Shown: positions 1 to 64,000 of the stretch, piece by piece
How positions within the stretch are numbered: position 1 is the first letter of the stretch
Layout: every line of letters starts with the position of its first letter
Source: Olsenella uli DSM 7084
GTDB lineage: Bacteria > Actinomycetota > Coriobacteriia > Coriobacteriales > Atopobiaceae
Length of the DNA stretch: 64,000 nt
Assembly: GCF_000143845.1 (NCBI RefSeq)
Contig: NC_014363.1
Span: forward strand, 357,186-421,185
Reading direction: 5' to 3'
Translations under genes and position numbers: made by a program
Notes under the pieces: generated by a model
Databases searched by the model: none
What the model saw: only the letters and a program-made list of their open reading frames with translations
What the model was told of the DNA's origin: nothing

Positions 1-2
1 AC

Positions 3-599
3 GTCGAGGTCCTCCGCATGCTCGACGAGCTCTCGGCCGAAGGCGCCGAGGTGGCCCGTGCGCTTGTCAACCTTGGGGACGTCTACGTTGCGCAAGGGCG
101 CAACGTCGCTGCGATAGACGCGTTCGACCGCGCCGAGGCACTGCTGGGGGAGGGGCATCCCTACGAGGTGAGCGCGATCTGCAACAACCGGAGCAGCGCG
201 TACCGGGCCCGAGGGCGCTTCCGCGAGGCACGGGCCGACCTCAGGAGGGCGAGGCACCTTCTGGAGCGCGTGCCGAACTCCGAGGGGAGGCGGGCGACCA
301 ACGCCGTCAACCTCGCCCAGGTCCTGACGGACGAGGGCAGGCTCGAGGAGGCACAGGAGGTCATCGCGGGGGCGCTTGAGACGTACGAGACGCTGGGCGC
401 CGGCCGCGACGTCCACCGACCGCATGCGCTCTCCACCGCCGCGCGCATCGCCTACCTGAGGGGTGGCTACGCCGCTGCGGCCGCCCTCTACCGCAAGGCC
501 GCCGAGGTCCTGCGGGACAAGCTGGGGGATGCGCCGAACGTGAGGCTCCTCGAGCGGAGGGCGGGGCAAATGGACGCGCTGGACGCGTCCGCCAAGTAG
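3..599 (+). CDS. TPR-repeat protein, 5' end outside window
   Basis: The reading frame is open to the left edge (Val-Glu-Val-Leu-Arg precede the first Met at position 18), so the true start is upstream. The visible ~198 residues form tandem 34-residue TPR helix pairs, for example around the motifs LVNLGDVYVAQGR, ICNNRSSAYRARGR and AVNLAQVLTDEGR. TPR proteins are protein-interaction scaffolds and have no enzymatic motif here. It is followed after about 70 bases by DUF4037 and DUF4125 genes and then by microcompartment genes, all on the same strand, so it is probably the first visible member of that cluster. Its partner is unknown. Confidence 0.75.
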   Translation, partial: VEVLRMLDELSAEGAEVARALVNLGDVYVAQGRNVAAIDAFDRAEALLGEGHPYEVSAICNNRSSAYRARGRFREARADLRRARHLLERVPNSEGRRATNAVNLAQVLTDEGRLEEAQEVIAGALETYETLGAGRDVHRPHALSTAARIAYLRGGYAAAAALYRKAAEVLRDKLGDAPNVRLLERRAGQMDALDASAK

Positions 600-619
600 G
601 GGAGGCCCCTTGCGGGGGC
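600..619 (+). terminator. Short GC hairpin after TPR gene
   Basis: GAGGCCCC, loop TTGC, GGGGGCTC forms an imperfect GC hairpin directly after the TPR stop codon. No T-tract follows. It could be a weak terminator or processing site between the TPR gene and the DUF4037 gene. Confidence 0.3.
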
Positions 620-671
620 TCAAGACCGGTCGCCCCCCGAGGGCGGCACGGCATAGGGGAAAGCAAGACGT

Positions 672-1616
672 GTGATGAAGGGCATGGAGCTTGCGAGTCG
701 ATATTACGGGACGTTCGGTCCCGCGCTCGTGTCCGGGCTCCCGTACTCCGTCGAGTCCCAGCTTGCCTTCGGCCTCGTCGGTCCCGGATCGGAATGCCTG
801 GGCTTCGACGACGAGCTCTCCCGTGACCACGACTTTGGGCCGGGGTTCTGCGTCTGGGTTCCGCGTGACCTCTATGCGAGCCTGGGTGACGAACTCTCGC
901 GGCGCTACGCATCCCTTCCGAGGGAGTTCATGGGCGAGAGGCGCGTGGACACCGCCCTTGCGGGCCAGCGCGTGGGCGTGTTCGAGACGGAGTCCTTCTA
1001 TCGGACGTTCACAGGCCTGGAGCGGGAGCCGCAGGGGGTCGCGGAGTGGCTGAGGATCCCCGAGCAGCTCCTCGCCATCGTCACGGGCGGAGAGGTCTTC
1101 AGGGACCCGAGCGGTCGTTTCTCGCATATCCGTCATGTCTACCAGGGGTTCTATCCCGAGGAGGTCATCCGCAAGAAGCTGGCTGCAAACATGGCGGTCA
1201 TGGCGCAGTCCGGCCAGTACAACCTCGGACGTTGCCTGCGCCGCCAGGACCTCGTGGCCGCAGGCTGCGCCCGCACGGAGTTCCTGTGTGCGGCCATGGC
1301 CTCGCTGCACCTGCTCGCGCGCACCTACATGCCGTTCTACAAGTGGTCCTTCCGCTCGCTGTCCGAACGCGCGCACGTGGGCGGACCCATCTGTGCGCTG
1401 GTGCGCAGGATCGCCTCCGCTCCCGTGGCAGAGGTCTCGCAGGCCGACGTCGAGCTCCTCTCCGGCGTCATCCTACGCTGCGTCCTCGCGCTCGGCTGGG
1501 CGACGGGGGGCTCGGACTTCCTGCTCGATGCGGCCACGTCGGTGTGGCAGGGCATCCCCAACGACTACCTTCGCGACAGGCCACTGAACGAGGGGGCTTA
1601 TTCCAATGGCATGTGA
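672..1616 (+). CDS. DUF4037 family protein (nucleotidyltransferase-like motif)
   Basis: This 314-residue protein matches what I know of DUF4037. Near the N-terminus a Gly-Ser (residues 39-40) is followed by acidic residues and Asp52-His-Asp54, a pattern like the G-S...D-x-D core of nucleotidyltransferase-fold enzymes. That suggests, but does not prove, transfer of a nucleotide or a related fold. The GTG at 672 sits about 7 bases after GGGGAAAG; the ATG at 675 is an alternative start. The 3' end overlaps the DUF4125 gene by 11 bases, so the two are probably translationally coupled. No transmembrane segment is obvious. The pairing with DUF4125, TPR and BMC genes is the main clue to its role. 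Confidence 0.7.
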   Translation: MMKGMELASRYYGTFGPALVSGLPYSVESQLAFGLVGPGSECLGFDDELSRDHDFGPGFCVWVPRDLYASLGDELSRRYASLPREFMGERRVDTALAGQRVGVFETESFYRTFTGLEREPQGVAEWLRIPEQLLAIVTGGEVFRDPSGRFSHIRHVYQGFYPEEVIRKKLAANMAVMAQSGQYNLGRCLRRQDLVAAGCARTEFLCAAMASLHLLARTYMPFYKWSFRSLSERAHVGGPICALVRRIASAPVAEVSQADVELLSGVILRCVLALGWATGGSDFLLDAATSVWQGIPNDYLRDRPLNEGAYSNGM

Positions 1617-2319
1617 GAGATGCGACAACGCCGCCCGCAGCTCTTACGGGCGCCGGCTCGAGCGACGCGCGGATGCGGAGCGGCTCCTCTCCCGGCCCGC
1701 CGTCGTGCGGGTGATGGGGGACCGAGGGCTCGATGGCGCCCTGCAGAGGGACCTCTGCCGCGTCGTGTCGCTTGAGTGGGAGCAGTTCGGCATGGTGAGG
1801 GGCATGGACGGCCGCGCGGGATGCCAGGACGACCCCAGGCGTTTCCTCGCCTATCGCTGTGCGCAGTACCTGGCCTTCCCGCACCAGATGATCCCACGGG
1901 TCCTGGCGGAGCTGGAGCGGGCGGAGCTCGAGGGCAGGAACCTCGTGGAGGAGAAGTACGCGCGCATGATGGCCGTGACGGATCCGGACGCCTACAGGGA
2001 GAGCTGCGCCCAAAGGATCCCGGAGGCATCGCCCGTGAAGCGGGCTGCCCTTGCCCAGCTGCGCGACCTCCTCCTGCCTGCGCTTGCGGATGCGGCGAGG
2101 GACCTTCCGGAATCGCATCTGCATGCCAGGCCCGACGTCTCCTCTGCCGGTCGGGTGTCCTCCATGGACTATTTTCTTGCGGAGGTCGAGGGCTATTCGT
2201 TGGGTTCGATATTCGCCCTGCGTGACGCACTGGCTCACCAGCTAGGGCACGAGAACCCGATCGAGTCGAGCTGGGAGCTTGCGGTTGGGCTTCTGGGGGC
2301 AATGGGGAAAGGGGCGTGA
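1606..2319 (+). CDS. DUF4125 family protein
   Basis: The 237-residue protein has the hallmark DUF4125 segments: EWEQF at residues 57-61 and a Cys-Gln-Asp-Asp at 73-76, followed by a region rich in Arg, Tyr and Gln. The function of the family is not established; the conserved Glu/Asp/Cys positions could form a catalytic or metal site. It begins inside the end of the DUF4037 gene behind AGGGGG and ends in a GTGA overlap with the MerR gene (start 2316). This tight packing supports one operon with the alcohol dehydrogenase and shell genes downstream. Confidence 0.65.
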   Translation: MACERCDNAARSSYGRRLERRADAERLLSRPAVVRVMGDRGLDGALQRDLCRVVSLEWEQFGMVRGMDGRAGCQDDPRRFLAYRCAQYLAFPHQMIPRVLAELERAELEGRNLVEEKYARMMAVTDPDAYRESCAQRIPEASPVKRAALAQLRDLLLPALADAARDLPESHLHARPDVSSAGRVSSMDYFLAEVEGYSLGSIFALRDALAHQLGHENPIESSWELAVGLLGAMGKGA

Positions 2320-3173
2320 GCGGGATGGAGCGAGACGATCGCTGTGACCTCTACCAGATTGGCGAGGTCAGCAAGATGGGTGGCCTCTCACAGCGCACGC
2401 TGAGGCATTATGACGAGCTTGGTCTCATGGAGCCGGACGTGGTGGGCGACAACGGCTACCGCTACTACAGCCTGCAGACCATGCTCAAGATGCCCGTCAT
2501 AAACTACCTGAAGATGATGGGCTTCTCGCTCGAGGAGATAGCGTCGATGCTGCAGCACTCAAGCCTCACGGAGGCGAAGAGGCTGCTCTCGAAGCACCTG
2601 GCCTCATGCGACAAGGAGGCCCGCCTGCTTGCGGAGAGGCGCGAGTCGATCGTGGAATGGGTCGAGCTGGTGGACGAGGCGAACATGGTCCTGAGGCTGC
2701 GGCCCACCACCGTGAGTATCAGGTACCTGCCGAGTCGCGAGCTGCTGTGCCTCAGGGGGCGGTTCTCGGGCAACTTTGCCGAGTCCATCGTGAGCCTGGA
2801 CTTCGCCTCGTACGTCCAGGGGCTCGACAACGCGATCTGTGGACCGGTCATCCTGGGCTTCGACACGGTCGAGGATGCCATGCTCTCTGCCTCGGGGGGC
2901 AGGGAGTGCGACATGAGGATGCTCCAGAAGCCCATCCGCCCCATAGAGCCCCAGAACAACTGGGTCCAGCCCGAGGGCATGTACCTCTCCACCTACCACG
3001 TGGGAGCCTTCGAGAACATGGGTGATGCCTACCAGCGCCTGCTCGGCTTTGCCCGCGAAAACGGCTACAAGGTCGTGGGGCCGGCCATAGAGCGCTTTGT
3101 CTCGGACTTCTGGACGACGTATAACCCCGATCTCTTCGTGGTCGAGATCCTGCTGCTAACAGAAACGGAGTAA
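2316..3173 (+). CDS. MerR-family regulator with GyrI-like effector domain
   Basis: Residues about 13-80 carry the MerR winged helix (YQIGEVSK, TLRHYDELGL, YRYYS). A linker helix follows, then a C-terminal GyrI/BltR-like effector-binding domain from about residue 130 (LPSRELLCLRG; YLSTYHVG). Proteins of this build bind small hydrophobic or cationic ligands and switch on genes by remodelling long-spacer promoters. The GTG start overlaps the DUF4125 stop (GTGA); an ATG lies three codons later. It ends two bases before the alcohol dehydrogenase start, so it may be the local regulator of the microcompartment genes. The ligand is unknown. Confidence 0.85.
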   Translation: MSGMERDDRCDLYQIGEVSKMGGLSQRTLRHYDELGLMEPDVVGDNGYRYYSLQTMLKMPVINYLKMMGFSLEEIASMLQHSSLTEAKRLLSKHLASCDKEARLLAERRESIVEWVELVDEANMVLRLRPTTVSIRYLPSRELLCLRGRFSGNFAESIVSLDFASYVQGLDNAICGPVILGFDTVEDAMLSASGGRECDMRMLQKPIRPIEPQNNWVQPEGMYLSTYHVGAFENMGDAYQRLLGFARENGYKVVGPAIERFVSDFWTTYNPDLFVVEILLLTETE

Positions 3174-3175
3174 CG

Positions 3176-4267
3176 ATGAGCGAGTTCTGTCTCAAGGCGA
3201 GGCTCTTCTTCGGAGCCCAGGCCGTGGAGCACCTGCAGTCCCTTTCCTGCTCGAACGTCCTCGTGATCACTGACGGCTTCCTTCAGGAGTCCGGAATGGT
3301 GAGCAAGATGACGCAGCACCTGCCCGCCCGGGCACATGTGAGCGTGTATTCCAACATCAAGCCCGACCCCAGCCAGGAGCTGGTCGACGCGGGCGTCGAG
3401 ATGATATGCGACGCCAGGCCGGACCTCGTGATCGCGTTCGGAGGGGGGTCGTGCATCGATGCCACCAAGGCGATCCTGTACTTCGCGGGCGAGAGGGGCA
3501 TGGAGCGTCCCTACTTCCTGGCCATCCCCACCACGGCAGGGACGGGGTCCGAGGTCACCAACTTCGCGGTCATCACCCGCGGGAACACCAAGGTCGCCCT
3601 GATCGACGACGTCCTCGTCCCCGACGGCGCCCTGCTCGACGCGAGCTTCACGCGTTCCGTCCCACCCAAGATCACCGCCGATACCGGTCTGGACGTCCTC
3701 ACCCATGCGCTCGAGGCGTACGTGAGCAACAATGCCTCGACCTTCACCGATGCCCTCGCCGTCAAGGCCCTGCGCATCGTGTTCGAGGACCTGCCGGTTG
3801 TCTTCAGGGACGGCGACGCCATGAGGGCGCGCGGACGCATGGCAGAGGCGTCCTGCGTTGCCGGCATTGCCTTCACCAATGCCGGCCTGGGTATAAACCA
3901 TAGCCTCGCCCATGCCCTGGGTGGGCGCTTCCACGTTGCCCACGGACGCCTGAACGCCGTCCTCCTGCCCTATGTCATGCGCTTCCACATGGCCGAAGCA
4001 AAGTATCGCGGCCCCTACGAGAGGCTGGCGCACGAGCTTGGCATGGACGGTGCCGATGAGCTCCTCCGGCGAGTGATCGACCTGCGCCACGAGCTGGACA
4101 TCGAGGAGCGGCTTGCGGATCTCGGGAGCATCGAGGCAGGGAGCTTCGAGGAGCACGTGGGGGAGATGGCCGAGGCCGCGATCCATGACCGCTGCACCCC
4201 CACCAACCCGCGTCCAGTGTCGAAGCAGGACCTCGTCAACCTCTATCGCGACGCCTACAGCGGCTAG
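3176..4267 (+). CDS. pduQ: Iron-containing alcohol dehydrogenase, PduQ/EutG-like
   Basis: The 363-residue protein is a group III (Fe) alcohol dehydrogenase. Visible features are the NAD-binding GGGS near residue 89, PTTAGTGSEVTNFAV near 120, and metal-ligand regions GLDVLTHALEAY and HSLAHALGGRFHVAHG. Its N-terminus (FCLKARLFFGAQAV) resembles PduQ, which reduces aldehydes to alcohols inside metabolosomes and recycles NADH. Position between a MerR regulator and EutS-type shell genes supports such a role. No aldehyde dehydrogenase is present in the window, so the aldehyde source is unknown. The symbol is by resemblance only. Confidence 0.8.
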   Translation: MSEFCLKARLFFGAQAVEHLQSLSCSNVLVITDGFLQESGMVSKMTQHLPARAHVSVYSNIKPDPSQELVDAGVEMICDARPDLVIAFGGGSCIDATKAILYFAGERGMERPYFLAIPTTAGTGSEVTNFAVITRGNTKVALIDDVLVPDGALLDASFTRSVPPKITADTGLDVLTHALEAYVSNNASTFTDALAVKALRIVFEDLPVVFRDGDAMRARGRMAEASCVAGIAFTNAGLGINHSLAHALGGRFHVAHGRLNAVLLPYVMRFHMAEAKYRGPYERLAHELGMDGADELLRRVIDLRHELDIEERLADLGSIEAGSFEEHVGEMAEAAIHDRCTPTNPRPVSKQDLVNLYRDAYSG

Positions 4268-4434
4268 TCGGCGCGCCGTCCCCGCAGGCGTGCCTCGGGG
4301 TTACGCAAGCGCACGGCCAAGGTGGCCGCCCCTCTCGTCGCATGAGCGCCCATGGCGCCCCTGGCGATGAAGGATGGCCGTCCGTCGGGCGAGGTCTTGA
4401 CACTGACAGGACGTAATCATCTAGAAAGGGCAGT

Positions 4435-4833
4435 GTGGGTGAGGCCGCCGGCCGTTCGGAGGTTGTGAGAGTGGATAGCGGACAAGAGCAGATACGCGTC
4501 GTCCAAGAGACCGTCTCGGGCAAGGAGATCACCCTTGCCCACGTGATCGGTGGCCCCGAGCCGGTCATCTACACCAAGCTCGGCCTCGATCCCTCGGTGG
4601 ACTACGGATCGAGCGCGCTTGGGATCATGAACATCACGCCTCCCGAGTCCGCCGTGATCGCGTCGGACATCGCCATCAAGAGCGCTGACGTGTACCTCGG
4701 CTTTGCAGACCGCTTCACCGGGACCATGATCATCAGCGGGGAGATCGCGGACGTCACGACAGCCATCACTCAGGTGGTGGAGTTCTTCCGTGACACGCTG
4801 GGATACGTCAGCTGCAAGGTCACGAAGCGCTAG
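4435..4833 (+). CDS. eutS: BMC shell protein, EutS/PduU type (copy 1)
   Basis: This 132-residue protein is a circularly permuted BMC-domain protein. Key segments are VVQETVSGKEITLAHVIGGP, GIMNITPPESAVIASDIAIK and GFADRFTGTMIISGEI. EutS/PduU proteins form hexagonal shell tiles with a small beta-barrel plug. The GTG at 4435 follows AAAGGG; this gives about 15 residues more than typical EutS, and the GTG at 4471 would give the usual length. It is separated from the alcohol dehydrogenase by 167 bases with no recognised element, and from the second EutS-like gene by 6 bases. Confidence 0.9.
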   Translation: MGEAAGRSEVVRVDSGQEQIRVVQETVSGKEITLAHVIGGPEPVIYTKLGLDPSVDYGSSALGIMNITPPESAVIASDIAIKSADVYLGFADRFTGTMIISGEIADVTTAITQVVEFFRDTLGYVSCKVTKR

Positions 4834-4839
4834 GGGCGC

Positions 4840-5274
4840 ATGGTGGTGGAGAGGGTCACGAGGGAGCAGCTCTTCGAACAGGTCTTTCGCGGGGATTTGC
4901 CCTGCGGTGCGAATGGCGAGATGCGCATCACGAGGGTGCGCGTCCCGGGTCGCGAAGTGGATCTCGCGCACGTGATGGGCGTCTCGAGACGCCGGGTGTG
5001 CGAGATGCTGGGACTCGACATCGGCGTGCACGAGGGCGAGGATCACACGGGCGAGGCCCTGGGCCTCATGCGGTTCACGCCGTGGGAGGCCGTGGTCGTG
5101 GCTGCCGACATGGCGGTCAAGTGCGGTTCCATCGAGATCGGCTTCATGGACCGGTTCAATGGGTCCCTCATCCTGACCGGCGGCATCGCGGAGGTAGAGA
5201 GTGCGGAGCAGGAGGTTCTCGACTACTTCGGCAACGTGCTCGGATTCCACGTGTGCCAGATGACGCGCAGGTAG
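4840..5274 (+). CDS. BMC shell protein, EutS/PduU type (copy 2, divergent)
   Basis: This 144-residue paralogue of the preceding shell protein shares VPGREVDLAHVMG, FTPWEAVVVAADMAVK and GFMDRFNGSLILTGGI, but has a longer, different N-terminus (TREQLFEQVFRGDLPCGANG) and an extra charged segment around residue 65. A paired second hexamer could tune pore or curvature properties; that is inference. It ends eight bases before the EutP gene. No BMC-P vertex protein or BMC-T trimer is visible, so these tiles cannot make a closed shell from this locus alone. Confidence 0.88.
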   Translation: MVVERVTREQLFEQVFRGDLPCGANGEMRITRVRVPGREVDLAHVMGVSRRRVCEMLGLDIGVHEGEDHTGEALGLMRFTPWEAVVVAADMAVKCGSIEIGFMDRFNGSLILTGGIAEVESAEQEVLDYFGNVLGFHVCQMTRR

Positions 5275-5282
5275 GAGGGGAG

Positions 5283-5774
5283 ATGAAGCGACTTTTCCTG
5301 ATGGGTCGCAGCGAGGCTGGCAAGACCTCCCTGACCCAGGCCCTGCGCGGCGAGAAGCTGCACTACCACAAGACGCAGTACACCTACGCTGACGGAGACG
5401 CCATCGACACGCCGGGCGAGTACTCGGAGTCCAAGCAGGTGGGCGTGGGGCTGGTGTGCTTCTCGTTTGAGTCGGACGTCGTTGCGATCCTCGTCGCCGC
5501 CAACGAGCCGTTCTGCGTCTTCGCACCAAACTGCAACGCGTTTCTCAACCGTCCGCTGATCGGGATCATTACTAAGATAAACGCGCCCAATGCGAACGTG
5601 CCCATGGCGCGCCAATGGCTGCAGAACTGCTGCTGCGAGCGTATCTTCCTGGTAGACAACAGTACGGGCGAGGGAATCTCCGAGCTTCGGGACTACCTTG
5701 CGGAGGACGTGCCCACGATATCGCTAGAAGAGGCCAAGGCGCGCCAACGCGTGGGACGTCGTGACTGGGCGTGA
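5283..5774 (+). CDS. eutP: EutP/PduV-family microcompartment GTPase
   Basis: The 163-residue protein has a Ras-like P-loop (GRSEAGKTSL, residues 8-17), a DTPGEY G3 segment near residue 42 and a TKIN element in place of NKxD. EutP/PduV proteins are small P-loop proteins coded in ethanolamine and propanediol microcompartment operons; roles in shell positioning or acetate-kinase-like activity have been proposed. The ATG at 5283 is preceded by AGGAGGGG. It is the last gene of the BMC cluster; the next gene is on the other strand. Confidence 0.9.
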   Translation: MKRLFLMGRSEAGKTSLTQALRGEKLHYHKTQYTYADGDAIDTPGEYSESKQVGVGLVCFSFESDVVAILVAANEPFCVFAPNCNAFLNRPLIGIITKINAPNANVPMARQWLQNCCCERIFLVDNSTGEGISELRDYLAEDVPTISLEEAKARQRVGRRDWA

Positions 5775-6202
5775 CAGAATCCTGGATGTAACAAAATCGA
5801 CAGGTATGTGTGCTTTGGAGACGTGGCACGGGAAGGCATCCGCATGCGTCGTGCACTTAAAAGAAATTGATGTGGTCCCCGACCAGCACATATACGTTTC
5901 TTTTCTATTTGGTGGAAGACCTGCGACCATCGGACTGCCACGAAGTGCCCAAAAAGCTCCCCGTAGGGGGGGGTTCGGTGCAGTCCGAACCACACATAAC
6001 CCCCAAAAATGTTGCATCGGGCTCCCAGGTGCGGGACCACGAGCGAAATCGAACCCCCTGACAGGTGGGAAACCCTCCGCTCGACAGGCGAGGGCGCCCA
6101 TCGGGAGAGGTCCCGATGGGCGCCCAGGGTCTTGGCGCCATTTGCTTGCGTGCCGATCCGACGTGCCGCTGGTGCTAACTGGTGCCGACTTCTGCCCCTA
6201 GA
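5775..6202. other. 428-bp gene-free spacer with structured elements
   Basis: No convincing reading frame lies here: both strands give only low-complexity, Arg/Pro-rich translations. It holds a small hairpin at 5972-5991 (GGTTCGG, loop TGCAGT, CCGAACC) enclosed by a G-run (5966-5974) and a C-run (6000-6004), and a long perfect hairpin at 6092-6125. An AT-rich patch at 5880-5920 could be a promoter. A short TTCGA motif on the minus strand looks like part of a tRNA T-arm but no cloverleaf can be built. Confidence 0.5.
6092..6125. terminator. Perfect 15-bp hairpin, probable bidirectional terminator
   Basis: GGGCGCCCATCGGGA (6092-6106), loop GAGG, TCCCGATGGGCGCCC (6111-6125) is a perfect inverted repeat. 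It lies between the converging eutP and rubrerythrin genes. No T-tract flanks it on either strand, so termination would rely on stem strength. Confidence 0.6.
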
Positions 6203-6760
6203 CTAGCCAAAGTAGCGCTTGAGCAGGCCAGCGAAGGCCTTGCCGTGACGGGCCTCGTCGCGGGCCATCTCGTGGACGGTGTCGTGGATGGCATCGAGGT
6301 TTGCGGCCTTGGCGCGCTTGGCCAGGTCGAACTTGCCAGCGGTGGCACCGTTTTCGGCCTCGACGCGCAGCTCGAGGTTCTTCTTGGTGGAGTCGGTCAC
6401 GACCTCGCCGAGAAGTTCGGCAAAGCGGGATGCGTGATCGGCCTCCTCGAAGGCGGCCTGACGATAGTACATGCCTACCTCGGGGTAGCCCTCGCGCATG
6501 GCGACACGAGACATGGCCAGGTACATGCCCACCTCAGAGCACTCGCCGTTGAAGTTGGCGCGCAGGTCCTCGATGATGTCCTCGGAGACGCCCTCGGCCT
6601 TGCCCACGCCCACGACGTGCTCGGCGGCCCAGCTCAGCTCACCCTCCTGCTTGGTGAAGCGCTCGCCTGCGCATCCGCAGGTGGGACATTTGTAGTCGGC
6701 GGGCAGCTCGTCGCCGTCGAACTCCTCGACGTAGCCACAAACGGGACAGACAAACTTCAT
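6203..6760 (-). CDS. Reverse rubrerythrin (rubredoxin domain first)
   Basis: The 185-residue protein starts with a rubredoxin-type Fe(Cys)4 site (Cys5, Cys8, Cys25, Cys28) followed by a four-helix ferritin-like di-iron domain ([46 protein letters not shown]). This order is that of reverse rubrerythrins, which reduce hydrogen peroxide in anaerobes using NAD(P)H-linked donors. The ATG at 6760 is chosen over an upstream in-frame Met because the rubredoxin begins there and GGGAGGAAG precedes it. It is divergent from a PerR-like gene, with a palindromic operator between. Confidence 0.92.
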
Positions 6761-6886
6761 GGCACTTCCTCCCTCTTGTCCGGGTGGGGATGCCACCCGG
6801 ACCCCTCTCCATTCCCTTTCCTGATGTCACTGGTTAGCTTCCCTGGCATCTGCTTCCCCTCCGGAGAGATCCCTTGGAGAGCTAAT

Positions 6887-6901
6887 TAGTAACGATTACT
6901 A
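6887..6901. promoter_or_regulatory. PerR/Fur-type operator candidate
   Basis: TAGTAA-CGA-TTACTA is a perfect 6-3-6 inverted repeat in an AT-rich island between the divergent rubrerythrin and PerR-like genes. A second half site (TTAGTAAC) occurs at about 6947-6954. Position and symmetry fit a Fur-family operator regulating both genes. Confidence 0.6.
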
Positions 6902-6979
6902 TTATGTAGACGATGCTAGTGCTGTCAAGCAATAATTGCGATAATCTTAGTAACAGAGTGTAAGCACAGGGGAACTTGG

Positions 6980-7012
6980 CTTGCGACAGGCTTGCGACAG
7001 GCAAGCGACAGG
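6980..7012 (+). repeat. Three tandem 11-bp repeats
   Basis: CTTGCGACAGG, CTTGCGACAGG and CAAGCGACAGG follow each other directly, just before the start of the PerR-like gene. They could form slippage-prone leader structure; no function is evident. Confidence 0.6.
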
Positions 7013-7036
7013 CAACGATGCAAGGGATGGCGACGA

Positions 7037-7489
7037 ATGGCAGACAGGAGAAACACGCGACAGCGTCAGCTGGTGCTGGACGCCGTGCGGTCCCGGTGCG
7101 ACCATCCTACGGCTGATCAGGTCTACCAGGTGGTACGTGCGCAGGACTGTCATGTGAGCCGCGCGACCGTCTATCGCAACCTGCATCTCCTCGCAGACGC
7201 CGGTGACATCCTCTCGATCAAGGTCCCCGGAGGCGAGCGCTTCGACCTTCGGGCTGACGCTCACCCCCATATCATCTGCTCCAGCTGTGGCAGGGTGGCA
7301 GACGTCCCCTTCGAGAGGGGCGGCGCATACGAAGACACTTTGGACGAGCGTGCCTCGTTGGTCACATCGTGGCAGGTCAGCACTCACTCGCTCGTCTTCA
7401 CGGGGCTCTGCCCCCACTGCGTCGCCGAGATGCGGCGTCAGCAGCTGTCCCAGCCACAGGCACGCCAGCCACAGCTGTCCCGGCGATAG
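7037..7489 (+). CDS. perR: Fur-family regulator, PerR-like
   Basis: The ~150-residue protein has the Fur winged helix (RQRQLVLDAV, SRATVYRNLHLLADAG), a metal-sensing HPH segment (ADAHPHIICSSCG) and two CxxC pairs (CSSC, CPHC) for structural zinc. The combination with a divergent rubrerythrin points to a peroxide sensor (PerR) rather than an iron-uptake Fur. The ATG at 7037 is preceded by AAGGGATGG; an upstream in-frame Met at 6992 lies within the tandem repeats. The C-terminus ends in a repetitive Gln/Pro/Ser-rich tail that is unusual for the family. Confidence 0.85.
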   Translation: MADRRNTRQRQLVLDAVRSRCDHPTADQVYQVVRAQDCHVSRATVYRNLHLLADAGDILSIKVPGGERFDLRADAHPHIICSSCGRVADVPFERGGAYEDTLDERASLVTSWQVSTHSLVFTGLCPHCVAEMRRQQLSQPQARQPQLSRR

Positions 7490-7615
7490 GCATGCCAGCT
7501 GCAGGGATACGGCCGCAGGCATGGTGACTGCCGGCACTCTCGGCCATGGGCGTGGTTCAGTGACCGGGCGTCCAGAGCCAGGCGTGCAGCGCCGGGCGTG
7601 CAGGCGTCACGGGCG

Positions 7616-8146
7616 TTACGGCGTCGTGTTCCTCTCGGCAGCGAGGGCTTCGCGCAGGCGCCCGTAGTGGAGAAAGATGCCCGCCTCGTCGAGCGAGGCG
7701 ATTTCGTCCCAGGTGGCAATCCTGAAGTCCGTGGCCTCGCTCGTCCGCAGGCGGATGTCGGCAGGTGCGAGATCGAGCGTGAAGTGGTAGACGTCCACGA
7801 AGTAGTTGTCCCCATGCGCAAGGTCAACGTTGCGGTAGCTGTAGACAGGGGGCCGTGCCTGGGCCTGCGCGGCCACGTCGAGGCCAACCTCCTCGCGTAC
7901 CTCGCGTGCGACGGCCTGGGCAGACGACTCGCCCGCCACAGCTCCACCACCGGTGACCTCCCACCACCCGGCCGCCCACCCCTTGTCCGGCGTCCGCCGT
8001 GTGATCAGGACGCGACCATGGGCGTCCTCGATGAGGGCGAGGACATAGAGCATGAACTGTCCCTCGCGCAGGAAGCTGCCCTTGCGGGGGACGACCTCTC
8101 CCGTGGGCCTGCGTTGCTCGTCGTAGATATCGATCAGCTCTGCCAT
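7616..8146 (-). CDS. NUDIX hydrolase (YfcD/IPP-isomerase-like)
   Basis: The 176-residue protein contains a full NUDIX box: GGGAVAGE at its start and REVREEVGLD at its end (pattern G-x5-E-x7-RE-x2-EE-x-G). The N-terminus (ELIDIYDEQRRPTGEVVPR) is the one seen in YfcD and IPP-isomerase-like NUDIX proteins. The substrate cannot be told from sequence. It lies 49 bases after the flavin reductase gene on the same strand, probably co-transcribed. Confidence 0.88.
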   Translation of the reverse strand: MAELIDIYDEQRRPTGEVVPRKGSFLREGQFMLYVLALIEDAHGRVLITRRTPDKGWAAGWWEVTGGGAVAGESSAQAVAREVREEVGLDVAAQAQARPPVYSYRNVDLAHGDNYFVDVYHFTLDLAPADIRLRTSEATDFRIATWDEIASLDEAGIFLHYGRLREALAAERNTTP

Positions 8147-8195
8147 GCATGCTCCGTGCCGTGATGCGTGCCCGATGCGGGCTCGGCGCTTCGCG

Positions 8196-8801
8196 CTATG
8201 CCTCGATGAGGTAGGCGTTTACGATCTCGCCGAAGTACATGATGTGCTCGTCCTTGTTCGAGCCGGTCGCGCGACCGTCGACGTCCTGCGGGTAGTAGCT
8301 GGCCTGGATCTCGGGCGGGTAGAGCGCAAGCTCCTGTTCCTGGCGGTAGACGACCTTGCACTCCAGCGTCAGCGGAAGCTCTGCGATGCCGGGAACGGAC
8401 ACCACATCGGAGTCCACGAGCGTGAGGCCTGCCAGTGCGACCTTGTCGACCTCGTCCCCACGCATGCTTCCACAGATGCCCAGGGCCTTGCGCGCAGCCT
8501 CGCGCGTGCGTGCGGCCCGGTTCTCCCCGCTGGCACCCGCGGCCGCGCCTGCATCCGCGATCGCAGGCACGTTGATGGTGAACTCGGGGTTCTCGTCCAG
8601 CAGCGTGACGGTCGAGCGGTGCTTGCGCACGTAGGCGACAAAGACGGGCCGTCCCCAGTTGGTGCCCAGCGTGCCCCACGCGATGGTCATGGAGTTGACC
8701 TTCTCGCCGGCCTTCGAGGTGAGCAGGACCCCCTTGGGAATGGCCTTGACGATCTCGTCGGCGTAGTCGCTGATGTCGTCGATGTGGCGCTTGCCTGCCA
8801 T
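8196..8801 (-). CDS. Flavin reductase family (FMN-binding split barrel)
   Basis: The 201-residue protein matches the flavin reductase-like domain: MAGKRHIDD, SKAGEKVNSMTIAWGTLG, RPVFVAYVRKHRSTVTLLDE and FTINVP are typical of its FMN-binding barrel. Such proteins reduce flavins or act as FMN-dependent oxidoreductases in anaerobes. The ATG at 8801 is preceded by AAAGGGG. The downstream NUDIX gene is on the same strand. Confidence 0.85.
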   Translation of the reverse strand: MAGKRHIDDISDYADEIVKAIPKGVLLTSKAGEKVNSMTIAWGTLGTNWGRPVFVAYVRKHRSTVTLLDENPEFTINVPAIADAGAAAGASGENRAARTREAARKALGICGSMRGDEVDKVALAGLTLVDSDVVSVPGIAELPLTLECKVVYRQEQELALYPPEIQASYYPQDVDGRATGSNKDEHIMYFGEIVNAYLIEA

Positions 8802-9191
8802 GATGGTGCCCCTTTCGTGTGACGTGCGCGCCGCGCCTGCCGACCCTTTCCCGCAGACGCCTCGGGAACGTGGTCATGTGCCAGATGGCATAGGCGTAGA
8901 CGAGGTTGCTGAACAGCTCGATGGATGCGGCGTGCCTCTCCCTCGACTGCATGCGACCTTTTCTGCGATTGGTGACATTGTCAACCCAAACCTTGGTTCG
9001 GAGTCAAGCGTCGCGAAAAAACAGGCTTATGGCAGCGAGACGGGCGTGGGTGGATGCAAACATCGAGCCGGGACGCTCCTTCGCGGATGACATGGGGGCC
9101 TGTGCTGTGTTTATACGATATTGCATATTTTAATAATTAACATAATTTGAGAAAATTGAATACAATGTGAGGAGAATAGAGGGGAACGTCT
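8802..9191. other. 390-bp spacer with AT-rich promoter region
   Basis: The left part carries a short LtrA-like fragment on the minus strand (8865-8952). The right part, 9108-9165, is strikingly AT-rich compared with its surroundings and leads directly into the AAA ATPase gene, so it probably holds that gene's promoter. No other gene is seen. Confidence 0.5.
8865..8952 (-). pseudogene. Possible N-terminal remnant of an LtrA-like membrane protein
   Basis: From an ATG at 8952 the minus strand reads ASIELFSNLVYAYAIWHMT, which resembles the first transmembrane helix of low-temperature-requirement A proteins (ELFFDLVFVYAI). Similarity stops after about 28 codons and the frame then runs into the flavin reductase region. 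It may be gene debris. Confidence 0.35.
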
Positions 9192-10364
9192 ATGACCGGG
9201 AGGAGCTGCATGTTCTCGAACCCCTTCACGCCCATCTTCGGAGGCCGACCGGACTTCTTCTTCGGTCGCAAGGCCGTCCTCACACGCTTTGACGCCGCGA
9301 TGGTTGACCAGGGCAGCGAGGATCGTGTGCTCTTCGTCACGGGGAACAGGGGGTGCGGAAAGACCGCCCTTCTCGAACAGATCTCGATGCGAGCCCAGGC
9401 AAGCGGGCGCAAGGTGGTGGACCTTGGTGCCGAGCATACCGTCGAGCTGCTCATGCGTCATCTGGTGCGTGATGACGAGCTGACTCGTGGCATCAATCCC
9501 GCGGCGAGCGTCAGTCTCATGGGCGCCGGCGTCTCGCTCAGCGGTGTGTCGTCCAGCAAGACGACGCACCTTGGCGTGCAGGACTTGGGGCTGGTCTTCC
9601 TCGAGGCATGCGCAGGGCAGAAGAAAGGCGTCCTGGTCACCATCGATGAGGTGCAGAAGGTCTCCCTCGAGGACATGTCTGCGATCTGCGGCGCGTTCCA
9701 GATGGCGTCACGCAAGGGCTACGACGTCATGCTCGTCGTGGCCGGGCTGCCCTACTCCTTCGACCGCGTGATTCAGTACGAGGGGTGCACCTACATGAGG
9801 AGGTGCTCTCACGAGGAGCTGGGACTGCTCAGCCACGACGAGGTCGCGGAGGCGTTTGACGAGTCCGTTGGCCTCATCGACGGTATCTCGATGGATGGCG
9901 AGGCAAGGGGGCTCCTGGTTGACGCGAGCATGGGGCACCCCTACATCGTGCAGCTCCTTGGGTACTACCTCGTCTCGGACATCAATGGCCGCAACCCGCC
10001 AAGCAGCCATCGCGTCGTTGCCGATGACGTGAGGCGTGCCGTCCCCATGGCGTTGGGCACCTATGAGCGCCGCGCGCTCAAGCCGCTTGTCGAAGAGCTG
10101 GCGCCTAGCGAGCGGGACTACCTCAGGGGCATGACACACGCCATGGGCGATGGCAACATCGCCTCGACGTCCGAGGTCGCCAAGTCGGCCGGACGCAGCC
10201 AGAGCCAGCTCAGCCGCGCGCGCGAGAGCCTTATCCGCTCGGGCACCATACTGGCCCCCGCGCGCGGAAAGGTGATGTTCAACGTGCCGTATCTGCGCGG
10301 GTACATCCTGCGGGAACCCTATGCGGACCCCGATGTCTCGCGAGCCCTGGAGTGGAACGTCTAG
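9192..10364 (+). CDS. AAA-type ATPase with C-terminal winged helix
   Basis: This 390-residue protein has a Walker A (GNRGCGKTALLE, about residues 51-62), a Walker B (GVLVTIDEVQK, about 148-158) and a C-terminal helix-turn-helix (STSEVAKSAGRSQSQLSRARESL). The layout resembles the archaeal-ATPase/STAND-like group found beside mobile or defence genes. Its N-terminus (MFSNPFTPIFGGRPDFFFGR) contains the Gly-Arg 'box' typical of that group; Met7 of the listed start may be the true one, since GAGGGG lies upstream of the first ATG. It is followed at 48 bases by an antitoxin-like gene. The target is unknown. Confidence 0.75.
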   Translation: MTGRSCMFSNPFTPIFGGRPDFFFGRKAVLTRFDAAMVDQGSEDRVLFVTGNRGCGKTALLEQISMRAQASGRKVVDLGAEHTVELLMRHLVRDDELTRGINPAASVSLMGAGVSLSGVSSSKTTHLGVQDLGLVFLEACAGQKKGVLVTIDEVQKVSLEDMSAICGAFQMASRKGYDVMLVVAGLPYSFDRVIQYEGCTYMRRCSHEELGLLSHDEVAEAFDESVGLIDGISMDGEARGLLVDASMGHPYIVQLLGYYLVSDINGRNPPSSHRVVADDVRRAVPMALGTYERRALKPLVEELAPSERDYLRGMTHAMGDGNIASTSEVAKSAGRSQSQLSRARESLIRSGTILAPARGKVMFNVPYLRGYILREPYADPDVSRALEWNV

Positions 10365-10412
10365 AGTCGAGGTGCGTTGTGGTGCTATAAGGCCACAGAG
10401 AGGAGCGCCGCC

Positions 10413-10682
10413 ATGCCTATAGCCGTCCCCATCCGTGACCTCAAGAACACCGCAGCCTTCGCCCGTCTGGTCGATGAGTCACCTGAGCCGATAACCGTCA
10501 CGAAGAATGGCTACGACAAGTTCGTCGCGATGCGCAGCCAGGACTACATGTCCCTTCAGGAGGAGGTTGCCGAGGCTCGGCTCGTTCGCATCGTGACGGA
10601 GGGGGACCGGTCCTATGGGGCGGGTGACTATGCGGACGGTGGGCGGTTCCTGTCTGACTTGAGGGAGCGCTATGGCCTTTGA
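10413..10682 (+). CDS. Phd/YefM-type antitoxin, apparently orphan
   Basis: The 89-residue protein has the N-terminal Phd/YefM DNA-binding pattern (MPIAVPIRDLKNTAAFARLV, ITVTKNGYDKFVAM) and a C-terminal tail suited to binding a toxin. The ATG at 10413 follows AGAGGAG; an upstream Met at 10377 lacks such a site. A 45-codon frame overlaps its stop (10672-10809), where a RelE/ParE toxin would start, but that frame does not look like a known toxin. The toxin gene appears lost or never present. Confidence 0.75.
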   Translation: MPIAVPIRDLKNTAAFARLVDESPEPITVTKNGYDKFVAMRSQDYMSLQEEVAEARLVRIVTEGDRSYGAGDYADGGRFLSDLRERYGL

Positions 10683-10725
10683 TGCAGGATTACGCATGCT
10701 GCGCATGAGTGTCTCTGAAGGCCTT

Positions 10726-10755
10726 GCCCATGACCCCTTTGCCCATGACCCCTTC
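10726..10755 (+). repeat. Two tandem 15-bp repeats
   Basis: GCCCATGACCCCTTT is followed directly by GCCCATGACCCCTTC, downstream of the antitoxin gene. It gives a His-Asp-Pro-Phe duplication in the overlapping small frame. Confidence 0.6.
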
Positions 10756-10770
10756 ACGATGCGTTCACCC

Positions 10771-10791
10771 ATTACGCAGGCGTGCGGTAAT
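10771..10791. promoter_or_regulatory. Imperfect palindrome upstream of feoA
   Basis: ATTACGCA, GGCG, TGCGGTAAT is a near-perfect inverted repeat 147 bases before feoA. Location suggests a metal-regulator operator (DtxR- or Fur-like), but it does not clearly match a known box. Confidence 0.35.
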
Positions 10792-10937
10792 GCAGTAAGT
10801 AACCTGTAGTAAACTCACTGTGTCATGACGGCGGACCCGAGGGGTCGTCGCTCGCCACTCCGGCGACCTGTCCGATGGGCAGTCTCCATGGGCGAGTCGG
10901 CTTCCATCGGGCCCATGCAGACGAGGGGAGCGGGGCG

Positions 10938-11165
10938 ATGAGGCTTGCAGAGGCAGGCGCCGGTGACAGCGTGAGGGTCATCAAGATAGGTGGTGGGATG
11001 CGGCAGGTCTGCCGTTTCGCCTCCGTTGGCATCATTCCCGGCAGCGTCGTGCGAGTCGTCCGCAACGACCCGCATCGCCCCCTACTTGCCTTCAACCGGG
11101 ACACGCTTCTGGCGCTTGGCAAGGACGAGTGCGGAGACATCCAGGTGGGGGAGGTGAGCGCATGA
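10938..11165 (+). CDS. feoA: Ferrous iron transport protein FeoA
   Basis: This 75-residue SH3-like protein (MRLAEAGAGDSVRVIKIGGG, FASVGIIPGSVVRVV) is a typical FeoA, a small cytosolic partner of FeoB. The ATG at 10938 is chosen because GAGGGGAGCGGGG precedes it and the SH3 fold begins there. Its stop overlaps the feoB start (ATGA). Confidence 0.92.
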   Translation: MRLAEAGAGDSVRVIKIGGGMRQVCRFASVGIIPGSVVRVVRNDPHRPLLAFNRDTLLALGKDECGDIQVGEVSA

Positions 11166-13153
11166 CGGGGTCAACGCTCTCGCTTGCCCTGCTCGGGCAG
11201 CCGAACTCGGGCAAGTCCACCCTCTTTAACAGGCTGACGGGATCGCACCAGCATGTGGGCAACTGGCCAGGGAAGACCGTGGAGCAAAAGACGGGCAGCT
11301 TTACGCGCAATGGCACGCGCTACGAGGTCTGCGACCTTCCCGGAAGCTACAGCCTGTCCGCCCAGTCGCAGGAGGAGCGCGTCACGCAGGACTACATAGA
11401 GTCCGGTGGGGTAGACGTCATCGTGGTCATGGCCGATGCGTCGCAGCTTTCGCGAAGCCTCTACATGCTGGCCGACGTCGCTGGTATCGAGGTCCCCTGC
11501 GTGCTCGTGCTCAACATGATGGACGTGGCCCGCAGTCAGGGAAAGAGCATCGATGTGCCCCTGCTGGAGAGCCGTCTGGGGGTCCCCGTCGTGCCACTGG
11601 TCGCAAATGGCAAGGAGGGGTACGACCAACTGACGGATGCGATCGACAGCGCCGCCCAAAGGCGGTCGCTGCTCGACGAGTCGTCCATGGGCGACCTATA
11701 CCGCCGGCACTCGCCCGAGTGGGTGCGCTCATTCGAGGGTAACGCAGGTGCGCCTGGCAATGCGCCCTCCTCCGGCGCGGGCGGCGCTCGGGGCTTTGGC
11801 TCCATGTGGCTCGCGGCGCGCGATGCCTCGGCGAGCGAGGCGGGGGCCGTGTCCTGCGCCGAGGCCCGCTTCGCCTGGGTGGACCGGATGCTCGAGGGCG
11901 TGCAGGTCGCGGATCACGGCCCCACGCATCGGCTGGCAAGGCTCGACGGGGCGCTCCTCTCGCGCCGCTGGGGCAAGCTCGTGTCAACGGGCATCATCCT
12001 CCTGGGGCTCATAGCTGCGATGCTGGTCGCGTCTCCCGTCATGATGGCAGGGATGGGCGTGGTGGGCTCGCTCGAGATGCCCATCTATGACGGGTTGTCG
12101 CAGGTAGGCACCAGCGAGTTTCTGGCTGCCTACGTCTCGCAGGGCCTCGTCACCGCAGTGGGGTACTCCCTTGCCATGGCGGGATTCTGCTTCGGCGCAA
12201 CCTTCGTCTTTGGGCTCTTGGAGGAGACGGGCGTCGTCGCGCGCATCAGCTATGCCTTTGACGACTGGATGAGCGCCCTCGGCCTGCAGGGCAAGGTCAT
12301 CATGCCGTTCATGATGAGCCTCGGCTGCACCATGGCGGGCGTCACGGGTACGCGCGTGGTGGACTCCTGGGGCCAGCGTCTCCTGGCCACGATGCTCAGC
12401 TGGGCCGTGCCCTGCGGGGCGACCTTTGCGATCATCCCCACCATCGCCATCGTGTTCTTTGGACCTGGGGGCATGGCCCTTGTCATCCTGGGCATCTTTG
12501 CCGTAATGACGCTGGTCATGTTCGTGATATCGCGGCTCTTTGGCAGGCGTCTCAACCCCGAGGACGAACGCTCGGGCCTGGTCATGGAGCTGCCTCCCTA
12601 TCACAGGCCCAAGTTCCTTGCGCTTCTCTCCACGTCCGCACGGCACGGCGTGGGGGTCTTCAGACGTGCGCTCGCCATCGTGATCGTCTCGTCCACCCTG
12701 TTCTGGGTGCTCTCATGGTCGCCCTCGGGTGGGGTCGAAGGCTCGATGCTCTATGCCATGGGGCATGCCATCGAGCCGGTCACGCGCGTGTTCGGCATGG
12801 GATGGAAGACCTTCGTCGCCTTCCTGGCGTCGATGTTCGCCAAGGAGGCCTCGCTGGGTGTGCTCTCCGCCCTCTGCCAGGCCGATGCCTCGCAGGGCCT
12901 CTACGCGGCCGCGTCCGCTGCCAAGTCGACCGGTGCCGCCAGCACCGCTGGCCTTGCGGCGGGCATCCCACCGGCGGAGGCATTGGCCTACATGTTTGCG
13001 GTGACCTTCAACGTCCCCTGCGCCATGGCCCTCTCCACGACGTATTCCGAGACGCACTCGGGCAAGTGGACGGCCATCATCGGCCTGACCTACTTCGTGC
13101 TCGCGCTGCTGATAGCGTTCGTGGTCTATCATGTGGCCGTGCTGTTCATGTAG
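11162..13153 (+). CDS. feoB: Ferrous iron transporter FeoB
   Basis: The 663-residue protein has an N-terminal GTPase domain (G1 GQPNSGKST at residues 12-20, G3 DLPGSYSL, NMMD G4) and a polytopic membrane part with two Gate motifs, including MPFMMSLGCTMAGVTGTR and ASMFAKEASLGVLSAL. It moves Fe(II) across the cytoplasmic membrane. The ATG overlaps the feoA stop; the upstream in-frame Met at 11129 lies within feoA. A strong hairpin follows the gene. FeoAB together with rubrerythrin and PerR nearby suggests an iron and peroxide management block. Confidence 0.95.
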   Translation: MTGSTLSLALLGQPNSGKSTLFNRLTGSHQHVGNWPGKTVEQKTGSFTRNGTRYEVCDLPGSYSLSAQSQEERVTQDYIESGGVDVIVVMADASQLSRSLYMLADVAGIEVPCVLVLNMMDVARSQGKSIDVPLLESRLGVPVVPLVANGKEGYDQLTDAIDSAAQRRSLLDESSMGDLYRRHSPEWVRSFEGNAGAPGNAPSSGAGGARGFGSMWLAARDASASEAGAVSCAEARFAWVDRMLEGVQVADHGPTHRLARLDGALLSRRWGKLVSTGIILLGLIAAMLVASPVMMAGMGVVGSLEMPIYDGLSQVGTSEFLAAYVSQGLVTAVGYSLAMAGFCFGATFVFGLLEETGVVARISYAFDDWMSALGLQGKVIMPFMMSLGCTMAGVTGTRVVDSWGQRLLATMLSWAVPCGATFAIIPTIAIVFFGPGGMALVILGIFAVMTLVMFVISRLFGRRLNPEDERSGLVMELPPYHRPKFLALLSTSARHGVGVFRRALAIVIVSSTLFWVLSWSPSGGVEGSMLYAMGHAIEPVTRVFGMGWKTFVAFLASMFAKEASLGVLSALCQADASQGLYAAASAAKSTGAASTAGLAAGIPPAEALAYMFAVTFNVPCAMALSTTYSETHSGKWTAIIGLTYFVLALLIAFVVYHVAVLFM

Positions 13154-13183
13154 GCGGCGATACGACTTTCTGTAAGTGGTGGC

Positions 13184-13224
13184 GCGACGCCCCCGTCTGA
13201 CGGGCCGTGTGACGGGGGCGTCGC
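13184..13224 (+). terminator. Terminator after feoB
   Basis: GCGACGCCCCCGTC (13184-13197) and GACGGGGGCGTCGC (13211-13224) form a perfect 14-bp stem with a 13-nt loop, 30 bases after the feoB stop. There is no T-tract. Confidence 0.7.
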
Positions 13225-13313
13225 GGGCCGTGTCGCGATTCGCTGGGGTCGAGCTGGCCGACAGCCCCCAGCTCAGACTCGACGGAGAGTAGGCTACCAG
13301 GGAGGAAGGCGCC

Positions 13314-13841
13314 ATGCGCATGTTCGTTGCCCTCGAACTCCCCGATGGCCTCAAGGCCGAGATCGCGGACCTGTCACGAACCCTCTCCCGCGGCTGCGGG
13401 GGACGCTTCGTGGATCACGAGGGCTATCACCTGACGCTGGCCTTCTTGGGTGTGATCGACGAGATGGGGGTGGCATTGGCTGCCGATGCGCTTGACGAGG
13501 CCTGCATCGGGATGGCGCCCGTGCGCCTCGTCCCCAATGGCCTCGGCAAGTTTGGCAGTTCGCGAGACGCAACGCTCTGGCTGGGGTTTGCCCCCGAACC
13601 AGAGCTGGTGGGGCTTTTCGGGCGCGTGCGCGACGGCTTGCGCGTCCGAGGGCTCCCTTTCGACGAGAAGCCCTTCAGTCCGCACGTCACCCTTGCACGA
13701 CACGCCTGTCTGTCCGAAGGAACCTTGTCGGTCACCTCTCTTCCGGCCGAGACGGATGCCGCATGCGTCACGCTCTTCAGAAGCACGCTCAGCCCCGACG
13801 GCCCCATCTACACACCCCTTCATACGGTTGGGTGGGAGTGA
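13314..13841 (+). CDS. thpR: RNA 2',3'-cyclic phosphodiesterase (ThpR/LigT)
   Basis: The 175-residue protein starts MRMFVALELPD and carries both HxTx motifs of the 2H phosphoesterase family: HLTL in YHLTLAFLG and HVTL in FSPHVTLAR. ThpR opens 2',3'-cyclic phosphates on RNA ends and can act as a 2'-5' ligase in vitro. The ATG follows GGGAGGAAGG. Confidence 0.92.
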   Translation: MRMFVALELPDGLKAEIADLSRTLSRGCGGRFVDHEGYHLTLAFLGVIDEMGVALAADALDEACIGMAPVRLVPNGLGKFGSSRDATLWLGFAPEPELVGLFGRVRDGLRVRGLPFDEKPFSPHVTLARHACLSEGTLSVTSLPAETDAACVTLFRSTLSPDGPIYTPLHTVGWE

Positions 13842-13899
13842 CCCGTCGGTTCAATGCCATCCGCCCGCATGTAGCTGCGGGATCGGCAGGTGTTAACGT

Positions 13900-14484
13900 G
13901 TGAGCCACTCGCGGATGCCGAACACCGACCCGCCCAGCAAGGGATTGCTTGATGGAGCGAAGGAGAAGGAAGCATTGAGACTGTCAAAGCGAAAGGGGCA
14001 CAACCTTTTGGTCAGAGAGCTTTGCGACAGCGATCTCCCCGCGTTGCTCAAACTCTGCCTCGGGAACCCGCAGTATTACGCCTATCTCGGTGAGGGGCCG
14101 ACCATCGAGTCGCTTGCCGCGGAGATGGGCGAGCTGCCGCCCGGATGCGCGCCGGATCGAAAGTCCTGCCTCGGCTTCTTCGATGTTGAGGGGGCGCTCA
14201 TTGCCGTGCTCGACCTCGTGCGCGGCTATCCTGTCGAGAGATGTGCGTTCATCGGGTTCTTCATGGTCGACGCCTCCAGGCAGGGGGTGGGTCTCGGCAG
14301 TCGGCTCATCACTCGGCTCCTCGAGCGCCTCCACAGCGAGGGCTTCGTCCGCGTACGCCTTGCCTACGTCGAGGGCAACGAGCAGTCCCGTCGCTTTTGG
14401 GAGAGGTGCGGGTTCACGGTCGCCGGCATCCCCACGGAGCAAGGGGCTTTCGCTGTCGTGCCCATGGAGCGCGCGCTGCCGTAG
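13900..14484 (+). CDS. GNAT-family N-acetyltransferase
   Basis: A GNAT fold is visible: FIGFFMVDASRQGVGLGSRL holds the acetyl-CoA-binding R/Q-x-x-G-x-G/L pyrophosphate loop, followed by VRLAYVEGNEQSRRFWERCGF. The acceptor is unknown. The listed GTG start has only a weak site; a TTG at 13975 (residue 26) is preceded by AAGGAGAAGGA and may be the true start, giving 169 residues. Confidence 0.85.
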   Translation: MSHSRMPNTDPPSKGLLDGAKEKEALRLSKRKGHNLLVRELCDSDLPALLKLCLGNPQYYAYLGEGPTIESLAAEMGELPPGCAPDRKSCLGFFDVEGALIAVLDLVRGYPVERCAFIGFFMVDASRQGVGLGSRLITRLLERLHSEGFVRVRLAYVEGNEQSRRFWERCGFTVAGIPTEQGAFAVVPMERALP

Positions 14485-14609
14485 CAGGCATCTCCTCGGA
14501 TCAGGATATGCCTGGGAGGTACGAGGTGCATCGCCTGGCACTTTAGGTGCGGACGCGCGCTGCCCATGTCCCGCATCGCCGGCGTCAACAACCCATTGGC
14601 ACTCGACAG

Positions 14610-15617
14610 CTAGTCCTTCCTGTTGACCCAGGTGCCGATGATGCCGCAGGCAACGCCACCAATGGGCCAGGGTGCCCAGAACCAGTAGACCTTGGTCACA
14701 AAGAGCAGTGGCAGCGCGATGATGGTTGCACCAAGCATAACGAGCGCGCAGGATGTTCCGGTTGCCTTGCTCTTCTGGCGCTCCCTCACCATGCGTCGGC
14801 GCTCGCCCTCGTCCAGATCCTCCATGGCAGACTCGAACTCCTTCTGGCTGAGCGAGCAGAGCGCCTCGGTGTTGTACTTCTCGATGTTGGTCATATCCCA
14901 TAGGGCGCCTGCGTGTACGATGACGCCCACGCCTATGGCTATGAGGATCATCATCAGGCTCATGACCAGCGATTCCTGCCACGATCCGTTGTCAAATGAA
15001 TCGCCCAGCACCATCGCCACAATCGCACCCAATAGGACGTTGCTGATGCCCGCCGCAAGCTCCCTGGCGCGCAGCCTCTCGTTCTTGCCGCGTTCCTTGG
15101 CAGAGTAGAAGTCGATGACGTAGGGATGCTCGCGCCTGAACGCGTTGTGGCCCGTTGTCGTTGGGATGAGGAGTGCTAGGCCTGCGGCCACGAAGATAAG
15201 GACCCCAACGCCGATGGCGATGCTGCTTGCCTCGTCGTTTGTCGACGCCGCCATTGCCTGCATGAGCGCTCCCACGAGCATGCCCGCGCCGCTTCCGCCC
15301 ACGAACAGACCTACGCTCACGGCCAGGCGCAGTGCGTGGCTGCGGCAGTGCTCCTCGTAGCCTATGCTGTCGCCGGCCTCCTGCGGCATGGCACGCTTCG
15401 GCTCGCCTGCACGCGTGGTGAGGTCCCCTTGCACCAGGTCATCGATCGTGCAGTCGAAGACCTGGCAGATCTTGAGCAGCTTGTCCATCTCGGGGTAGGC
15501 ACGCTCCGACTCCCACTTGGTGACGGACTGGCGGCTCACGCCCACCATCATGGCAAGCTGCTCCTGGGTCATGCCCCGCGTCGCGCGGAGGTGCTGGAGG
15601 TTGTCACGAAAGCTCAT
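14610..15617 (-). CDS. XRE-family regulator with C-terminal membrane domain
   Basis: Residues 1-65 form a Cro/CI-type helix-turn-helix (MTQEQLAMMVGVSRQSVTKWESERAYPEMDKL). The remaining ~270 residues hold about six hydrophobic segments in pairs (AVSVGLFVGGSGAGMLVGAL, LALLIP, GISNVLLGAIVAMVLG, LMMILIAIGVGVIVHAG, GTSCALVMLGATIIALPLLF) with a charged region between the fourth and fifth. Membrane-tethered XRE proteins may sense envelope stress; no ligand can be named. Its start is preceded by AGAAGGGACGTTACC. Confidence 0.8.
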   Translation of the reverse strand: MSFRDNLQHLRATRGMTQEQLAMMVGVSRQSVTKWESERAYPEMDKLLKICQVFDCTIDDLVQGDLTTRAGEPKRAMPQEAGDSIGYEEHCRSHALRLAVSVGLFVGGSGAGMLVGALMQAMAASTNDEASSIAIGVGVLIFVAAGLALLIPTTTGHNAFRREHPYVIDFYSAKERGKNERLRARELAAGISNVLLGAIVAMVLGDSFDNGSWQESLVMSLMMILIAIGVGVIVHAGALWDMTNIEKYNTEALCSLSQKEFESAMEDLDEGERRRMVRERQKSKATGTSCALVMLGATIIALPLLFVTKVYWFWAPWPIGGVACGIIGTWVNRKD

Positions 15618-16062
15618 GGTAACGTCCCTTCTCTTCTCGATGGCCTTGATCGTAGCGTCTCCATCTTGTTGCCTGCATCTCGCATCTGGCTACCATCGTG
15701 CGGTTGCCGAGGGGCCCCAAGCCACCAACCTACGGTTTCTTTCACCGAGAGGAGCGTGCAACCAGTGGTTGCCACGCATTCTTCCATGCTCGGCATGGGC
15801 GTCTTTCGACCGTTCCCCATATATCTCGTCCCCGAGGTGCTCGAGCTTATGGGCTCGCCCGAAAGCGGCATGTCAGGGTTTGCGGCGCATGGGCCCGTAA
15901 GGTCGGTGCCAGGTCCGATTGCCGAAAACGCGCTGGTCCTTTCGCTTCGACTCCCATTTGCCTTGAGGAAGTCAGGCGCGTCGGAGTGCTCTGCGGCATC
16001 CCAAGCCTTGCGCCCTAGTGGTGGCGTTGGCGCTATGGCCAGTGTTCATCGGGGATTGGCCG

Positions 16063-16110
16063 CGGCCGAATCCGACATGGATGAGCATGGCACGGCCGAA
16101 TCCGACATGG
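16063..16110 (+). repeat. Two 18-bp direct repeats, 30-bp period
   Basis: CGGCCGAATCCGACATGG occurs at 16063-16080 and again, identical, at 16093-16110. Confidence 0.75.
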
Positions 16111-16165
16111 TCATACAGATTGCGAAGGCGTTCATTCAGACTGCCGCAAATAGATTAATTTTTTG

Positions 16166-16232
16166 ATTCACAATAGTTCCCTTGCCATCCAAGCTCGGAA
16201 GGGCTGTGGACGTGTAGCGAGCTTTTGTGAGT
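16166..16232. repeat. Palindromic element, unit 1
   Basis: TTCACAATAGTTCCC and CCATCCA on the left are partly mirrored by TGGAC and TTTTGTGAG on the right. It is the most degenerate member of a set of three neighbouring palindromes with the same ends (TCACA...TGTGA) and the same inner TCCA/TGGA. Confidence 0.5.
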
Positions 16233-16247
16233 GGCCGTGGTGGCGCG

Positions 16248-16312
16248 GCTCACAATAGCTTCCCTGTCATCCACCCAGCCTATGAAAATGGACGGCAGGG
16301 GAACTATTGTGA
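16248..16312. repeat. Palindromic element, unit 2 (25-bp arms)
   Basis: The arms 16248-16272 and 16288-16312 are inverted copies matching at about 21 of 25 positions, with a 15-nt loop. The outer ends are CTCACAATAG and CTATTGTGAG; the inner ends are ATCCA and TGGAC. As DNA or RNA it can fold into one long hairpin. Confidence 0.75.
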
Positions 16313-16329
16313 GTGATAGCATGCAGCCC

Positions 16330-16393
16330 GCTCACAGAAATTCCTCTCCCGTCCACGAGGACTCCGAATTTGGACGGCTGGGTAGGTAGTGTG
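16330..16393. repeat. Palindromic element, unit 3
   Basis: CTCACAGAAATTCC...CCGTCCA (16330-16354) is mirrored by TGGACGGCTGGG...GTGTGA (16370-16393). Ends and inner arm agree with unit 2, while the middle has diverged. Confidence 0.6.
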
Positions 16394-16400
16394 AAAAGCC

Positions 16401-16479
16401 CGTCCGTCGGCCCACCCGAGTCCGTCCGAAACGATGCCCGCCCATCGGTCCGTCGGCCCGCCCGAGTCCGTCCGAAACG
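16401..16479 (+). repeat. Two 33-bp direct repeats, 46-bp period
   Basis: The segments 16401-16433 and 16447-16479 differ at one position. Both begin GTCCGTCGGCCC and end GTCCGTCCGAAACGA. Confidence 0.75.
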
Positions 16480-16644
16480 AAGAGAAGCTCGCTTGCGTTC
16501 GGCGCGCGCTCGAGATGTATGTGTCCCGCCAGGCCCCGGCGCACCCAGGCCGCCCCCGGAGCGCCCGCTGGCCCTTGGTGACTCCGGGCGTCCCCCAGCA
16601 TGCCTGTCGCCCTCTTGCCGCCCCCTGACGTAGCCGCCTGCGCC

Positions 16645-17823
16645 CTAGTGGTGGAACAGCCTCATCCCCGTGAAGCACATGGCCATGCCGTACTTGTCGG
16701 CCGTTGCGATGACGTTGTCGTCGCGGATGGAGCCGCCGGGTTCTGCGATGTAGCTCACACCGCTCTTGTGGGCGCGCTCGACGTTGTCGCCAAACGGGAA
16801 GAACGCGTCAGAACCCAGGGTCACGCCCGCCTGCGTGGCAAGCCATGCGGCCTTCTCCTCGCGCGTCAGAACCTCGGGCCTCTCGGCGAACCACTTCTGC
16901 CATTCACCGTCGCGCAGCACGTCGTCATGCTCGTCGCCGATGTAGACGTCGATGGCGTTGTCACGGTTGGCTCGGCGGATGCCCTCGACGAAGCGCAGGC
17001 CCAGCACCTTGGGATGCTGCCGCAGATACCAGGTGTCGGCCTTGTCGCCGGCAAGGCGGGTGCAGTGCACGCGACTCTGCTGGCCAGCGCCCACGCCGAT
17101 GGCCTGGCCATCCTTGACGTAGCATACGGAGTTCGACTGCGTGTACTTGAGCGTTATGAGGCTCACGAGCATGTCGCGCTGGGCGGGTTCGGGAATCTCC
17201 CTGTTGGCAGTGACCACATTGGCAAGCAGTGCGCGGTCGATCTTGAAGAAGTTGTGCCCCTGCTCGAAGCTGATGCCGAAGACATCCTTCGTCTCGACGG
17301 GGGCGCACCGGTAGTCGGGGTCGATCTGGACCACGTTGTAGCGACCGCCCTTCTTGGCACGCAGGATCTCCAGGGCCTCATCGGTATAGCCGGGGGCGAT
17401 GATGCCGTCGGAGACCTCGTGCTTGAGATAGCGTGCCGTACGGGCGTCGCAGGGGTCCGAGAGGGCCGCCCAGTCACCGTAGGAGCTCATGCGGTCGGCA
17501 CCACGGGCGCGGATGTAGGCGCACGCGATGGGGGAGAGCTCGCCCTCGTCGTCCACGAAGCAGATCCGGCGGTCGACGTCGGAGAGGGGCAGGCCCACGG
17601 CGGCCCCGGCCGGCGAGACGTGCTTGAAGCTCGCTGCGGCGGGCAGTCCCGTTGCCCCCCTGAGCTCGCGCACCAGCTGCCAGGAGTTGAGGGCGTCCAG
17701 GAAGTTGATGTAGCCCGGCGTGCCCGAGAGCACGGTCACGGGCAGGTCGGAACCGTCCTTCATGTAGATGCGCGACGGCCTTTGGTTGGGGTTGCAGCCG
17801 TACTTGAGCTCGAGCTCGTTCAC
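16645..17823 (-). CDS. purH: AICAR formyltransferase, stand-alone PurH transformylase domain
   Basis: The 392-residue protein is the AICAR transformylase half of PurH only: SGTPGYINFLDALNSWQLV, the catalytic Lys67-His68 in SFKHVSPAGAAVG, TKDVFGISFEQGHN, TLKYTQSNSVCYVKDGQ and SDAFFPFGDNVERA are all present. The N-terminal IMP cyclohydrolase (MGS-like) domain of the usual bifunctional PurH is missing. It converts AICAR and 10-formyl-THF to FAICAR. The next step is supplied by the gene directly upstream (purO), nine bases away. Confidence 0.93.
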   Translation of the reverse strand: MNELELKYGCNPNQRPSRIYMKDGSDLPVTVLSGTPGYINFLDALNSWQLVRELRGATGLPAAASFKHVSPAGAAVGLPLSDVDRRICFVDDEGELSPIACAYIRARGADRMSSYGDWAALSDPCDARTARYLKHEVSDGIIAPGYTDEALEILRAKKGGRYNVVQIDPDYRCAPVETKDVFGISFEQGHNFFKIDRALLANVVTANREIPEPAQRDMLVSLITLKYTQSNSVCYVKDGQAIGVGAGQQSRVHCTRLAGDKADTWYLRQHPKVLGLRFVEGIRRANRDNAIDVYIGDEHDDVLRDGEWQKWFAERPEVLTREEKAAWLATQAGVTLGSDAFFPFGDNVERAHKSGVSYIAEPGGSIRDDNVIATADKYGMAMCFTGMRLFHH

Positions 17824-17832
17824 GGTGACCTC

Positions 17833-18501
17833 CTAGTCGCCCAGGTTCTTGTTGTAGAGCCTGACCTTGCCGCCCACGTTGGCGTAGAGGGAGACCTTGT
17901 TGTCGGCGTCGAGCGCGCCCCAGATCTTGTCTGCTGCGGGCAGTGCGACCTCGACGGGCTCGCCGGAAAAGCTCGGCAGCGGGTTGCCGTCTCCCTGGTA
18001 GGTGCTGATGAAGTAGCCCGTTCTCGCATCTGCTCCCTCGTAGGCGAAGAACTCCCGCACGCAGCGGTCGCTCGCTGCGGGGTCGTTGCCCCCCTGGCGC
18101 TTGAGGAGGGAGAGCTCGAAGCTGCCGTCGGCCTGGACGATGGCGCTGATGCGCGGCGTAAAGTTGGGCGAATCCGGCTCGTAGCTACGCTCCATGCAGC
18201 CGGCGTGCAAGCTGCCCCGCTCGACGATGGTGTCCGTCTGGTCGCCGTTGGTCACCACGAGGGCGTCGCCCATGGCGCGCACAGGGTGGTAGATGATGAG
18301 GCTTGGGTCCTCGAGCCGGGATGGGTCGTGGGCCTCGGTGCGGATGCCGTCCTCGGTGGCCACGAACACGCGGTTCCTGCTGTTGGAGCTGCGTCCCATG
18401 ATCCAGTAGTACACCGCAGGCCTGCCGCTGCGGTCGGTGCCCACCACGATGCCGCGGCCGGGATAGGGGTTGGTGCGGAGGAGCTCGAGCAGGTCCTGCA
18501 T
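17833..18501 (-). CDS. purO: IMP cyclohydrolase, PurO type
   Basis: The 222-residue protein resembles PurO-type IMP cyclohydrolases (YPGRGIVVGTDRSGRPAVYYW, RSSNSRNRVF, NGDQTDTIVERG, NFTPRISA), first known from archaea. It would close FAICAR to IMP. The ATG at 18501 follows AGAGGAAGG; an upstream Met at 18636 is in frame but lies in the promoter. Gene pairing with a PurH lacking its cyclohydrolase domain makes the assignment strong. Its first 17 codons and 179 bp upstream are duplicated at 22912-23143. Confidence 0.88.
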   Translation of the reverse strand: MQDLLELLRTNPYPGRGIVVGTDRSGRPAVYYWIMGRSSNSRNRVFVATEDGIRTEAHDPSRLEDPSLIIYHPVRAMGDALVVTNGDQTDTIVERGSLHAGCMERSYEPDSPNFTPRISAIVQADGSFELSLLKRQGGNDPAASDRCVREFFAYEGADARTGYFISTYQGDGNPLPSFSGEPVEVALPAADKIWGALDADNKVSLYANVGGKVRLYNKNLGD

Positions 18502-18680
18502 GGCCTTCCTCTCTCGTGCGGCGCACTCGCGCGGGGCCTGCCACAAAGGGGCGAGGCAGCCCGCGAGAGACGCGCATGCCCAGACGGTCGGCATATCGTT
18601 TGCTCGCGCCGCTCCCCCGTGGTAGCCCACGATCATCCGTCAGTAGCAGCGCGCCCTTGTCGGCCCCAGTGTAGCGTGCG
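18449..18680. repeat. 232-bp direct repeat, left copy
   Basis: This stretch covers the first 17-18 codons of purO and its upstream region. By eye it is identical over all 232 bases to 22912-23143 (offset 4463). The match begins at ATGCCGCGGCCGGG and ends at GTGTAGCGTGCG; the flanking bases differ on both sides. Confidence 0.95.
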
Positions 18681-18915
18681 CGTCTGTCCTGGTAGCCTGC
18701 CGCCGCCTGCGATACAGGAAGCACACACCCCGCCCTTCTTGCGATACGTGATGGGCGGGACCTTGGCAGGTGCTGGCGAAGATGGGGCGACAATCACGCG
18801 CAAAGGAATGGCGCAGCCCGTGCCGTCCCTCCACAGCCGAGCTCCCCCCATCTGTTAGGTGACGGCAAGATGGGATACTGGCTGGGTCTGTTGTCATCGA
18901 ATGCTTCGTCAGCTT
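18681..18915. other. Left border of inserted cassette, no gene seen
   Basis: These bases follow the left repeat copy and precede the stop of the HTH regulator. Both strands give only unconvincing frames. No terminator or promoter was identified. Confidence 0.4.
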
Positions 18916-19482
18916 TTATGGAATCCAAGGATATCCCTGGATGGTGACGAGGACCTTGCGACCATCCGCCTCGCTGCGATTGGCGCATCTTTTGCACCAT
19001 CGGTCGACGACTGCGGAGAGCTCGTCGCCCATGCTCCTTGCCTCTTCGGGAGTCATGCGCAGAACGGAGTCGAAACCGACCTCGCAGCGCATCCATTCCT
19101 CACCAATCTCCGCACAGGCGCTCAGGTAGCGTGAATATGCCTCTGCATACGAGCGGGCCGTCGCTTGTCGTAGGCCAACCTGCACATCGCGAGAGGTGTC
19201 GTCCTTGGCCCCGCCGTCAATCAGGGTTGCTGCGCTCGTCGCCTGCCACCAGCTCTGTCGCTTGTCGGCGTGCTTCTCGTCTAGCTTCTCCGCCAGGCCC
19301 ACTTCGGCAAGGCGTCGCAGGTGATAGCTCGCGCTCCCGGGGGCGAGGCCTATGGCCTCGCAGATTTCACCGACCGTCTGCTCTCCCTGGTTGCGCAAGA
19401 GGGCGAGGACTCTCATACGGTCGGGGTTAGAGAGTACTCTCAGCGAACTGAGGTCCGTGATTCGTTCTACGCCTTCTCTCAT
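18916..19482 (-). CDS. ArsR-like winged-helix repressor of the peptide cassette
   Basis: The 188-residue protein has an ArsR-type wHTH near the start (LRVLSNPDRMRVLALL, TVGEICEAIGLAPGSASYHLRRLAEVGL) followed by an alpha-helical region without obvious metal ligands. A GTG at 19506 would add eight residues; the ATG at 19482 has GGGGG before it. It is divergent from the methyltransferase-peptide-ThiF-MFS operon, and the shared 134-bp region holds a palindrome over the likely promoter, so it is probably the cassette's regulator. What it senses is unknown. Confidence 0.8.
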   Translation of the reverse strand: MREGVERITDLSSLRVLSNPDRMRVLALLRNQGEQTVGEICEAIGLAPGSASYHLRRLAEVGLAEKLDEKHADKRQSWWQATSAATLIDGGAKDDTSRDVQVGLRQATARSYAEAYSRYLSACAEIGEEWMRCEVGFDSVLRMTPEEARSMGDELSAVVDRWCKRCANRSEADGRKVLVTIQGYPWIP

Positions 19483-19544
19483 GCTGCCCCCACGTCTTCG
19501 TTTCACTGCATCCCGCGTCTGTTTAATTATGCAACCTAAGATTG

Positions 19545-19584
19545 TTGACTTTTTAACAACAAGTATTGTACAATAAATGTTAAA
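19545..19584 (+). promoter_or_regulatory. Promoter with palindromic operator for peptide operon
   Basis: TTGACT (19545-19550) and TACAAT (19569-19574), 18 bp apart, form a good sigma-70-type promoter. The perfect palindrome TATTGTACAATA (19564-19575) overlaps the -10 box, and a wider pair TTTAACA/TGTTAAA (19552-19558, 19578-19584) encloses it. This is where a repressor would act. Confidence 0.65.
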
Positions 19585-19616
19585 TAAAAATCTCGCATAA
19601 AAGAGGTGCGATACTA

Positions 19617-20411
19617 ATGGAAGTGGGCTGCGCTGATCCTTACGAACTTTTTTCTTCCGTATATGATTCCTTCAAAGCTGATGACAATTATTCAGAACTC
19701 TATTCAATCCTAAAGGGTATTCGAGCACAGTGCTCGTTTCCGTTAACATGCCCGTTGGCATGGGACGTTGGCACGGGAACTGGACTCTTCGCGGAGCTGC
19801 TCGCCAAAGATGGCTATGTGACAACGGCAACGGATATCTGCCCCACAATGATTGAACAGGCAAAAATGCGATGCTCTTCGGTAAGGTATTCCGTCGCTGA
19901 TGCTAGAGAGGAGCATCCGGCTGAGAGCTACTTTGATTTGGTGACGGCGATAGATGATGTCTTCAATTGCATTGATAGCCTTTCCGGATTACGGGCAATT
20001 TTCAAGAACATCCATCTTGCCTTGAAGGGCGGCGGTCTCTTTCAATTCGACCTGGTTTGCAAGAAGGCTTTTTTGGAGTACATGGGTTCCGTGCAGTTTC
20101 GCGGAAATGAGTCCGTGAAGTTTCTCTCTTATCCGTCCTCGCCAGCGAGGGACGAGGAACATCAATTCAGCATGGGGGTTTTCACGCTCAGAAGAAGCGC
20201 CAGTAAGAATTCATGGTATCCGACCTTGGTGGAGTTCAAAGAGTATTACTACGAACCTCAGACGGTATATAGAGAGCTTCAACATGTGGGGTTTGAGTTC
20301 GTTCGCGTTGATGCTCTTGGGGACGAGGGACTGATTGAGAACTACTCACCTTGTCTTGGTGAGTCAGCGAATAAGATTCTTTTTTTATGCCGGAAGGGGG
20401 GTGCGCTATGA
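19617..20411 (+). CDS. Class I SAM-dependent methyltransferase of peptide cassette
   Basis: The 264-residue protein has the SAM-binding motif I VGTGTG (residues 51-56), TATDICPTMIEQAK (motif II) and FDLVTAIDDVFNCI (motif IV region). Its base composition is clearly more AT-rich than most neighbours, suggesting transfer. It starts behind AGAGGTG and its stop overlaps the start of the 19-codon peptide gene (ATGA at 20408-20411). In this context it could methylate the peptide or its modification, or transfer another part of SAM as MccD is thought to do in microcin C synthesis; sequence alone does not decide. Confidence 0.85.
   Translation: MEVGCADPYELFSSVYDSFKADDNYSELYSILKGIRAQCSFPLTCPLAWDVGTGTGLFAELLAKDGYVTTATDICPTMIEQAKMRCSSVRYSVADAREEHPAESYFDLVTAIDDVFNCIDSLSGLRAIFKNIHLALKGGGLFQFDLVCKKAFLEYMGSVQFRGNESVKFLSYPSSPARDEEHQFSMGVFTLRRSASKNSWYPTLVEFKEYYYEPQTVYRELQHVGFEFVRVDALGDEGLIENYSPCLGESANKILFLCRKGGAL
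20392..20401 (+). promoter_or_regulatory. Very strong ribosome-binding site for the peptide gene
   Basis: GGAAGGGGGG lies six bases before the ATG at 20408, inside the last codons of the methyltransferase gene. This is among the best Shine-Dalgarno sequences in the cassette and is the main evidence that the short frame is translated, probably at high level. Confidence 0.7.
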
Positions 20412-20467
20412 CTATCGAGAAGGACGAGAAGAAGGTTCAGGCTTCCGAGATCATCAAGAACATCTAG
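20408..20467 (+). CDS. Candidate precursor peptide, 19 residues
   Basis: The frame encodes MTIEKDEKKVQASEIIKNI and stops with TAG. It overlaps the methyltransferase stop by four bases, has a strong ribosome-binding site, and is followed after five bases by a perfect GC hairpin and then by a ThiF/MccB-like adenylating enzyme. Position, size and the hairpin mirror mccA of microcin C operons, where a seven-residue peptide ending in Asn is adenylated. Here the last residue is Ile and Asn is next to last, so either the chemistry differs or the peptide is trimmed. No known family matches by eye. Confidence 0.65.
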   Translation: MTIEKDEKKVQASEIIKNI

Positions 20468-20472
20468 TGGGT

Positions 20473-20498
20473 TGCGAGGGGGGCTTGCCCCCCTCGCA
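20473..20498 (+). terminator. Perfect hairpin between peptide gene and ThiF gene (attenuator)
   Basis: TGCGAGGGGGG (20473-20483), loop CTTG, CCCCCCTCGCA (20488-20498) is a perfect 11-bp stem five bases after the peptide stop. No T-tract follows, so it could act as a partial terminator or RNA-stabilising element that keeps peptide mRNA in excess over enzyme mRNA. In microcin C operons a hairpin at the same place between mccA and mccB has that role. Confidence 0.75.
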
Positions 20499-20519
20499 TC
20501 GTTGATTGCTGAGGCTGCA

Positions 20520-21557
20520 ATGAAGCGATTGAGGTCGGGCGTTGATTACTTTGAATCGTGTGATAAAACGCGACTTGTGATATTTCCGACCTTCGGAAAG
20601 CATTCATATTCAATCCCATCACCGTACGGTGAGGCGCTGCGGGTTCTTGATTGCCTGTCGGATAGGAGGCGTGGAGACGGTGGAGATGACGCTGACTTGC
20701 AAGGTCTTTTGGGCAACGTTGAGCTGTCTGACTTTGTAAATTACCTAGATGATGAAGGGTTGCTGATTGACGAATCCTGCGAGATGGGATTGAGCGATGA
20801 GGCAAGGACGCGCTTTTGTCGGCAGATGGCTTATTTCGAGCAATCGAGTGCTTTTCCGGATAACGTTGAAACTCTTCAGTTAAACCTTGGGAAAAGGAGC
20901 GTAGCTGTCGTTGGCTGTGGCGGAGTCGGCGCACCTGTTGCCGAGTTACTCTCTGCCACGGGCGTTGGACGAATCTTGCTAATTGACGATGATGTAGTTG
21001 AGCTAGGCAACTTGGGGCGCCAGATTGCCTATTCAGAGCAAGATATTGGTGTACCCAAGGTTTCTGCTCTGGCAAAGAGGATAGGCCTTATCAATCCACA
21101 GACCTCTGTGACCGTTATGCAGGAGCGGATAGACGTCGAGAACTATGCGAGGCTTTTGTTAGAGAGTGACTTTGTTGTAGTAGGTGCAGATACCCCTATG
21201 CCAGAACTGCTCTATTGGCTTGATGACCTTGTGGACAAGAGGGGCATTGCCTACATTTGCATGAGCAATTGTCCACCCGTGTTTCGTGTCGGTCCAGTCT
21301 TTGCCCAGCCTGGCGGCATGCGTTACAAGGCGTACCACGAACGGCTGGAGACTAAGTGGCGGGATGCCGCACGGTACGAGTGCTACTCGAATACCGCACA
21401 GGCGAGCAAGGTCACAACGGTTTGGGTGTGCTATGCCGCGGCCGCCATTTCGGTCGGGAACATCGTGCAGTATCTGTTGACCGGCAATTGTGCTCTACTT
21501 GGCCAAGCGTATCTATTCGATATGGAATCGCTCTCGGGCTGGTGGGGAACGGGATGA
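20520..21557 (+). CDS. ThiF/E1-like adenylating enzyme, MccB-like
   Basis: The 345-residue protein has an N-terminal ~90-residue segment (possible peptide-clamp domain) and a ThiF/E1 domain: GCGGVG (132-137), ILLIDDD (152-158), NLGRQIAYSEQDIG (164-177), Lys180 and Asp224. Length and these motifs parallel E. coli MccB (about 350 residues), which joins AMP to the C-terminus of a short peptide. Unlike MccB it has no pair of CxxC zinc motifs in its C-terminal part. The ATG at 20520 is chosen because an upstream Met (20472) lies in the hairpin. Its stop overlaps the MFS start (ATGA). Codon use is less GC-rich than flanking genes. Confidence 0.85.
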   Translation: MKRLRSGVDYFESCDKTRLVIFPTFGKHSYSIPSPYGEALRVLDCLSDRRRGDGGDDADLQGLLGNVELSDFVNYLDDEGLLIDESCEMGLSDEARTRFCRQMAYFEQSSAFPDNVETLQLNLGKRSVAVVGCGGVGAPVAELLSATGVGRILLIDDDVVELGNLGRQIAYSEQDIGVPKVSALAKRIGLINPQTSVTVMQERIDVENYARLLLESDFVVVGADTPMPELLYWLDDLVDKRGIAYICMSNCPPVFRVGPVFAQPGGMRYKAYHERLETKWRDAARYECYSNTAQASKVTTVWVCYAAAAISVGNIVQYLLTGNCALLGQAYLFDMESLSGWWGTG

Positions 21558-22753
21558 TTCAGTCCTCGTTGAGAGGGAATGGCCCTCGCGGGGCGTTCCT
21601 CGTTTCCTACGGGATGGGAGTGGTTGCTGACCAGGTCTTCTATGTGGCGCTCTCCTGGTATGCCCTTGTGGCGACGGACTCGGACATCGCCACCGGGGCA
21701 ATCGTGTCCCTAGGTGCGCTCCCTCGAGCTCTGTTGCTCCTGCCGGGAGGGATGCTCGCTGATCGGCTTGGTCACCGAGTCTCCTCTGTCATCTCGGGGC
21801 TTGTCCGTGCGGCGGTTCTCGCCGTCGCCGCGGCCTTGTGCGGCGCCTCGGGCCCCTCCGTGGCGGCGCTTTCGGCCATGGCCGTCGCCTTTGGGGCAAT
21901 AGAGGCGCTCTACCTGCCGGGAACGCAAAGCATTGTCGCCGACGTGGCCGCCCCGGACGAGCTGGAGCGAACCCAGGGACTCTTCTCGGCCGTGCAGAAA
22001 GCCGGCACCGTTCTTGCGCCGGCCCTTGCTGGATGGGCAGTGCGTGTCCTCGAGCCACGAACGCTGCTGTGGTGCGTGTGCCTGATCGCCCTTGCGTCCA
22101 GCCTGACCCTCGCCGTCGGACCGCGCCGTGAGGAGGCCGTTGGCGGCCCTGTGCCGCAGGTTTCGACCCGAGCGGCTCTCGGTGGCATCCTGCGCGACCC
22201 GGTGATCGCGAGGTGCCTTGCCCTTATCTTGGTCGCCGAGTTCGCCGCTGCGGGCATCACGGGGACGGGCTATGCGCTCCTTTCGGCGCAGAAGGGGTGG
22301 GATGCCGCCCAGATGGGCTCCGTGCTCTCCTTGTACGGTGCCGGGGCGGCGGTGTCGGCGCTTGCCGTTGCGGCCGCGCGGCCGAGAAGGACGTCTGCCT
22401 GGATTGGCTCCTCAACCGCAGTGTGTGGCGTGGCCTTTGCCGTCTCGGGGGTGTCTGGCTTGCCTGCCGCCCGCTTCGCTGCGCTTGTGGCGGGGCTGGG
22501 CGGCGGCGTCTCCTCGACCCTGCTCTTGGCGACCTATCTGTCACGCATCAGAGACGGGCTGGTTGCGACCGCGCTCTCGGTCATGAGCCTGGCGGCCTTC
22601 GGAACTACATCGCTCTCATACGTGCTGTTTGGTGCAGTGTCGTCCAGCACGACGCCCTCGGTCGCGTTTGCCGTCTTTGGCTGCGCGCTCGCCGCAAGCG
22701 GCCTTGCATTCTGGAAGTCGACCGCGACCCTCGGTCGCGGCACCCACCGATAG
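21554..22753 (+). CDS. MFS exporter of the peptide cassette (MccC-like role)
   Basis: The 399-residue protein is a major facilitator with about 12 hydrophobic segments and the loop 2-3 motif GGMLADRLGHRVSS. It resembles drug or peptide-antibiotic efflux pumps of the MFS_3 type. It overlaps the ThiF-like gene by four bases, so both are translated together. In microcin C operons the MFS protein MccC exports the product and protects the producer; that is the inferred role. The gene is more GC-rich than the two genes before it. Its 3' end contains a perfect 8-bp hairpin (22732-22750). Confidence 0.88.
   Translation: MIQSSLRGNGPRGAFLVSYGMGVVADQVFYVALSWYALVATDSDIATGAIVSLGALPRALLLLPGGMLADRLGHRVSSVISGLVRAAVLAVAAALCGASGPSVAALSAMAVAFGAIEALYLPGTQSIVADVAAPDELERTQGLFSAVQKAGTVLAPALAGWAVRVLEPRTLLWCVCLIALASSLTLAVGPRREEAVGGPVPQVSTRAALGGILRDPVIARCLALILVAEFAAAGITGTGYALLSAQKGWDAAQMGSVLSLYGAGAAVSALAVAAARPRRTSAWIGSSTAVCGVAFAVSGVSGLPAARFAALVAGLGGGVSSTLLLATYLSRIRDGLVATALSVMSLAAFGTTSLSYVLFGAVSSSTTPSVAFAVFGCALAASGLAFWKSTATLGRGTHR
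22732..22750 (+). terminator. Hairpin at 3' end of MFS gene
   Basis: CCGCGACC, loop CTC, GGTCGCGG lies within the last codons of the exporter gene. It may stop or process the operon transcript. Confidence 0.4.
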
Positions 22754-22814
22754 GAGAGTGCAACTCCGTCGCCCATCCGCCGTGTGATGATGAGATGGGA
22801 TATTCACTTCATTT

Positions 22815-22912
22815 ATAGCCATATCGGGTATGCCCTTTTGGGCGACCAGCTCCATCTCGTCGCGCGTGAGGTGGTCGGCGCTGACATCAAGGAGGTCCGA
22901 GAGCTGGAGTAA
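22815..22912 (-). pseudogene. C-terminal fragment of an XRE-type regulator
   Basis: Read on the minus strand from 22912, the sequence encodes LLQLSDLLDVSADHLTRDE, which is typical of the end of a Cro/CI helix-turn-helix domain and the start of its linker. The 5' part is absent: the frame is cut exactly at the border of the right 232-bp repeat. Confidence 0.5.
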
Positions 22913-23143
22913 TGCCGCGGCCGGGATAGGGGTTGGTGCGGAGGAGCTCGAGCAGGTCCTGCATGGCCTTCCTCTCTCGTGCGGCGCACTCGCGCGGGGC
23001 CTGCCACAAAGGGGCGAGGCAGCCCGCGAGAGACGCGCATGCCCAGACGGTCGGCATATCGTTTGCTCGCGCCGCTCCCCCGTGGTAGCCCACGATCATC
23101 CGTCAGTAGCAGCGCGCCCTTGTCGGCCCCAGTGTAGCGTGCG
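22912..23143. repeat. 232-bp direct repeat, right copy
   Basis: Identical by eye to 18449-18680. It contains a second ATG and the first 17-18 codons of purO, which here run into the XRE fragment and stop soon after, so it cannot make PurO. Confidence 0.95.
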
Positions 23144-23188
23144 AGCCATGCCGGCGTCCTGCTCGCTGATGGAGACGAGCAGGTTCAT
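23101..23188 (-). pseudogene. Truncated start of an unknown gene at repeat border
   Basis: An ATG at 23188 with AGGAAG before it starts MNLLVSISEQDAGMA. After these 15 codons the frame enters the right 232-bp repeat and ends at a stop about 15 codons later. It lies 42 bases after the stop of the LytTR pseudogene, where the partner kinase of such a regulator often begins, so it may be what remains of one. Confidence 0.45.
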
Positions 23189-23229
23189 AAGAACTTCCTG
23201 CCCTCGGTGGGTGTCATCACGGTGGCCGC

Positions 23230-23730
23230 CTAGATAGTCCTGTCCACGAAGCCGGCAAGTCGTTCGAGCGCGGGCTTGCGCTGGGAGCGGCTGAAGAAGA
23301 TCTCCGAGCCGTCCACCATCACGACTGCCCCTTGGCGTATGTGCACGACCTGGGCCATGTTGACGATGTGGCTGGCAGACGTCTTGACGAAGCCCTTGTC
23401 GCCCAGCTCGGCCGCAGTCCTGCTCAGGGTTCCCCGCAAGCGCAGGGGCTCGTCCTCGCCGAGCAGGTGGTAGTGGAGGTCATGCTTGGAGATGTCTACG
23501 TAGACAACGTCCGCAGCTCCTCGGCTGCCTCCGTCCCGTTGATGCCGGGGAGCGCTATGTCCATGAAGATGAGGTCGGCCGTGCGCTGCGAGTTCATGAA
23601 CTCCACGGCGGTGGACAGCACCTCGACCGAGAAGGACGTGCCCTTCTCGGTCGCATAGCGTGCCAGATGGGCGCGCAGCCTGTCAGCCTCCGCGGGGGGA
23701 GTCCTCGACCATGAGAATGCGATATGCCAT
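23230..23730 (-). pseudogene. LytTR-type response regulator, broken
   Basis: Pieces of one gene lie in different frames. An ATG at 23730 (after AAGGAAG) gives MAYRILMVEDS; then, after a frameshift, a receiver domain follows (LRAHLARYATEKGTS, DLIFMDIALPGINGTEAAEEL). The rest of the receiver is missing, and after a second frame change a LytTR DNA-binding tail appears (GFVKTSASHIVNM, VMVDGSEIFFSRSQR) ending at 23230. About 60-70 codons are deleted between the parts. The intact protein would have been an AgrA/LytR-like regulator of about 240 residues. Confidence 0.75.
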
Positions 23731-23812
23731 GCGACTTCCTTGGCCCCATGGTAGCTCAGGCCGAGCGGCGGCACGGGCCGCCGAATATGCCTATGCCTGG
23801 GGTGCCAGGAGG

Positions 23813-24430
23813 CTACCTCAGCGTGGGGTCATAGGCGCGGGCGTATTGCGTGAACAGGCGGTCGAAGAAGTAGGTGACGCCGAAGGTGGCGTATATCCGA
23901 TGGAGCGCGCCGCCCTCCTCCGCCCCATCGCCGATGCGCAGGACGTCACCGAAGAGGGCGTGCAGCTCATCGTCACGACTGGCGGTGAGGACGACCTTCT
24001 GGGCGCCGGAGCGCCCGATGAGCTCGCGCTGCCGACGTGCGAAGCCGTTGGAGGTCGTGACCACGATCAGGAGGTCGGAGGGACCAAGCGCACGGATGCC
24101 GTTGACCTCGGTGCTGTTTTCGGAGACCAAGCGGACGACCTTGCCCTCTGAGAGCATGGCCTGCTGGAACTCGCGCAGTGCGAGGACGGACGACTCCGTC
24201 GCGAAGATGACGATGTGGGAGCTCTCTCCCATGCGGGAGATGAGGTCTGCCATGTCGAGCCCGTCGGCTAGCTTGTCGATGATGGCGTATATCTCCCCCA
24301 GATCAGCCCTGAGCTGGCGACCCTCGTCGCGCTCCGCCCTCACGTAAGTGAGGTAGTGCTGTCGCAGCGCCGCGCGCTCGCCCTCGGTCAGCGTGCTCTT
24401 GGGAGTGATGTCGAAGCCAATCTCGCTCAT
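23813..24430 (-). CDS. SIS-domain protein (RpiR-like without HTH)
   Basis: The 205-residue protein contains a sugar-isomerase (SIS) fold: SSHIVIFATESSVLALREFQ, DLLIVVTTSNGFARRQREL and KVVLTASRDDE. RpiR regulators normally have an N-terminal helix-turn-helix of about 75 residues before this domain; here only about 70 residues of helical, non-HTH-like sequence precede it. The ATG at 24430 is preceded by GAGGTG. It may bind a phosphosugar; whether it binds DNA is doubtful. Confidence 0.7.
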   Translation of the reverse strand: MSEIGFDITPKSTLTEGERAALRQHYLTYVRAERDEGRQLRADLGEIYAIIDKLADGLDMADLISRMGESSHIVIFATESSVLALREFQQAMLSEGKVVRLVSENSTEVNGIRALGPSDLLIVVTTSNGFARRQRELIGRSGAQKVVLTASRDDELHALFGDVLRIGDGAEEGGALHRIYATFGVTYFFDRLFTQYARAYDPTLR

Positions 24431-24610
24431 GGGCACCTCGCTTTGGTTGCTGGGACCTGCTGCAAGTCTACTACTGCCTCGCCCTCCAGGCCTCCAAGGG
24501 AAGCCCGCTGCGTGGGGGCCCTGTGGTTGGCTCGTCGGAAGGCATCGGCAGCATCGTTTTGGGCATAAACTAGCGCGGATGGCTCCAGCCCGTTCACCCA
24601 AGGAGGACCC

Positions 24611-25765
24611 GTGTCCCATTCTGCCGAAAAGCCGGTCAAGATCGTTCTTCTCACCGGTTATCTGGGCGCTGGCAAGACCACCCTGCTCAATCACATCCTC
24701 GCTAACGACGAGGGCATCCGCGCCGCCGTCATCGTCAACGACATCGGCGAGGTGAACGTCGACGCCAGCCTCATACGGGACGGTGGCCTCTCCGAGACCG
24801 ACGACCTCATCCCCATGACCAACGGCTGCATCTGCTGCACCCTCTCCGATGACCTGTCGCGCCAGCTGGCCGGCATCGCGCGGTCCGGCCACTTCGACTA
24901 CATCGTCATCGAGGCCTCGGGCATCTGCGAGCCCATCCCCATCGCCTACACCATCAGCTCGTTCTGCGACCAGGGCGAGAGCGGTGGCAGGGCACCGCTT
25001 GCCCTGGACAACATCGTTGCCGTGGTCGACGCCAAACGCATGTTCGACGAGTTCGATGGGGGTCGGGACCTGCTGAGGGACGACATCGGCGAGGACGACA
25101 TCGAGTCCCTCCTCATCCAGCAGATAGAGTTCTGCTCCACGCTCGTCCTGAACAAGTGCGACCTCGTGACCCCTCCACAGCTCGCCGAGCTACACGCCCT
25201 GGCCCGCAGCCTGCAGAGGGACGCCGTGATCGTGGAGGCCGCCAAGGGTGACGTCCCCATGGCAGAGCTTCTGGACACCGGTCGCTTCGACTTCGAGCGC
25301 GCCTACGGCTCGGCCGCTTGGCTCGACGCCATGGAGCACCCCGAGGAGCACGAGGATCCCGAGGTCCTGGAGTATGACATCACGACCTTCGTCTACAAGC
25401 GCCGCAGGCCCTTCGACGCCAATGCGCTCTCGGACTACGTCAGCACCTGGGGCAGCGACGTCATCCGCTCGAAGGGCTGCGTCTGGGCCGACCGAGACCC
25501 CGACATGTGCTACCTCTTCGAGCAGGCGGGCAGGCAGGTCCGCCTGACGGAGAACGGCCTCTTCGTGGACTCCGCGCCCGAGGCCGAGAAGCGGCGCATC
25601 CTGAGGGACAACCCACAGCTTTTGGACGACTGGGACGATTCCTGCGGCGACCGCATGACCAAGATCTGCTTCATCGGGCGCCACATGGACAGGGGCGCCC
25701 TTACGGCGGGCCTCGACGCCTGCCTCACCGACTGGGAGGACCTGGACGCGAGGTGCGGGGAGTAG
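24611..25765 (+). CDS. CobW/P47K-family GTP-dependent metallochaperone
   Basis: The 384-residue protein has a P-loop GYLGAGKTTLLN (residues 16-27), the metal-binding CxCC motif in NGCICCTL, a Walker B-like IVIEASGICEP and the G4 motif NKCD, then a CobW C-terminal domain. COG0523 proteins deliver zinc or other metals to client enzymes. The GTG at 24611 follows AAGGAGG with ideal spacing. No zinc-regulator box is evident upstream. Confidence 0.9.
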   Translation: MSHSAEKPVKIVLLTGYLGAGKTTLLNHILANDEGIRAAVIVNDIGEVNVDASLIRDGGLSETDDLIPMTNGCICCTLSDDLSRQLAGIARSGHFDYIVIEASGICEPIPIAYTISSFCDQGESGGRAPLALDNIVAVVDAKRMFDEFDGGRDLLRDDIGEDDIESLLIQQIEFCSTLVLNKCDLVTPPQLAELHALARSLQRDAVIVEAAKGDVPMAELLDTGRFDFERAYGSAAWLDAMEHPEEHEDPEVLEYDITTFVYKRRRPFDANALSDYVSTWGSDVIRSKGCVWADRDPDMCYLFEQAGRQVRLTENGLFVDSAPEAEKRRILRDNPQLLDDWDDSCGDRMTKICFIGRHMDRGALTAGLDACLTDWEDLDARCGE

Positions 25766-25834
25766 GTCCCTCCCGCACGCTTTCTGCCAAGTCGGGAACG
25801 GAACGGGGGAGGGCACAAAGTCAGGGAGAGACGC

Positions 25835-27649
25835 ATGGCACTGCGCAGCACGACAGATCGCAACGACCGTTCGACCATACGGAGGACGCTCCACTACTTC
25901 TGGGGCGTGACTCGGCAGAAGCCGGGGGCGTTCGCGCTCTCGATCGTGAGCTCGGTGGGCTACACCGCCCTGCTCACCTTCGCCAACACCTACGTGATGG
26001 GCCTCATAGTGGACAGGGTCCAGGCCGCTCCCGTGGCACCCGGCCAAGTCTTTTCCGTGTTCGGTCCCTACGTCGTGGCGTTGCTCCTGGTGAACGCCCT
26101 GGGGCAGACGCTCTCCAAGCTTCAGGACTACTCGGTCTACAAGTTGGAGATAAACGGTGACTACCAGCTGAGCCGCCTGTGCTTCGACACGCTGTCCAAC
26201 CAGTCGATGACCTTCCACAACAGCCGCTTCGGCGGCTCGCTCGTCAGCCAGACCTCGCGCTTCGTGTCGGGCTACTCGGGCCTGGTGGACGTTGTGACCT
26301 ACTCGCTCTATCCCACGCTCGCCTCCATCGTGCTGACGGTGGGCATGCTCCTTCCCATCGCACCGACCTTCGTCGCGATCCTGATGGCCATGCTCGTGCT
26401 CTACGTGGCGCTGGCCTATGGCATGTACAAGCGCATCCTCCCGCTCTCCGCCCAGGCCTCCGCAGCCCAGAACAGGCTCTCGGGCGTGCTGTCCGACGCC
26501 GTCACCAACATCCTCGCCGTCAAGACCTATGGGCGCGAGGACTACGAGCGCAGCCTGTTCACGGATGCCGACTGCAAGGCCATGACCGCAGCGAACGCAA
26601 ACATGCGCGCGACCATGAGGCGCGGCTTCACGACGTCCTTCCTGATCACGGTGATCATGCTCGTGGCCTCGATCTTCGTGTCGGGCGGCAACGCCTGGTT
26701 TGGCATCAGCGCCGGCTCGCTGGTCATGATGTTCACCTACACGTACAACCTGACCATGCGCTTCAACTACTTCAACTCCATGATGCAGCGCATCAACCGC
26801 TCCCTGGGCGACGCCGCCGAGATGACGCGCGTCCTGGACGAGCCCACCCTCGTGGCTGACGACGCGGGCGCGCGACCGCTTGAGGTGCGCGAGGGCCGCA
26901 TCGACTTCGAGCACCTGGGCTTCCGCTACGCCGACGCGCAGAAGGACGACAAGGTCTTCGAGGACCTCAGCCTCCACATCCCCGCCGGCCAGCGCGTCGG
27001 CCTGGTGGGACGCTCGGGGTCGGGCAAGACCACGCTCACCAAGCTGCTGCTGCGCCTGGATGACGTCCAGGAGGGCCGCGTGCTGGTGGACGGCCAGGAC
27101 GTGAGCCGCTGCACCCAGCAGTCGCTGCGTCGGCAGGTGGCCTACGTGCCGCAGGAGGCGCTCCTGTTCCATCGCAGCATCCGCGAGAACATCTCCTACG
27201 GTAGGCCCGGTGCCACGGAGGAGGAGATCCGCGCGGCCGCAGCCGAGGCCAACGCCCTCGAGTTCATAGACCGCCTTCCCCAGGGCTTCGACACCATGGT
27301 GGGCGAGAGGGGCGTCAAGCTCTCGGGTGGCCAGCGCCAGCGCGTTGCCATAGCCCGTGCCATCCTGGTGGACGCACCGATCCTGGTCTTGGACGAGGCG
27401 ACCTCGGCCCTCGACTCCGAGTCCGAGGCACTGGTGCAGGGCGCGCTCGAGAACCTCATGCGTGGTCGCACCTCCATCGTGGTGGCACACCGCCTGTCGA
27501 CCGTTGCCTCGCTCGACCGCATCGTCGTGCTGTCCGACGGTCGTATCGTCGAGGATGGGACGCACCACGACCTGGTCGAAGCTGGCGGCGAGTACGCAGG
27601 GCTCTGGGACCGCCAGACCGGCGGCTTCCTGGAGGGAGACGTGGAATAG
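25835..27649 (+). CDS. ABC exporter, fused permease and ATPase
   Basis: The 604-residue half-transporter has an N-terminal six-helix type I exporter domain and a C-terminal nucleotide-binding domain: Walker A GRSGSGKTTL (about 392), Q-loop VPQEALLF, signature LSGGQRQRVAIARAI (about 496), Walker B ILVLDEATSALD and the switch His in VVAHRLST. It would work as a homodimer or with another half-transporter. The substrate is unknown; multidrug- or lipid-exporter relatives are typical. It is 37 bases from the next gene. Confidence 0.93.
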   Translation: MALRSTTDRNDRSTIRRTLHYFWGVTRQKPGAFALSIVSSVGYTALLTFANTYVMGLIVDRVQAAPVAPGQVFSVFGPYVVALLLVNALGQTLSKLQDYSVYKLEINGDYQLSRLCFDTLSNQSMTFHNSRFGGSLVSQTSRFVSGYSGLVDVVTYSLYPTLASIVLTVGMLLPIAPTFVAILMAMLVLYVALAYGMYKRILPLSAQASAAQNRLSGVLSDAVTNILAVKTYGREDYERSLFTDADCKAMTAANANMRATMRRGFTTSFLITVIMLVASIFVSGGNAWFGISAGSLVMMFTYTYNLTMRFNYFNSMMQRINRSLGDAAEMTRVLDEPTLVADDAGARPLEVREGRIDFEHLGFRYADAQKDDKVFEDLSLHIPAGQRVGLVGRSGSGKTTLTKLLLRLDDVQEGRVLVDGQDVSRCTQQSLRRQVAYVPQEALLFHRSIRENISYGRPGATEEEIRAAAAEANALEFIDRLPQGFDTMVGERGVKLSGGQRQRVAIARAILVDAPILVLDEATSALDSESEALVQGALENLMRGRTSIVVAHRLSTVASLDRIVVLSDGRIVEDGTHHDLVEAGGEYAGLWDRQTGGFLEGDVE

Positions 27650-27686
27650 CGCCTCGTGGCGCCTGGTCGAGAGGGACGCTCCCTTC

Positions 27687-28349
27687 ATGGTAGGTAGGAC
27701 GCACATAGCCGCAGGCGTGGCAGCCTCGCTGGCGCTGGTGCCGCTTTCGGGTGGTCCGGTCGCCTGCCTGCCCGCCGTCATCGGAGGTGCGCTGGGTGGC
27801 CTCGCCTGCGACACGGACGTCGGCTCGAGTGAGGGCAGCCGGCAGCTCCGTCGCGCGTGGGTCGCGCTGGCAGCCATCGTGGCGGCGTCCCTCGTCGCCG
27901 ACCGGGCGCTCGACGCGGGCGTCTGCGCATATGCGCTGCGGCACCTGGGGATGGAGCAGCTCGCCGGCATGGCCCTGCTCGTCGCGGTGCTTGCCTGCGG
28001 TCGCGCCTCCGGGCACCGGGGCTTCTCGCACTCCCTGCTTGGCCTGGTGGTTGCGGTGGCTGCCGTAAGGCTGGCCTATCCGCCACTTGTGACCTACTTT
28101 GCCATGGGCTACGTCTCGCATGTCCTGCTCGACCTGCTCAACAAGAGGCCCGTGCGGCTGTTCTGGCCTGTGGGGCGTGGCGTGTCCCTGGGTGCCTGCA
28201 AGGCGGGTGGCGTGCTCGACAATGTCCTCTGCGCCCTGGGAGTCCTTGTGGCCGTCGGTCTGATCGCCTGGCATGCGGGCGTACGGCTGCCGATGGGGCT
28301 GCCTCTGCCACCGTCACTCCCGTTCGCGTTGCCGTTCCCTATGCCATGA
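27687..28349 (+). CDS. YdjM-like membrane-bound metal-dependent hydrolase
   Basis: The 220-residue protein has several membrane segments and the family motifs GRTHIAAG near the start and HRGFSHS in the middle, then YVSHVLLDLLN. The conserved His and Asp residues suggest a metal site, as in DUF457/YdjM proteins. The ATG at 27687 is chosen because the frame upstream reads within the ABC gene. Its last 11 bases overlap the end of the HAD gene on the other strand. Confidence 0.8.
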   Translation: MVGRTHIAAGVAASLALVPLSGGPVACLPAVIGGALGGLACDTDVGSSEGSRQLRRAWVALAAIVAASLVADRALDAGVCAYALRHLGMEQLAGMALLVAVLACGRASGHRGFSHSLLGLVVAVAAVRLAYPPLVTYFAMGYVSHVLLDLLNKRPVRLFWPVGRGVSLGACKAGGVLDNVLCALGVLVAVGLIAWHAGVRLPMGLPLPPSLPFALPFPMP

Positions 28350-29151
28350 GGGCTTGGAGGGCGTGGGCGGCGCCATCGTGGTCGTTGTCCTCGGTGACGA
28401 ACCCTGCTGCCCGACGGACCTCTGCTGACGCGTTGCCCATGGCGACGCCCAGGCCCGCCGCCCTGAGCATCTCGAGGTCGTTGTCACCATCGCCCAGGGC
28501 CAGCGTGTCCTCGGTCCCTATGCCCCAGTGGGCGCAGAGCGCCCTGAGGGCGTCCGCCTTGCTGACGCCCATGGCGTTGACCTCGACGAGGATGGGGCTT
28601 GACGTGCAGACCGAGAGCTGCGGGAAGGCAGCGGAGAGCTGTCTTGCCAGGGGCTGCGACTGGCCCGCCTCGCACATGAGCAGGACCTTGCCGACGCAGG
28701 CGTCGTCTGCCAGCTCGGCCGTTGTCCCCTCCTGGGCCGTCACCTTGACCACCTCCTCCTCATGGGCGATGCGCGGGTCTCGTCGGCTGGCGACGATCCA
28801 GCGTGCGGGCGTGAAGACGTTCCAGCTTGCGTCAAGGTGGCTCTGCTCCAGGTAGCTCACGACAGCCGTCGCCTGGGCCACGCTGAGACCGCGCTCGAGC
28901 ACCTTGTCCCCCTGCTCGTCGAAGGCGAGTGCGCCGCCAAAGGCGATGACTGCCGTCCTGAGGCCGCAGGAGCCTCGAACCGTCTCGATGCCTTGGGGAC
29001 TGCGAGAGGATGCGAGCGTGACATGGATGCCCGCGTGGATGCAGGCCTCGAGCGTCTCTCGTGTCGTTTGGGACATGGTGTGGTCGGAGCATAGGAGCGT
29101 GCCGTCGATGTCGCTGAAGACGGCCTTCCACCGATGGGACCGTTCGAACAT
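28339..29151 (-). CDS. Cof-type HAD phosphatase
   Basis: The 270-residue protein has HAD motif I DIDGTLL (FSDIDGTLLCSD), motif II in TLASSRSP, the conserved Lys in KADAL and motif IV GDGDNDLEML. The C2-type cap is typical of Cof/YidA sugar-phosphate phosphatases. The ATG at 29151 with AAGGGGGT upstream is preferred to a Met 46 codons earlier. It is divergent from a GntR regulator, with palindromic sites in between. Confidence 0.9.
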   Translation of the reverse strand: MFERSHRWKAVFSDIDGTLLCSDHTMSQTTRETLEACIHAGIHVTLASSRSPQGIETVRGSCGLRTAVIAFGGALAFDEQGDKVLERGLSVAQATAVVSYLEQSHLDASWNVFTPARWIVASRRDPRIAHEEEVVKVTAQEGTTAELADDACVGKVLLMCEAGQSQPLARQLSAAFPQLSVCTSSPILVEVNAMGVSKADALRALCAHWGIGTEDTLALGDGDNDLEMLRAAGLGVAMGNASAEVRRAAGFVTEDNDHDGAAHALQALMA

Positions 29152-29267
29152 GAGATACCCCCTTGCCGCCTCGCTTGGTAGGCCACCGTCGTATCCGCTT
29201 CCTTTGTCTGCTATAGCGTACAGGCCTGCGGTCGCACCGGCTGCGTTGGCACTCGTATTGGTATCTA

Positions 29268-29278
29268 GGTATGATACC
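29268..29278. promoter_or_regulatory. GntR-type operator candidate
   Basis: GGTATGATACC is a perfect 11-bp palindrome, with related half sites GGTATC (29260-29265) and GGGATACC downstream (about 29292). It lies between the divergent HAD and GntR genes and fits a GntR/HutC-family binding site controlling both. Confidence 0.5.
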
Positions 29279-29385
29279 TTTACTACCAAATGGGATACCT
29301 TTCGGGGCGTCCCTGCCCGGATCGTCCGGGATCAGCCTGGAGTGCCTGAGATCATGACGTTCCGTCGTCGGCAGATGAGGGGAGC

Positions 29386-30174
29386 ATGGACATACTTGTG
29401 CTGATCGCACGCGACCCCCTGGACCCTTCGTCGAAGGTCCCGCTCTGGCGGCAGCTCAAGCACAGGCTGCAGCAGCTCATGGCCTCGGGGGTCGCGGGTG
29501 AAGGTGACGCCCTGCCGCCCGAGCGTAACATGGCGGATGCCTTGGGCCTCTCGCGTACCACGGTGCGTCGATGCCTCGACGCGCTTGCCGACGAGGGACG
29601 CATCGTCCGCACGCGGGGACGGGGGACCTTTGTGGCACGTCCCTTGGGCTTGGGGGCCGCACGGGACCGCTATGCCTACAGCTTCACGGCCGAGGCAGAG
29701 GCCTCGGGGCGGGAGCCGTCGACCAGGGTCCTCAGCTTCGGCCAGTCACCGGCGACCGTCGCCCTTGCGGAACGGCTCGAGCTGGAGGAGGGCGAGGGGC
29801 TGTGGGAGATCCGTCGTCTGCGGCTGGCCGATGGCGAGCCGCTGGCCTATCACAGGGTCTATGTCCCCGTTAGGTGCTGCCCGGAACTCACGCGCGGGGA
29901 TGCCGAACACTCGATCCTGTCGGCCTTGGCCGCGAAGGGTGGGATCTACCCAAGCTCTATGGACGGAAGCTACGAAGCCATCGCACTCGACTCCAGCGAG
30001 GCACGGCTGCTGCGGCAGCGTGCCGGATCTCCCGCCCTTCGCCTTGTTCGCACCAACTTTGCGACCAACGGCATGCCCTATGAGGTCGCCCTTACCATAT
30101 TCCGCGCTGACCGCTACCAGTTGCGCGTTCGCTCGGACGACGGCGTCGACAGCTTCCGCAAGGTCATGCTGTAG
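29386..30174 (+). CDS. GntR/HutC-family regulator with UTRA domain
   Basis: The 262-residue protein has the GntR winged helix (PLWRQLKHRLQQLM, LPPERNMADALGLSRTTVRRCLDAL) and a C-terminal UTRA ligand domain (RDRYAYSFTAEAEASGREPST, AYHRVYVP, PALRLVRTNF). HutC-type regulators respond to sugars, amino acids or their phosphates. ATGAGGGGAGC precedes the ATG. The divergent HAD phosphatase may be its target and suggests a sugar-phosphate signal. Confidence 0.9.
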   Translation: MDILVLIARDPLDPSSKVPLWRQLKHRLQQLMASGVAGEGDALPPERNMADALGLSRTTVRRCLDALADEGRIVRTRGRGTFVARPLGLGAARDRYAYSFTAEAEASGREPSTRVLSFGQSPATVALAERLELEEGEGLWEIRRLRLADGEPLAYHRVYVPVRCCPELTRGDAEHSILSALAAKGGIYPSSMDGSYEAIALDSSEARLLRQRAGSPALRLVRTNFATNGMPYEVALTIFRADRYQLRVRSDDGVDSFRKVML

Positions 30175-30461
30175 GGTCCGGACGTGGCGTCCGCGCCTTC
30201 GTTCTCCTCAGAAACCCGAGCCTTCATGCATGAGGCAGCACGCTCTGGACGTTTGGGGGGCGGCGCGTCGGCGGCAGCGCGCAGGTCAGGGGCGTCGCAC
30301 ACGGCGCTGTCGTACGAGCCTTTGGCCAGATCGGAGCGGGACCGAAGTAGGGCTGGGATGGACGGGGCCGGAGCCGAGGCGCTGCGCCCTTCTCGTCTAT
30401 ACTGGCGGGGCGCCCTACCGTGACAGTGGTCGCACATGGCGGCCGCGCGAAAGGAAGACCC

Positions 30462-30881
30462 ATGATCAAGGAGCTTTGTAAGGACGAGGCCGTCCTCTCC
30501 CAGAGGTGCGAGCGTGCCACGGCCGAGGATGCCGTCGTTGCCTGGGATCTTATCGACACGATGGACTCCCTGGAAGACGTCGGTTGCCTTGCGGCCAACC
30601 AGATCGGCGTGGCCAAGCAGGTGATCGCCTATCGCGATGACGACCAGGTGGTACACGTCATGTACAACCCACGCATCATGATGGGGCTGGGTGCCTCCAA
30701 GCTCGAGGAAGGTTGCCTCACGCGCGAGGGCACAGTCAGGGTCACGCGCTACGCCAAGGTCAAGGTGTCGTTTGACGAGCTGGTCGAGGGCTCCCTCAAG
30801 GCGCGCAGGCGTGACTACACCGGTTGGGTCGCCGAGATGATCCAGCACATGTGCGACCACTGCAACGGCAAGCTGGTCTAG
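30462..30881 (+). CDS. Peptide deformylase homologue lacking the catalytic Glu
   Basis: The 139-residue protein has peptide deformylase motif 1 (GCLAANQIG, 41-49) and motif 2 (EEGCLT, with metal ligand Cys85). Motif 3, normally HExDH, reads His129-Met-Cys-Asp-His133, so both His ligands remain but the general-base Glu is Met. Such an enzyme should bind metal yet be weak or inactive as a deformylase; it may be a decoy or have another role. The ATG at 30462 follows AAAGGAAG. A housekeeping def gene is expected elsewhere. Confidence 0.8.
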   Translation: MIKELCKDEAVLSQRCERATAEDAVVAWDLIDTMDSLEDVGCLAANQIGVAKQVIAYRDDDQVVHVMYNPRIMMGLGASKLEEGCLTREGTVRVTRYAKVKVSFDELVEGSLKARRRDYTGWVAEMIQHMCDHCNGKLV

Positions 30882-30892
30882 CCGCAGGGACC

Positions 30893-31321
30893 CTACTCAC
30901 AGATGTGGCTCATGCCCTGGGACAGCATGGTGTGGACATGGTCGTCCGAGAGAGAGTAGATGGCCTGCTTCCCGTCGCGGCGGAACTTGACCAGCCGACC
31001 CTGCTTGAGGATGCGGAGCTGGTGCGAGACGGCGCTCTGTGACATGGAGACCTCGTCGGCGATGTCGCTGACGGAGAGGTCGCGCTCAAGCAGGGCGAAC
31101 AGGATCTTTATGCGCGTGGTGTCCGAGAAGATCTTGAATAGGTCGGCCAGGTCATAGAGGATCTCCTCGTCCGGCATCTCGAAGGGGGCGTGGTCCGTGC
31201 CTTCGATATCCGCACACGCGTTCGCGCTTGTGCCCATGCCCGCATGCGAGCGCGCTGCCATCCCCATGCTCCTGCCAGCGCTCTCGCTGGTGCCGTCTTT
31301 GCCCTCTGCCAACGTCCTCAC
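30893..31321 (-). CDS. ArsR/SmtB-family metal sensor, CzrA-like
   Basis: The core (LADLFKIFSDTTRIKILFALL, SDIADEVSMSQSAVSHQLRILKQGRLV) is an ArsR winged helix. The last helix, SDDHVHTMLSQGMSHICE, resembles the alpha-5 zinc site of CzrA/SmtB, with Asp-x-His kept and a His and Glu near the second ligand pair. It should therefore sense Zn or Co and repress an efflux pump, plausibly the P-type ATPase at 58.4-60.5 kb. The listed GTG start gives a 48-residue low-complexity N-terminal extension; internal Met codons at 31267 or 31237 are alternatives. Confidence 0.85.
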   Translation of the reverse strand: MRTLAEGKDGTSESAGRSMGMAARSHAGMGTSANACADIEGTDHAPFEMPDEEILYDLADLFKIFSDTTRIKILFALLERDLSVSDIADEVSMSQSAVSHQLRILKQGRLVKFRRDGKQAIYSLSDDHVHTMLSQGMSHICE

Positions 31322-31428
31322 TCCCTTGCAACAGCCATCCGATGCCTACTGTACCCCGCATCATGCCTGTGGACGCTCGGCGTGCTCGCATGGGCTCCTC
31401 CTGCCGTGTCCGGGCGAGCGCCTTTTTG

Positions 31429-32307
31429 CTAGCGCCTCCCAAGCTCCGTGCGGATCCGGTCGCGGAAGTCGTTCAGGAGTTCGCGGTAGCCGGTCGGGCG
31501 CAGGGTCGGGAACGCGCGCATGATGCGACGCTCCTGGGAGGTGAGCCTGCCGGCGAAGGACTCGGCCAGCTCGGAGAGCGAGGAGACGGGTGGCATGGAC
31601 GGCATGGCGTCGCGCAGCTCGTGTAGGCGCGTTCGGGTACCGCCCAGACGGCCCCAGACGCGGACGTCACCCAGAAGCCTCTCGAGTCCCGCGCGTGCCT
31701 GGACGTCCGGAAGGCTCTCGCGCAGTGCGCCCAGACGCTCGAGCGTGCCCGTGCGCAGATCGTCCATCTTGGAGCTGAATGACGTGAGACCCAAGTTGGT
31801 GACGACGAAGTCCGCTAGGAACACGGCGAGCGTGACGAGGGTGATGAGCGTGCGGTTGCGAGGACCCAGTGACGCGACCCAGGCCCCGAGGACGGGCTGC
31901 ACCACGAACACGATGAGCACACAGCAGAGGCCAAACTCGGCAAAGCCTCCCGCCCAGACACGCCCCTGCAGGTTGAGGGGTTTGTCGGAGTAGTCCCACC
32001 ACCGCGCGTGGTAGGCGCGCTCCATTGCGACGGAGGTCACGAACTCGAGCAGGCAGCTCACGGCTCCTCCTACCAGGAACACGGCAAGCGCACCCCGTGC
32101 CGAGGGCGTCGAAAACAAGGGACAGAGCGGTGCGCACGCAACGCCCCCCGCCCCGTAGATGGGACAGTAGGGGCCGTTGAGGAACCCGCGGTTGACCAAG
32201 CGCCGCTCGCCTATCGAGCAGTACGTCGACTCCATGGCCCAGCCGCCGACGCTGTAGGCGACGAAGTAGATCCACCAGGTAAAGAGTAGGTCGAGGGGGG
32301 ACGGCAT
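31429..32307 (-). CDS. CmpB-like putative ABC permease (membrane protein)
   Basis: The 292-residue protein has five or so hydrophobic segments and the family pattern GWAMESTYCSIGERRLVNRGFLNGPYCPIYGAG, here recognised by GWAMESTYCS and GFLNGPYCPIYG. A ~110-residue cytosolic, helical C-terminal tail follows. The function of this DUF1113-type family is not known. The ATG at 32307 is chosen from the pattern; it lies directly after the HD gene stop, so they are coupled. Confidence 0.75.
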   Translation of the reverse strand: MPSPLDLLFTWWIYFVAYSVGGWAMESTYCSIGERRLVNRGFLNGPYCPIYGAGGVACAPLCPLFSTPSARGALAVFLVGGAVSCLLEFVTSVAMERAYHARWWDYSDKPLNLQGRVWAGGFAEFGLCCVLIVFVVQPVLGAWVASLGPRNRTLITLVTLAVFLADFVVTNLGLTSFSSKMDDLRTGTLERLGALRESLPDVQARAGLERLLGDVRVWGRLGGTRTRLHELRDAMPSMPPVSSLSELAESFAGRLTSQERRIMRAFPTLRPTGYRELLNDFRDRIRTELGRR

Positions 32308-32309
32308 GC

Positions 32310-32897
32310 CTAATCCCTGCCCGGCGTGCGGACGGGGCGGAAAAGTCGGAGGGCGATGCCCGACACGGTCTCCCGCGTGGCGACGACCTTGTCGGCGATG
32401 CAGAGGATCGCGCCCTCGCGGCAGGTGGGTGGCACGGGGGTGAGGGGGAACATGTGATGGCGAATCATGTCCCTCTCGATGTCGTTGATGCCAAAGTCTC
32501 GCTCCGCGTTGGCGCAGGCAAAGCCGGGATGCCGAAAGCCGTGCAAACGGTGGCTGGGGTCTCCTACGTGCCAATCGTACAGGAAGTAGTCGTGCAGCAG
32601 CGAGCCGCGCACCAGCTCGCGCTCGGCTACGGGAATGCGCAGGGCTTGGGCGATGAGCGTCGCCTGGGCGGTCACCGCGAGGGAGTGCTCGAAGACGCTC
32701 GTGGTGCCGTGCTGCATGCAGCCCCGCTCTATCTCCATGCCGTCCGAGGCGAGGATGTCGGCGCCGTGACGCCCGATGAGCTCGCGGGGCGTGGTGCCAC
32801 TCGGAATGGGCAGGCGGGTGGGGCTCTCGGCCAGCTGAGGAGGACGCTCAGTTGGCCGTGAGGGACGCTTGGGCGGTCGCTGGGATCGTTCGGGCAT
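32310..32897 (-). CDS. HD-domain hydrolase
   Basis: The 195-residue protein has a His...HD...Asp arrangement: VFEHSLAVT, GSLLHDYFLYDW and a later DKVVATRE. HD proteins of this size are metal-dependent phosphohydrolases acting on nucleotides. The first 40 residues are Pro/Arg-rich and may not be part of the fold. It lies two bases upstream of the CmpB-like gene. Confidence 0.8.
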   Translation of the reverse strand: MPERSQRPPKRPSRPTERPPQLAESPTRLPIPSGTTPRELIGRHGADILASDGMEIERGCMQHGTTSVFEHSLAVTAQATLIAQALRIPVAERELVRGSLLHDYFLYDWHVGDPSHRLHGFRHPGFACANAERDFGINDIERDMIRHHMFPLTPVPPTCREGAILCIADKVVATRETVSGIALRLFRPVRTPGRD

Positions 32898-32918
32898 GTG
32901 CTTCCTTGTCTCGCGTGT

Positions 32919-33749
32919 CTACATCAGGTAGCGTCGCACGGCTTCGGCGACCCCGCCCTTGTCATGGGCCGAGACGAGCGCGTCGGCTGCGCCGAGGGCG
33001 CGCTCGCTGGCGTTGGCGACGGCAACGCCCATGCCGGCGTCGCGGAAGGCGGCCAGGTCGTTGTCCGAGTCGCCTATGGCAAGCGCACGGGACGCGTCGA
33101 TGTCCAGCAGCTCGCAGAGGGCGCGGATGCCGCTGCCCTTGTCGATACCCAAAGGCGTCACCTCTAGGGACGTCACCTCGGAGTAGCTCTCGACGGCAGG
33201 AAGGCCTCCCAGGCGCTCGCGGGTGCGCTCGCGCGCCTGCGTGCTGCGATGGAACAGGTTGAGCTTCTCCCACGTTCGGGTAGGGTCCTCGAGGAGGTCC
33301 GTCATGCGGGGGGCCAGCGTCGCCGTCTGCTCATAGAGGGGGATGTAGGGCGCCATGTTGTAGGCGGCCATCCGGGGGACCATCGACGCCGTGGCGTAGG
33401 CCTGGCCCGCGCTTACGCCCTGGACCATGACGTCCTCGCTGCACACGAACGAGACGACTGCGTCGATGACCTCGCGAGGCAGCGCGTGCCGCGCGACCAC
33501 GCGCTTTTCGCGCAGATCGTACAGGAGCGCGCCGACTTCGGCGATGGCGTAGCGCACCATGGGGAGCTGGGGCAGGTATGGCCTGATCTCGCTGACGCAG
33601 CGCCCGGTGCACAGGGCGACGGTCCTACCGGCGCCGACGGCCTCGGCGAGGGCGGATGGCGCTGCGGAGTCCAGGGTCTTGTCGTCGTGCAGCAGGGTGC
33701 CATCCATGTCGACGGCGGCAAGGTCGAAGGCGCTCGTGGGGGCGCTCAC
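32919..33749 (-). CDS. Cof-type HAD phosphatase
   Basis: The 276-residue protein shows DMDGTLL (motif I), ALCTGR (motif II), KGSGIRAL with the conserved Lys, and GDSDNDLAAF (motif IV). It belongs to the Cof/YidA group acting on phosphosugars or flavin phosphates. The GTG at 33749 follows GAGGGA. It is 18 bases after the isocitrate dehydrogenase gene on the same strand. Confidence 0.9.
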   Translation of the reverse strand: MSAPTSAFDLAAVDMDGTLLHDDKTLDSAAPSALAEAVGAGRTVALCTGRCVSEIRPYLPQLPMVRYAIAEVGALLYDLREKRVVARHALPREVIDAVVSFVCSEDVMVQGVSAGQAYATASMVPRMAAYNMAPYIPLYEQTATLAPRMTDLLEDPTRTWEKLNLFHRSTQARERTRERLGGLPAVESYSEVTSLEVTPLGIDKGSGIRALCELLDIDASRALAIGDSDNDLAAFRDAGMGVAVANASERALGAADALVSAHDKGGVAEAVRRYLM

Positions 33750-33767
33750 GGCAATCCCTCGGCTTTC

Positions 33768-34979
33768 CTAGGCCAGAAGCGCGCGCAGGCGCTCTGCGAC
33801 GGCGTGGATGAAGTCCTCGGTGTCGAGCGTGGTGACGTTCTCGAGGGTCGTGATGCGTGCCAGGTCGCCCGTCATCTGCCCGCCCTCGATGGTGGAGACG
33901 GTTGCCTCCTCCAACCTGTCGGCGAAGTTGGCCAGATGGGGTAGGGAGTCCAGCTCGCCGCGCTTGCGGAGGGCCCCCGACCACGCGAAGATGGTCGCGA
34001 CCGAGTTCGTCGAGGTCCTCTCGCCCCGTAGGTGCTTGTAGTAGTGGCGCTGCACGGTGCCGTGGGCGGCCTCGTACTCGAAGTAGCCATGGGGGCTCAC
34101 CAGCACGGAGGTCATCATGGCCAGGCTGCCGAAGGCCGAGGAGAGCATGTCGCTCATCACGTCGCCGTCGTAGTTCTTGCAGGCCCAGATGAAGCCGCCC
34201 TCCGCCTTCATCACGCGGGCCACGGCGTCGTCGATCAGGGTGTAGAAGTACTTGATGCCTGCCGCCTCGAAGCGGCCGCGGTACTCTTTGTCGTAGAGTT
34301 CGGCGAAGACGTCCTTGAAACGGTGGTCATAGGTCTTGCTGATGGTGTCCTTGGTGGCGAACCACAGGTCCTGCCTGGTGGAGAGCGCGTACTCGAAGCA
34401 TGATCGAGCGAAGCTCTCGATGGAGGAGTCCAGGTTGTGTATGCCCTGGATCACGCCCGCGCCCGTGAACTCGTGGATGGGCTCTCGCGTCTCGCTGCCG
34501 TCCGCAGACGTGAAGACCAGCTCGGCCCTGCCGGCGCCAGGTACGCGGATCTCGGCGTTCTTGTATACGTCGCCGTATGCGTGGCGCGCGATGGTGATGG
34601 GCCTCTTCCAGCTGCGTACGACGGGCTCGACGCCCTTGACCACGATGGGGGCGCGGAACACGGTGCCGTCGAGCATGGCGCGGATGGTGCCGTTGGGGCT
34701 CTTCCACATCTGGCGCAGGCCGTACTCCTCCACGCGAGCTGCGTTGGGGGTGATGGTGGCGCACTTCACGGCCACGCCGTAGCGCTTGGTCGCCTCTGCG
34801 GAGTCGACGGTCACCTGGTCACCCGTCTCGTCACGCATCTCGAGGCCCAGGTCGAAGTACTCGCTCCTGAGGTCGACGAACGGGCAGATCAGGTCGTCCT
34901 TGATCATCCGCCATATGATGCGGGTCATCTCATCGCCGTCCATCTCGACAAGCGGCGTCTTCATCTTGATCCTGCTCAT
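33768..34979 (-). CDS. icd: NADP-dependent isocitrate dehydrogenase, eukaryote-like type
   Basis: The 403-residue protein begins [20 protein letters not shown] and contains [52 protein letters not shown] and [10 protein letters not shown], all hallmarks of the homodimeric type II NADP-IDH. It makes 2-oxoglutarate and NADPH. The ATG at 34979 follows GGAGG; a Met 15 codons earlier is less likely. In an anaerobe it most likely serves glutamate synthesis. Confidence 0.95.
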
Positions 34980-35176
34980 GGGGCCTCCGAGCGGTCGTCG
35001 CGGGTGGGTCTTCGGTCTGGTCATTTGGGCGCATGCCCTGGTTGTGCGCTTCGGACGTGCACTGACACCCTACCCAGTTTAGTCGCAGCCGAGAGGGGCA
35101 CGCCACCTCGACCGCGAGGCGCTGCCGAATGAACACGCAGCCCTGCGGCCATGTTGGTTTGTTGGCGGCTGTACGC

Positions 35177-35195
35177 GCGGCCGTTGGTCGGCCGC
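35177..35195. terminator. GC hairpin between DUF3825 gene and icd
   Basis: GCGGCCG, loop TTGGT, CGGCCGC is a perfect 7-bp hairpin 76 bases after the stop of the minus-strand DUF3825 gene. No T-tract follows. Confidence 0.4.
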
Positions 35196-35270
35196 TGGGT
35201 CGGCTGCTCCCGTGCAGGTGGCCTCAAGGTTGGCTCGGGTGGCGGCTTGGGTCAGGGTGGTGGGCCCCTC

Positions 35271-37193
35271 TCAGCGAGCGTCACCGACGAGCCAGGAGGG
35301 AAGCTCCCCGGAGACGACGCGCGCGAGCGTACGGGCGCGAGGCAGCGTCAGGATGACGGAAGCGAGGCAGCTCCCTGACGCCTGGCGGGACAGCACGAGC
35401 GCACGGTCCGCATGCCGCTTGTCAGCGAGGCAGAGCGGCACCAGAAGCTTGGTCGCGTCAGCCGTGGGGTCGTAGATTGGCGTGCAGGCGCGCCAGCTTG
35501 CCCGCACGCGCCTGAGGGAGTGTGCGCAGGCGTCGTCCAGCGCACGGCCGATGCGGTCGAAGCGCCCGGGGTCGGCGCTGACGGCTCGCTCGAGGTCGGC
35601 GAGCGTGCCGTCAGACGCATCGGCGCCGATTTGGCTGTCCAGGAACGCGCGAGGCAGGCGCCCCAACTGGTGCCCGACGATCTCGTCGGCGTCAAGGGTG
35701 ATCGGGCGTCCCTCCTCGGGAGGCAGGGCGTCCGAGGGGTCCTCGATGTAGCTGGCACGGGCGGGAGGGGATGCGAGCAGCGCCAGGGCGCGCACGCCAA
35801 GGTCGCCCGACCCTGCGACGCAGACCCCGGCAAGGCGCCATGCGATGACGGCGTCTCCGCTGGGGACAAGGCAGGCGAGGATGCTTTGCGCGTCTGCATC
35901 CACGAGGCCCGTGTCGAATGCCGCGAGCGATCCGTCGTCTGCGACGGCGAGCTTGCCTTGCCCCATGATGCGGTGGAAGGTCAGTGCGACGTATTCGCGC
36001 AGCACCCCGTAGGGGTCTCCCTCGTCCGTCCCCTGATTTCCCGAAGCTCCCCCTGCCGGATAGTCCCAGCACTCGGGCTCTGCCATGGCGGCGAGTGGGC
36101 CCAGGAAGTCCTCCCAGGCTCCCAGGATGGCAAAGCTCGCCAGCTCGCGCACGGGGTCTGGTGACGCGTCGGGTGTCACCGTCCTCCCCGTCACCAGGTC
36201 GCTCCAGGCGCCCTGGTCGGCAAGGGACGTCCCCTCCGCTTCCGGGTCTTCATGCGCATGGCCCATGGCGGCGTTCCCGTCCATGCAGTCCAGGCTCCAT
36301 CGCTTGCCCGAGACTGACCTCGGCTGGCGCAGCAGCGTGACCGTCAGGGGTAGGCCGGTGCCATCGCGGTAGCGCAGCGGGAAGGTGATGCGCCCACGCG
36401 TTCCCGCGGCAGTCCCCGTCGAGCGCGCGAGGGTCCAGTCCTCGTCGAGGACCCCCATCACATCGGTCCCGTAGGGGAGAAGCTGATACAGGGTCCGCAG
36501 CGCCTCGTCCCTGCAGTGGACGTCTGTCGAGAAGCGTTTGGGCAGGTCGGGTTGCGGGGAGGTGCCGGCACCCTCGTGGGGGTCGTAGGTTATGGTGAGG
36601 CTGATGGGGGGCCTGCGCTCGGTGGAGGTGGCCGGGGAGATCGCCGCCGCTCCGGGCGATGTCTCCACGGTCGTGGCCGCATCCGTCGCCTCGTCCTGGA
36701 TGGCTGGCACGGTTGGTGCGGCAGGTTCGTCTGTCGGCATGGGCCTCTTGTCGACGTTGGCTGCCCGCTCGGTTGTGGCCGTCGCCCCTGCCGTGAGGGG
36801 CTCGTCGGTGGGCTGGGCCTTCGATCGCCTGTGATGCGGTTTGGTGGGCTTGGGATCCCCCTTGCCCTTCTTGTGCCTCCAAGACCTCGCCCCGCCCGCG
36901 GCACCCGCGCCCTTCTCGGCTGCCTGTGCGTCGCGCGCCAGTATCTCGTCCAGCTCTGGTCGCTGCAGGAGGGTCGCGTAGACACGGCCCTTCCTGAAGA
37001 TCCTAAGCTTGATGAGATCGGGAAGCTCTCCCAGGAGCTGCGTCACATCGGTGCAGTCAAGGTCCTCGGGCAGTATGCCGTCTCTTGTCAGGACCTCTCC
37101 GAAGCGACCTATGAGCTCTTGTCTCCCACAGCCGATTTCACGTGAGAAGAGCCGGTAGAGGTACAGTCGGTTGCCTGGCGTGATCTTTGGCAT
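35271..37193 (-). CDS. DUF3825-domain protein with low-complexity linker
   Basis: The 640-residue protein has three parts. Residues 1-85 form a compact helical domain (NRLYLYRLFSREIGCGRQEL...DLIKLRIFRKGRVYATLLQ), resembling an OST-HTH/LOTUS-type module. Residues ~90-215 are a Lys/Pro/Thr/Ala-rich linker. The rest contains a DUF3825-like domain (LAVADDGSLAAFDTGLVD, ITLDADEIVGHQLGRLP). Proteins with DUF3825 are thought to interact with RNA or nucleotides, but no reaction is established. The ATG at 37193 has AGGAGGGG upstream. Confidence 0.7.
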   Translation of the reverse strand: MPKITPGNRLYLYRLFSREIGCGRQELIGRFGEVLTRDGILPEDLDCTDVTQLLGELPDLIKLRIFRKGRVYATLLQRPELDEILARDAQAAEKGAGAAGGARSWRHKKGKGDPKPTKPHHRRSKAQPTDEPLTAGATATTERAANVDKRPMPTDEPAAPTVPAIQDEATDAATTVETSPGAAAISPATSTERRPPISLTITYDPHEGAGTSPQPDLPKRFSTDVHCRDEALRTLYQLLPYGTDVMGVLDEDWTLARSTGTAAGTRGRITFPLRYRDGTGLPLTVTLLRQPRSVSGKRWSLDCMDGNAAMGHAHEDPEAEGTSLADQGAWSDLVTGRTVTPDASPDPVRELASFAILGAWEDFLGPLAAMAEPECWDYPAGGASGNQGTDEGDPYGVLREYVALTFHRIMGQGKLAVADDGSLAAFDTGLVDADAQSILACLVPSGDAVIAWRLAGVCVAGSGDLGVRALALLASPPARASYIEDPSDALPPEEGRPITLDADEIVGHQLGRLPRAFLDSQIGADASDGTLADLERAVSADPGRFDRIGRALDDACAHSLRRVRASWRACTPIYDPTADATKLLVPLCLADKRHADRALVLSRQASGSCLASVILTLPRARTLARVVSGELPSWLVGDAR

Positions 37194-37333
37194 GGGGAGC
37201 CCCTCCTGCGGATATCCACGCGAGCGCCCATGGCGTGCGCGCTCGTTGGAGCGCGCCTGGACACGGCGCGTCTGATGCGGTGCTTCTGGACACAGCCCAT
37301 CCGGACACGGCTCGTCCGGCATCCTCTGGGCGA

Positions 37334-38350
37334 CTAGACGTGCTGGGGAGTTCCCAGTACGATGCCGGCGATGTCGCGTACCGCCCTACGTGCCTCGGGG
37401 ATGGGATAGAGCGGCCAGACGTGGTTGAGGTTCTGGCCCACCACGAGACTGTGGCTGACTCCGGCCTGGGCAAGCCTCTGGTCGAACTTGATGCAGTCGG
37501 GGTAGAAGATCTCCCGTGTGCCGACATAGATGGTGACGTTGTGCAGGGGGGTGACGTCTCCGTTGACGGGCGAGAGGCGGAACCCCGACGGGTCGTCGCC
37601 GTCGGCCCAGAGGTCACCCGCCTGGGCCAGTCCCCAGGGTGCCAGCATGGGGTCTACATCGAAGTAGTCCGATATGTCCGGGTTGCGCATGGTGATGTCG
37701 AGCTCGGGCGAGATGAGCACCAGCCGTCCTGGCTGTGGGAGGTCGTAGTGCTCGAACGACTCCGCGAGGCCTGCGGCCAAGCCGCCGCCTGCGGAATCAC
37801 CCATAAGGGTGATGGAGTCCGCACCATAGCGGTTGCAGAGGGCCTCGTAGAGGTCTGTCAGGAGGGAGTAGGCCTCGTCGTAGTCGTGAGCCGGGGCAAG
37901 TGGGTAGATGGGGACGACGACCTCGGCGCCCGTCGCCTGGCAGAGCTTGTCCAGAAACAGCCAGTGCCACACGGAGATCTGGCTTATGTAGGAACCACCG
38001 TGCAGGTAGAGGATGGCACGACTGTTCATGCCCGTGGTGCCCAGGTGGAAGGTCTTCATGCCGTCGCAAGTCTCCTCGAAGACCAGGGACTTGAGGCGGA
38101 GCCAGCTCGGGAGGCTGTACTCCCTCTCGTTCTCCTCGCGGCGGTGCTCGACGGCATCCTCGAAGAGGCCAAGGTCCCTGCCCAGGAAGGGTTTCCTCGC
38201 ACCGCTTGCACGGATGAGGCCCTCCGCTGCGGTCGCAGTGCCCGAGCGTCCGAAGCGCATCCTGGACCATGCCGAAAAGCCGGCACCGATCGCGGCGATG
38301 CCGGCAAGCGTACCTGCGGCGGTGAGGACCCTCTTGCCTGTCTTGCCCAT
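37334..38350 (-). CDS. Alpha/beta hydrolase, HSL-type esterase
   Basis: The 338-residue protein has the oxyanion-hole motif LHGGSY, the nucleophile elbow GDSAGG, an acid region FYPDCIKF and a C-terminal catalytic His in NHVWPL. A hydrophobic N-terminus (LTAAGTLAGIAAIGAGFSAW) suggests membrane anchoring or export. HSL-family enzymes hydrolyse short acyl esters. It starts at 38350 next to a repeat-rich spacer. Confidence 0.88.
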   Translation of the reverse strand: MGKTGKRVLTAAGTLAGIAAIGAGFSAWSRMRFGRSGTATAAEGLIRASGARKPFLGRDLGLFEDAVEHRREENEREYSLPSWLRLKSLVFEETCDGMKTFHLGTTGMNSRAILYLHGGSYISQISVWHWLFLDKLCQATGAEVVVPIYPLAPAHDYDEAYSLLTDLYEALCNRYGADSITLMGDSAGGGLAAGLAESFEHYDLPQPGRLVLISPELDITMRNPDISDYFDVDPMLAPWGLAQAGDLWADGDDPSGFRLSPVNGDVTPLHNVTIYVGTREIFYPDCIKFDQRLAQAGVSHSLVVGQNLNHVWPLYPIPEARRAVRDIAGIVLGTPQHV

Positions 38351-38571
38351 GGTATGACTCTCCCTTCGGAGATGACGAAGAGCGTGGCGCTGTGCGACGA
38401 CCCGTCTTAGTCTACCCAGTTGCCCTTGGCGGAAACCGTGCCCACTGGCCGAAACGGCCTTTCGACGGAGGTGCCGTCAGTTTCTCCCTTGACACGCTGG
38501 GCCCCAGGTGGGAGGGGCGGCGGTCTGGAAGCACGGTAGGACGTCGGTCGCACGGGCGTCGGTCTGTGCAT

Positions 38572-38636
38572 GGACCGGAGGTGCTGTGGGGATCGGGCGC
38601 GCGAGGCGGACCGGAGGTGCTGTGGGGATCGGGCGC
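38572..38636 (+). repeat. Two identical 29-bp direct repeats, 36-bp period
   Basis: The segments 38572-38600 and 38608-38636 are identical. Both begin GGACCGGAGGTGCTG and end GATCGGGCGC. Confidence 0.85.
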
Positions 38637-38637
38637 T

Positions 38638-38800
38638 AGAAGTGAGTACTTTTTGGGCCTTCGGTGGGGATGTAGCGTCTGGCGAACTTGCGTCTCTCGA
38701 CATACCTGCAGGTACACGTATTGTTAGGATTATCAGAAGTGAGCACTGGTACTCACTTCTGGCGAACTGCACTCACTTTTGATGTACAGACACTCACTTC
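38638..38800. repeat. Cluster of CTCACTT/AAGTGAG motifs
   Basis: AGAAGTGAG occurs at 38638-38646 and 38735-38743; the reverse CTCACTTCT occurs at 38752-38760, CTCACTT at 38772-38778 and CTCACTTC at 38793-38800. The second and third form a hairpin with 10-bp arms and a 8-nt loop. TCTGGCGAACT is repeated at 38678 and 38758. The density in 160 bp suggests a protein-binding array. Confidence 0.7.
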
Positions 38801-38820
38801 GACAGCCCCTCGACAAAAAC

Positions 38821-38852
38821 AGGGCACCCACACAACGTAGCGTGGGCGCCCT
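38821..38852 (-). terminator. Rho-independent terminator of enolase
   Basis: On the minus strand GTGCGGGCG-type arms AGGGCGCCCAC and GTGGGTGCCCT pair over 11 positions (one mismatch) with a 10-nt loop, followed by GTTTTTGTCG. This hairpin plus T-tract lies 80 bases after the eno stop and is the most classical terminator in the window. Confidence 0.8.
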
Positions 38853-38932
38853 GAGCTCGGGCTACAATGCCGCCAGTCGCCAGCCACCAGACCACGGCCT
38901 GCGGCACGTGGACGAGGCTGCGTCAGGCGAGG

Positions 38933-40246
<1,314 letters not shown>

Positions 40247-40250
40247 TCAC

Positions 40251-40288
40251 TGGTTGCCGCCATGGCAACCAGTATAAGTCAACTTATG
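40251..40288. promoter_or_regulatory. Two palindromes in the enolase promoter
   Basis: CTGGTTGCC, GCCAT, GGCAACCAG (40251-40273) is a perfect 9-5-9 inverted repeat about 29 bases before the eno start; ATAAGT-CA-ACTTAT (40275-40288) follows it immediately. On the minus strand a TATACT box lies at the junction of the two, so the first palindrome would overlap the transcription start and the second the promoter. They look like operators. Confidence 0.55.
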
Positions 40289-40312
40289 TAAACATTGTCG
40301 CTCATTACGGGT

Positions 40313-41179
40313 CTACCCATTACGTGCGCCCCTATTCCGCATCCGTGCCTTCTTGCGAAGGTTACGCAGGTTGGTGACCGTCCCCTCCATGCCATGGGGG
40401 ACGTATGCCATCTGGTCAAGCTCCGGGGGCAGGTAGTCCACGAGCGAGAGCGACGCGGTCTGCTCGACGCGTTTTGGTGCTGGGCCGGGGGTGGCCTCCA
40501 GGGCGAAGACGGTGGCCCCCTGGCGGCCCAGGCGCTCCTCGTACCAGCTCATGGGGTCGTCGGGTCTCTCGGAGCGCGCGTCGTCGGACTCCCAGAGCAG
40601 GTCGTAGCCGGCAAGCTCGAACTGCGTCCGCGAGAAGCCGCGCAGGGGATAGCTGTCCGTCTTCAGGATCACGCTTCCGCCCGACGCCAGCACCGTGCGG
40701 TAGCGCATCAGCTGGTCGAGGTGGGTCAGGCGCTGGGTCGCCTCCTTCTTGCGTGGGAAGGGGGTGGGGAAGTTGAGGTAGATCCGGGAGAGCTCCCCCG
40801 CCGAGAAGAACCTGCACACGTCCTTGCCCAGGCCCGGCGCAAAGACCACGTTGTCCAGCCCAGACTCCACGGCCCTCTGGGCTGCGTAGGCGATGCAGAT
40901 GGGCTCGGAGTCGACGCCCACGAAGAGCACGTTCCTCTCGGCGGCGGCAGCCTGCACGGTGAAGGCGCCTTTGCCGCAACCCATGTCGAGCCGAACCTCG
41001 TCGAAGCGCGTCCGCGTCCCATGGGCCCCCTCCGCGCCCTGCGCCTCGCCTACGGGGAAGCAGGCCTCGGCCCAGCGCCCCGCATACGAGGCGGGCGAGG
41101 CCTCGATGCCGTCGGCGTAGCGCTCGAGGCGTTCCTCCAGGACGAAGTTCTTGGGAAGACGTGCGTGCAGTGCGTGCAT
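40313..41179 (-). CDS. trmB: tRNA (guanine-N7)-methyltransferase TrmB-like
   Basis: The 288-residue protein has the TrmB order of motifs: DMGCGKGAFTV (SAM motif I), FVGVDSEPICIAYAAQRA, a LNFPTPFPRKKEATQRLT segment and SGGSVILKTDSYPL. TrmB usually has FxDPWPKxRHxKRR at the third position; here it is FPTPFPRKKEATQR, with Asp and Trp replaced. It is longer than usual TrmB (about 215-240), mainly by a C-terminal extension ending RNRGARNG. Substrate m7G46 in tRNA is likely, with altered site residues. The ATG at 41179 follows GGAAGGGG. Confidence 0.75.
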   Translation of the reverse strand: MHALHARLPKNFVLEERLERYADGIEASPASYAGRWAEACFPVGEAQGAEGAHGTRTRFDEVRLDMGCGKGAFTVQAAAAERNVLFVGVDSEPICIAYAAQRAVESGLDNVVFAPGLGKDVCRFFSAGELSRIYLNFPTPFPRKKEATQRLTHLDQLMRYRTVLASGGSVILKTDSYPLRGFSRTQFELAGYDLLWESDDARSERPDDPMSWYEERLGRQGATVFALEATPGPAPKRVEQTASLSLVDYLPPELDQMAYVPHGMEGTVTNLRNLRKKARMRNRGARNG

Positions 41180-41375
41180 GGGGCCCCTTCCGGTGGCGCT
41201 CTCTCTCGCGGCGGCCGGCGCCGCCGCGGACGGGCGGTCGCCGTAAGGCGACCCTGCCGCAGGAAAGACGATAGCCCTTCGCGTGGCAACGCGCTCGCTC
41301 GCTGGTAGAATCAGGGAAGGCGCCCGGGTCGTCCGCAGGCGCCGCATACCGGCACAAGCGAGGGGGGCAGAGCCC

Positions 41376-42305
41376 ATGATCCACACCGTCACCCTGAATC
41401 CCGCCTTGGACAAGACCGCCCAGGCGCCCAACTTCAAACTCGATGCGGTGACGCGCATCACCGAGCTGCGCCAGGATCCCGGCGGCAAGGGCATCAACGT
41501 CTCCAAGGTCATCCGTCAGCTGGGCGGCACGTCGACCGCCTGGGCCGTCCTGGGTGGCAACACCGGTCGCTACATCAGGGAGACCCTGGCCGAGCAGGGC
41601 ATCGAGTGCCGCGCCTTCGAGGTGGAGGGCGAGACGCGCACCAACCTCAAGGTCATCGACCCCGAGGGGGGCACCCACACCGACATCAACGAGCCGGGTC
41701 CCCAGGTCAGCGATGACATGCTCGACGCGATGCTCGCCCGCCTGGTCGCCGAGCTCGACGCGGGCGACATAGTGGTCCTCGCCGGCAGCGTCGCGCGCGG
41801 GGCCAGCGACGACACCTACTTCGGCTGGGTCGAGGCCTGCAGGGGGGCTGGCGCCAAGGTCTTCCTGGACGCGGACGGCGAGAAGCTGGTGGCGGGCATC
41901 AGGGCTTGCCCCTTCCTGATCAAGCCCAACGAGATCGAGCTGGGCAGCATACTGGGGCGCACGCTCGACACGGACGAGAAGGTCGCGAATGCCGCCCGCG
42001 AGCTCGTCTCGCGGGGCCTGGACAACGTGGTCGTCTCCATGGGGGGTGCGGGAGCCCTGTTCGTGAGTGCCGACCATGTGGTCAAAGGCGGCTCCGTGAG
42101 GGTTCCCGTCGGTTCGACCGTGGGCGCGGGAGACTCCGTCGTGGCTGCCCTTGCCTACGCCGAACAGCAAGGCCTGCCCCTTGAGGACAAGGTCAGGCTC
42201 TCCATGGCGACCGGTGCCGCCAATGTCATGCAGTCCGGTACCCAGGCGGCCCCGCGCGAGCTGGTTGACTCACTCGTCGACAAGGTGAGCGTCACCTGGC
42301 TATAG
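41376..42305 (+). CDS. fruK: 1-phosphofructokinase (PfkB family)
   Basis: The 309-residue protein starts MIHTVTLNPALDKT and has GGKGINVSKVIRQLGG, LIKPNEIELG and the catalytic VGAGDSVVAAL of PfkB-family kinases. The closest group is FruK/LacC, which phosphorylates fructose-1-phosphate or tagatose-6-phosphate. The ATG at 41376 follows GAGGGGGG. No PTS genes are next to it, so the exact substrate is not fixed by context. Confidence 0.88.
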   Translation: MIHTVTLNPALDKTAQAPNFKLDAVTRITELRQDPGGKGINVSKVIRQLGGTSTAWAVLGGNTGRYIRETLAEQGIECRAFEVEGETRTNLKVIDPEGGTHTDINEPGPQVSDDMLDAMLARLVAELDAGDIVVLAGSVARGASDDTYFGWVEACRGAGAKVFLDADGEKLVAGIRACPFLIKPNEIELGSILGRTLDTDEKVANAARELVSRGLDNVVVSMGGAGALFVSADHVVKGGSVRVPVGSTVGAGDSVVAALAYAEQQGLPLEDKVRLSMATGAANVMQSGTQAAPRELVDSLVDKVSVTWL

Positions 42306-42320
42306 GGCCCAAGGGGGCGC

Positions 42321-42926
42321 CTACAGCAGCTGGTCGAGCGTGGAGCCGTAGTCGGGGAGGAACTCGCGCACGAAGTCGGCGACCTCCGGCAGCGTGGCAG
42401 CCATCTCGTCCACCTTGGTGCGGGTCGCTGCCTCGGCGGTCCTGAACTCGGCGTTGCCGGCCTGGGCCTCGTCCACGCACTTGATGAGGGCCGACAGCTT
42501 GTCTGCTGCCTTCACCAGGAGGCGCAGGTGCCCCTCGTTGGGATCCGCGTCGTCGGCGGGGAAGAATATGTCCTCGTAGGTGGGACGCAGATCCGCAGGA
42601 AGCTCGTCCAGGAGCGTGCGCTCCGCCTGCGCCTCGACGTCCTTGTAGGCGTCGCGCAGCGTGCCGTTGGCATACTTGACCGGCGTCGGCATGTCCCCGG
42701 TGATGATTTCGGACGCGTCGTGGAACAGGGCGACGAGCGCTGCCCTCTCGGCGTCGAGACGCCACCCGTGGCGGACGTTGGCGAGCGTGCAGAGCGCATG
42801 CGCGATAATCGCCACGTCGAGGGAATGCTCGGAGAGGTTCTCGGGACGGGAGCTGCGCATGAGCGCCCAGCGCTCGATGTATCTCATCCTCGACACCAGC
42901 GCGAAGAAGCTGGACCCCTGTGCCAT
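42321..42926 (-). CDS. yfbR: 5'-deoxynucleotidase YfbR-like (HD domain)
   Basis: The 201-residue protein has the YfbR pattern: RMRYIERWALMRSSRPENLSEHS, the HD pair in ALFHDASEIITGDMPTPVKY and a later KAADKLSALIKC with the conserved Asp. YfbR removes phosphate from dNMPs. Its start lies 35 bases after nothing else on its strand except ppaC downstream; the two may share a transcript. Confidence 0.92.
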   Translation of the reverse strand: MAQGSSFFALVSRMRYIERWALMRSSRPENLSEHSLDVAIIAHALCTLANVRHGWRLDAERAALVALFHDASEIITGDMPTPVKYANGTLRDAYKDVEAQAERTLLDELPADLRPTYEDIFFPADDADPNEGHLRLLVKAADKLSALIKCVDEAQAGNAEFRTAEAATRTKVDEMAATLPEVADFVREFLPDYGSTLDQLL

Positions 42927-42960
42927 GACAACCTCCTGACCCGCGCCTCACGACGAAGGC

Positions 42961-44622
42961 CTATTCCTGCTCCATCTCCTGCAGCGTTGCCATCAGAGGC
43001 GGGATGACCTGCTTCTTGCGGCTGACGACGCCGGGCAGCACCGCGATGTCGTCCTTGGGCGTAGCGCCGAAGGTGCGCGAGACGATCTCCTCGGTGTCCT
43101 GGCCCCAGTAGAGCATCTCGGTGGTCTGGGTCTTCACGTCGGTGAACATGTAGAAGACCATCGGGATCTCGTTGGCGGCTGCGGCGGCCTTGAGGTAGGG
43201 GCCGACGAGGGCCTCGGCGGCCTTGCGCGAGCTCTCGGTCATGAAGCTGCCCTGGCCCACGCCAAAGCGGACGCTGCCACGCGAGAAGACCTTGAAGTCC
43301 GAGTTGAAGACCTCCTCGGCGGTGCGACCGGTGAGGTCGGCGCCGGCGTCGAACATGGCGTCTGCGTAGCTGTCGATGTCCTCGCCGCAGATCCGGGCCA
43401 GCTGCTCGCCCACGTACTTGTCTCGGGGCGTGCAGGTGGGCGAGCGGAACGCCAGGGTGTCGGAGAGGATGGCCGAGAGCATGAGACCCGCGATGTCGGC
43501 CGGAATCTCGACGCCGTTCTCCTGGTAGATGTCGTAGATGATGGTCGAGGTGCAGCCCACGGGCATGTTGCGGAAGAGCACGGGGCCCGAGGTCTCGATG
43601 GAGCCGATGCGGTGATGGTCGATGATCTCCATGATCTCGGCCTGCTCCAGGCCGTCCACCGCCTGGGAGCGCTCGTTGTGGTCGACGAGGATGACGTGCT
43701 TCTTCTTGACGTTGACCATGTTGGGCGAGCTGACGACGCCGCAGTAGGCGCCGCCCTCGTCCATGACGGGGAAGAAGCGGTGCTGGGAGCGGGCCATGAC
43801 CTTCTGGGCCTCGTCTATGGAGGTGTTGACCGAGAAGCGCAGGACGTTTTCGGCCGACAGCATCCTGGCCCGCACGGGGATGGACATGGAGACCAGGCGT
43901 GCGGCGGCGTAGGTGTCGTAGGGGGTGGTGATGACGGTGCAGCCGTTGGCCTGGGCGGCCTCCACGACGACGTGGGAGACCTGGGCACCGTTGCAGATGA
44001 TCAGGCAGCCGGCGCCCGCCTCCACGGCGAAGCGCTGGGTCTCGTAGCGGTTGGTGACCAGGACGATGTCGTCCTGCTCGACGTTGCCGTCCATCATCTC
44101 GGGCGTGGTGCCGACGCGGATGTCGCCCCTCTCGATGCTGCCCTCGGGGTCGCCGCAGACCATCTCGCCGTCGAGGGTCGTCAGGAGGTTCGAGTACCTG
44201 GTCTTGGAGCTGGAGAGCACTGCGGTGTCGAAGATGTCCATGTTGGCGCTGGCAATGTCCTTCACCGCGACGAGGCCGAGGAGGTTGCCGCCCTGGTCCA
44301 CGACGCAGAGCGTGCCGGTCTTGGTGTCGCGCATGAGGTTCCAGGCGGCGTAGAGGCTCATCTCGCCGTCGATGCCCCGCTGGCGCGAGATCTCGATGTC
44401 CTTGATCTGCGGAGTGACAGTGGTGATGAGCTGGGGCTCCTCGAAGCCAAAGTGCTTCAGGGCGAAGGCGGTCTCGCGGTTGATGGCCCCGGCGCGCCTT
44501 GCCTCGTACTGCGTGTCGCCGATCTGGTTCTTGAGGTAGGCGTATGCGATCGCGGAGCAGATGCTGTCCGTGTCCGGGTGCAGGTGACCGATGACGTTTA
44601 CCTTGCGGATGACCTCTGGCAT
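42961..44622 (-). CDS. ppaC: Mn-dependent inorganic pyrophosphatase with CBS/DRTGG domains
   Basis: The 553-residue protein is a family II pyrophosphatase: GHLHPDTDSICSAI, IDHHRIGSIET (DHH motif), DTLAFRSPTCT and the DHHA2 end. Inserted in the middle are two CBS halves around a DRTGG-type domain (about residues 70-300), the arrangement regulated by adenine nucleotides in related enzymes. It hydrolyses pyrophosphate to phosphate. The ATG at 44622 follows AAGGAG. Confidence 0.94.
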   Translation of the reverse strand: MPEVIRKVNVIGHLHPDTDSICSAIAYAYLKNQIGDTQYEARRAGAINRETAFALKHFGFEEPQLITTVTPQIKDIEISRQRGIDGEMSLYAAWNLMRDTKTGTLCVVDQGGNLLGLVAVKDIASANMDIFDTAVLSSSKTRYSNLLTTLDGEMVCGDPEGSIERGDIRVGTTPEMMDGNVEQDDIVLVTNRYETQRFAVEAGAGCLIICNGAQVSHVVVEAAQANGCTVITTPYDTYAAARLVSMSIPVRARMLSAENVLRFSVNTSIDEAQKVMARSQHRFFPVMDEGGAYCGVVSSPNMVNVKKKHVILVDHNERSQAVDGLEQAEIMEIIDHHRIGSIETSGPVLFRNMPVGCTSTIIYDIYQENGVEIPADIAGLMLSAILSDTLAFRSPTCTPRDKYVGEQLARICGEDIDSYADAMFDAGADLTGRTAEEVFNSDFKVFSRGSVRFGVGQGSFMTESSRKAAEALVGPYLKAAAAANEIPMVFYMFTDVKTQTTEMLYWGQDTEEIVSRTFGATPKDDIAVLPGVVSRKKQVIPPLMATLQEMEQE

Positions 44623-44733
44623 GTCGAATCTCCTTGCTGGTACCGGGCGGCGCGCCAAAGCCCTCGGCGTGTCCGCAGCTGCGGGGGCGGTGTCCCTTGG
44701 ATTGTGACACCAGTTGGCGTCGATGGCTTCCAG

Positions 44734-44785
44734 CCCACAGAAAACCCGTCCAAACAGGACCCTGGGCGGAGGGTTTCTGTCGTGA
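44734..44785. repeat. Solo palindromic element, related to 16.2-kb units
   Basis: CACAGAAAACCC (44736-44747) is mirrored by GGGTTTCTGTCGTGAG (44771-44786), with GTCC and GGAC inside. The outer CACAGAAA/GTGAG and inner GTCC pairing agree with unit 3 at 16330-16393, suggesting a dispersed family. Confidence 0.5.
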
Positions 44786-44831
44786 GCGGGGCCCATGCGT
44801 CCGGGGATGCGCCCCGTTTCCGCGCCCGTCG

Positions 44832-45731
44832 CTAGCTTGCGGCAACCAGGACGCCGCGTCGGCGGCCGACGAGCTCGCTCGCCACCGCCCCACCCACGAT
44901 GAGCATGGCCCCCAGGACGCGCCCCATCGTCACGGCCTCGCCCAGCGCGACGGCGGAGAGCGCGACGGCGGACAGGGGCTCGAGGTAGCCCCAGATGGCC
45001 ACGCGGTGCACCGGAAGGGTGCCGATGGAGGAGAAGTAGAGGTAGCAGCCCAGACCAGTGTTCACGAGGCCGAGCGTCAGGACGGCCCCCCAGTCGACCT
45101 GTGCCAGGCAGGACAGCGTCTCCCCCGCCTCTGCGGGTGAGAGGAGCGTACGTACGAGCTGGTAGGCGGCCACCACGGCGAAGCTCGCGACGAGCTGCAC
45201 GGACGCCGCCGCGAGCCCCTGGATGTCGGGCGAGCGACGTGAGAACGTGACCATGGCGGCGTACATCACGGCGGACAGCGCCCCCAGAAGGAGTCCGAGC
45301 GCGTCCATCTTCCCCCCGCCCTGCGCGACGACGAGGGACGCGCCACAGACGGCGGAGACGATGCCCGCGACCTTGGCCGCACCCAGCCGCTCGGCGAAGA
45401 GGAACGGGGAGAGGATCATCACTATGACGGGCCCGCAGTAGTAGGCGAGCGACGCAACGCCAACGCCCGCCAGGCGATATGCCTCGAAGAGGAAGAGCCA
45501 CCCCACACCCAGGGCGGCTCCGGAGACGGCGAGCGCACCAGCCTGGCGCGGGTGTTGGAAGATGGGGCCCGCGCCGCGGCCAAGCACGACCAGGGCGGCG
45601 AGCGACAGCGCCCCGAGGAACGTGCGCAAGAGGACGATCTGGTGGCTGGGGAGGGCGATGCTGCTCGCAACGATCCCGTTGGAACCGAAGAGCAGAAGGG
45701 CAGCCAGGTACTTCGCTCCGTCCCTTGACAT
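44832..45731 (-). CDS. EamA/DMT-superfamily transporter
   Basis: The 299-residue protein has ten hydrophobic segments in two EamA repeats (LLLFGSNGIVAS, GWLFLFEAYRLAGVGVASL; MYAAMVTFSRRS, GLVNTGLGCYLYFSSI). Such proteins export metabolites or amino acids. The ATG at 45731 follows GAGGGG. It is divergent from a LysR regulator, which probably controls it. Confidence 0.88.
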   Translation of the reverse strand: MSRDGAKYLAALLLFGSNGIVASSIALPSHQIVLLRTFLGALSLAALVVLGRGAGPIFQHPRQAGALAVSGAALGVGWLFLFEAYRLAGVGVASLAYYCGPVIVMILSPFLFAERLGAAKVAGIVSAVCGASLVVAQGGGKMDALGLLLGALSAVMYAAMVTFSRRSPDIQGLAAASVQLVASFAVVAAYQLVRTLLSPAEAGETLSCLAQVDWGAVLTLGLVNTGLGCYLYFSSIGTLPVHRVAIWGYLEPLSAVALSAVALGEAVTMGRVLGAMLIVGGAVASELVGRRRGVLVAAS

Positions 45732-45884
45732 GCCACCCCTCTCGTCCGTGTCCCAGGCTGGAAGGACCAATCCCAGGTGGCATTCTCATGAAAGGGGGAG
45801 CAGAATGAAAGCGCATGTTCTGCATATATAGGATGCCATAATGTGATGGAATGACAGCATGGGGCGGCGAGACGTGGGGAGACG

Positions 45885-46811
45885 GTGCCCTTGGATACGA
45901 ACATCCTCAAGTACCAGGCATTTCTCGAATGCGTCCAGAGGGGAAGCATAACGGCGGCGGCTCGGGCGCTGTCCTACTCCCAGTCAGGCGTCAGCCGGAT
46001 GATCGCGGACCTCGAGCGCGAGTGGGGCGTGGTGCTGCTCGACAGGGGCAGGGGTGGTGCGCGCCTGACCTCAGACGGAGAGTGCCTGCTCTCGACCGTG
46101 AAGGAGATCTGCGAGGCGCACCGTCGGTTGCGGATGCAGGTCGATGACCTCAACGGACTGCGGACCGGCTCCATCCGCATGGGGGTCTTCTCGTCCGTCG
46201 CGACGCACTGGCTTCCACACGCCATCAGCGCCTTCCGGGCGGACTACCCCGACATCGACTACGAGCTCCTGACGGGTGACTACGCGGAGATAGAGCGCTG
46301 GGTGGCCGAGGGTCGCGTGGATTTGGGCTTCCTGCCGCATCGACCCACGTCACGGGGCCTCTCCTTCGAGGAGCTGGCCTCCGACGAGCTGTTGGCGGTC
46401 CTGCCGAAGGGCCATCCCTTGGCAGGGCGGGGGAGCGTGGAGGTCGCCGCGCTCTGCGATGAGCCGTTCATCCTGCTCGAGAAGGGTGGTGACGACGAGG
46501 TGACCTCTATCTTCTCGGCGGCGGGCCTCGAGGCTCGGGTCTGCTTCACCACCTGGGACGACTACGCCATCATGTCGATGGTCGAGAGCGGCCTGGGAAT
46601 CTCGATCCTGCCTGCCCTCATCCTGAGGAGGGCCCCCTATCGCATCGAGGCGCGCCGCCTGGATCCGTGCGTCCGTCGCCACATCGGGGTCGTGCGGCGC
46701 GCGGGTGGTCCGCTCGCGCTCGCGGCCGAGCGCTTCCTGCCCTACCTTGCCCGCGGCGTCGCATATGAGGTGGACGTTACGGATTGTCCCGGGACTCGGC
46801 AACTCGCGTAG
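45885..46811 (+). CDS. LysR-family regulator
   Basis: The 308-residue protein has the LysR N-terminal helix-turn-helix (KYQAFLECVQRGSITAAARALSYSQSGVSRMI) and a type 2 periplasmic-binding-like effector domain. The GTG at 45885 with GGGGAGAC is used; TTG at 45891 is an alternative. The 153-bp space to the divergent EamA gene contains an AT-rich patch (TGCATATATAGG...CATAATG) suited to LysR binding. Confidence 0.9.
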   Translation: MPLDTNILKYQAFLECVQRGSITAAARALSYSQSGVSRMIADLEREWGVVLLDRGRGGARLTSDGECLLSTVKEICEAHRRLRMQVDDLNGLRTGSIRMGVFSSVATHWLPHAISAFRADYPDIDYELLTGDYAEIERWVAEGRVDLGFLPHRPTSRGLSFEELASDELLAVLPKGHPLAGRGSVEVAALCDEPFILLEKGGDDEVTSIFSAAGLEARVCFTTWDDYAIMSMVESGLGISILPALILRRAPYRIEARRLDPCVRRHIGVVRRAGGPLALAAERFLPYLARGVAYEVDVTDCPGTRQLA

Positions 46812-46869
46812 ACTCGTGGGCATGCACCCACGAACGGCCCGCGCGGCCCGCATGCGCCTGGAGGTAACC

Positions 46870-48150
46870 ATGGCTGACGTCAGGGAAGTCGCCGCACACA
46901 TGAAGCTCGAGAGCCCCGAGATGGCCTCCGCGTCCCTGGAGTGCAGAAACGAGGCCCTCGCCCGCATCAGGCGGGGGCTCGTTGAGGCCAAGGGCGCCAT
47001 CTTCGCCGCCAACGCCCGGGACCTCGCCTCCGCACGGGAGAGGGGCGTGGCTGCGGCCGTGGCAGGGCGCCTGCGCTTCGACGAGCACAAGCTTGCAGAC
47101 GTCTGCGCAGGACTCGACAGTCTCGCCGACCTGCCTGACCCGGTCGGACGGGTGCTGCTGCGTCGCGAGCTCGACGAGGGGCTGGAGCTCACGCGGGTGA
47201 GCTGTCCCATCGGGGTGATAGGCGTCATCTTCGAGGCCCGTCCCGACGCCCTGGTCCAGATCTCGAGCCTCTGCATCAAGAGCGGCAACTGCGCGATCCT
47301 CAAGGGCGGCTCGGAGACCGCCCGCACCAATCGCGCCATCTTCGACGTCGTCATCTCGTCCGCGCGCGCGGCGGGGCTTCCCGCCTCCTGCCTCTTCCAG
47401 GTGGAGGCGCACAGCGAGATAGACGAGCTCCTGGGTTGCTTCGGTCTGGTCGACCTGCTCGTCCCCCGCGGCTCAAACGCCTTCGTCCGCCACATCATGG
47501 ACAACACGCGCATACCGGTCATGGGCCATGCCGACGGCATCTGCCACATCTACGTGGACGAGGCGGCGGACGTCGGGAGGGGCGTGCCCATCTGCGTCGA
47601 CGCAAAGTGCCAGTACACGGCGGCGTGCAACTCCGTGGAGACGATCCTGGTCCACGAGGGCATCGCGGCGAGCTTCCTGCCCCGTCTGGCCGAGGCCTAT
47701 GCCGCGGCGGGCGTGGCCATGCGAGGTGACGCGCAAACCCGTGACGTCATCGCCTGCGAGGCCGCAACGGAGGAGGACTGGGACACGGAGTACCTTGCCC
47801 CCATCGTCTCGCTACGGGTCGTCGACGGCGAGGACGAGGCCATCGAGCACATTAACCGGCATGGCTCCCATCACACCGACGCCATCCTGACCGAAGACGA
47901 TGCGGCTGCCGAGCGCTTCATGCGGCTCGTCGATTCCGCCGGCGTCTACCAGAACGCCTCGACGCGCTTTGCGGACGGCTTCCGCTACGGCTTTGGCGCC
48001 GAGGTGGGCATCTCTACGGGCAAGCTGCACGCGCGTGGCCCTGTGGGCCTGGAGGGCCTGGTCACCTACAAGTACCGGCTGCGCGGGCAGGGCCACCTCG
48101 TTGCGGACTATGCCGAGGGACGGAGCCGGTTCTGCTTCCGCGACCTGTGA
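46870..48150 (+). CDS. proA: Gamma-glutamyl phosphate reductase
   Basis: The 426-residue protein has ProA motifs: GVIGVIFEARPDALVQISSLCIKSGN, KGGSETARTNRA and the active Cys in YTAACNSVETILVH. It reduces glutamyl-5-phosphate with NADPH in proline synthesis. The ATG at 46870 follows GGAGG. No proB or proC is adjacent in the window; the gene lies 58 bases after the LysR gene. Confidence 0.95.
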   Translation: MADVREVAAHMKLESPEMASASLECRNEALARIRRGLVEAKGAIFAANARDLASARERGVAAAVAGRLRFDEHKLADVCAGLDSLADLPDPVGRVLLRRELDEGLELTRVSCPIGVIGVIFEARPDALVQISSLCIKSGNCAILKGGSETARTNRAIFDVVISSARAAGLPASCLFQVEAHSEIDELLGCFGLVDLLVPRGSNAFVRHIMDNTRIPVMGHADGICHIYVDEAADVGRGVPICVDAKCQYTAACNSVETILVHEGIAASFLPRLAEAYAAAGVAMRGDAQTRDVIACEAATEEDWDTEYLAPIVSLRVVDGEDEAIEHINRHGSHHTDAILTEDDAAAERFMRLVDSAGVYQNASTRFADGFRYGFGAEVGISTGKLHARGPVGLEGLVTYKYRLRGQGHLVADYAEGRSRFCFRDL

Positions 48151-48231
48151 CGGCATGCGGGGACGTCGGCCTTGGGGTTTCCATGGAGCTGCCCTGGGGT
48201 CGCCCGGTGTCGCGCCCGTAGCCTCCGCACC

Positions 48232-49299
48232 CTATGCCTGGCGCGGCACGCGGTCGTGGTTCACGGGGCGGTAGAAGAGCTCGCGGATGCGCTGGCGGTC
48301 TCGCGTCTGGCCCAGGGCCCACATGAGCTTCGCGACAAGGGCCTCCGTGGTCATGTCGTCGCCCTTGAGGATGTCAGGATGCTCGGCGTAGGCCCGTCCG
48401 ACCTCATAGACGCCCAGGTCAAGACCCTCCTCGGAGACCTGTGTGGTGAGGGCTATGGTGTGGCCGCCCTCCACCCAGTCGAAGATCGCCCGCTCCCAGG
48501 AGGCGTCGGTGCCCTGGGGTATGCCGCCGATGCCGTAGGTCTCGAGGATCACGGCGTCGAAGTTCCCCTCGAGAAGGCTGAGGATGGCGGGGTCGAGCCC
48601 CGGTGTCAGGCGCAGGACGCCCACCCGCTCGCAGAGCCTGTCATAGAGGGTCGGGGGCTTGAGGCTCCCATGCGCAGGCGCCGCACCATCCGGGGTCGCC
48701 TGTGCCGTGGGGACGCCCGTGATGGACATGCCCATCCCGCCGTCGCGGACGATGCGGTCCGCGCGGATGATGGCGGGAAGCGGGAAGTTCACGCTGTTGA
48801 AGGCGTTGAAGCTCATGGTGCGCTGCTTGTGGGCGCGCGTGCCCACGATGACCTGGCCGCCAAACACGATCGATACGTCGCTCGAGAGGTCGTCGGCAGC
48901 GTAGAGGATCGACTGGTACAGGTTGAGGCGTGCGTCCGTGAAGGGGCTTCCCATCGGCTGCTGGGATCCTGTGAGCACGATGGGCTTGGGGCTGCCTTGG
49001 ATGAGGTAGCTGAGCGCGGCTGCGGTGTAGGCCATCGTGTCCGTGCCGTGCAGCACGACGAAGCCGTCGTAGTCCTCGTAGGCCCCGGCGATCGTCGAGG
49101 CGATCAGCAGCCAGTCGGCGGGGCTCATGTTGGTGCTGTCGATGTTCAGGGGCTGCACCACGTCGACCCTGGCGACCTCGGATGCCTGGGGCACGTAGTC
49201 CGCCACCTGTCGGCCACTGAGCCCGGGCGCAAGGCCCCCGCCCTGTGGGGTCGAGGCGATCGTGCCGCCGGTCGCCACGATGAGAATGTGCTTGAGCAC
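48232..49299 (-). CDS. ansA: L-asparaginase
   Basis: The protein of about 355 residues shows asparaginase motifs: the first catalytic Thr in VATGGTIAST, the second in VLHGTDTMAYTA and VLTGSQQPMG. The GTG at 49299 (VLKHILIVATGGT) is a likely start; an ATG at 49320 would add MGPGGGD. It lacks a signal peptide, so it is the cytoplasmic type. It yields aspartate, which feeds fumarate chemistry. Confidence 0.92.
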   Translation of the reverse strand: MLKHILIVATGGTIASTPQGGGLAPGLSGRQVADYVPQASEVARVDVVQPLNIDSTNMSPADWLLIASTIAGAYEDYDGFVVLHGTDTMAYTAAALSYLIQGSPKPIVLTGSQQPMGSPFTDARLNLYQSILYAADDLSSDVSIVFGGQVIVGTRAHKQRTMSFNAFNSVNFPLPAIIRADRIVRDGGMGMSITGVPTAQATPDGAAPAHGSLKPPTLYDRLCERVGVLRLTPGLDPAILSLLEGNFDAVILETYGIGGIPQGTDASWERAIFDWVEGGHTIALTTQVSEEGLDLGVYEVGRAYAEHPDILKGDDMTTEALVAKLMWALGQTRDRQRIRELFYRPVNHDRVPRQA

Positions 49300-49424
49300 G
49301 TCGCCGCCCCCTGGTCCCATGCGGCCCCGCCCCCAGGGGGCCCATTGATAAATTAATGAATCTAACGCATCGAGTATACAATGGATGGTCGAGAAGAGAG
49401 GCCGTCGGCGACCCGAGGAGTGAC

Positions 49425-51107
49425 ATGGCGGAGTTCATTTACCAGATGTACAAGGTGCGCAAGGCCCACGGGGACAAGGTCGTCCTGGATGACGTGACCA
49501 TGGGCTTCTTCCCGGGCGCCAAGATCGGCGTGGTGGGTCCCAACGGCATGGGCAAGTCGACCCTGCTCAAGATCATGGCCGGCATCGAGGACATCTCCAA
49601 CGGCGAGGCACGCCTTGCGCCGGGCTACAGCGTGGGCATGCTCATGCAGGAACCTCCGCTGGACGAGGGCAGGACGGTCAGGGAGAACATAGAGGTCGCC
49701 TTCAGCGGCCTCCTGGCAAAGATCGAGCGCTTCAACAGGATAGGCGAGGAGATGGGCGAGCCCGACGCGGACTTCGACGCGCTCATGGCCGAGATGGGCG
49801 ACCTGCAGAACGAGATCGACGCGGCCAACGGCTGGGACCTCGACAGCCAGCTCTCGCAGGCGATGGATGCCCTGCAGTGCCCCGACCCGGACGAGCCCGT
49901 GAGTCACCTCTCGGGCGGCGAGCGGCGTCGCGTGGCCCTCTGCAAGCTCCTGCTCGAGGCGCCTGACCTGCTGCTCCTGGACGAGCCCACCAACCATCTG
50001 GACGCGGAGTCGGTGCTCTGGCTCGAGCAGTTCCTGAAGAACTACCAGGGAGCCGTGCTGGCCGTCACGCACGACCGCTACTTCCTGGACAACGTCGCCG
50101 AGTGGATCTGCGAGGTCGATCGCGGCACGCTCTATCCCTATGAGGGGAACTACTCCACCTATCTGGAGACCAAGGCAAGGCGCCTCGAGATGGAGTCCAA
50201 GCAGAACGCCAGACGCGCCAAGAAGATGAAGAGCGAGCTGGAGTGGGTCCGCAGCTCGCAGAAGGCGCGCCAGGCCAAGAGCAAGGCCCGCCTCGCCGCC
50301 TACGAGGAGATGGAGGCACGGGCCGCGCGTGCGGACGCCAAGGTCGACTACGCCGACATCCACATCCCCGTGGGCCCGCGCCTGGGCACCAAGGTCCTGG
50401 AGGCCAAGCGGCTTCGCAAGACCTTTGGCGAGCGCGTGCTCATCGACGACCTGAGCTTCAGCCTGCCGCGCAACGGCATCGTCGGCGTGATCGGCCCCAA
50501 CGGCGTCGGCAAGTCGACCCTGTTCAAGATGATCGTCGGGCAGGAGCCCGTGAGCTCAGGGTCCCTCGAGCTGGGCGAGACCGTGAGCCTGTCCTACGTC
50601 GACCAGGGCCGCGAGGGACTGGACGGCGAGAAGAGCGTATGGGAGGTCGTCTCGGGCGGAAACGACCACATCGTGGTGGGGAGGCAGGAGATCCCCAGCC
50701 GCGCCTACGTGAGCGCCTTCGGCTTCAAGGGGACCGACCAGCAGAAGGCGGCGGGCGTCCTCTCCGGGGGCGAGCGCAACCGCCTGAACCTGGCCCTGAC
50801 GCTCAAGCAGGGCGGCAACCTGCTGCTCCTGGACGAGCCCACCAACGACCTCGACACCGAGACGCTCGAGGCGCTGGAGGAGGCCCTTCTCGAGTTCCCG
50901 GGCTGCTGCGTGATCACCAGCCATGACCGCTGGTTCATGGACCGCATCTGCACGCACATCCTGGCCTGGGAGGGCACCGACGAGAACCCTGGCTCCTGGC
51001 ACTGGTTCGAGGGCAACTTCGAGGACTACCAGAAGGATCGCGTCGCCCGCCTGGGTGCGGAGGCGGCGCGCCCGCATCGCCTCCACCGCAAGTTGACGCG
51101 CGACTAG
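49425..51107 (+). CDS. ettA: ABC-F protein EttA, energy-dependent translational throttle
   Basis: The 560-residue protein has two ABC domains (GPNGMGKSTL, LSGGERRRVALCKLLL; GPNGVGKSTL, LSGGERNRLNLAL), the arm in the first domain typical of EttA, an inter-domain linker of charged helix, and the C-terminal YRKLTR-like end (LHRKLTRD). EttA binds the ribosomal E site and gates the first elongation step according to ATP. The ATG at 49425 with GAGGAG is preferred to one 23 codons earlier. Confidence 0.95.
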   Translation: MAEFIYQMYKVRKAHGDKVVLDDVTMGFFPGAKIGVVGPNGMGKSTLLKIMAGIEDISNGEARLAPGYSVGMLMQEPPLDEGRTVRENIEVAFSGLLAKIERFNRIGEEMGEPDADFDALMAEMGDLQNEIDAANGWDLDSQLSQAMDALQCPDPDEPVSHLSGGERRRVALCKLLLEAPDLLLLDEPTNHLDAESVLWLEQFLKNYQGAVLAVTHDRYFLDNVAEWICEVDRGTLYPYEGNYSTYLETKARRLEMESKQNARRAKKMKSELEWVRSSQKARQAKSKARLAAYEEMEARAARADAKVDYADIHIPVGPRLGTKVLEAKRLRKTFGERVLIDDLSFSLPRNGIVGVIGPNGVGKSTLFKMIVGQEPVSSGSLELGETVSLSYVDQGREGLDGEKSVWEVVSGGNDHIVVGRQEIPSRAYVSAFGFKGTDQQKAAGVLSGGERNRLNLALTLKQGGNLLLLDEPTNDLDTETLEALEEALLEFPGCCVITSHDRWFMDRICTHILAWEGTDENPGSWHWFEGNFEDYQKDRVARLGAEAARPHRLHRKLTRD

Positions 51108-51168
51108 CACCTGGACGGGGGCGTGCGCCTGCTGCGCCCGACGTTCGTCAGACAGCCACAGACAGGGG

Positions 51169-51210
51169 AGGGCCTCCCGAAGCTCGCTTTGGCGAAACTC
51201 GGGAGGCCCT
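51169..51210. terminator. Bidirectional terminator hairpin after ettA
   Basis: AGGGCCTCCCGA (51169-51180) and TCGGGAGGCCCT (51199-51210) form a perfect 12-bp stem with an 18-nt loop. It lies between the converging ettA and lipoprotein genes. Confidence 0.75.
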
Positions 51211-51252
51211 TGGCGCCTGCTGCGTGCCAGCCCCTGTGCTGCGTTCCGACCC

Positions 51253-52113
51253 CTACATGTTGAACGCGTACTCGGCGATGTCCTCGTAGGAGGCATCGTC
51301 ATAGATGTAAAGCGTGCCCTCGACGGAGCTCAGGGCCTCGGTGCCGCCGCCCAGATCGCTCTTGCTGAAGTACATGAAGCACTCCACGTACTTGCCGGGC
51401 TGGATGGTCTCGTACACGTAGGCATCGATCATCTTGCCGTTGACCGAGAAGGTCCCCATCTTGCTGCTGAAGTCGATCGCCCTGTCGGACTTGTTGGTCA
51501 CGGTCATGGCGTAACCAGGATCGCCAGACCAGTCGGTCCCGATGCCTGTGACGGTGATGGTGCAGTGCTCGTCGTCGGCGATGGTGACGGCTTCGATGGG
51601 CTTGATCGTGTCAGTGTCGGACTCGGCCTCGGTGAGCGCGTTCGCCACGCTTTCGTCGGGGTTTCCGATGGTGCCGTCTGGTGCCTTCTTGTTCTCCTTG
51701 CCCTTCTTGAACATCATCGAGGTGCCCTCCTGCGAGAGGGTCAGCTCCTCGCCCGAGAGCGTTGCGGACACCGACTGCCCCTCCAGGGTGACCTCGATCT
51801 CCGCCGCAGACTTCACCTTCCAGCTGCCCCTCATCGTGGAACCGAAGAGGGCGAGCTCCATCGTATCGTCCTCGTTGAGGTTGAGGAACACGTCAAAGCC
51901 CATAGAGCGCATGAGTTCGACGTCATCCTCGCCCAGGTTGTCGTCGGGCTTGTCGCCGCTCATGCGCACGAGATCCCAGGTGCCTGTGAAAAGGGACTTG
52001 TCGGCCGGCTTGGCACCTCCTCCAGCCCCACCCGCGCTGCAGCCCACTAGGAGCATGCAGAGAGACAGCGCGGCGACGATCGTCGAGACGATGACGGGCA
52101 TGCGCCTCCTCAT
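51253..52113 (-). CDS. Secreted lipoprotein of unknown function
   Basis: The 286-residue protein has a lipoprotein signal peptide with lipobox LLVGC (Cys25), a Gly/Ala-rich linker and then a beta-rich domain (LFTGTWDLVRMSGD, MRGSWKVKSAAEIEVTLEG). A C-terminal ~110-residue segment (CTITVTGIGTDW, FSVNGKMIDAYVYETIQPG) resembles DUF4352/DUF5067-like immunoglobulin folds seen in Gram-positive lipoproteins. The ATG at 52113 follows AAGGAGG. It is divergent from the response regulator. Confidence 0.78.
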   Translation of the reverse strand: MRRRMPVIVSTIVAALSLCMLLVGCSAGGAGGGAKPADKSLFTGTWDLVRMSGDKPDDNLGEDDVELMRSMGFDVFLNLNEDDTMELALFGSTMRGSWKVKSAAEIEVTLEGQSVSATLSGEELTLSQEGTSMMFKKGKENKKAPDGTIGNPDESVANALTEAESDTDTIKPIEAVTIADDEHCTITVTGIGTDWSGDPGYAMTVTNKSDRAIDFSSKMGTFSVNGKMIDAYVYETIQPGKYVECFMYFSKSDLGGGTEALSSVEGTLYIYDDASYEDIAEYAFNM

Positions 52114-52310
52114 GACAACCTCCTTCGTCCGTCGTGGCGAATCGGTTCCGCCGACTTCCCCCACACTGGGATTGGTCTCATCTTGCCAGCTATTTGCCCC
52201 CGTCGGAATGACCCCGGGGCCAAAGAGAGGGGGCCAATTTGGGACAGCTGGACCAATTGGGTCCCACACCCGATAGAATGCAGGTGAGCATCCATCCGAA
52301 CGGGGGCGCA

Positions 52311-52931
52311 ATGATCCGTGTCATGATCGTGGACGACCAGGCCATGTTACGTGACTCGCTTCGCGTTGCCATCGGCCAGGAGCATGACATGGCGGTGGTA
52401 GCGTCCCTCTCGGATGCCTCCGAGGCCCCCGCTGTCGTGGAGCGGCTCGGCCCGGACCTCGTGCTCATGGACGTCTGCACGGAGGGTGGCCAGTCCGGCA
52501 TCGCCGCGGTACGGCGCATCAAGGCGGCGCATCCCACCGTCCGCTGCATCGTCATGACCGGCATGCCCGAGGTCACCTTCGTTAAGCAGGCGCGTGAGTC
52601 GGGTGCGGATGGCTTCGTCTACAAGAACGTGGGAACGCGCGAGCTTCTGGCACTGCTGCGCTCGACCATGGCAGGTTACCAGACCTTCCCCAACGCCCCG
52701 GCCCAAGACCAGCTCGTCTCGGGGCTCACGTCGGACGAGATGGGCGTGCTGCGCCTGGTCTGCGAGGCCAAGTCGCGCCGTGAGATCGCCGAGGAGCTCT
52801 TCCTCTCGGAGGGTACGGTGAAGCGCCGCATATCCGAGATCCTTGCCAAGACGGGCTACGACAGCATCATGCGCCTGGCCGTCGACGTGGTCTCGCGGGG
52901 CTACGTCGTTCCGCGCCTCAGGGGCGAGTGA
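52311..52931 (+). CDS. NarL/LuxR-type response regulator
   Basis: The 206-residue protein has a receiver domain (MIVDDQAMLRDS, phospho-acceptor Asp in LVLMDVCTEGG, MTG, YKN) and a C-terminal LuxR helix-turn-helix (LTSDEMGVLRLVCEAKSRREIAEELFLSEGTVKRRI, shortened here). The ATG at 52311 starts the receiver directly. Its kinase is probably the NarX-like sensor at 56955-58487, four genes downstream. Confidence 0.9.
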   Translation: MIRVMIVDDQAMLRDSLRVAIGQEHDMAVVASLSDASEAPAVVERLGPDLVLMDVCTEGGQSGIAAVRRIKAAHPTVRCIVMTGMPEVTFVKQARESGADGFVYKNVGTRELLALLRSTMAGYQTFPNAPAQDQLVSGLTSDEMGVLRLVCEAKSRREIAEELFLSEGTVKRRISEILAKTGYDSIMRLAVDVVSRGYVVPRLRGE

Positions 52932-53108
52932 CGCGTGCAAGCCGCTCCCAGGTGACGCGTGCGGGGCACTTGGGAGGCATGCCGTCGTTTGGGACAAGTG
53001 GCCCATGTCCACATACCGCAAAGGGACGCGGGGACATTCCGGACCGAGGCGGGGACCGTCACCATCTGAGGCAGGCGGCTAAGGCCAACCTCGGTGACGG
53101 GAGGACCC

Positions 53109-53843
53109 ATGGGCATCTTTGGAAACCTGTTCGAGAAGAAGACCTGCGCCATCTGTGGCGGCGAGATCGGGCTTCTGGGCAATCGCAAGCTCGAGGATGG
53201 GAACCTCTGCAAGGCCTGCGCGGCGAAGCTCTCGCCGTTCTTCAGCGACCGTCGCAGGAGCACCGTCGAGCAGATTCGCGAACAGCTCGACTACCGCGAG
53301 GCCAACAAGGCCGCCGTGACGGCGCTCAACGTGACGCGCACCCTTGGTGACAGAACGAAGATCCTCCTCGACGAGGACGCCCAGAGGTTCGTCGTCACCC
53401 CCTCAGGTGGCCGCTGGCGGGACAGCAACCCGGACGTGATGTCGTTCTCCCAGGTCACGGGCTGCAATGTCGACGTGCGCACCACGCGCGAGGAACTCTA
53501 TCGCGAAGGTCCCGACGGAGAGCGCGTGAGCTACGACCCGCCACGCTATGACACCGACTACGACATCTACGTGATCATCAACGTCAACACGCCCTACTTC
53601 GACGAGATCGAGTTCCGTATCAACTCGATGCGCATCGAGAGCCCCGGCTCGCCGGACTACCAGTCCGCCATGGACCAGGCACGCGAGATCAAGGAGGCGC
53701 TCACGTCCGTGCGCGAGAACGTGCGTGCAGCCGTGGCCGAGGCGGCTGCCCCCAAGGCGGCCGTGGTGTGCCCGCACTGCGGCGCCACCACCATGCCCGA
53801 TGCCAACGGTCGCTGCGAGTACTGCGGTGGTGCCGTGGCCTGA
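53109..53843 (+). CDS. DUF4428-type zinc-ribbon protein
   Basis: The 244-residue protein starts with a Cys4 zinc ribbon (CAICGGEIGLLGNRKLEDGNLCKAC) followed by a middle domain (FVVTPSGGRWRDSNPDVMSFSQVTGC) of the PH/DUF4428-associated type, and ends in a second ribbon (CPHCGATTMPDANGRCEYCG). Such proteins are coded beside SPFH-type zinc-ribbon proteins. Its role is unknown, perhaps membrane-linked stress sensing. Confidence 0.8.
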   Translation: MGIFGNLFEKKTCAICGGEIGLLGNRKLEDGNLCKACAAKLSPFFSDRRRSTVEQIREQLDYREANKAAVTALNVTRTLGDRTKILLDEDAQRFVVTPSGGRWRDSNPDVMSFSQVTGCNVDVRTTREELYREGPDGERVSYDPPRYDTDYDIYVIINVNTPYFDEIEFRINSMRIESPGSPDYQSAMDQAREIKEALTSVRENVRAAVAEAAAPKAAVVCPHCGATTMPDANGRCEYCGGAVA

Positions 53844-53883
53844 CGCGCCGAGACCAGATGACGGGTATGACGGAGGAGGGAGC

Positions 53884-55089
53884 ATGGGACTTCTGAAGGC
53901 AGGCATCGGCGCGCTCTCGGGCGTGCTGTCCGACAGCTGGCGCGACTACTTCTACTGCGAGTCACTTGCCGCCGACGTGCTTGCGGCAAAGGGCGAGAAG
54001 CGTGCGAGCGGGCGCGGTTCGAACGTCTCCGGCGAGGCCAACATCATCTCGGATGGGTCGATCGTCAATGTGAGCGACGGCCAGTGCATGATGATCGTCG
54101 AGTCCGGGGCTGTGGTGGAGGTCTGCGCGGAGCCGGGTGAGTTCGTGTACGACGCCTCGAGCGAGCCCTCGATCTTCACGGGGAAGCTCGGCGAGTCGAT
54201 TGCCGCTACCTTCTCCCAGGCGGGCAGGCGCTTCACCTTTGGGGGCAGCCCCGCGAAGGACCAGCGCGTGTACTTCTTCAACACCAAGGAGGTCATGGGA
54301 AACAAGTACGGTACCCCATCCCCCGTTCCCTTCCGTGTGGTCGATGCAAACATAGGTCTGGACGTCGACATCTCCGTCAGCTGCAACGGGGAGTACTCGT
54401 ACAGGCTCACGGACCCGCTGCTGTTCTACAAGAACGTCTGCGGGAACGTCAAGACGGCCTTCACGCGCGACAAGATCGACAGCCAGCTCAAGAGCGAGCT
54501 GCTCACAGCACTCCAGCCGGCCTTTGCGAGGATATCGGCCATGGGTATCCGCTACAGCGCCGTTCCCGGCCATACCGCAGAGCTCGCCCAGGCCCTGAAC
54601 GACGTCCTCTCGGACACTTGGTCGGGACTGCGCGGCATATCAGTGGCCTCGTTTGGCATGAACTCCATCAGCGCGAGTCCAGAGGACGAACGCATGATCA
54701 AGGATCTGCAGCGTGCCGCCGTCATGCGTGACCCCACCATGGCTGCGGCCAACATCGCCGCAGCCCAGTCCGATGCCATGCGCACCGCAGCCGCGAACGA
54801 GAACGGGGCGATGGCCGGTTTCATGGGCATGGGTATGGCGGGCGCCATGGGCGGGCTCAACGCCCAGCAGCTCTACCAGGTGGGACAGCCCGCCGGTCCC
54901 GCGCCATCGCCTGCTTCTGTTCCGTCCCCGGATGCATGGACCTGTTCCTGTGGAGAGACCAACACCGGCAGGTTCTGCGGAGGCTGTGGCAGCCCGAAGC
55001 CCCAACCTGCGAGCGAATGGTTCTGCCCCGAGTGTGGAACCAGGAACGCGGGCAGGTTCTGCCAGAACTGCGGCCATCCTCGCGGTTGA
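53884..55089 (+). CDS. SPFH/virion-core-like protein with zinc ribbons
   Basis: The 401-residue protein has an SPFH (stomatin-like) domain over about residues 30-280 (DYFYCESLAADVL, SQAGRRFTFGG, VYFFNTKEVMGNKYGTPSP, DPLLFYKNVCGN). A Gly/Ala/Met-rich linker and two C-terminal zinc ribbons (WTCSCGETNTGRFCGGCG; WFCPECGTRNAGRFCQNCG) follow. It belongs to the YdjI-type SPFH group often paired with membrane-remodelling or stress genes. It follows the DUF4428 gene by 40 bases. Confidence 0.85.
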   Translation: MGLLKAGIGALSGVLSDSWRDYFYCESLAADVLAAKGEKRASGRGSNVSGEANIISDGSIVNVSDGQCMMIVESGAVVEVCAEPGEFVYDASSEPSIFTGKLGESIAATFSQAGRRFTFGGSPAKDQRVYFFNTKEVMGNKYGTPSPVPFRVVDANIGLDVDISVSCNGEYSYRLTDPLLFYKNVCGNVKTAFTRDKIDSQLKSELLTALQPAFARISAMGIRYSAVPGHTAELAQALNDVLSDTWSGLRGISVASFGMNSISASPEDERMIKDLQRAAVMRDPTMAAANIAAAQSDAMRTAAANENGAMAGFMGMGMAGAMGGLNAQQLYQVGQPAGPAPSPASVPSPDAWTCSCGETNTGRFCGGCGSPKPQPASEWFCPECGTRNAGRFCQNCGHPRG

Positions 55090-55191
55090 GACAGGTGGCG
55101 GTGCCTCCCGCTCTGCTACCCTGAGGACACACGTCTTGCCTTTTGGCCGATGAGGCGTGCACCCTCCCTTTCGACGGCCTTGGGAGGTGAC

Positions 55192-56961
55192 ATGGCGACA
55201 CGGTACGCATGCAGGCACGGGTGGCAGGGTCCTGCCGTCGCGGCGGCCCTGGTGGTCCCCGCGCTCCTTTCCTTGCGGTCATGGGGACCTTCCGTCGTGC
55301 CCGTGGTTCCCTATCCGCATGAGAGCCCGTTGGGGACCTCGGCCCTTATGGTCGTCGCCCTTCCCCTGCTCTCCCTGTGGGGCATCTCGGTCAGCCATCG
55401 CTGTGCGGACGCCGTCGTCAGGCGTCGGCTCCTGCTCATCGACATCCTGCTTGTCACCTGGAACATCGACGCGCTCGTCAAGTACACGGCCGTGTCGGAC
55501 GCCGTCGTTGAGCTGTGCTGGTATCTCTATTACATTCCCATCGTGTACCTCCCCCTCCTTCTGGTCCTCGCCGCGCTGCGGGTGTCGGGCCTGGAGGGAT
55601 GCCCGTGGGCCACCATTGTGCGCAGGGGTGCGGTGCTTGTGGGCGCCGCGCTCTTTGGTGCCGTGGCCACCAACGGTCTCCACGGCCTTGCCTTCGTCTT
55701 CGACCGGCTGGACCCCGCCTGGGACGTGAACTATGCCTATGGACCGGTTTATGCCGCCGTTCACGTGTGGACCGCGGTCATGCTGCTTGCCTTCCTTGCC
55801 CTCATCGTCATCCATGCCCGCAAGGCGCTGCGCCGCGTGGTTCTGCTGGTGGCCCTCGTCTTTGTGCTGGGCATCGCCTACTCGCTGCTGTATGCCCTGA
55901 GGGTTCCGCTTGCGTACCTGACCAACTACTGCCTGCTGTATACCTCCATCTCGGTCATCGTCGTGGAGGCCAGCCTCGACCTGGGTCTTCTGCCCTCGTA
56001 TCGCGGTGTCGCCCGACTGTTCGAGGACCTCCCCCTCGATATCAAGATCCTTTCGCCCGAAGGTGCCACCGCCTTTGCGTCCCGCTCTGCCACCCCCCTC
56101 ACGGAGCGGGCATGGCGTGCCTTGGCGGGCCTCGAGCTTCCCCGTGGGAGAATGACCAGCTTCAGGTTGCCCCTGCACCTCGTCTGCCATGCCTTTGGCA
56201 TCCCCGGGGGCATGGCCGTCCTCACCGAGGACATCGCGGAGCTCGATGACCTGCGACGGGCCCTTGACCTGCGTCGTGAGGATCTTGAGCGGCATAACCG
56301 TGCCATCGAACGGGCTCGTGGCGTTCGCGAGGAGCTGTTGGCCCGTCGCATCGAGAGGGATCTGGTTGCCGACGTCGAGCCCCTGCTCTCGGAATCGGTC
56401 GACCTCATGCATGACATCCTGTCCTCGCTCCCAGATGCGGGGGACGAGACCTCGCGAGAAAGGCGTCGACGCCGGCTCGTCCTGGTGAAGCTGCTGGTCG
56501 CCTATTGCAAGCGCAGGGGCGCGCTCGCCCTTGCGGGGGACGGCGTCGACCCGCTGGGTGCCGAGCACCTGCATCTTTTGCTGGACGAGATCGTCGCCGA
56601 CGTGCGCAGCGCGGGCATGGTCTGCGCGATGTCCGTCGACGTCTCGGGGAACCTGTCCAACGCATGCATGGGACAGCTCTATGACTGCATCCACGACCTC
56701 CTGATGCTGGTCAGCAAGGACGAGGGGGCGACCCTCATCGTCCATCTGGGAGAAGGCAGAGCGGGCCACATAGAGCTCAGGGCCGCGGTGGACGTGGGGG
56801 ACGAGGAGGCCTGCGAGGCGCTGGGCCGCCAGCTGCGCGGGGACCCAGCGCACGGCCTTGCCGCATCCGCCGTCGATGTCGATGACACGGTCCTGCATGT
56901 CCATATGACGGTTTCCCGTGGTACGGTCATGTCCCAGGGGGAGGTGGGCGAGGCATGCTAG
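55192..56961 (+). CDS. Membrane sensor with degenerate histidine kinase core
   Basis: The 589-residue protein has seven or so hydrophobic N-terminal segments (to about residue 270), a short middle domain, then a coiled coil (LDDLRRALDLRREDLERHNRAIERARGVREELL) and a kinase-like C-terminus. At the place of the DHp His is VDLMHDILSS, and the N-box that should read like NA/ELxNAxRH reads YDCIHDLLMLV, with no clear G-boxes. It is thus probably a pseudokinase. It overlaps the next, intact kinase gene by seven bases. Confidence 0.7.
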   Translation: MATRYACRHGWQGPAVAAALVVPALLSLRSWGPSVVPVVPYPHESPLGTSALMVVALPLLSLWGISVSHRCADAVVRRRLLLIDILLVTWNIDALVKYTAVSDAVVELCWYLYYIPIVYLPLLLVLAALRVSGLEGCPWATIVRRGAVLVGAALFGAVATNGLHGLAFVFDRLDPAWDVNYAYGPVYAAVHVWTAVMLLAFLALIVIHARKALRRVVLLVALVFVLGIAYSLLYALRVPLAYLTNYCLLYTSISVIVVEASLDLGLLPSYRGVARLFEDLPLDIKILSPEGATAFASRSATPLTERAWRALAGLELPRGRMTSFRLPLHLVCHAFGIPGGMAVLTEDIAELDDLRRALDLRREDLERHNRAIERARGVREELLARRIERDLVADVEPLLSESVDLMHDILSSLPDAGDETSRERRRRRLVLVKLLVAYCKRRGALALAGDGVDPLGAEHLHLLLDEIVADVRSAGMVCAMSVDVSGNLSNACMGQLYDCIHDLLMLVSKDEGATLIVHLGEGRAGHIELRAAVDVGDEEACEALGRQLRGDPAHGLAASAVDVDDTVLHVHMTVSRGTVMSQGEVGEAC

Positions 56962-58487
56962 GCGGACCGCCGCATCCCGCTCTCCTGGTGTGCGAGCTGC
57001 TCGTGGTGCTGTTCTGCCTCGAGTCGGTCCTGCAGACCATCTACGTCGCATCGCTCTTCTCGCGCCAGGACCTCCCCCTGGGATCCATCCACTTGGCCCA
57101 TGAGCTCTCGCTCGCGGGCGCGCTCGTGGTCACTGCCATCCTCTGCGTCGAGATGACGGAGGGGCCTGTCGTGCTCGTGGTGGAGTTTGGCGTCCTCGGC
57201 GTTCCGGTCGATGCCATGGCCGCAGTCGGGTACGCGTGCTTCGCCCTGGGAGCGCTGCGTGTCGTGGGGCCGTCATCGGGCATGGTGCCCTCCGTGCCGC
57301 CCTCCGAGGCGGAGGTGGGGGCCGGGCGCCCGGGACCTCTCCTGGGGACGCGCCTGGGCGTCGCCCTCGAGTCCGTGCTCGTGCTCCTTGCGACCACGCA
57401 TGCGTCGCTGGTCGTCGGCGAGCATTGGTTCGTCTGCCTCGTCCTGTTGGCGGCGGCCATGCTCTATCGCACGGTCAGCCTCGTGCGGTGGGCGCATGAC
57501 CGGCTGAACGGCTCCCTCACGTGCCTCTCACCCCTGCAGACGCTGTCCGAGCTGCCCGAGGGGGTCCTCTGCGTGACGAGGGACGGGCGGGTGCTCTTCA
57601 TGAACGACTGCATGCGTCGTTGCCTCGCCACGCTGGGCCTCACGGCCGACCTGGGCGATCTGAGCGGGGCATGGGAGAAGATCGCGGCGGCTGCGATGGC
57701 GCACGATGGCGGCAGGGTGTCCGATGGCGGGGTGCGCGTGGGCGTCACCTCGGACGAGGTGCGCTACCTCATGCGCCATGACATGGTTGCGCTGGGTTCT
57801 GGCAGCGTATGCATCCTCGCCCTCGACATCACGGAGGAGGAGCGGCTGCGCCAGGGGGCCCAAGCCGTCAACCAGAGCCTCGAGGGGGCACGTCGCAGGC
57901 TTGTCGACTCGCTCGCGAACGTGGAGGAGACGGCTCGGATCGAGGCGCGCCTCACCATGCGGGCGCGCGTCCATGACGTGATCGGCCAGAGGCTCTCCAT
58001 CCTCCACCGTTGCCTTGAGGACGGGGACGTCTCGGACGAGACGGTGGAGCACCTGCAGGTGCTCCTGGATGACATAACCTCCGATCTGCGTGACCCGCAC
58101 GAGGCGAACCCTTGCAGGTCGCTCGACACGCTCGTGGCGGCCTTTGGCCTGGCGGGCGTGGACGTGCGCGTGACCGGGTCCCTGCCCGCAGGGCGCCCGG
58201 TCGCGGCGTTCTTCGTGAACACGTTGCGCGAGGCCTGCACCAATGCGGTGCGCCACGGGCAGGCGTGTCGGGTGTGGGTGCATCTGGACCAGACGGAGGA
58301 GCTTCTGCGCCTGAGGGTCACAAACGACGGCGTCTGTCCGGTGGACGGAAAGATCGACGAGCGCGGGGGACTGGGCGGCATGCGTCACGCGGCTGCGGCG
58401 CTGGGGGCGACGGTCCGCGTCACCGCGAGGCCACGCTTCGTCGTCAGCGTCGAGGTGCCGCTTGACCCAAGGCCCGTGTCGCGTTGA
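56955..58487 (+). CDS. NarX-type sensor histidine kinase
   Basis: The 510-residue protein has six N-terminal membrane helices, a PAS-like domain (LPEGVLCVTRDGRVLFMNDCM), a HisKA_3 helix with the phospho-acceptor His in RARVHDVIGQRLSILHR, and an HATPase domain with N-box REACTNAVRHG and G-box RGGLGGM. It should phosphorylate the LuxR-type regulator at 52311. Its 3' end overlaps the P-type ATPase gene on the other strand by 44 bases. Confidence 0.88.
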   Translation: MLGGPPHPALLVCELLVVLFCLESVLQTIYVASLFSRQDLPLGSIHLAHELSLAGALVVTAILCVEMTEGPVVLVVEFGVLGVPVDAMAAVGYACFALGALRVVGPSSGMVPSVPPSEAEVGAGRPGPLLGTRLGVALESVLVLLATTHASLVVGEHWFVCLVLLAAAMLYRTVSLVRWAHDRLNGSLTCLSPLQTLSELPEGVLCVTRDGRVLFMNDCMRRCLATLGLTADLGDLSGAWEKIAAAAMAHDGGRVSDGGVRVGVTSDEVRYLMRHDMVALGSGSVCILALDITEEERLRQGAQAVNQSLEGARRRLVDSLANVEETARIEARLTMRARVHDVIGQRLSILHRCLEDGDVSDETVEHLQVLLDDITSDLRDPHEANPCRSLDTLVAAFGLAGVDVRVTGSLPAGRPVAAFFVNTLREACTNAVRHGQACRVWVHLDQTEELLRLRVTNDGVCPVDGKIDERGGLGGMRHAAAALGATVRVTARPRFVVSVEVPLDPRPVSR

Positions 58488-60450
58488 GGACGCAGAGGAC
58501 CATGACCCCCACGTCGCCAAAGACGGCGAGCCACATGGGGGCGAGGCCCATGGTGGCGAGGATGAGGATGGCGACCTTGACCGCGATGGCAAAGGCGATG
58601 TTCTGGCGGGCGATCGCCAGCGTGTGTCGGGCGACGCGGATGGCCGTGGCTATCTTGGACGGCCGGTCGTCCATCAGGACGACGTCGGCCGCCTCGATGG
58701 CGGCATCCGATCCCATTGCGCCCATGGCGATGCCCACGTCGGCGCGTGCCAGCACGGGCGCGTCGTTGATGCCGTCGCCGACGAACGCCAGAGAGGCGCC
58801 CTCGCCCCTCTCCGCCAGCAGACGTTCGACGTCGTCGACCTTGTCGGCTGGCAGGAGCCCGGAGCGGCACTCGTCGATTCCAAGCTCCTTGGCCACGTGG
58901 GTGGCGACCTCCCTGCGGTCGCCCGTGAGCATGACTATGCGGCGGACGCCCTCTGCCCGAATGGAGCGTATGGCCTCGGCTGCGTCAGGCTTCACGCGGT
59001 CGGCTATGACGACGTGGCCGGCGTAGCTTCCGTCTATGGCCACATGGATCACGGTCCCGTCGTCGACGTGCCCCTCGCAGAGGGTCCATGCGGCTCCGAC
59101 CTGGTCCATGAGCCTGGTGCTGCCCACGGCGACCCTCCGGCCGTTGACGCTTGCGACGACGCCGCGACCCGCGATCTCGGAGACGTCCGTGATGGAGCAG
59201 TCGTCCGCCTCGTCGGGATAGGCCTGGCGCAGGGCTGCTGCGATGGGGTGGGTCGAGTTCCTCTCGACATGGGCTGCCAGGTGCAGGAGCTGGTCTTCGT
59301 CGACGAGGGACGGATGCACGCCGCCCACCTCGAAGCTTCCTTGGGTGAGGGTCCCGGTCTTGTCGAACACGACGGTGTCCGCCGTGGCGAGGGCCTCCAT
59401 GAAGTTGGAGCCCTTGATCAGGATGCCGCGGCTGGATGCGCCGCCGATGCCGGCAAAGAACGTCAGGGGCACGGAGAGCACCAGGGCGCAGGGGCAGGAC
59501 ACGACCAGGAAGGTCAGGGCGCGCAGCAGCCAGGTGGCGAAGTTGGCACCAAAGTCGCCGCTTGCGATGGGGGGGAGCAGGGCGACCACGATGGCCAGGC
59601 ACACCACGACGGGTGTGTAGGCCCTCGCGAAGCGGCGGATGAATCCCTCGGAGCGGGACTTGTTCTGCCCGGCATCCTCGATCAGGCGCAGGATCTTGCT
59701 GGCGGTGGACTCCCCGAAGGACCGGGTCACCCGGACGCGCAGCACGCCGGACACATTGACGCAGCCAGAGACGACCTCGGATCCGACGGTGACGTCGCGT
59801 GGGAGGGACTCACCGGTCAGGGCGACGGTGTCGAGGCTCGACGCACCTTCGAGGACCACGCCGTCCAAGGGGACACGCTCGCCCGGCCTGATCACGATGG
59901 TCTCGCCCGGCCCCACGGATCCTGGGTCGACGACCTCGACCGCCCCCGCCCGCTCGACGCTTGCTGTGTCGGGGCGAATGTCCATGAGCTTGGCGACGGA
60001 CTTGCGGCTGTTGTCCTCGGCCATCTCCTCGAAGAGCTCGCCGACCTCGAAGAACAGCATGACGAAGACGGCTTCGGCGAACATGGGCTCGCCGCCGGGT
60101 ATGAAGCCGATGACCAGCGCTCCGATGGTCGCGACGGACATCAGGAAGTCCTCGTCGAAGGGGTCCCCGCGACCGATGTTCTCGGCCGCCTCACGCAGCG
60201 TCGAGGCGCCTGCGACGGCATAGCTGGGCAGGAAGGCCAGCAGTTGCAGCCAGAGGGGCAACTCGACGAGCCTCTGGAGGACGCTGGCCGCAAGCAGCAA
60301 TGCGGCTGCCACGACGATCTTCCTCAGGCGCGCCTTGGGGTCCTCGTCCTGGTCAGCGTCGTGGCTGTGACAGCTGACCCCGGGCTCGTCATGCCCCTCG
60401 TCGTGACGGTGGCTGTGGTGTGCGGCGTGGTTGCAGCAGTGGCAGGACAT
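58444..60450 (-). CDS. zntA: Zn/Cd/Pb-type P1B ATPase
   Basis: The 668-residue protein has the P-type ATPase core: phosphatase TGES, membrane metal motif SCPCAL, phosphorylation DKTGT, HP locus NSTHPIA and GDGINDAP. CPC places it in the P1B group exporting Zn, Cd or Pb. Instead of an N-terminal HMA fold it has a His/Cys-rich leader (CHCCNHAAHHSHRHDEGHDE). A TATGAAC-N4-GTTCATA operator lies 21 bases upstream, matching an ArsR-type repressor. The symbol is by family, not proven. Confidence 0.9.
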   Translation of the reverse strand: MSCHCCNHAAHHSHRHDEGHDEPGVSCHSHDADQDEDPKARLRKIVVAAALLLAASVLQRLVELPLWLQLLAFLPSYAVAGASTLREAAENIGRGDPFDEDFLMSVATIGALVIGFIPGGEPMFAEAVFVMLFFEVGELFEEMAEDNSRKSVAKLMDIRPDTASVERAGAVEVVDPGSVGPGETIVIRPGERVPLDGVVLEGASSLDTVALTGESLPRDVTVGSEVVSGCVNVSGVLRVRVTRSFGESTASKILRLIEDAGQNKSRSEGFIRRFARAYTPVVVCLAIVVALLPPIASGDFGANFATWLLRALTFLVVSCPCALVLSVPLTFFAGIGGASSRGILIKGSNFMEALATADTVVFDKTGTLTQGSFEVGGVHPSLVDEDQLLHLAAHVERNSTHPIAAALRQAYPDEADDCSITDVSEIAGRGVVASVNGRRVAVGSTRLMDQVGAAWTLCEGHVDDGTVIHVAIDGSYAGHVVIADRVKPDAAEAIRSIRAEGVRRIVMLTGDRREVATHVAKELGIDECRSGLLPADKVDDVERLLAERGEGASLAFVGDGINDAPVLARADVGIAMGAMGSDAAIEAADVVLMDDRPSKIATAIRVARHTLAIARQNIAFAIAVKVAILILATMGLAPMWLAVFGDVGVMVLCVLNATRALGQAAPRR

Positions 60451-60470
60451 CGTGCCCCCTAACGTAAACG

Positions 60471-60488
60471 TATGAACAATCGTTCATA
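60471..60488. promoter_or_regulatory. ArsR/SmtB-type operator for the metal ATPase
   Basis: TATGAAC-AATC-GTTCATA is a perfect 7-4-7 palindrome. It resembles known CzrA/SmtB/ZiaR sites (TGAA...TTCA) and lies just upstream of the ATPase start, where a metal-responsive ArsR repressor would bind. The CzrA-like gene at 30893-31321 is the only such regulator in the window. Confidence 0.7.
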
Positions 60489-60591
60489 TATAACGATGCG
60501 AGCGTAGCATGTGGAGCACCTGCGGTCAACAGGAGCCGGTCGAGGGGGGTCCTGTCCCAGCGTTGGGCGCGCCCCTCTCGACAGGTCGTCC

Positions 60592-61764
60592 CTACTGGGA
60601 TTTCTTGGCGGTAGTGACGGGGGTGAGGTCGAGATCGAGGTCGACCTTCCCGTTGATGCCGTCCACCGATCCCTTGCTGCTGTACTGCCAGAGCGCGAAG
60701 TTCAGGCCCATCGTGGGGTGGGACTCGTACTCGGCATACCAGAATCCGTAGGAGGTGAGGTCCTCGAGGTTGTAGTGGGCGAGGTCCACCTGGCTGCCGT
60801 AGACGACGGCGTGGTAGCCGCCCGCCTCGCAGGTGCGGCAGAACGCCGCCGCGACCTTCGTGAGCTGGTCCTGGGAGAGGCTGGAGACGCGGTCGGTCCC
60901 GCTGGCCCCGGGCTCGAGGTCGAAGGCGATGGGATAGGTGGTCGGCGTTCCGTTGAGCCTCCGGATGACGAACCCGGCCTCCTCGGCGGCCTCGTCCTCG
61001 TTGATGGCCTGGGAGTAGAAGTAGACGCCCACGTCGAGTCCGGCGGCCTGCGCACCCGAGAGGTTGGCGTCAAACGTGGCGTCGGGGGCGATGTTGCCCT
61101 CGACGGTACCGCGGTAGCCCGCGCGGATGTAGGCGAACTCGATGCCGTCGGCCGCGACCTTCGACCAGTCAATGCTCGCGTTGTGCTCGGACACGTCGAC
61201 ACCGAGGCGCGAGAGCGTCTCGCCATTCACCACATAGCTGTAGTGGTCGCCATTCTTGACGAGGTTGCTCCAGCTGAACGGGCTGTGGTAGAGGTCCGTC
61301 GAGCTGTCCAGACCGGTGGTGACGCGTACCTTCGACTGCTGGGCCATGCTCTCCGCCCACTGCCGGTCCTGCGACGAGCAGAGGACGAGCCGCAGCATGC
61401 TGAGCAGGAGTAGGATTGCCACGATGCCGATGACGGGCTTCAGGAAGGCGGCACGTGGCTTGGTGGCCGAGGCGGCCCTGCGCGCGCGACTGTTGCTGTA
61501 CTCGCGCGCGGCGCCGGTGCGCTTCTGCGTCATGGTTTGGGCGCGCGTCGTGCGGGCGGGGTGCATGCGGTTGCGATTGGAATGGTCCTCGCGGCTCCCG
61601 CGCAGCTCGCGACTGACACCGCGCTCCGCGTGCGAGGCGCGGGCGCCCCTCGACGGGTGTGGGGAGGTGGCCCGTGACGTGTGGCTGTGGCTGCTGGAGC
61701 GCGTTGCTCCCCCGCGTCCGCGCGCGGTTGGCGCCTGGCGCTTTGTCGGCTTGCGGTCATTCAT
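60592..61764 (-). CDS. GH25 lysozyme-like cell-wall hydrolase, membrane-anchored
   Basis: The 390-residue protein has a ~105-residue Arg/Ser/Thr-rich basic tail, one membrane helix (PVIGIVAILLLLSMLRLVL) and a C-terminal GH25 domain: GVDVSEHNASIDW with the catalytic Asp, FAYIRAGYRG, VYFYSQAINEDEA and FDLEPGASG with the catalytic Glu pair. It cleaves the glycan backbone of peptidoglycan. The long disordered basic N-terminus before the helix is unusual and should face the cytoplasm. Confidence 0.88.
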   Translation of the reverse strand: MNDRKPTKRQAPTARGRGGATRSSSHSHTSRATSPHPSRGARASHAERGVSRELRGSREDHSNRNRMHPARTTRAQTMTQKRTGAAREYSNSRARRAASATKPRAAFLKPVIGIVAILLLLSMLRLVLCSSQDRQWAESMAQQSKVRVTTGLDSSTDLYHSPFSWSNLVKNGDHYSYVVNGETLSRLGVDVSEHNASIDWSKVAADGIEFAYIRAGYRGTVEGNIAPDATFDANLSGAQAAGLDVGVYFYSQAINEDEAAEEAGFVIRRLNGTPTTYPIAFDLEPGASGTDRVSSLSQDQLTKVAAAFCRTCEAGGYHAVVYGSQVDLAHYNLEDLTSYGFWYAEYESHPTMGLNFALWQYSSKGSVDGINGKVDLDLDLTPVTTAKKSQ

Positions 61765-61971
61765 GGGCCCCTCCCCTCGCGTATCGGTGACAGGTGCATA
61801 TGGGCCTCATTGTCGCATGGGGCATCCTGGCGCACGAGGATAGCTTTTGCAACTTCGCCGAGAGCACATCGGGCGATGGGGCCTGGTGTGGCTCTGAACC
61901 TGGTGTGGTTCCGAATGCGGGCCTGGTCATGGGTCTGGTTATGGATCGTGCGGGCCGCTTGGGACCTGGCC

Positions 61972-63126
61972 CTATCCGCGTGCGCGATCCGCGACCGCTC
62001 GGGCGACGACGTCGGCGACGGACTTGTCGAGTGCGGACGGGATGATGTTCCGGGCGCTCAGCTGGTTGTCAGGGACAAGCGACGCGAGGGCCTGTGCCGC
62101 TGCGACCTCCATCGCCTCGTTGATCTCCCTCGCCCGTGCGGCAAGTGCCCCCTTGAAGATGCCGGGAAACACGAGCACGTTGTTGATCTGGTTTGGGAAG
62201 TCCGAGCGACCGGTGCCCACGACTGCGGCACCGCCACGCAGTGCCTCGTCAGGCATGATCTCGGGGGTGGGGTTGGCCATGGGGAAGACGATGCCCTCGT
62301 TCATGCTGGCGACCATCTCGGCCGTCACGAGGCCTGGGCGAGAGACGCCGACGAAGGCGTCGGCACCCCTGAGCGCGTCGGCGAGAGTGCCGCGCTCGTG
62401 GTCGGCGTTGGTGACGTGGCTGATGGCCTCCTGGCCAGAGTTCAGACCCTCGTCGCCCTCGCAGACGATGCCGTTGACGTCGCACATGACGACGTTGCCA
62501 AAGCCCATGTGGGCGAGCAGCGCGCCGATGGCACAACCCGCTGCGCCTGCACCGTTGATGACGATCTTGACCTGTCCCATCCGCTTGCCGGTGACCTTGA
62601 GGGCGTTGATCATGGCTGCGGCCACCACGATGGCTGTGCCGTGCTGGTCGTCGTGGAAGACCGGTATGTCGCAGAGCTCCTTGAGCCTGCGCTCGATCTC
62701 GAAGCAGCGCGGGGCGGCGATGTCCTCGAGGTTGATGCCGCCAAAGGACTTGCTGATGAGGTAGACGGTGCGGACGAACTCGTCCACGTCGTGGGTGTCG
62801 ATGCAGAGGGGGAAGGCGTCGACGTCGCCGAACTCCTTGAAGAGGGCGCACTTGCCCTCCATGACGGGCATGCCTGCGGCGGGCCCGATGTCTCCCAGGC
62901 CGAGGATGGCGGTGCCGTCCGTGATGACGGCGACCATGTTGCCACGACGTGTGAGGTCCCAGGACTTGGAGTAGTCTGCTTGGATCTGCCGGCAGGGCTC
63001 TGCGACGCCGGGCGTGTAGAGCAGAGACAGGTCGTCGCGGGTCTCCACATGCCTGCGAGAGATGACCTCGATCTTGCCGTGCAGCTGCTCGTGGAGCTCT
63101 AGGCTCCGCCTGCTGGTGTCATCCAT
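61972..63126 (-). CDS. maeB: NAD(P)-dependent malic enzyme
   Basis: The 384-residue protein has short-form malic enzyme motifs: [50 protein letters not shown] and the Rossmann [11 protein letters not shown]. It makes pyruvate from malate. It is four bases after the fumarase gene on the same strand, so malate made from fumarate could pass straight to it. Coenzyme preference is not clear; the symbol is by size class only. Confidence 0.92.
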
Positions 63127-63129
63127 GCG

Positions 63130-64000
63130 CTAGACCATCTCCTCGGGTCTGAAGACCTTGTCGAACTCTGCCTCCGTCAGGTAACCCAGGGCGACTGCAG
63201 CCGTACGCAGGCTCGTGCTCTCGTCGAAGGCCTTGTGTGCGACACGTGCCGCGTTCTCGTATCCAATATAGGGGTTGAGGCAGGTGACGAGCATGAGCGA
63301 GTGGTGGAGGTTGTCGCTCATCCTGTCGCGGTTGGCACGAATGCCTGCGGCGCAGTTGTGGTCAAACGAGCGGATGGCGTCTGCCAGGAGACATGCGGAC
63401 TGCAGGTAGTCGTAGGCGATGACGGGCATGAAGACGTTGAGCTCGAAGTTGCCCTGGCTCGCGGCCATGCCGATCGCGGCGTCGTTCCCCATGACCTGGA
63501 CGGCCACCATCGTGACGGCCTCGCATTGGGTGGGGTTGACCTTGCCGGGCATGATGGAGCTACCAGGCTCGTTGGCGGGAATCGTGATCTCGCCCAGGCC
63601 CAGGCGTGGGCCGGACGCCAGCCAGCGGACGTCGTTGGCGACCTTCATCATGTTTGCGGCGAGCGCCTTCATGGCTCCGTGGCTGAACACGAGCGCATCC
63701 TTGCCCGTGAGCGCATGGAACTTGTTGGGGTCGCTCACGAAGGGCTCGCCTGTGATGTCGGCGATCTTTCGGGCGACCAGCGCATCGAAGCCTGCGGGTG
63801 CGTTGAGGCCGGTTCCCACGGCGGTTCCTCCGAGGGCGAGGCGACAGAGGCCGGGCAGGCTCGCCTCGAGCTGCTCGATGCCCGCCTCGACGAGGCCCCG
63901 CCAGCCGCTGATCTCCTGGCTGAATGCGATGGGCACCGCATCCTGCAGGTGGGTGCGGCCGCTCTTGACGATGCCCGTGTTCTTCTCCTCGAGCAGCCTG
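63130..64000 (-). CDS. fumC: Class II fumarase, 5' end outside window
   Basis: The frame is open to the right edge. The signature [16 protein letters not shown] and the upstream [12 protein letters not shown] (His of the substrate site) mark a class II fumarase rather than aspartase, which has GRTQ and SSIMPAKVNP. About 290 of ~460 residues are visible. It hydrates fumarate to malate and is coupled with the malic enzyme gene. Confidence 0.92.

Follow-up and report, generated by a model that had tools for sequence, protein, structure and literature searches.

The closest described relatives of the locus considered here are small RiPP clusters built around a ThiF-like enzyme. In the microcin C system (MccA/MccB/MccC), a short precursor gene lies beside an adenylating enzyme that joins a RiPP recognition element (RRE) to a ThiF domain, together with an exporter, and MccB modifies the C-terminal Asn of the precursor. 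The enterofaecin (EnfA/EnfB) and Ind (IndA/IndF) systems are likewise small clusters with an exporter and a short precursor; according to the main text of the two reports concerned, their substrates end in an Ile that is activated by the ThiF-like enzyme (PMC12250964, PMC12150305). Pantocin A depends on a related enzyme, PaaA. A different kind of comparison is offered by gene-end genomic islands, which are bordered on both sides by direct repeats of the end of a host gene and leave that gene whole. Homology-assisted illegitimate insertion has been discussed for other bacteria (PMC2884548), and the formation of duplications has also been treated (PMC3784515).

A stretch of 64,000 nucleotides from Olsenella uli DSM 7084 (contig NC_014363.1, positions 357,186 to 421,185; hereafter the window) contains an insert bordered by two copies of a direct repeat next to purO (Table 1). 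Judged by its predicted products, the insert appears to be a ThiF-type RiPP cassette, with a regulator, a methyltransferase, a precursor, an RRE-ThiF enzyme and a major facilitator superfamily (MFS) exporter. It was probably acquired horizontally and inserted beside purO without an integrase, duplicating 232 bp of the purO 5' region in the process. The methyltransferase and ThiF genes have a GC content of 48-52%, against 65% for the window, which would fit a horizontal origin.

Table 1. Features of the cassette and its borders (coordinates in the window)
Feature	Position	Strand	Basis and remarks
purO, IMP cyclohydrolase, intact, 222 aa	17833..18501	-	PF07826, 2e-46; open frame from 18501
Repeat copy 1: 5' region of intact purO, from the -10 element through the ZTP riboswitch leader and the start codon to codon 18	18449..18680	-	232/232 identity; leaders of 17 relatives aligned
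ZTP (ZMP/ZTP, pfl) riboswitch aptamer, copy 1	18571..18657	-	RF01750, 57.5 bits
Cassette left margin, no recognised gene	18681..18915		Six-frame translation inspected
ArsR-type winged-helix regulator	18916..19506	-	PF12840 / PF01022; divergent from the operon; orthologue (38% identity) likewise divergent from the methyltransferase gene in Olsenella sp. KGMB02461
Likely operon promoter, TTGACT-18-TACAAT	19545..19574	+	Consensus match; AT-rich (32% GC) divergent region
SAM-dependent methyltransferase	19617..20411	+	PF13649, 5.3e-13
Precursor peptide MTIEKDEKKVQASEIIKNI, 19 aa	20408..20467	+	ATG overlaps the methyltransferase stop; orthologue at the same place in Olsenella sp. KGMB02461
Hairpin after precursor gene	20465..20512	+	z -3.9; possible attenuator or mRNA-end stabiliser
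RRE-ThiF adenylating enzyme, MccB/PaaA-like	20520..21557	+	PF00899; profile and Foldseek matches
MFS exporter	21557..22753	+	PF07690, 2.8e-27; start codon uncertain, perhaps overlapping the stop of the ThiF gene
Cassette right margin, with possible minus-strand remains of a helix-turn-helix gene	22754..22911		By eye
Repeat copy 2: second purO promoter, riboswitch and 5' end	22912..23143	-	232/232 identity; same purO frame from 22964, stop after 25 aa
ZTP riboswitch aptamer, copy 2	23034..23120	-	RF01750, 57.5 bits; directed antisense into the MFS gene at its 3' end

The ThiF protein gives its best profile matches to MccB (1.6e-31) and PaaA (2.8e-24), and the same two enzymes head the Foldseek matches of its predicted structure, aligning over the full length with a high rmsd. 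Its N-terminal extension is predicted to form three strands and three helices, of which the RRE part is modelled with low confidence (pLDDT below 65). The model thus points to a ThiF domain preceded by an RRE, the arrangement expected of a TLAT RiPP cluster. The conserved Arg, Lys and Asp residues for ATP and Mg binding that belong to such clusters also appear to be present, as no variation is seen at K180 and D224, and hardly any at R167, among 13 homologues. The residues printed for EnfB in PMC12250964 are R167, K180 and D225, a likeness of residue numbers and not of an alignment. A further TLAT feature, a short precursor gene beside the enzyme that is conserved in a relative, is provided by peptides of 19 and 20 aa that share the C-terminus EIIKNI; the precursor and its predicted chemistry are drawn from these two sequences, that of O. 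uli and that of Olsenella sp. KGMB02461. By analogy with IndF and EnfB, the substrates of which end in an Ile activated by the ThiF-like enzyme as described in the main text of PMC12150305 and PMC12250964, the cassette enzyme should adenylate the C-terminal carboxylate, namely the Ile of EIIKNI, which would then be attacked by an internal nucleophile. With no Trp in the core, the candidate nucleophiles are Lys17 and Asn18, and Lys17 is the best guess.

Microcin C provides the best profile and fold match and the same grouping of a short precursor gene with an exporter and an adenylating enzyme of the RRE-ThiF type; however, both cassette precursors end in Ile and not in the Asn that MccB modifies, the cassette has no MccD/E/F-like immunity gene, and the gene before that of the precursor encodes a methyltransferase. 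Enterofaecin and Ind share the C-terminal Ile, the short precursor and the small exporter-containing cluster, whereas the cassette core lacks Trp (EIIKNI versus WWIVI or NWYFI), and neither the (V/I)RKA leader motif nor the peptidase gene of those systems, as described in the two reports, is present. PaaA is the second best match by both profile and fold, a likeness judged from the enzyme alone; unlike PaaA, the cassette enzyme is partnered by a methyltransferase, and its precursor ends in EIIKNI. Since the cassette belongs to neither the microcin C nor the enterofaecin/Ind class, it is placed as a new variety of ThiF-type RiPP cassette. The core EIIKNI falls outside all groups described in the main text of PMC12250964 and PMC12150305, and an unnamed network cluster there may include the cassette.

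In a search of 397 genomes from the order, Olsenella sp. KGMB02461 (locus L179) was the only other one to encode a protein closely related to the ThiF enzyme. The earlier note had treated the insert as one functional block, and this view is borne out by the second species, which carries counterparts of the five genes in an unchanged order, with identities to the O. uli proteins of 38% (ArsR), 32% (methyltransferase), 37% (ThiF) and 34% (MFS). Its precursor, MDFIKEIEKQVNPAEIIKNI, has its last six residues, EIIKNI, in common with MTIEKDEKKVQASEIIKNI. A strong hairpin of unrelated sequence follows the precursor gene at the same place (z -4.0, compared with -3.9 in O. uli) and is succeeded by U5; a hairpin at this position in both species is as expected if the precursor mRNA must exceed the enzyme mRNA. 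In both species the precursor stop is followed by TAG TGG and then x-A-R codons (W V A R and W N A R; 20465-20480 and L179:7353-7340), which may be chance. Two inverted repeats, TTGTTGACTTTTTAACAACAA and TATTGTACAATA, overlap the putative O. uli operon promoter. This promoter is a consensus match only, since one promoter-like site was found in the divergent region against 1.6 expected by shuffling. At the other end of the cassette, the minus-strand translation of 22754-22911 resembles, by eye only, the tail of a helix-turn-helix protein (DLLDVSADHLTRDE), and this stretch has no DNA match outside its own locus among 140 family genomes.

The second cassette occupies a different locus. It lies between direct repeats of 123 nt that are 88% identical (L179:4829-4951 and 8913-9035), one of them formed by the 3' terminus of a HIT-family gene that is intact, the other a second, non-coding copy. 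In a sister species (G028), the single HIT gene is joined directly to the sequence that follows the second copy in KGMB02461, and no flanking repeat is found at the site; this HIT locus is an empty single-copy site. The parallel scar and its empty counterpart indicate that the repeats are insertion scars that leave the host gene whole. Differences between the two HIT copies are unevenly placed, 12 of the 15 falling within the first 37 nt (p 3e-5), and 11 of these 12 are G to A or C to T. Decay together with gene conversion, or a chimeric junction, could produce such a pattern; no single simple route explains it. The HIT gene beside the cassette (L179:4404-4952) is also present, without a cassette, in the sister species, and HIT family members can confer resistance to microcin C-like compounds, as stated in the main text of PMC12250964.

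In O. uli, pairwise alignment of 18449-18680 with 22912-23143 gives 232 identical bases of 232, and the match extends by 0 bases on either side. No third copy is found by a search of the whole 2,051,896-bp genome. In a 464-kb sample of the same genome, made up of the 64-kb window and 20 segments of 20 kb each, the exact direct repeat that comes next in length, with copies at most 20 kb apart, measures 48 bp, and random sequence would be expected to yield exact repeats of about 16-21 bp; the 232-bp repeat is far above the genome background. Other direct repeats of O. uli, of 68-93 bp and 94-96% identity, lie at L196:2731-2861 and 8474-8573 and at L204:6732-6824 and 8473-8565. The agreement over 232 bases between differing flanks, claimed in the earlier note, is thus exact, and so is its reading of one copy as part of purO and the other as purO debris, the frame being intact over 222 aa in the first and stopping after 25 aa in the second. 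The same note judged that the duplication looked recent. The sole basis for that statement is the absence of differences (0 of 232; 95% upper bound of divergence about 1.3%), and identical copies could also be maintained by gene conversion. Its attribution of the repeat to purO stands, although it overlooked that purO leader with a ZTP riboswitch makes up about 179 of the 232 bp. It is extremely improbable that the repeat is an artefact of assembly. Apart from perfect identity nothing speaks for this, whereas both flanks and the insert are unique sequence and the type-strain genome was finished with 454 reads, a paired-end library of about 9.3 kb, Illumina data and Sanger gap closure (PMC3035265), so that paired ends exceed the insert and reads approach the repeat in length.

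The repeat runs on the minus strand from just upstream of the purO -10 element (TACACT), through the riboswitch, to codon 18 of purO, and both aptamers pass the RF01750 covariance-model cut-off (57.5 bits against a gathering score of 39). When the leader is aligned with those of purO in 17 family members, the riboswitch and the -10 element are seen to be kept and nothing is conserved further upstream, so that the edge of the repeat lies close to the edge of conservation. For the same reason, conservation does not decide which flank originally adjoined purO. In one of the relatives (G036), about 140 bp separate the riboswitch from a homologue of 23826-24431 on its upstream side, which suggests that copy 2 borders the native side. 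When purO neighbourhoods in relatives are compared, as the earlier note had proposed, a single purO control region is found at the 17 aligned loci, all from other genera, and it is from these genera that insertion at the O. uli purO would follow. The gene itself has stayed whole under its own switch, and a promoter bearing a riboswitch has been duplicated as a by-product. Beside copy 2, a LytTR-type response-regulator gene (23230-23774) is an apparent pseudogene, with a frame shift near its start and about 85 middle residues absent relative to L136 and L138. The adjoining stretch 23144-23230 was considered as serine-recombinase debris and as a histidine-kinase start, and both readings were rejected: O. 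uli has no PF00239 match and the stretch follows the response-regulator pseudogene, and the kinases beside homologous regulators have different N-termini.

The cassette appears to be rare. A scan of 84,980 species returned at least 80 loci, and among the matches listed the cassette occurs elsewhere only at L052, which belongs to the KGMB02461 genome. ThiF relatives in the sampled phylum are core ThiF matches only, plasmids yielded remote ThiF or methyltransferase matches and no cassette, phages gave no cassette match, and viral contigs gave none at useful identity. Other ThiF clusters of the family (L217-L222) have no flanking repeats comparable to those of the cassette. One of them, in G039 (L217:5091-8063), is a different ThiF gene in a neighbourhood of its own, between UvrA-like and histidine genes, without flanking repeats. 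The same genome has a direct repeat without mismatches, at least 300 nt long and with a spacing of 2393 (L219:1697-1996 and 4090-4389), near two other ThiF matches and not flanking them.

Under the favoured explanation, a horizontally acquired cassette that carried no integrase would have entered next to purO, and the insertion would have duplicated the purO -10 element, the ZTP riboswitch and the first 18 codons, keeping purO whole under its switch and leaving the truncated second copy at the far end. Neither cassette includes an integrase gene, no Phage_integrase match lies within 100 kb of either (the nearest are at a distance of about 120 kb in O. uli and, within the same contig, more than 700 kb in KGMB02461), and no resolvase match occurs in O. 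uli. Because in both cases the host gene is whole, one gene end is duplicated and there is no integrase, the favoured mechanism is insertion by the host's own recombination or repair. The route may have been RecA-type homologous recombination combined with illegitimate joining, or break repair; single crossover, staggered-break fill-in and homology-assisted illegitimate insertion all give the observed layout and fit it equally well. Among these specific forms, a Campbell-type event, the model that the earlier note thought simplest, is a tentative candidate. In it, a circle bearing both the cassette and 232 bp of purO would have undergone a single crossover with the chromosomal purO. Such an event would yield exactly such repeats with a full-length gene at one end, and the layout at HIT is the same. 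Nevertheless, a circle would first have had to capture purO sequence identical to that of the host, and another circle HIT sequence in another species, neither cassette has a replication or mobilisation gene, and the cassette is on no plasmid or phage record searched. A staggered break that was then repaired, or incoming linear DNA that recombined illegitimately with the help of homology, is possible to a similar degree, the 232-bp target being copied at both ends. The donor would need no purO sequence, two independent insertions with different duplications (232 and 123 nt) would require no prior gene capture, and a cassette without a recombinase is accommodated; however, duplications of such length are not usual, and no microhomology was found at the joints.

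It is unlikely that the cassette is an integrative element of gene ends, with the repeats as attL and attR and a recombinase acting in trans or since lost. Placement at a gene end with the host gene whole in both species is typical of such elements, and occupied and empty gene-end sites are seen at HIT, where KGMB02461 is compared with its sister species, the comparison at purO being with other genera only. However, neither cassette carries a site-specific recombinase of its own or has one nearby, the duplication is unusually long for a gene-end island, the O. uli repeat comprises a 5' end together with its promoter and riboswitch, and the insertion sites of the two species are not alike. Rearrangement in place, with the cassette already upstream of purO and the control region duplicated later by unequal exchange, is quite improbable: although the region is decayed, with a response-regulator pseudogene beside copy 2, a tandem duplication would have repeated cassette sequence too, barring further deletion, and the parallel case in KGMB02461 would be left unexplained.

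Once inserted by the host's recombination or repair, as is favoured here, the cassette would work as follows. The ArsR-type regulator likely represses the divergent operon; the leader of the 19-aa precursor would be bound by the RRE of the ThiF-like enzyme, which would adenylate the C-terminal Ile so that an internal nucleophile or amine could close a ring or amide; the methyltransferase may modify the peptide further, and the MFS protein would export the product. RecA recombination between the 232-bp copies would excise a circle of 4463 bp and restore a single purO control region, and such excision is plausible and expected in principle.

The two loci might represent a class of small mobile biosynthetic cassettes without a recombinase, which insert repeatedly at gene ends, duplicate 0.1-0.25 kb so that the neighbouring gene survives, and are able to leave via the copies; a class of this kind is a speculative prospect with a small chance of being correct. 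ThiF-type RiPP enzymes keep giving new ring chemistry, and the cassette is a compact cluster of this type in an oral bacterium. Its layout in two species, together with the empty site in a third, offers a concrete case of how a small biosynthetic cassette lacking its own recombinase may spread and be lost, and of a riboswitch-bearing promoter duplicated as a by-product of insertion.

Follow-up and report, generated by a model that had tools for sequence, protein, structure and literature searches.

ThiF-like enzymes turn the free carboxylate of ribosomal peptides into a phosphoramidate, a thiolactone, an imide or an indolylamide. In ThiF-like adenylyltransferase RiPPs (TLAT-RiPPs), the precursor is modified in an ATP-dependent step. 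The pantocin A enzyme PaaA cyclises an internal Glu-Glu-Asn core, and the microcin C product is a peptide-nucleotide inhibitor of aspartyl-tRNA synthetase. Common to the ThiF-like enzymes of RiPP pathways is the adenylation of a carboxylate, followed by attack of differing nucleophiles, namely the Asn amide in MccB, a Cys thiol together with an internal Glu in GrcB, the backbone NH in EnfB and the Trp indole in IndF (PMC12250964, PMC12150305). The microcin C precursors recovered in a database survey all end in Asn, the defining feature of this system, and in the E. coli mcc operon a terminator hairpin lies between mccA and mccB (PMC6495379). The precursors EnfA (enterofaecin) and IndA (indolylamide) end in WWIVI and NWYFI, respectively, and both are cyclised on the C-terminal Ile (PMC12250964, PMC12150305). 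Methyltransferases are mentioned in the literature close to some ThiF-RiPP genes.

The type strain of Olsenella uli is a human gingival anaerobe (PMC3035265). The O. uli genome is a single contig of 2,051,896 bp, of which a stretch of 64,000 nucleotides (the window) was analysed here. It harbors a cassette in which genes for a methyltransferase, a short peptide, a ThiF-like adenylyltransferase and an MFS transporter follow one another, with a hairpin between peptide and enzyme and a divergent ArsR-family gene (Table 1). The initial annotation had recognized the logic of mccA-mccB-mccC in the order of precursor, hairpin, enzyme and MFS pump; this order is present and the short peptide gene with its Shine-Dalgarno (SD) sequence and the three features behind it are real, but the methyltransferase, the divergent ArsR gene and the flanking direct repeats had been missed. 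The mccA-mccB-mccC order is also seen in locus L233. We read the cassette, with a probability of about 0.6, as a mobile, self-contained RiPP unit with a 19-residue precursor, adenylation of Ile19 and intramolecular capture of the adenylate. This reading would place a ThiF-RiPP cassette in the Atopobiaceae, in a human oral anaerobe of periodontitis dental plaque and endodontic infection; no paper treating Olsenella together with MccB was found.

Table 1. Features of the O. uli cassette (window coordinates) and of its counterpart in genome G029 (L coordinates).
Feature	Position	Strand	Remarks
Left direct repeat, 232 nt	18449..18680		perfect; 5' end of minus-strand gene 17833-18636, presumably IMP-cyclohydrolase-like
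ArsR-family (HTH_20/HTH_5) regulator	18916..19506	-	divergent; 38% identical to G029 counterpart
Sigma-70-like promoter match TTGACT-18-TACAAT	19545..19574	+	42 nt 5' of methyltransferase gene; consensus match no better than chance
Class I SAM-dependent methyltransferase, 264 aa	19617..20411	+	Pfam; 32-33% identical to G029 one
SD-like GGAAGGGGGG	20392..20401	+	6 nt 5' of peptide ATG
Putative precursor peptide MTIEKDEKKVQASEIIKNI, 19 aa	20408..20467	+	ATG 20408 to TAG 20467
Post-stop nucleotide similarity (TAGTGG..TGC)	20465-20482; L084 2581-2564	minus in L084	
GC-rich hairpin GCGAGGGGGG-CTTG-CCCCCCTCGC	20473..20498 (stem-loop 20474-20497)	+	between peptide and enzyme gene
ThiF-like adenylyltransferase (MccB/PaaA-like), 345 aa	20520..21557	+	E1-type adenylation domain preceded by an N-terminal domain of about 90 residues
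MFS transporter	21554..22753	+	Pfam MFS_1; 34% identical to G029 counterpart; start overlaps ThiF gene stop
Right direct repeat, 232 nt	22912..23143		100% identical to left copy
G029 putative precursor peptide MDFIKEIEKQVNPAEIIKNI, 20 aa	L084 2641-2579	minus	same place in cassette; ends EIIKNI-stop
G029 flanking direct repeats	L231 7829-7951 and 11913-12035		123 nt, 88%

The start codon of the peptide frame overlaps the methyltransferase stop codon as ATGA, as in translational coupling, and the frame has a GC3 of 0.85, against about 0.55 in the neighbouring genes. The SD-like run and the high GC3 are what supports its earlier description as strongly translated. The core of the peptide is free of Trp and of Cys, with Asn18 penultimate to the C-terminal Ile. 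The hairpin behind it has a GC-rich stem of 10 pairs (z -2.2 for its region) and was not scored as a terminator, since a U-run is absent.

Among 140 genomes of the family, a close homologue of the enzyme was found in one other, G029, which belongs to a different genus. There, on the minus strand, a methyltransferase gene, the MDFIKEIEKQVNPAEIIKNI frame, a hairpin followed by TTTTT, and the ThiF and MFS genes stand in this order, with a divergent ArsR gene. The proteins of the two cassettes are 32-38% identical (ThiF 37%, methyltransferase 32%, ArsR 38%, MFS 34%); despite this and the different peptide lengths (19 and 20 aa), the EIIKNI end and its TAG stop codon are identical in both precursors, with two synonymous and zero non-synonymous differences between the core codons, in what is one comparison of two precursors in total. 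When all frames of 8-80 aa in the two cassettes were compared (222 x 233 frames), the precursors were the sole pair sharing at least four C-terminal residues, and the EIIKNI-TAG pattern occurred in just these two of 396 class-level genomes (reversed control, 0). The 19-residue frame is more than chance, because a frame with the identical EIIKNI-stop end sits at the same place of the cassette in another genus. As the TLAT-RiPP class requires, the short frame adjoins the enzyme gene and is conserved with it in the two genomes; a lack of such joint conservation had been named by the initial annotation as speaking against its reading. Its observation of a C-terminus other than Asn extends to both precursors. 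Gene order, core, enzyme family and ATP-site residues are conserved. No third enzyme of this type was recovered in the order-wide search at E 1e-22; overall, the searches covered the family Atopobiaceae, its order and class, plasmids, phages and viral contigs (Bacillota genomes left out). No mention of the EIIKNI peptide motif was found in the literature.

Similarity of the two cassettes runs beyond the precursor TAG, with a shared TGG and agreement at 10 of 15 bases (reached by 0.0009 of random pairs), in a stretch readable as W.AR. Read-through of the TAG was considered but is not favoured: the genome has no match to pyrrolysyl-tRNA synthetase, and both MFS genes also end in TAG.

The enzyme is MccB/PaaA-like and stands nearer to these proteins than to MoeB or ThiF. 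Pfam ThiF matched it with an E value of 8e-33, phmmer against the PDB placed MccB first (1.9e-18), and in the profile search proposed by the initial annotation against MccB, PaaA and E1-like families, a two-sequence profile ranked MccB (1.6e-31, positions 68-327) and PaaA (2.8e-24) ahead of Uba4, TcdA, ThiF and MoeB. Scores with the NCBIfam ThiF and MoeB models were far under the cut-offs. Two trees recovered the O. uli and G029 enzymes as a supported pair, together with MccB and other RiPP-type enzymes and outside MoeB/ThiF; support for the RiPP-side placement was moderate (93/93 in one tree, 86/83 in the other), a robust MccB clade holding the enzyme was absent in both, and, with long branches and with pantocin-type and other RiPP-type rows moving between builds, no finer placement is claimed. 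A grouping with MoeB/ThiF housekeeping proteins, named by the initial annotation as speaking against its reading, was seen neither in these moderately supported trees nor in the NCBIfam scores. The other ThiF-family gene of O. uli sits elsewhere in the genome.

The AlphaFold model of the enzyme has a mean pLDDT of 76, with values above 90 in the core of the catalytic part and low values (about 43-74) in the N-terminal part; an earlier structure prediction from the two sequences was discarded as too poor (pLDDT 49). With the AlphaFold model, the best 26 Foldseek matches were all PaaA or MccB chains, PaaA being top, in alignments spanning 314-363 columns whose N-terminal part is modelled at low confidence. 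VIA-align scored ThiF, MoeB, MccB and PaaA alike (Z about 27), for the most part across residues 82-345; taken by itself, the catalytic fold therefore cannot decide between them. The N-terminal ~90 residues, at the place where TLAT-RiPP enzymes carry a fused RiPP recognition element, follow a strand-strand-strand-helix-helix-helix order in the models, at low pLDDT, and Pfam revealed no convincing match in this domain. The enzyme has a ThiF/E1 adenylation domain with conserved ATP-site residues, as the TLAT-RiPP class requires: the G132-G137 motif and R167, Q168, K180 and D224 are conserved, and R167, K180 and D224 match Arg167, Lys180 and Asp225 of EnfB in kind and spacing (PMC12250964). The two CxxC motifs of MccB are absent from both the O. 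uli and the G029 enzyme.

With microcin C, the cassette shares a short precursor with a strong SD sequence, a hairpin, a ThiF-like enzyme and an MFS pump, in this order, as well as an enzyme with MccB as best sequence-profile match and the ATP-site Arg, Gln, Lys and Asp kept. It differs in precursors of 19-20 aa ending in Ile, in enzymes without the two CxxC motifs and in a methyltransferase gene upstream of the precursor, whose product has no similarity to MccD detectable by sequence; an MccD-like role for it was considered and is without sequence support. Identity with microcin C was rejected, since both precursors are without the defining C-terminal Asn and both enzymes without the paired CxxC motifs of MccB. 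The initial annotation had set the Ile end against microcin C-type precursors ending in Asn and seen in it a possible sign of new chemistry; among ThiF-like RiPPs, an Ile end has precedents in EnfA and IndA (PMC12250964, PMC12150305).

Like EnfA, whose C-terminal carboxylate is adenylated, the present precursor has about 20 residues and an Ile end; the core without Trp, the leader without a (V/I)RKA motif, and the MFS and methyltransferase genes, as opposed to the transporters and regulators described there, set it apart from enterofaecin as far as descriptions of EnfB allow. The Ile end is also shared with IndA, where it provides the carboxylate that a ThiF-like enzyme activates. IndA, however, cyclises via Trp, and the ind cluster has an M16 peptidase, neither of which is found here (IndF was compared by description). 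Pantocin A is close in its enzyme, PaaA being the top Foldseek and second profile match, and a Vibrio pantocin-family enzyme is likewise without CxxC motifs, whereas the internal Glu-Glu-Asn motif is absent from the present peptide. EnfA and IndA both depend on Trp. Since the peptide has an Ile end but neither Trp nor Cys, the capture step must differ or use another partner, and the invariant EIIKNI core points to a further ThiF-RiPP product type.

In the mechanism that we favour, the peptide is presumably the substrate of the enzyme, with residues 1 to about 12 as leader, which would be bound by the N-terminal domain of the MccB/PaaA-like enzyme, and the (S/A)EIIKNI C-terminus as core. The enzyme would adenylate a carboxylate, with that of Ile19 at the C-terminus as the likeliest target, and the acyl-adenylate would be captured within the peptide to give a C-terminal macrocycle. 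The leading candidate for the nucleophile is the side chain of the invariant Lys17, which would yield a 13-membered Lys-Asn-Ile lactam and lower the mass by 18 Da. Alternatively, the nucleophile may be the amide of Asn18 or, following EnfA, a backbone NH. The methyltransferase is predicted to methylate the peptide or the product, the MFS pump to export the product, which would presumably have a biological role, and the divergent ArsR regulator to control expression. Tentatively, and at somewhat less than even odds, we propose that the cassette represents a RiPP class of its own beside microcin C, pantocin, GRC, enterofaecin and indolylamide, in which methylation belongs to the pathway and an Ile acyl-adenylate meets either the amine of Lys17, forming a Lys-Ile macrolactam, or the amide of Asn18. 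Consisting of one enzyme and a short peptide, the system is easy to test.

Activation of Ile might also be followed by capture of the adenylate from outside the peptide, by an amine, a nucleotide or another nucleophile, so that the product would be linear and capped at its C-terminus. EnfB can amidate the C-terminus of its substrate when amines are present (PMC12250964), and MccB joins its peptide to a nucleotide in a linear conjugate, yet the relatives ending in Ile cyclise and, besides the methyltransferase, the cassettes conserve no enzyme that would supply a partner, which makes this outcome rather unlikely. Somewhat less likely still is activation of the Glu14 side chain, in the manner of pantocin A or of GrcB with its internal Glu; the capturing group would then be Lys17 or a nitrogen of the backbone. 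This would accord with the invariance of Glu14, with PaaA as second profile and top Foldseek match, and with the lack of CxxC motifs as in the pantocin-family Vibrio enzyme; the Ile-stop end, invariant across lengths of 19 and 20 aa, fits instead a recognition of the end itself.

Prior trimming had been one of three suggestions of the initial annotation, of which new C-terminal adenylation or cyclisation chemistry, or else a separate ThiF-type RiPP, is favoured here. A host carboxypeptidase would remove the last Ile and expose Asn18 for AMP attachment by microcin C chemistry, for which the invariant penultimate Asn, MccB as nearest solved enzyme and a 42-aa MccA precursor known in Yersinia (PMC6495379) can be adduced. 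We regard this as improbable: neither the O. uli nor the G029 cassette has a peptidase gene, precursors of known systems already end in Asn (PMC6495379), an invariant Ile is hard to explain if it is discarded, and the methyltransferase has no detectable similarity to MccD. Least probable of all is a regulatory leader peptide, in which ribosome stalling at EIIKNI and the hairpin would attenuate expression of enzyme and pump. In its favour, a hairpin, which in G029 resembles a terminator, stands immediately behind the conserved C-terminal motif, and nucleotide similarity extends past the stop. Against it, the frame lies inside the operon, behind the methyltransferase gene rather than at the 5' end; a ThiF enzyme of the RiPP type requires a peptide, and the cassettes share no further short frame at the C-terminus; and the succession of precursor, hairpin and enzyme is also that of E. 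coli mcc (PMC6495379).

The proposed RiPP cassette has apparently spread as a unit. At both cassettes, the direct repeats duplicate the end of an adjacent host gene, and in G028 (L247), a genome of the same genus as G029 without the cassette, the site is empty, the HIT-type gene continuing directly into the downstream sequence. The methyltransferase and ThiF genes have a G+C content of 48-52% in O. uli, against 65% in the window, and of 40-43% in G029, against 59% in the region. No integrase was seen inside either roughly 4-kb unit. In G029, a 23-nt inverted repeat (91%; L231 11860-11912) located after the ArsR gene abuts the right direct repeat and may be a terminator or an end structure.

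Beyond the two cassettes, the genome-contig scan with the enzyme, in which one search pattern was generic, returned mainly MoeB-like loci. Viral-contig scans with the enzyme yielded no true relative, and the listed viral-contig matches to a shorter peptide pattern were rejected as presumed chance. No plasmid sequence matched the G029 peptide, and the plasmid and phage searches gave only enzymes under 60% identity, the best-covered at 25%. The nearest other enzymes of the family, in genomes G038 and G039, sit in a different type of locus. In G039 (L249 2890-5911, reverse strand) and G038 (L248), a strong SD sequence and the frame MTTIEVKPVEEVSTTCHVDQHC, of 22 aa, precede a ThiF enzyme with CxxC motifs, followed by proteins of 477 and 199 aa, of which we take the former to resemble an M14-type peptidase; this locus is possibly another RiPP. 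On the Salmonella plasmid pLG24p2 (L237 2146-6673), an ArsR gene diverges from a ThiF-MFS pair and a 17-aa frame, MKFTKHATSNAKLALVG, lies in the gap; among the comparison enzymes, this ThiF protein had the best BLASTP score after G029. On a Lactiplantibacillus plantarum plasmid (L092 1957-4415), a ThiF and MFS pair, the best-covered plasmid relative (25% identity), is located between IS elements.
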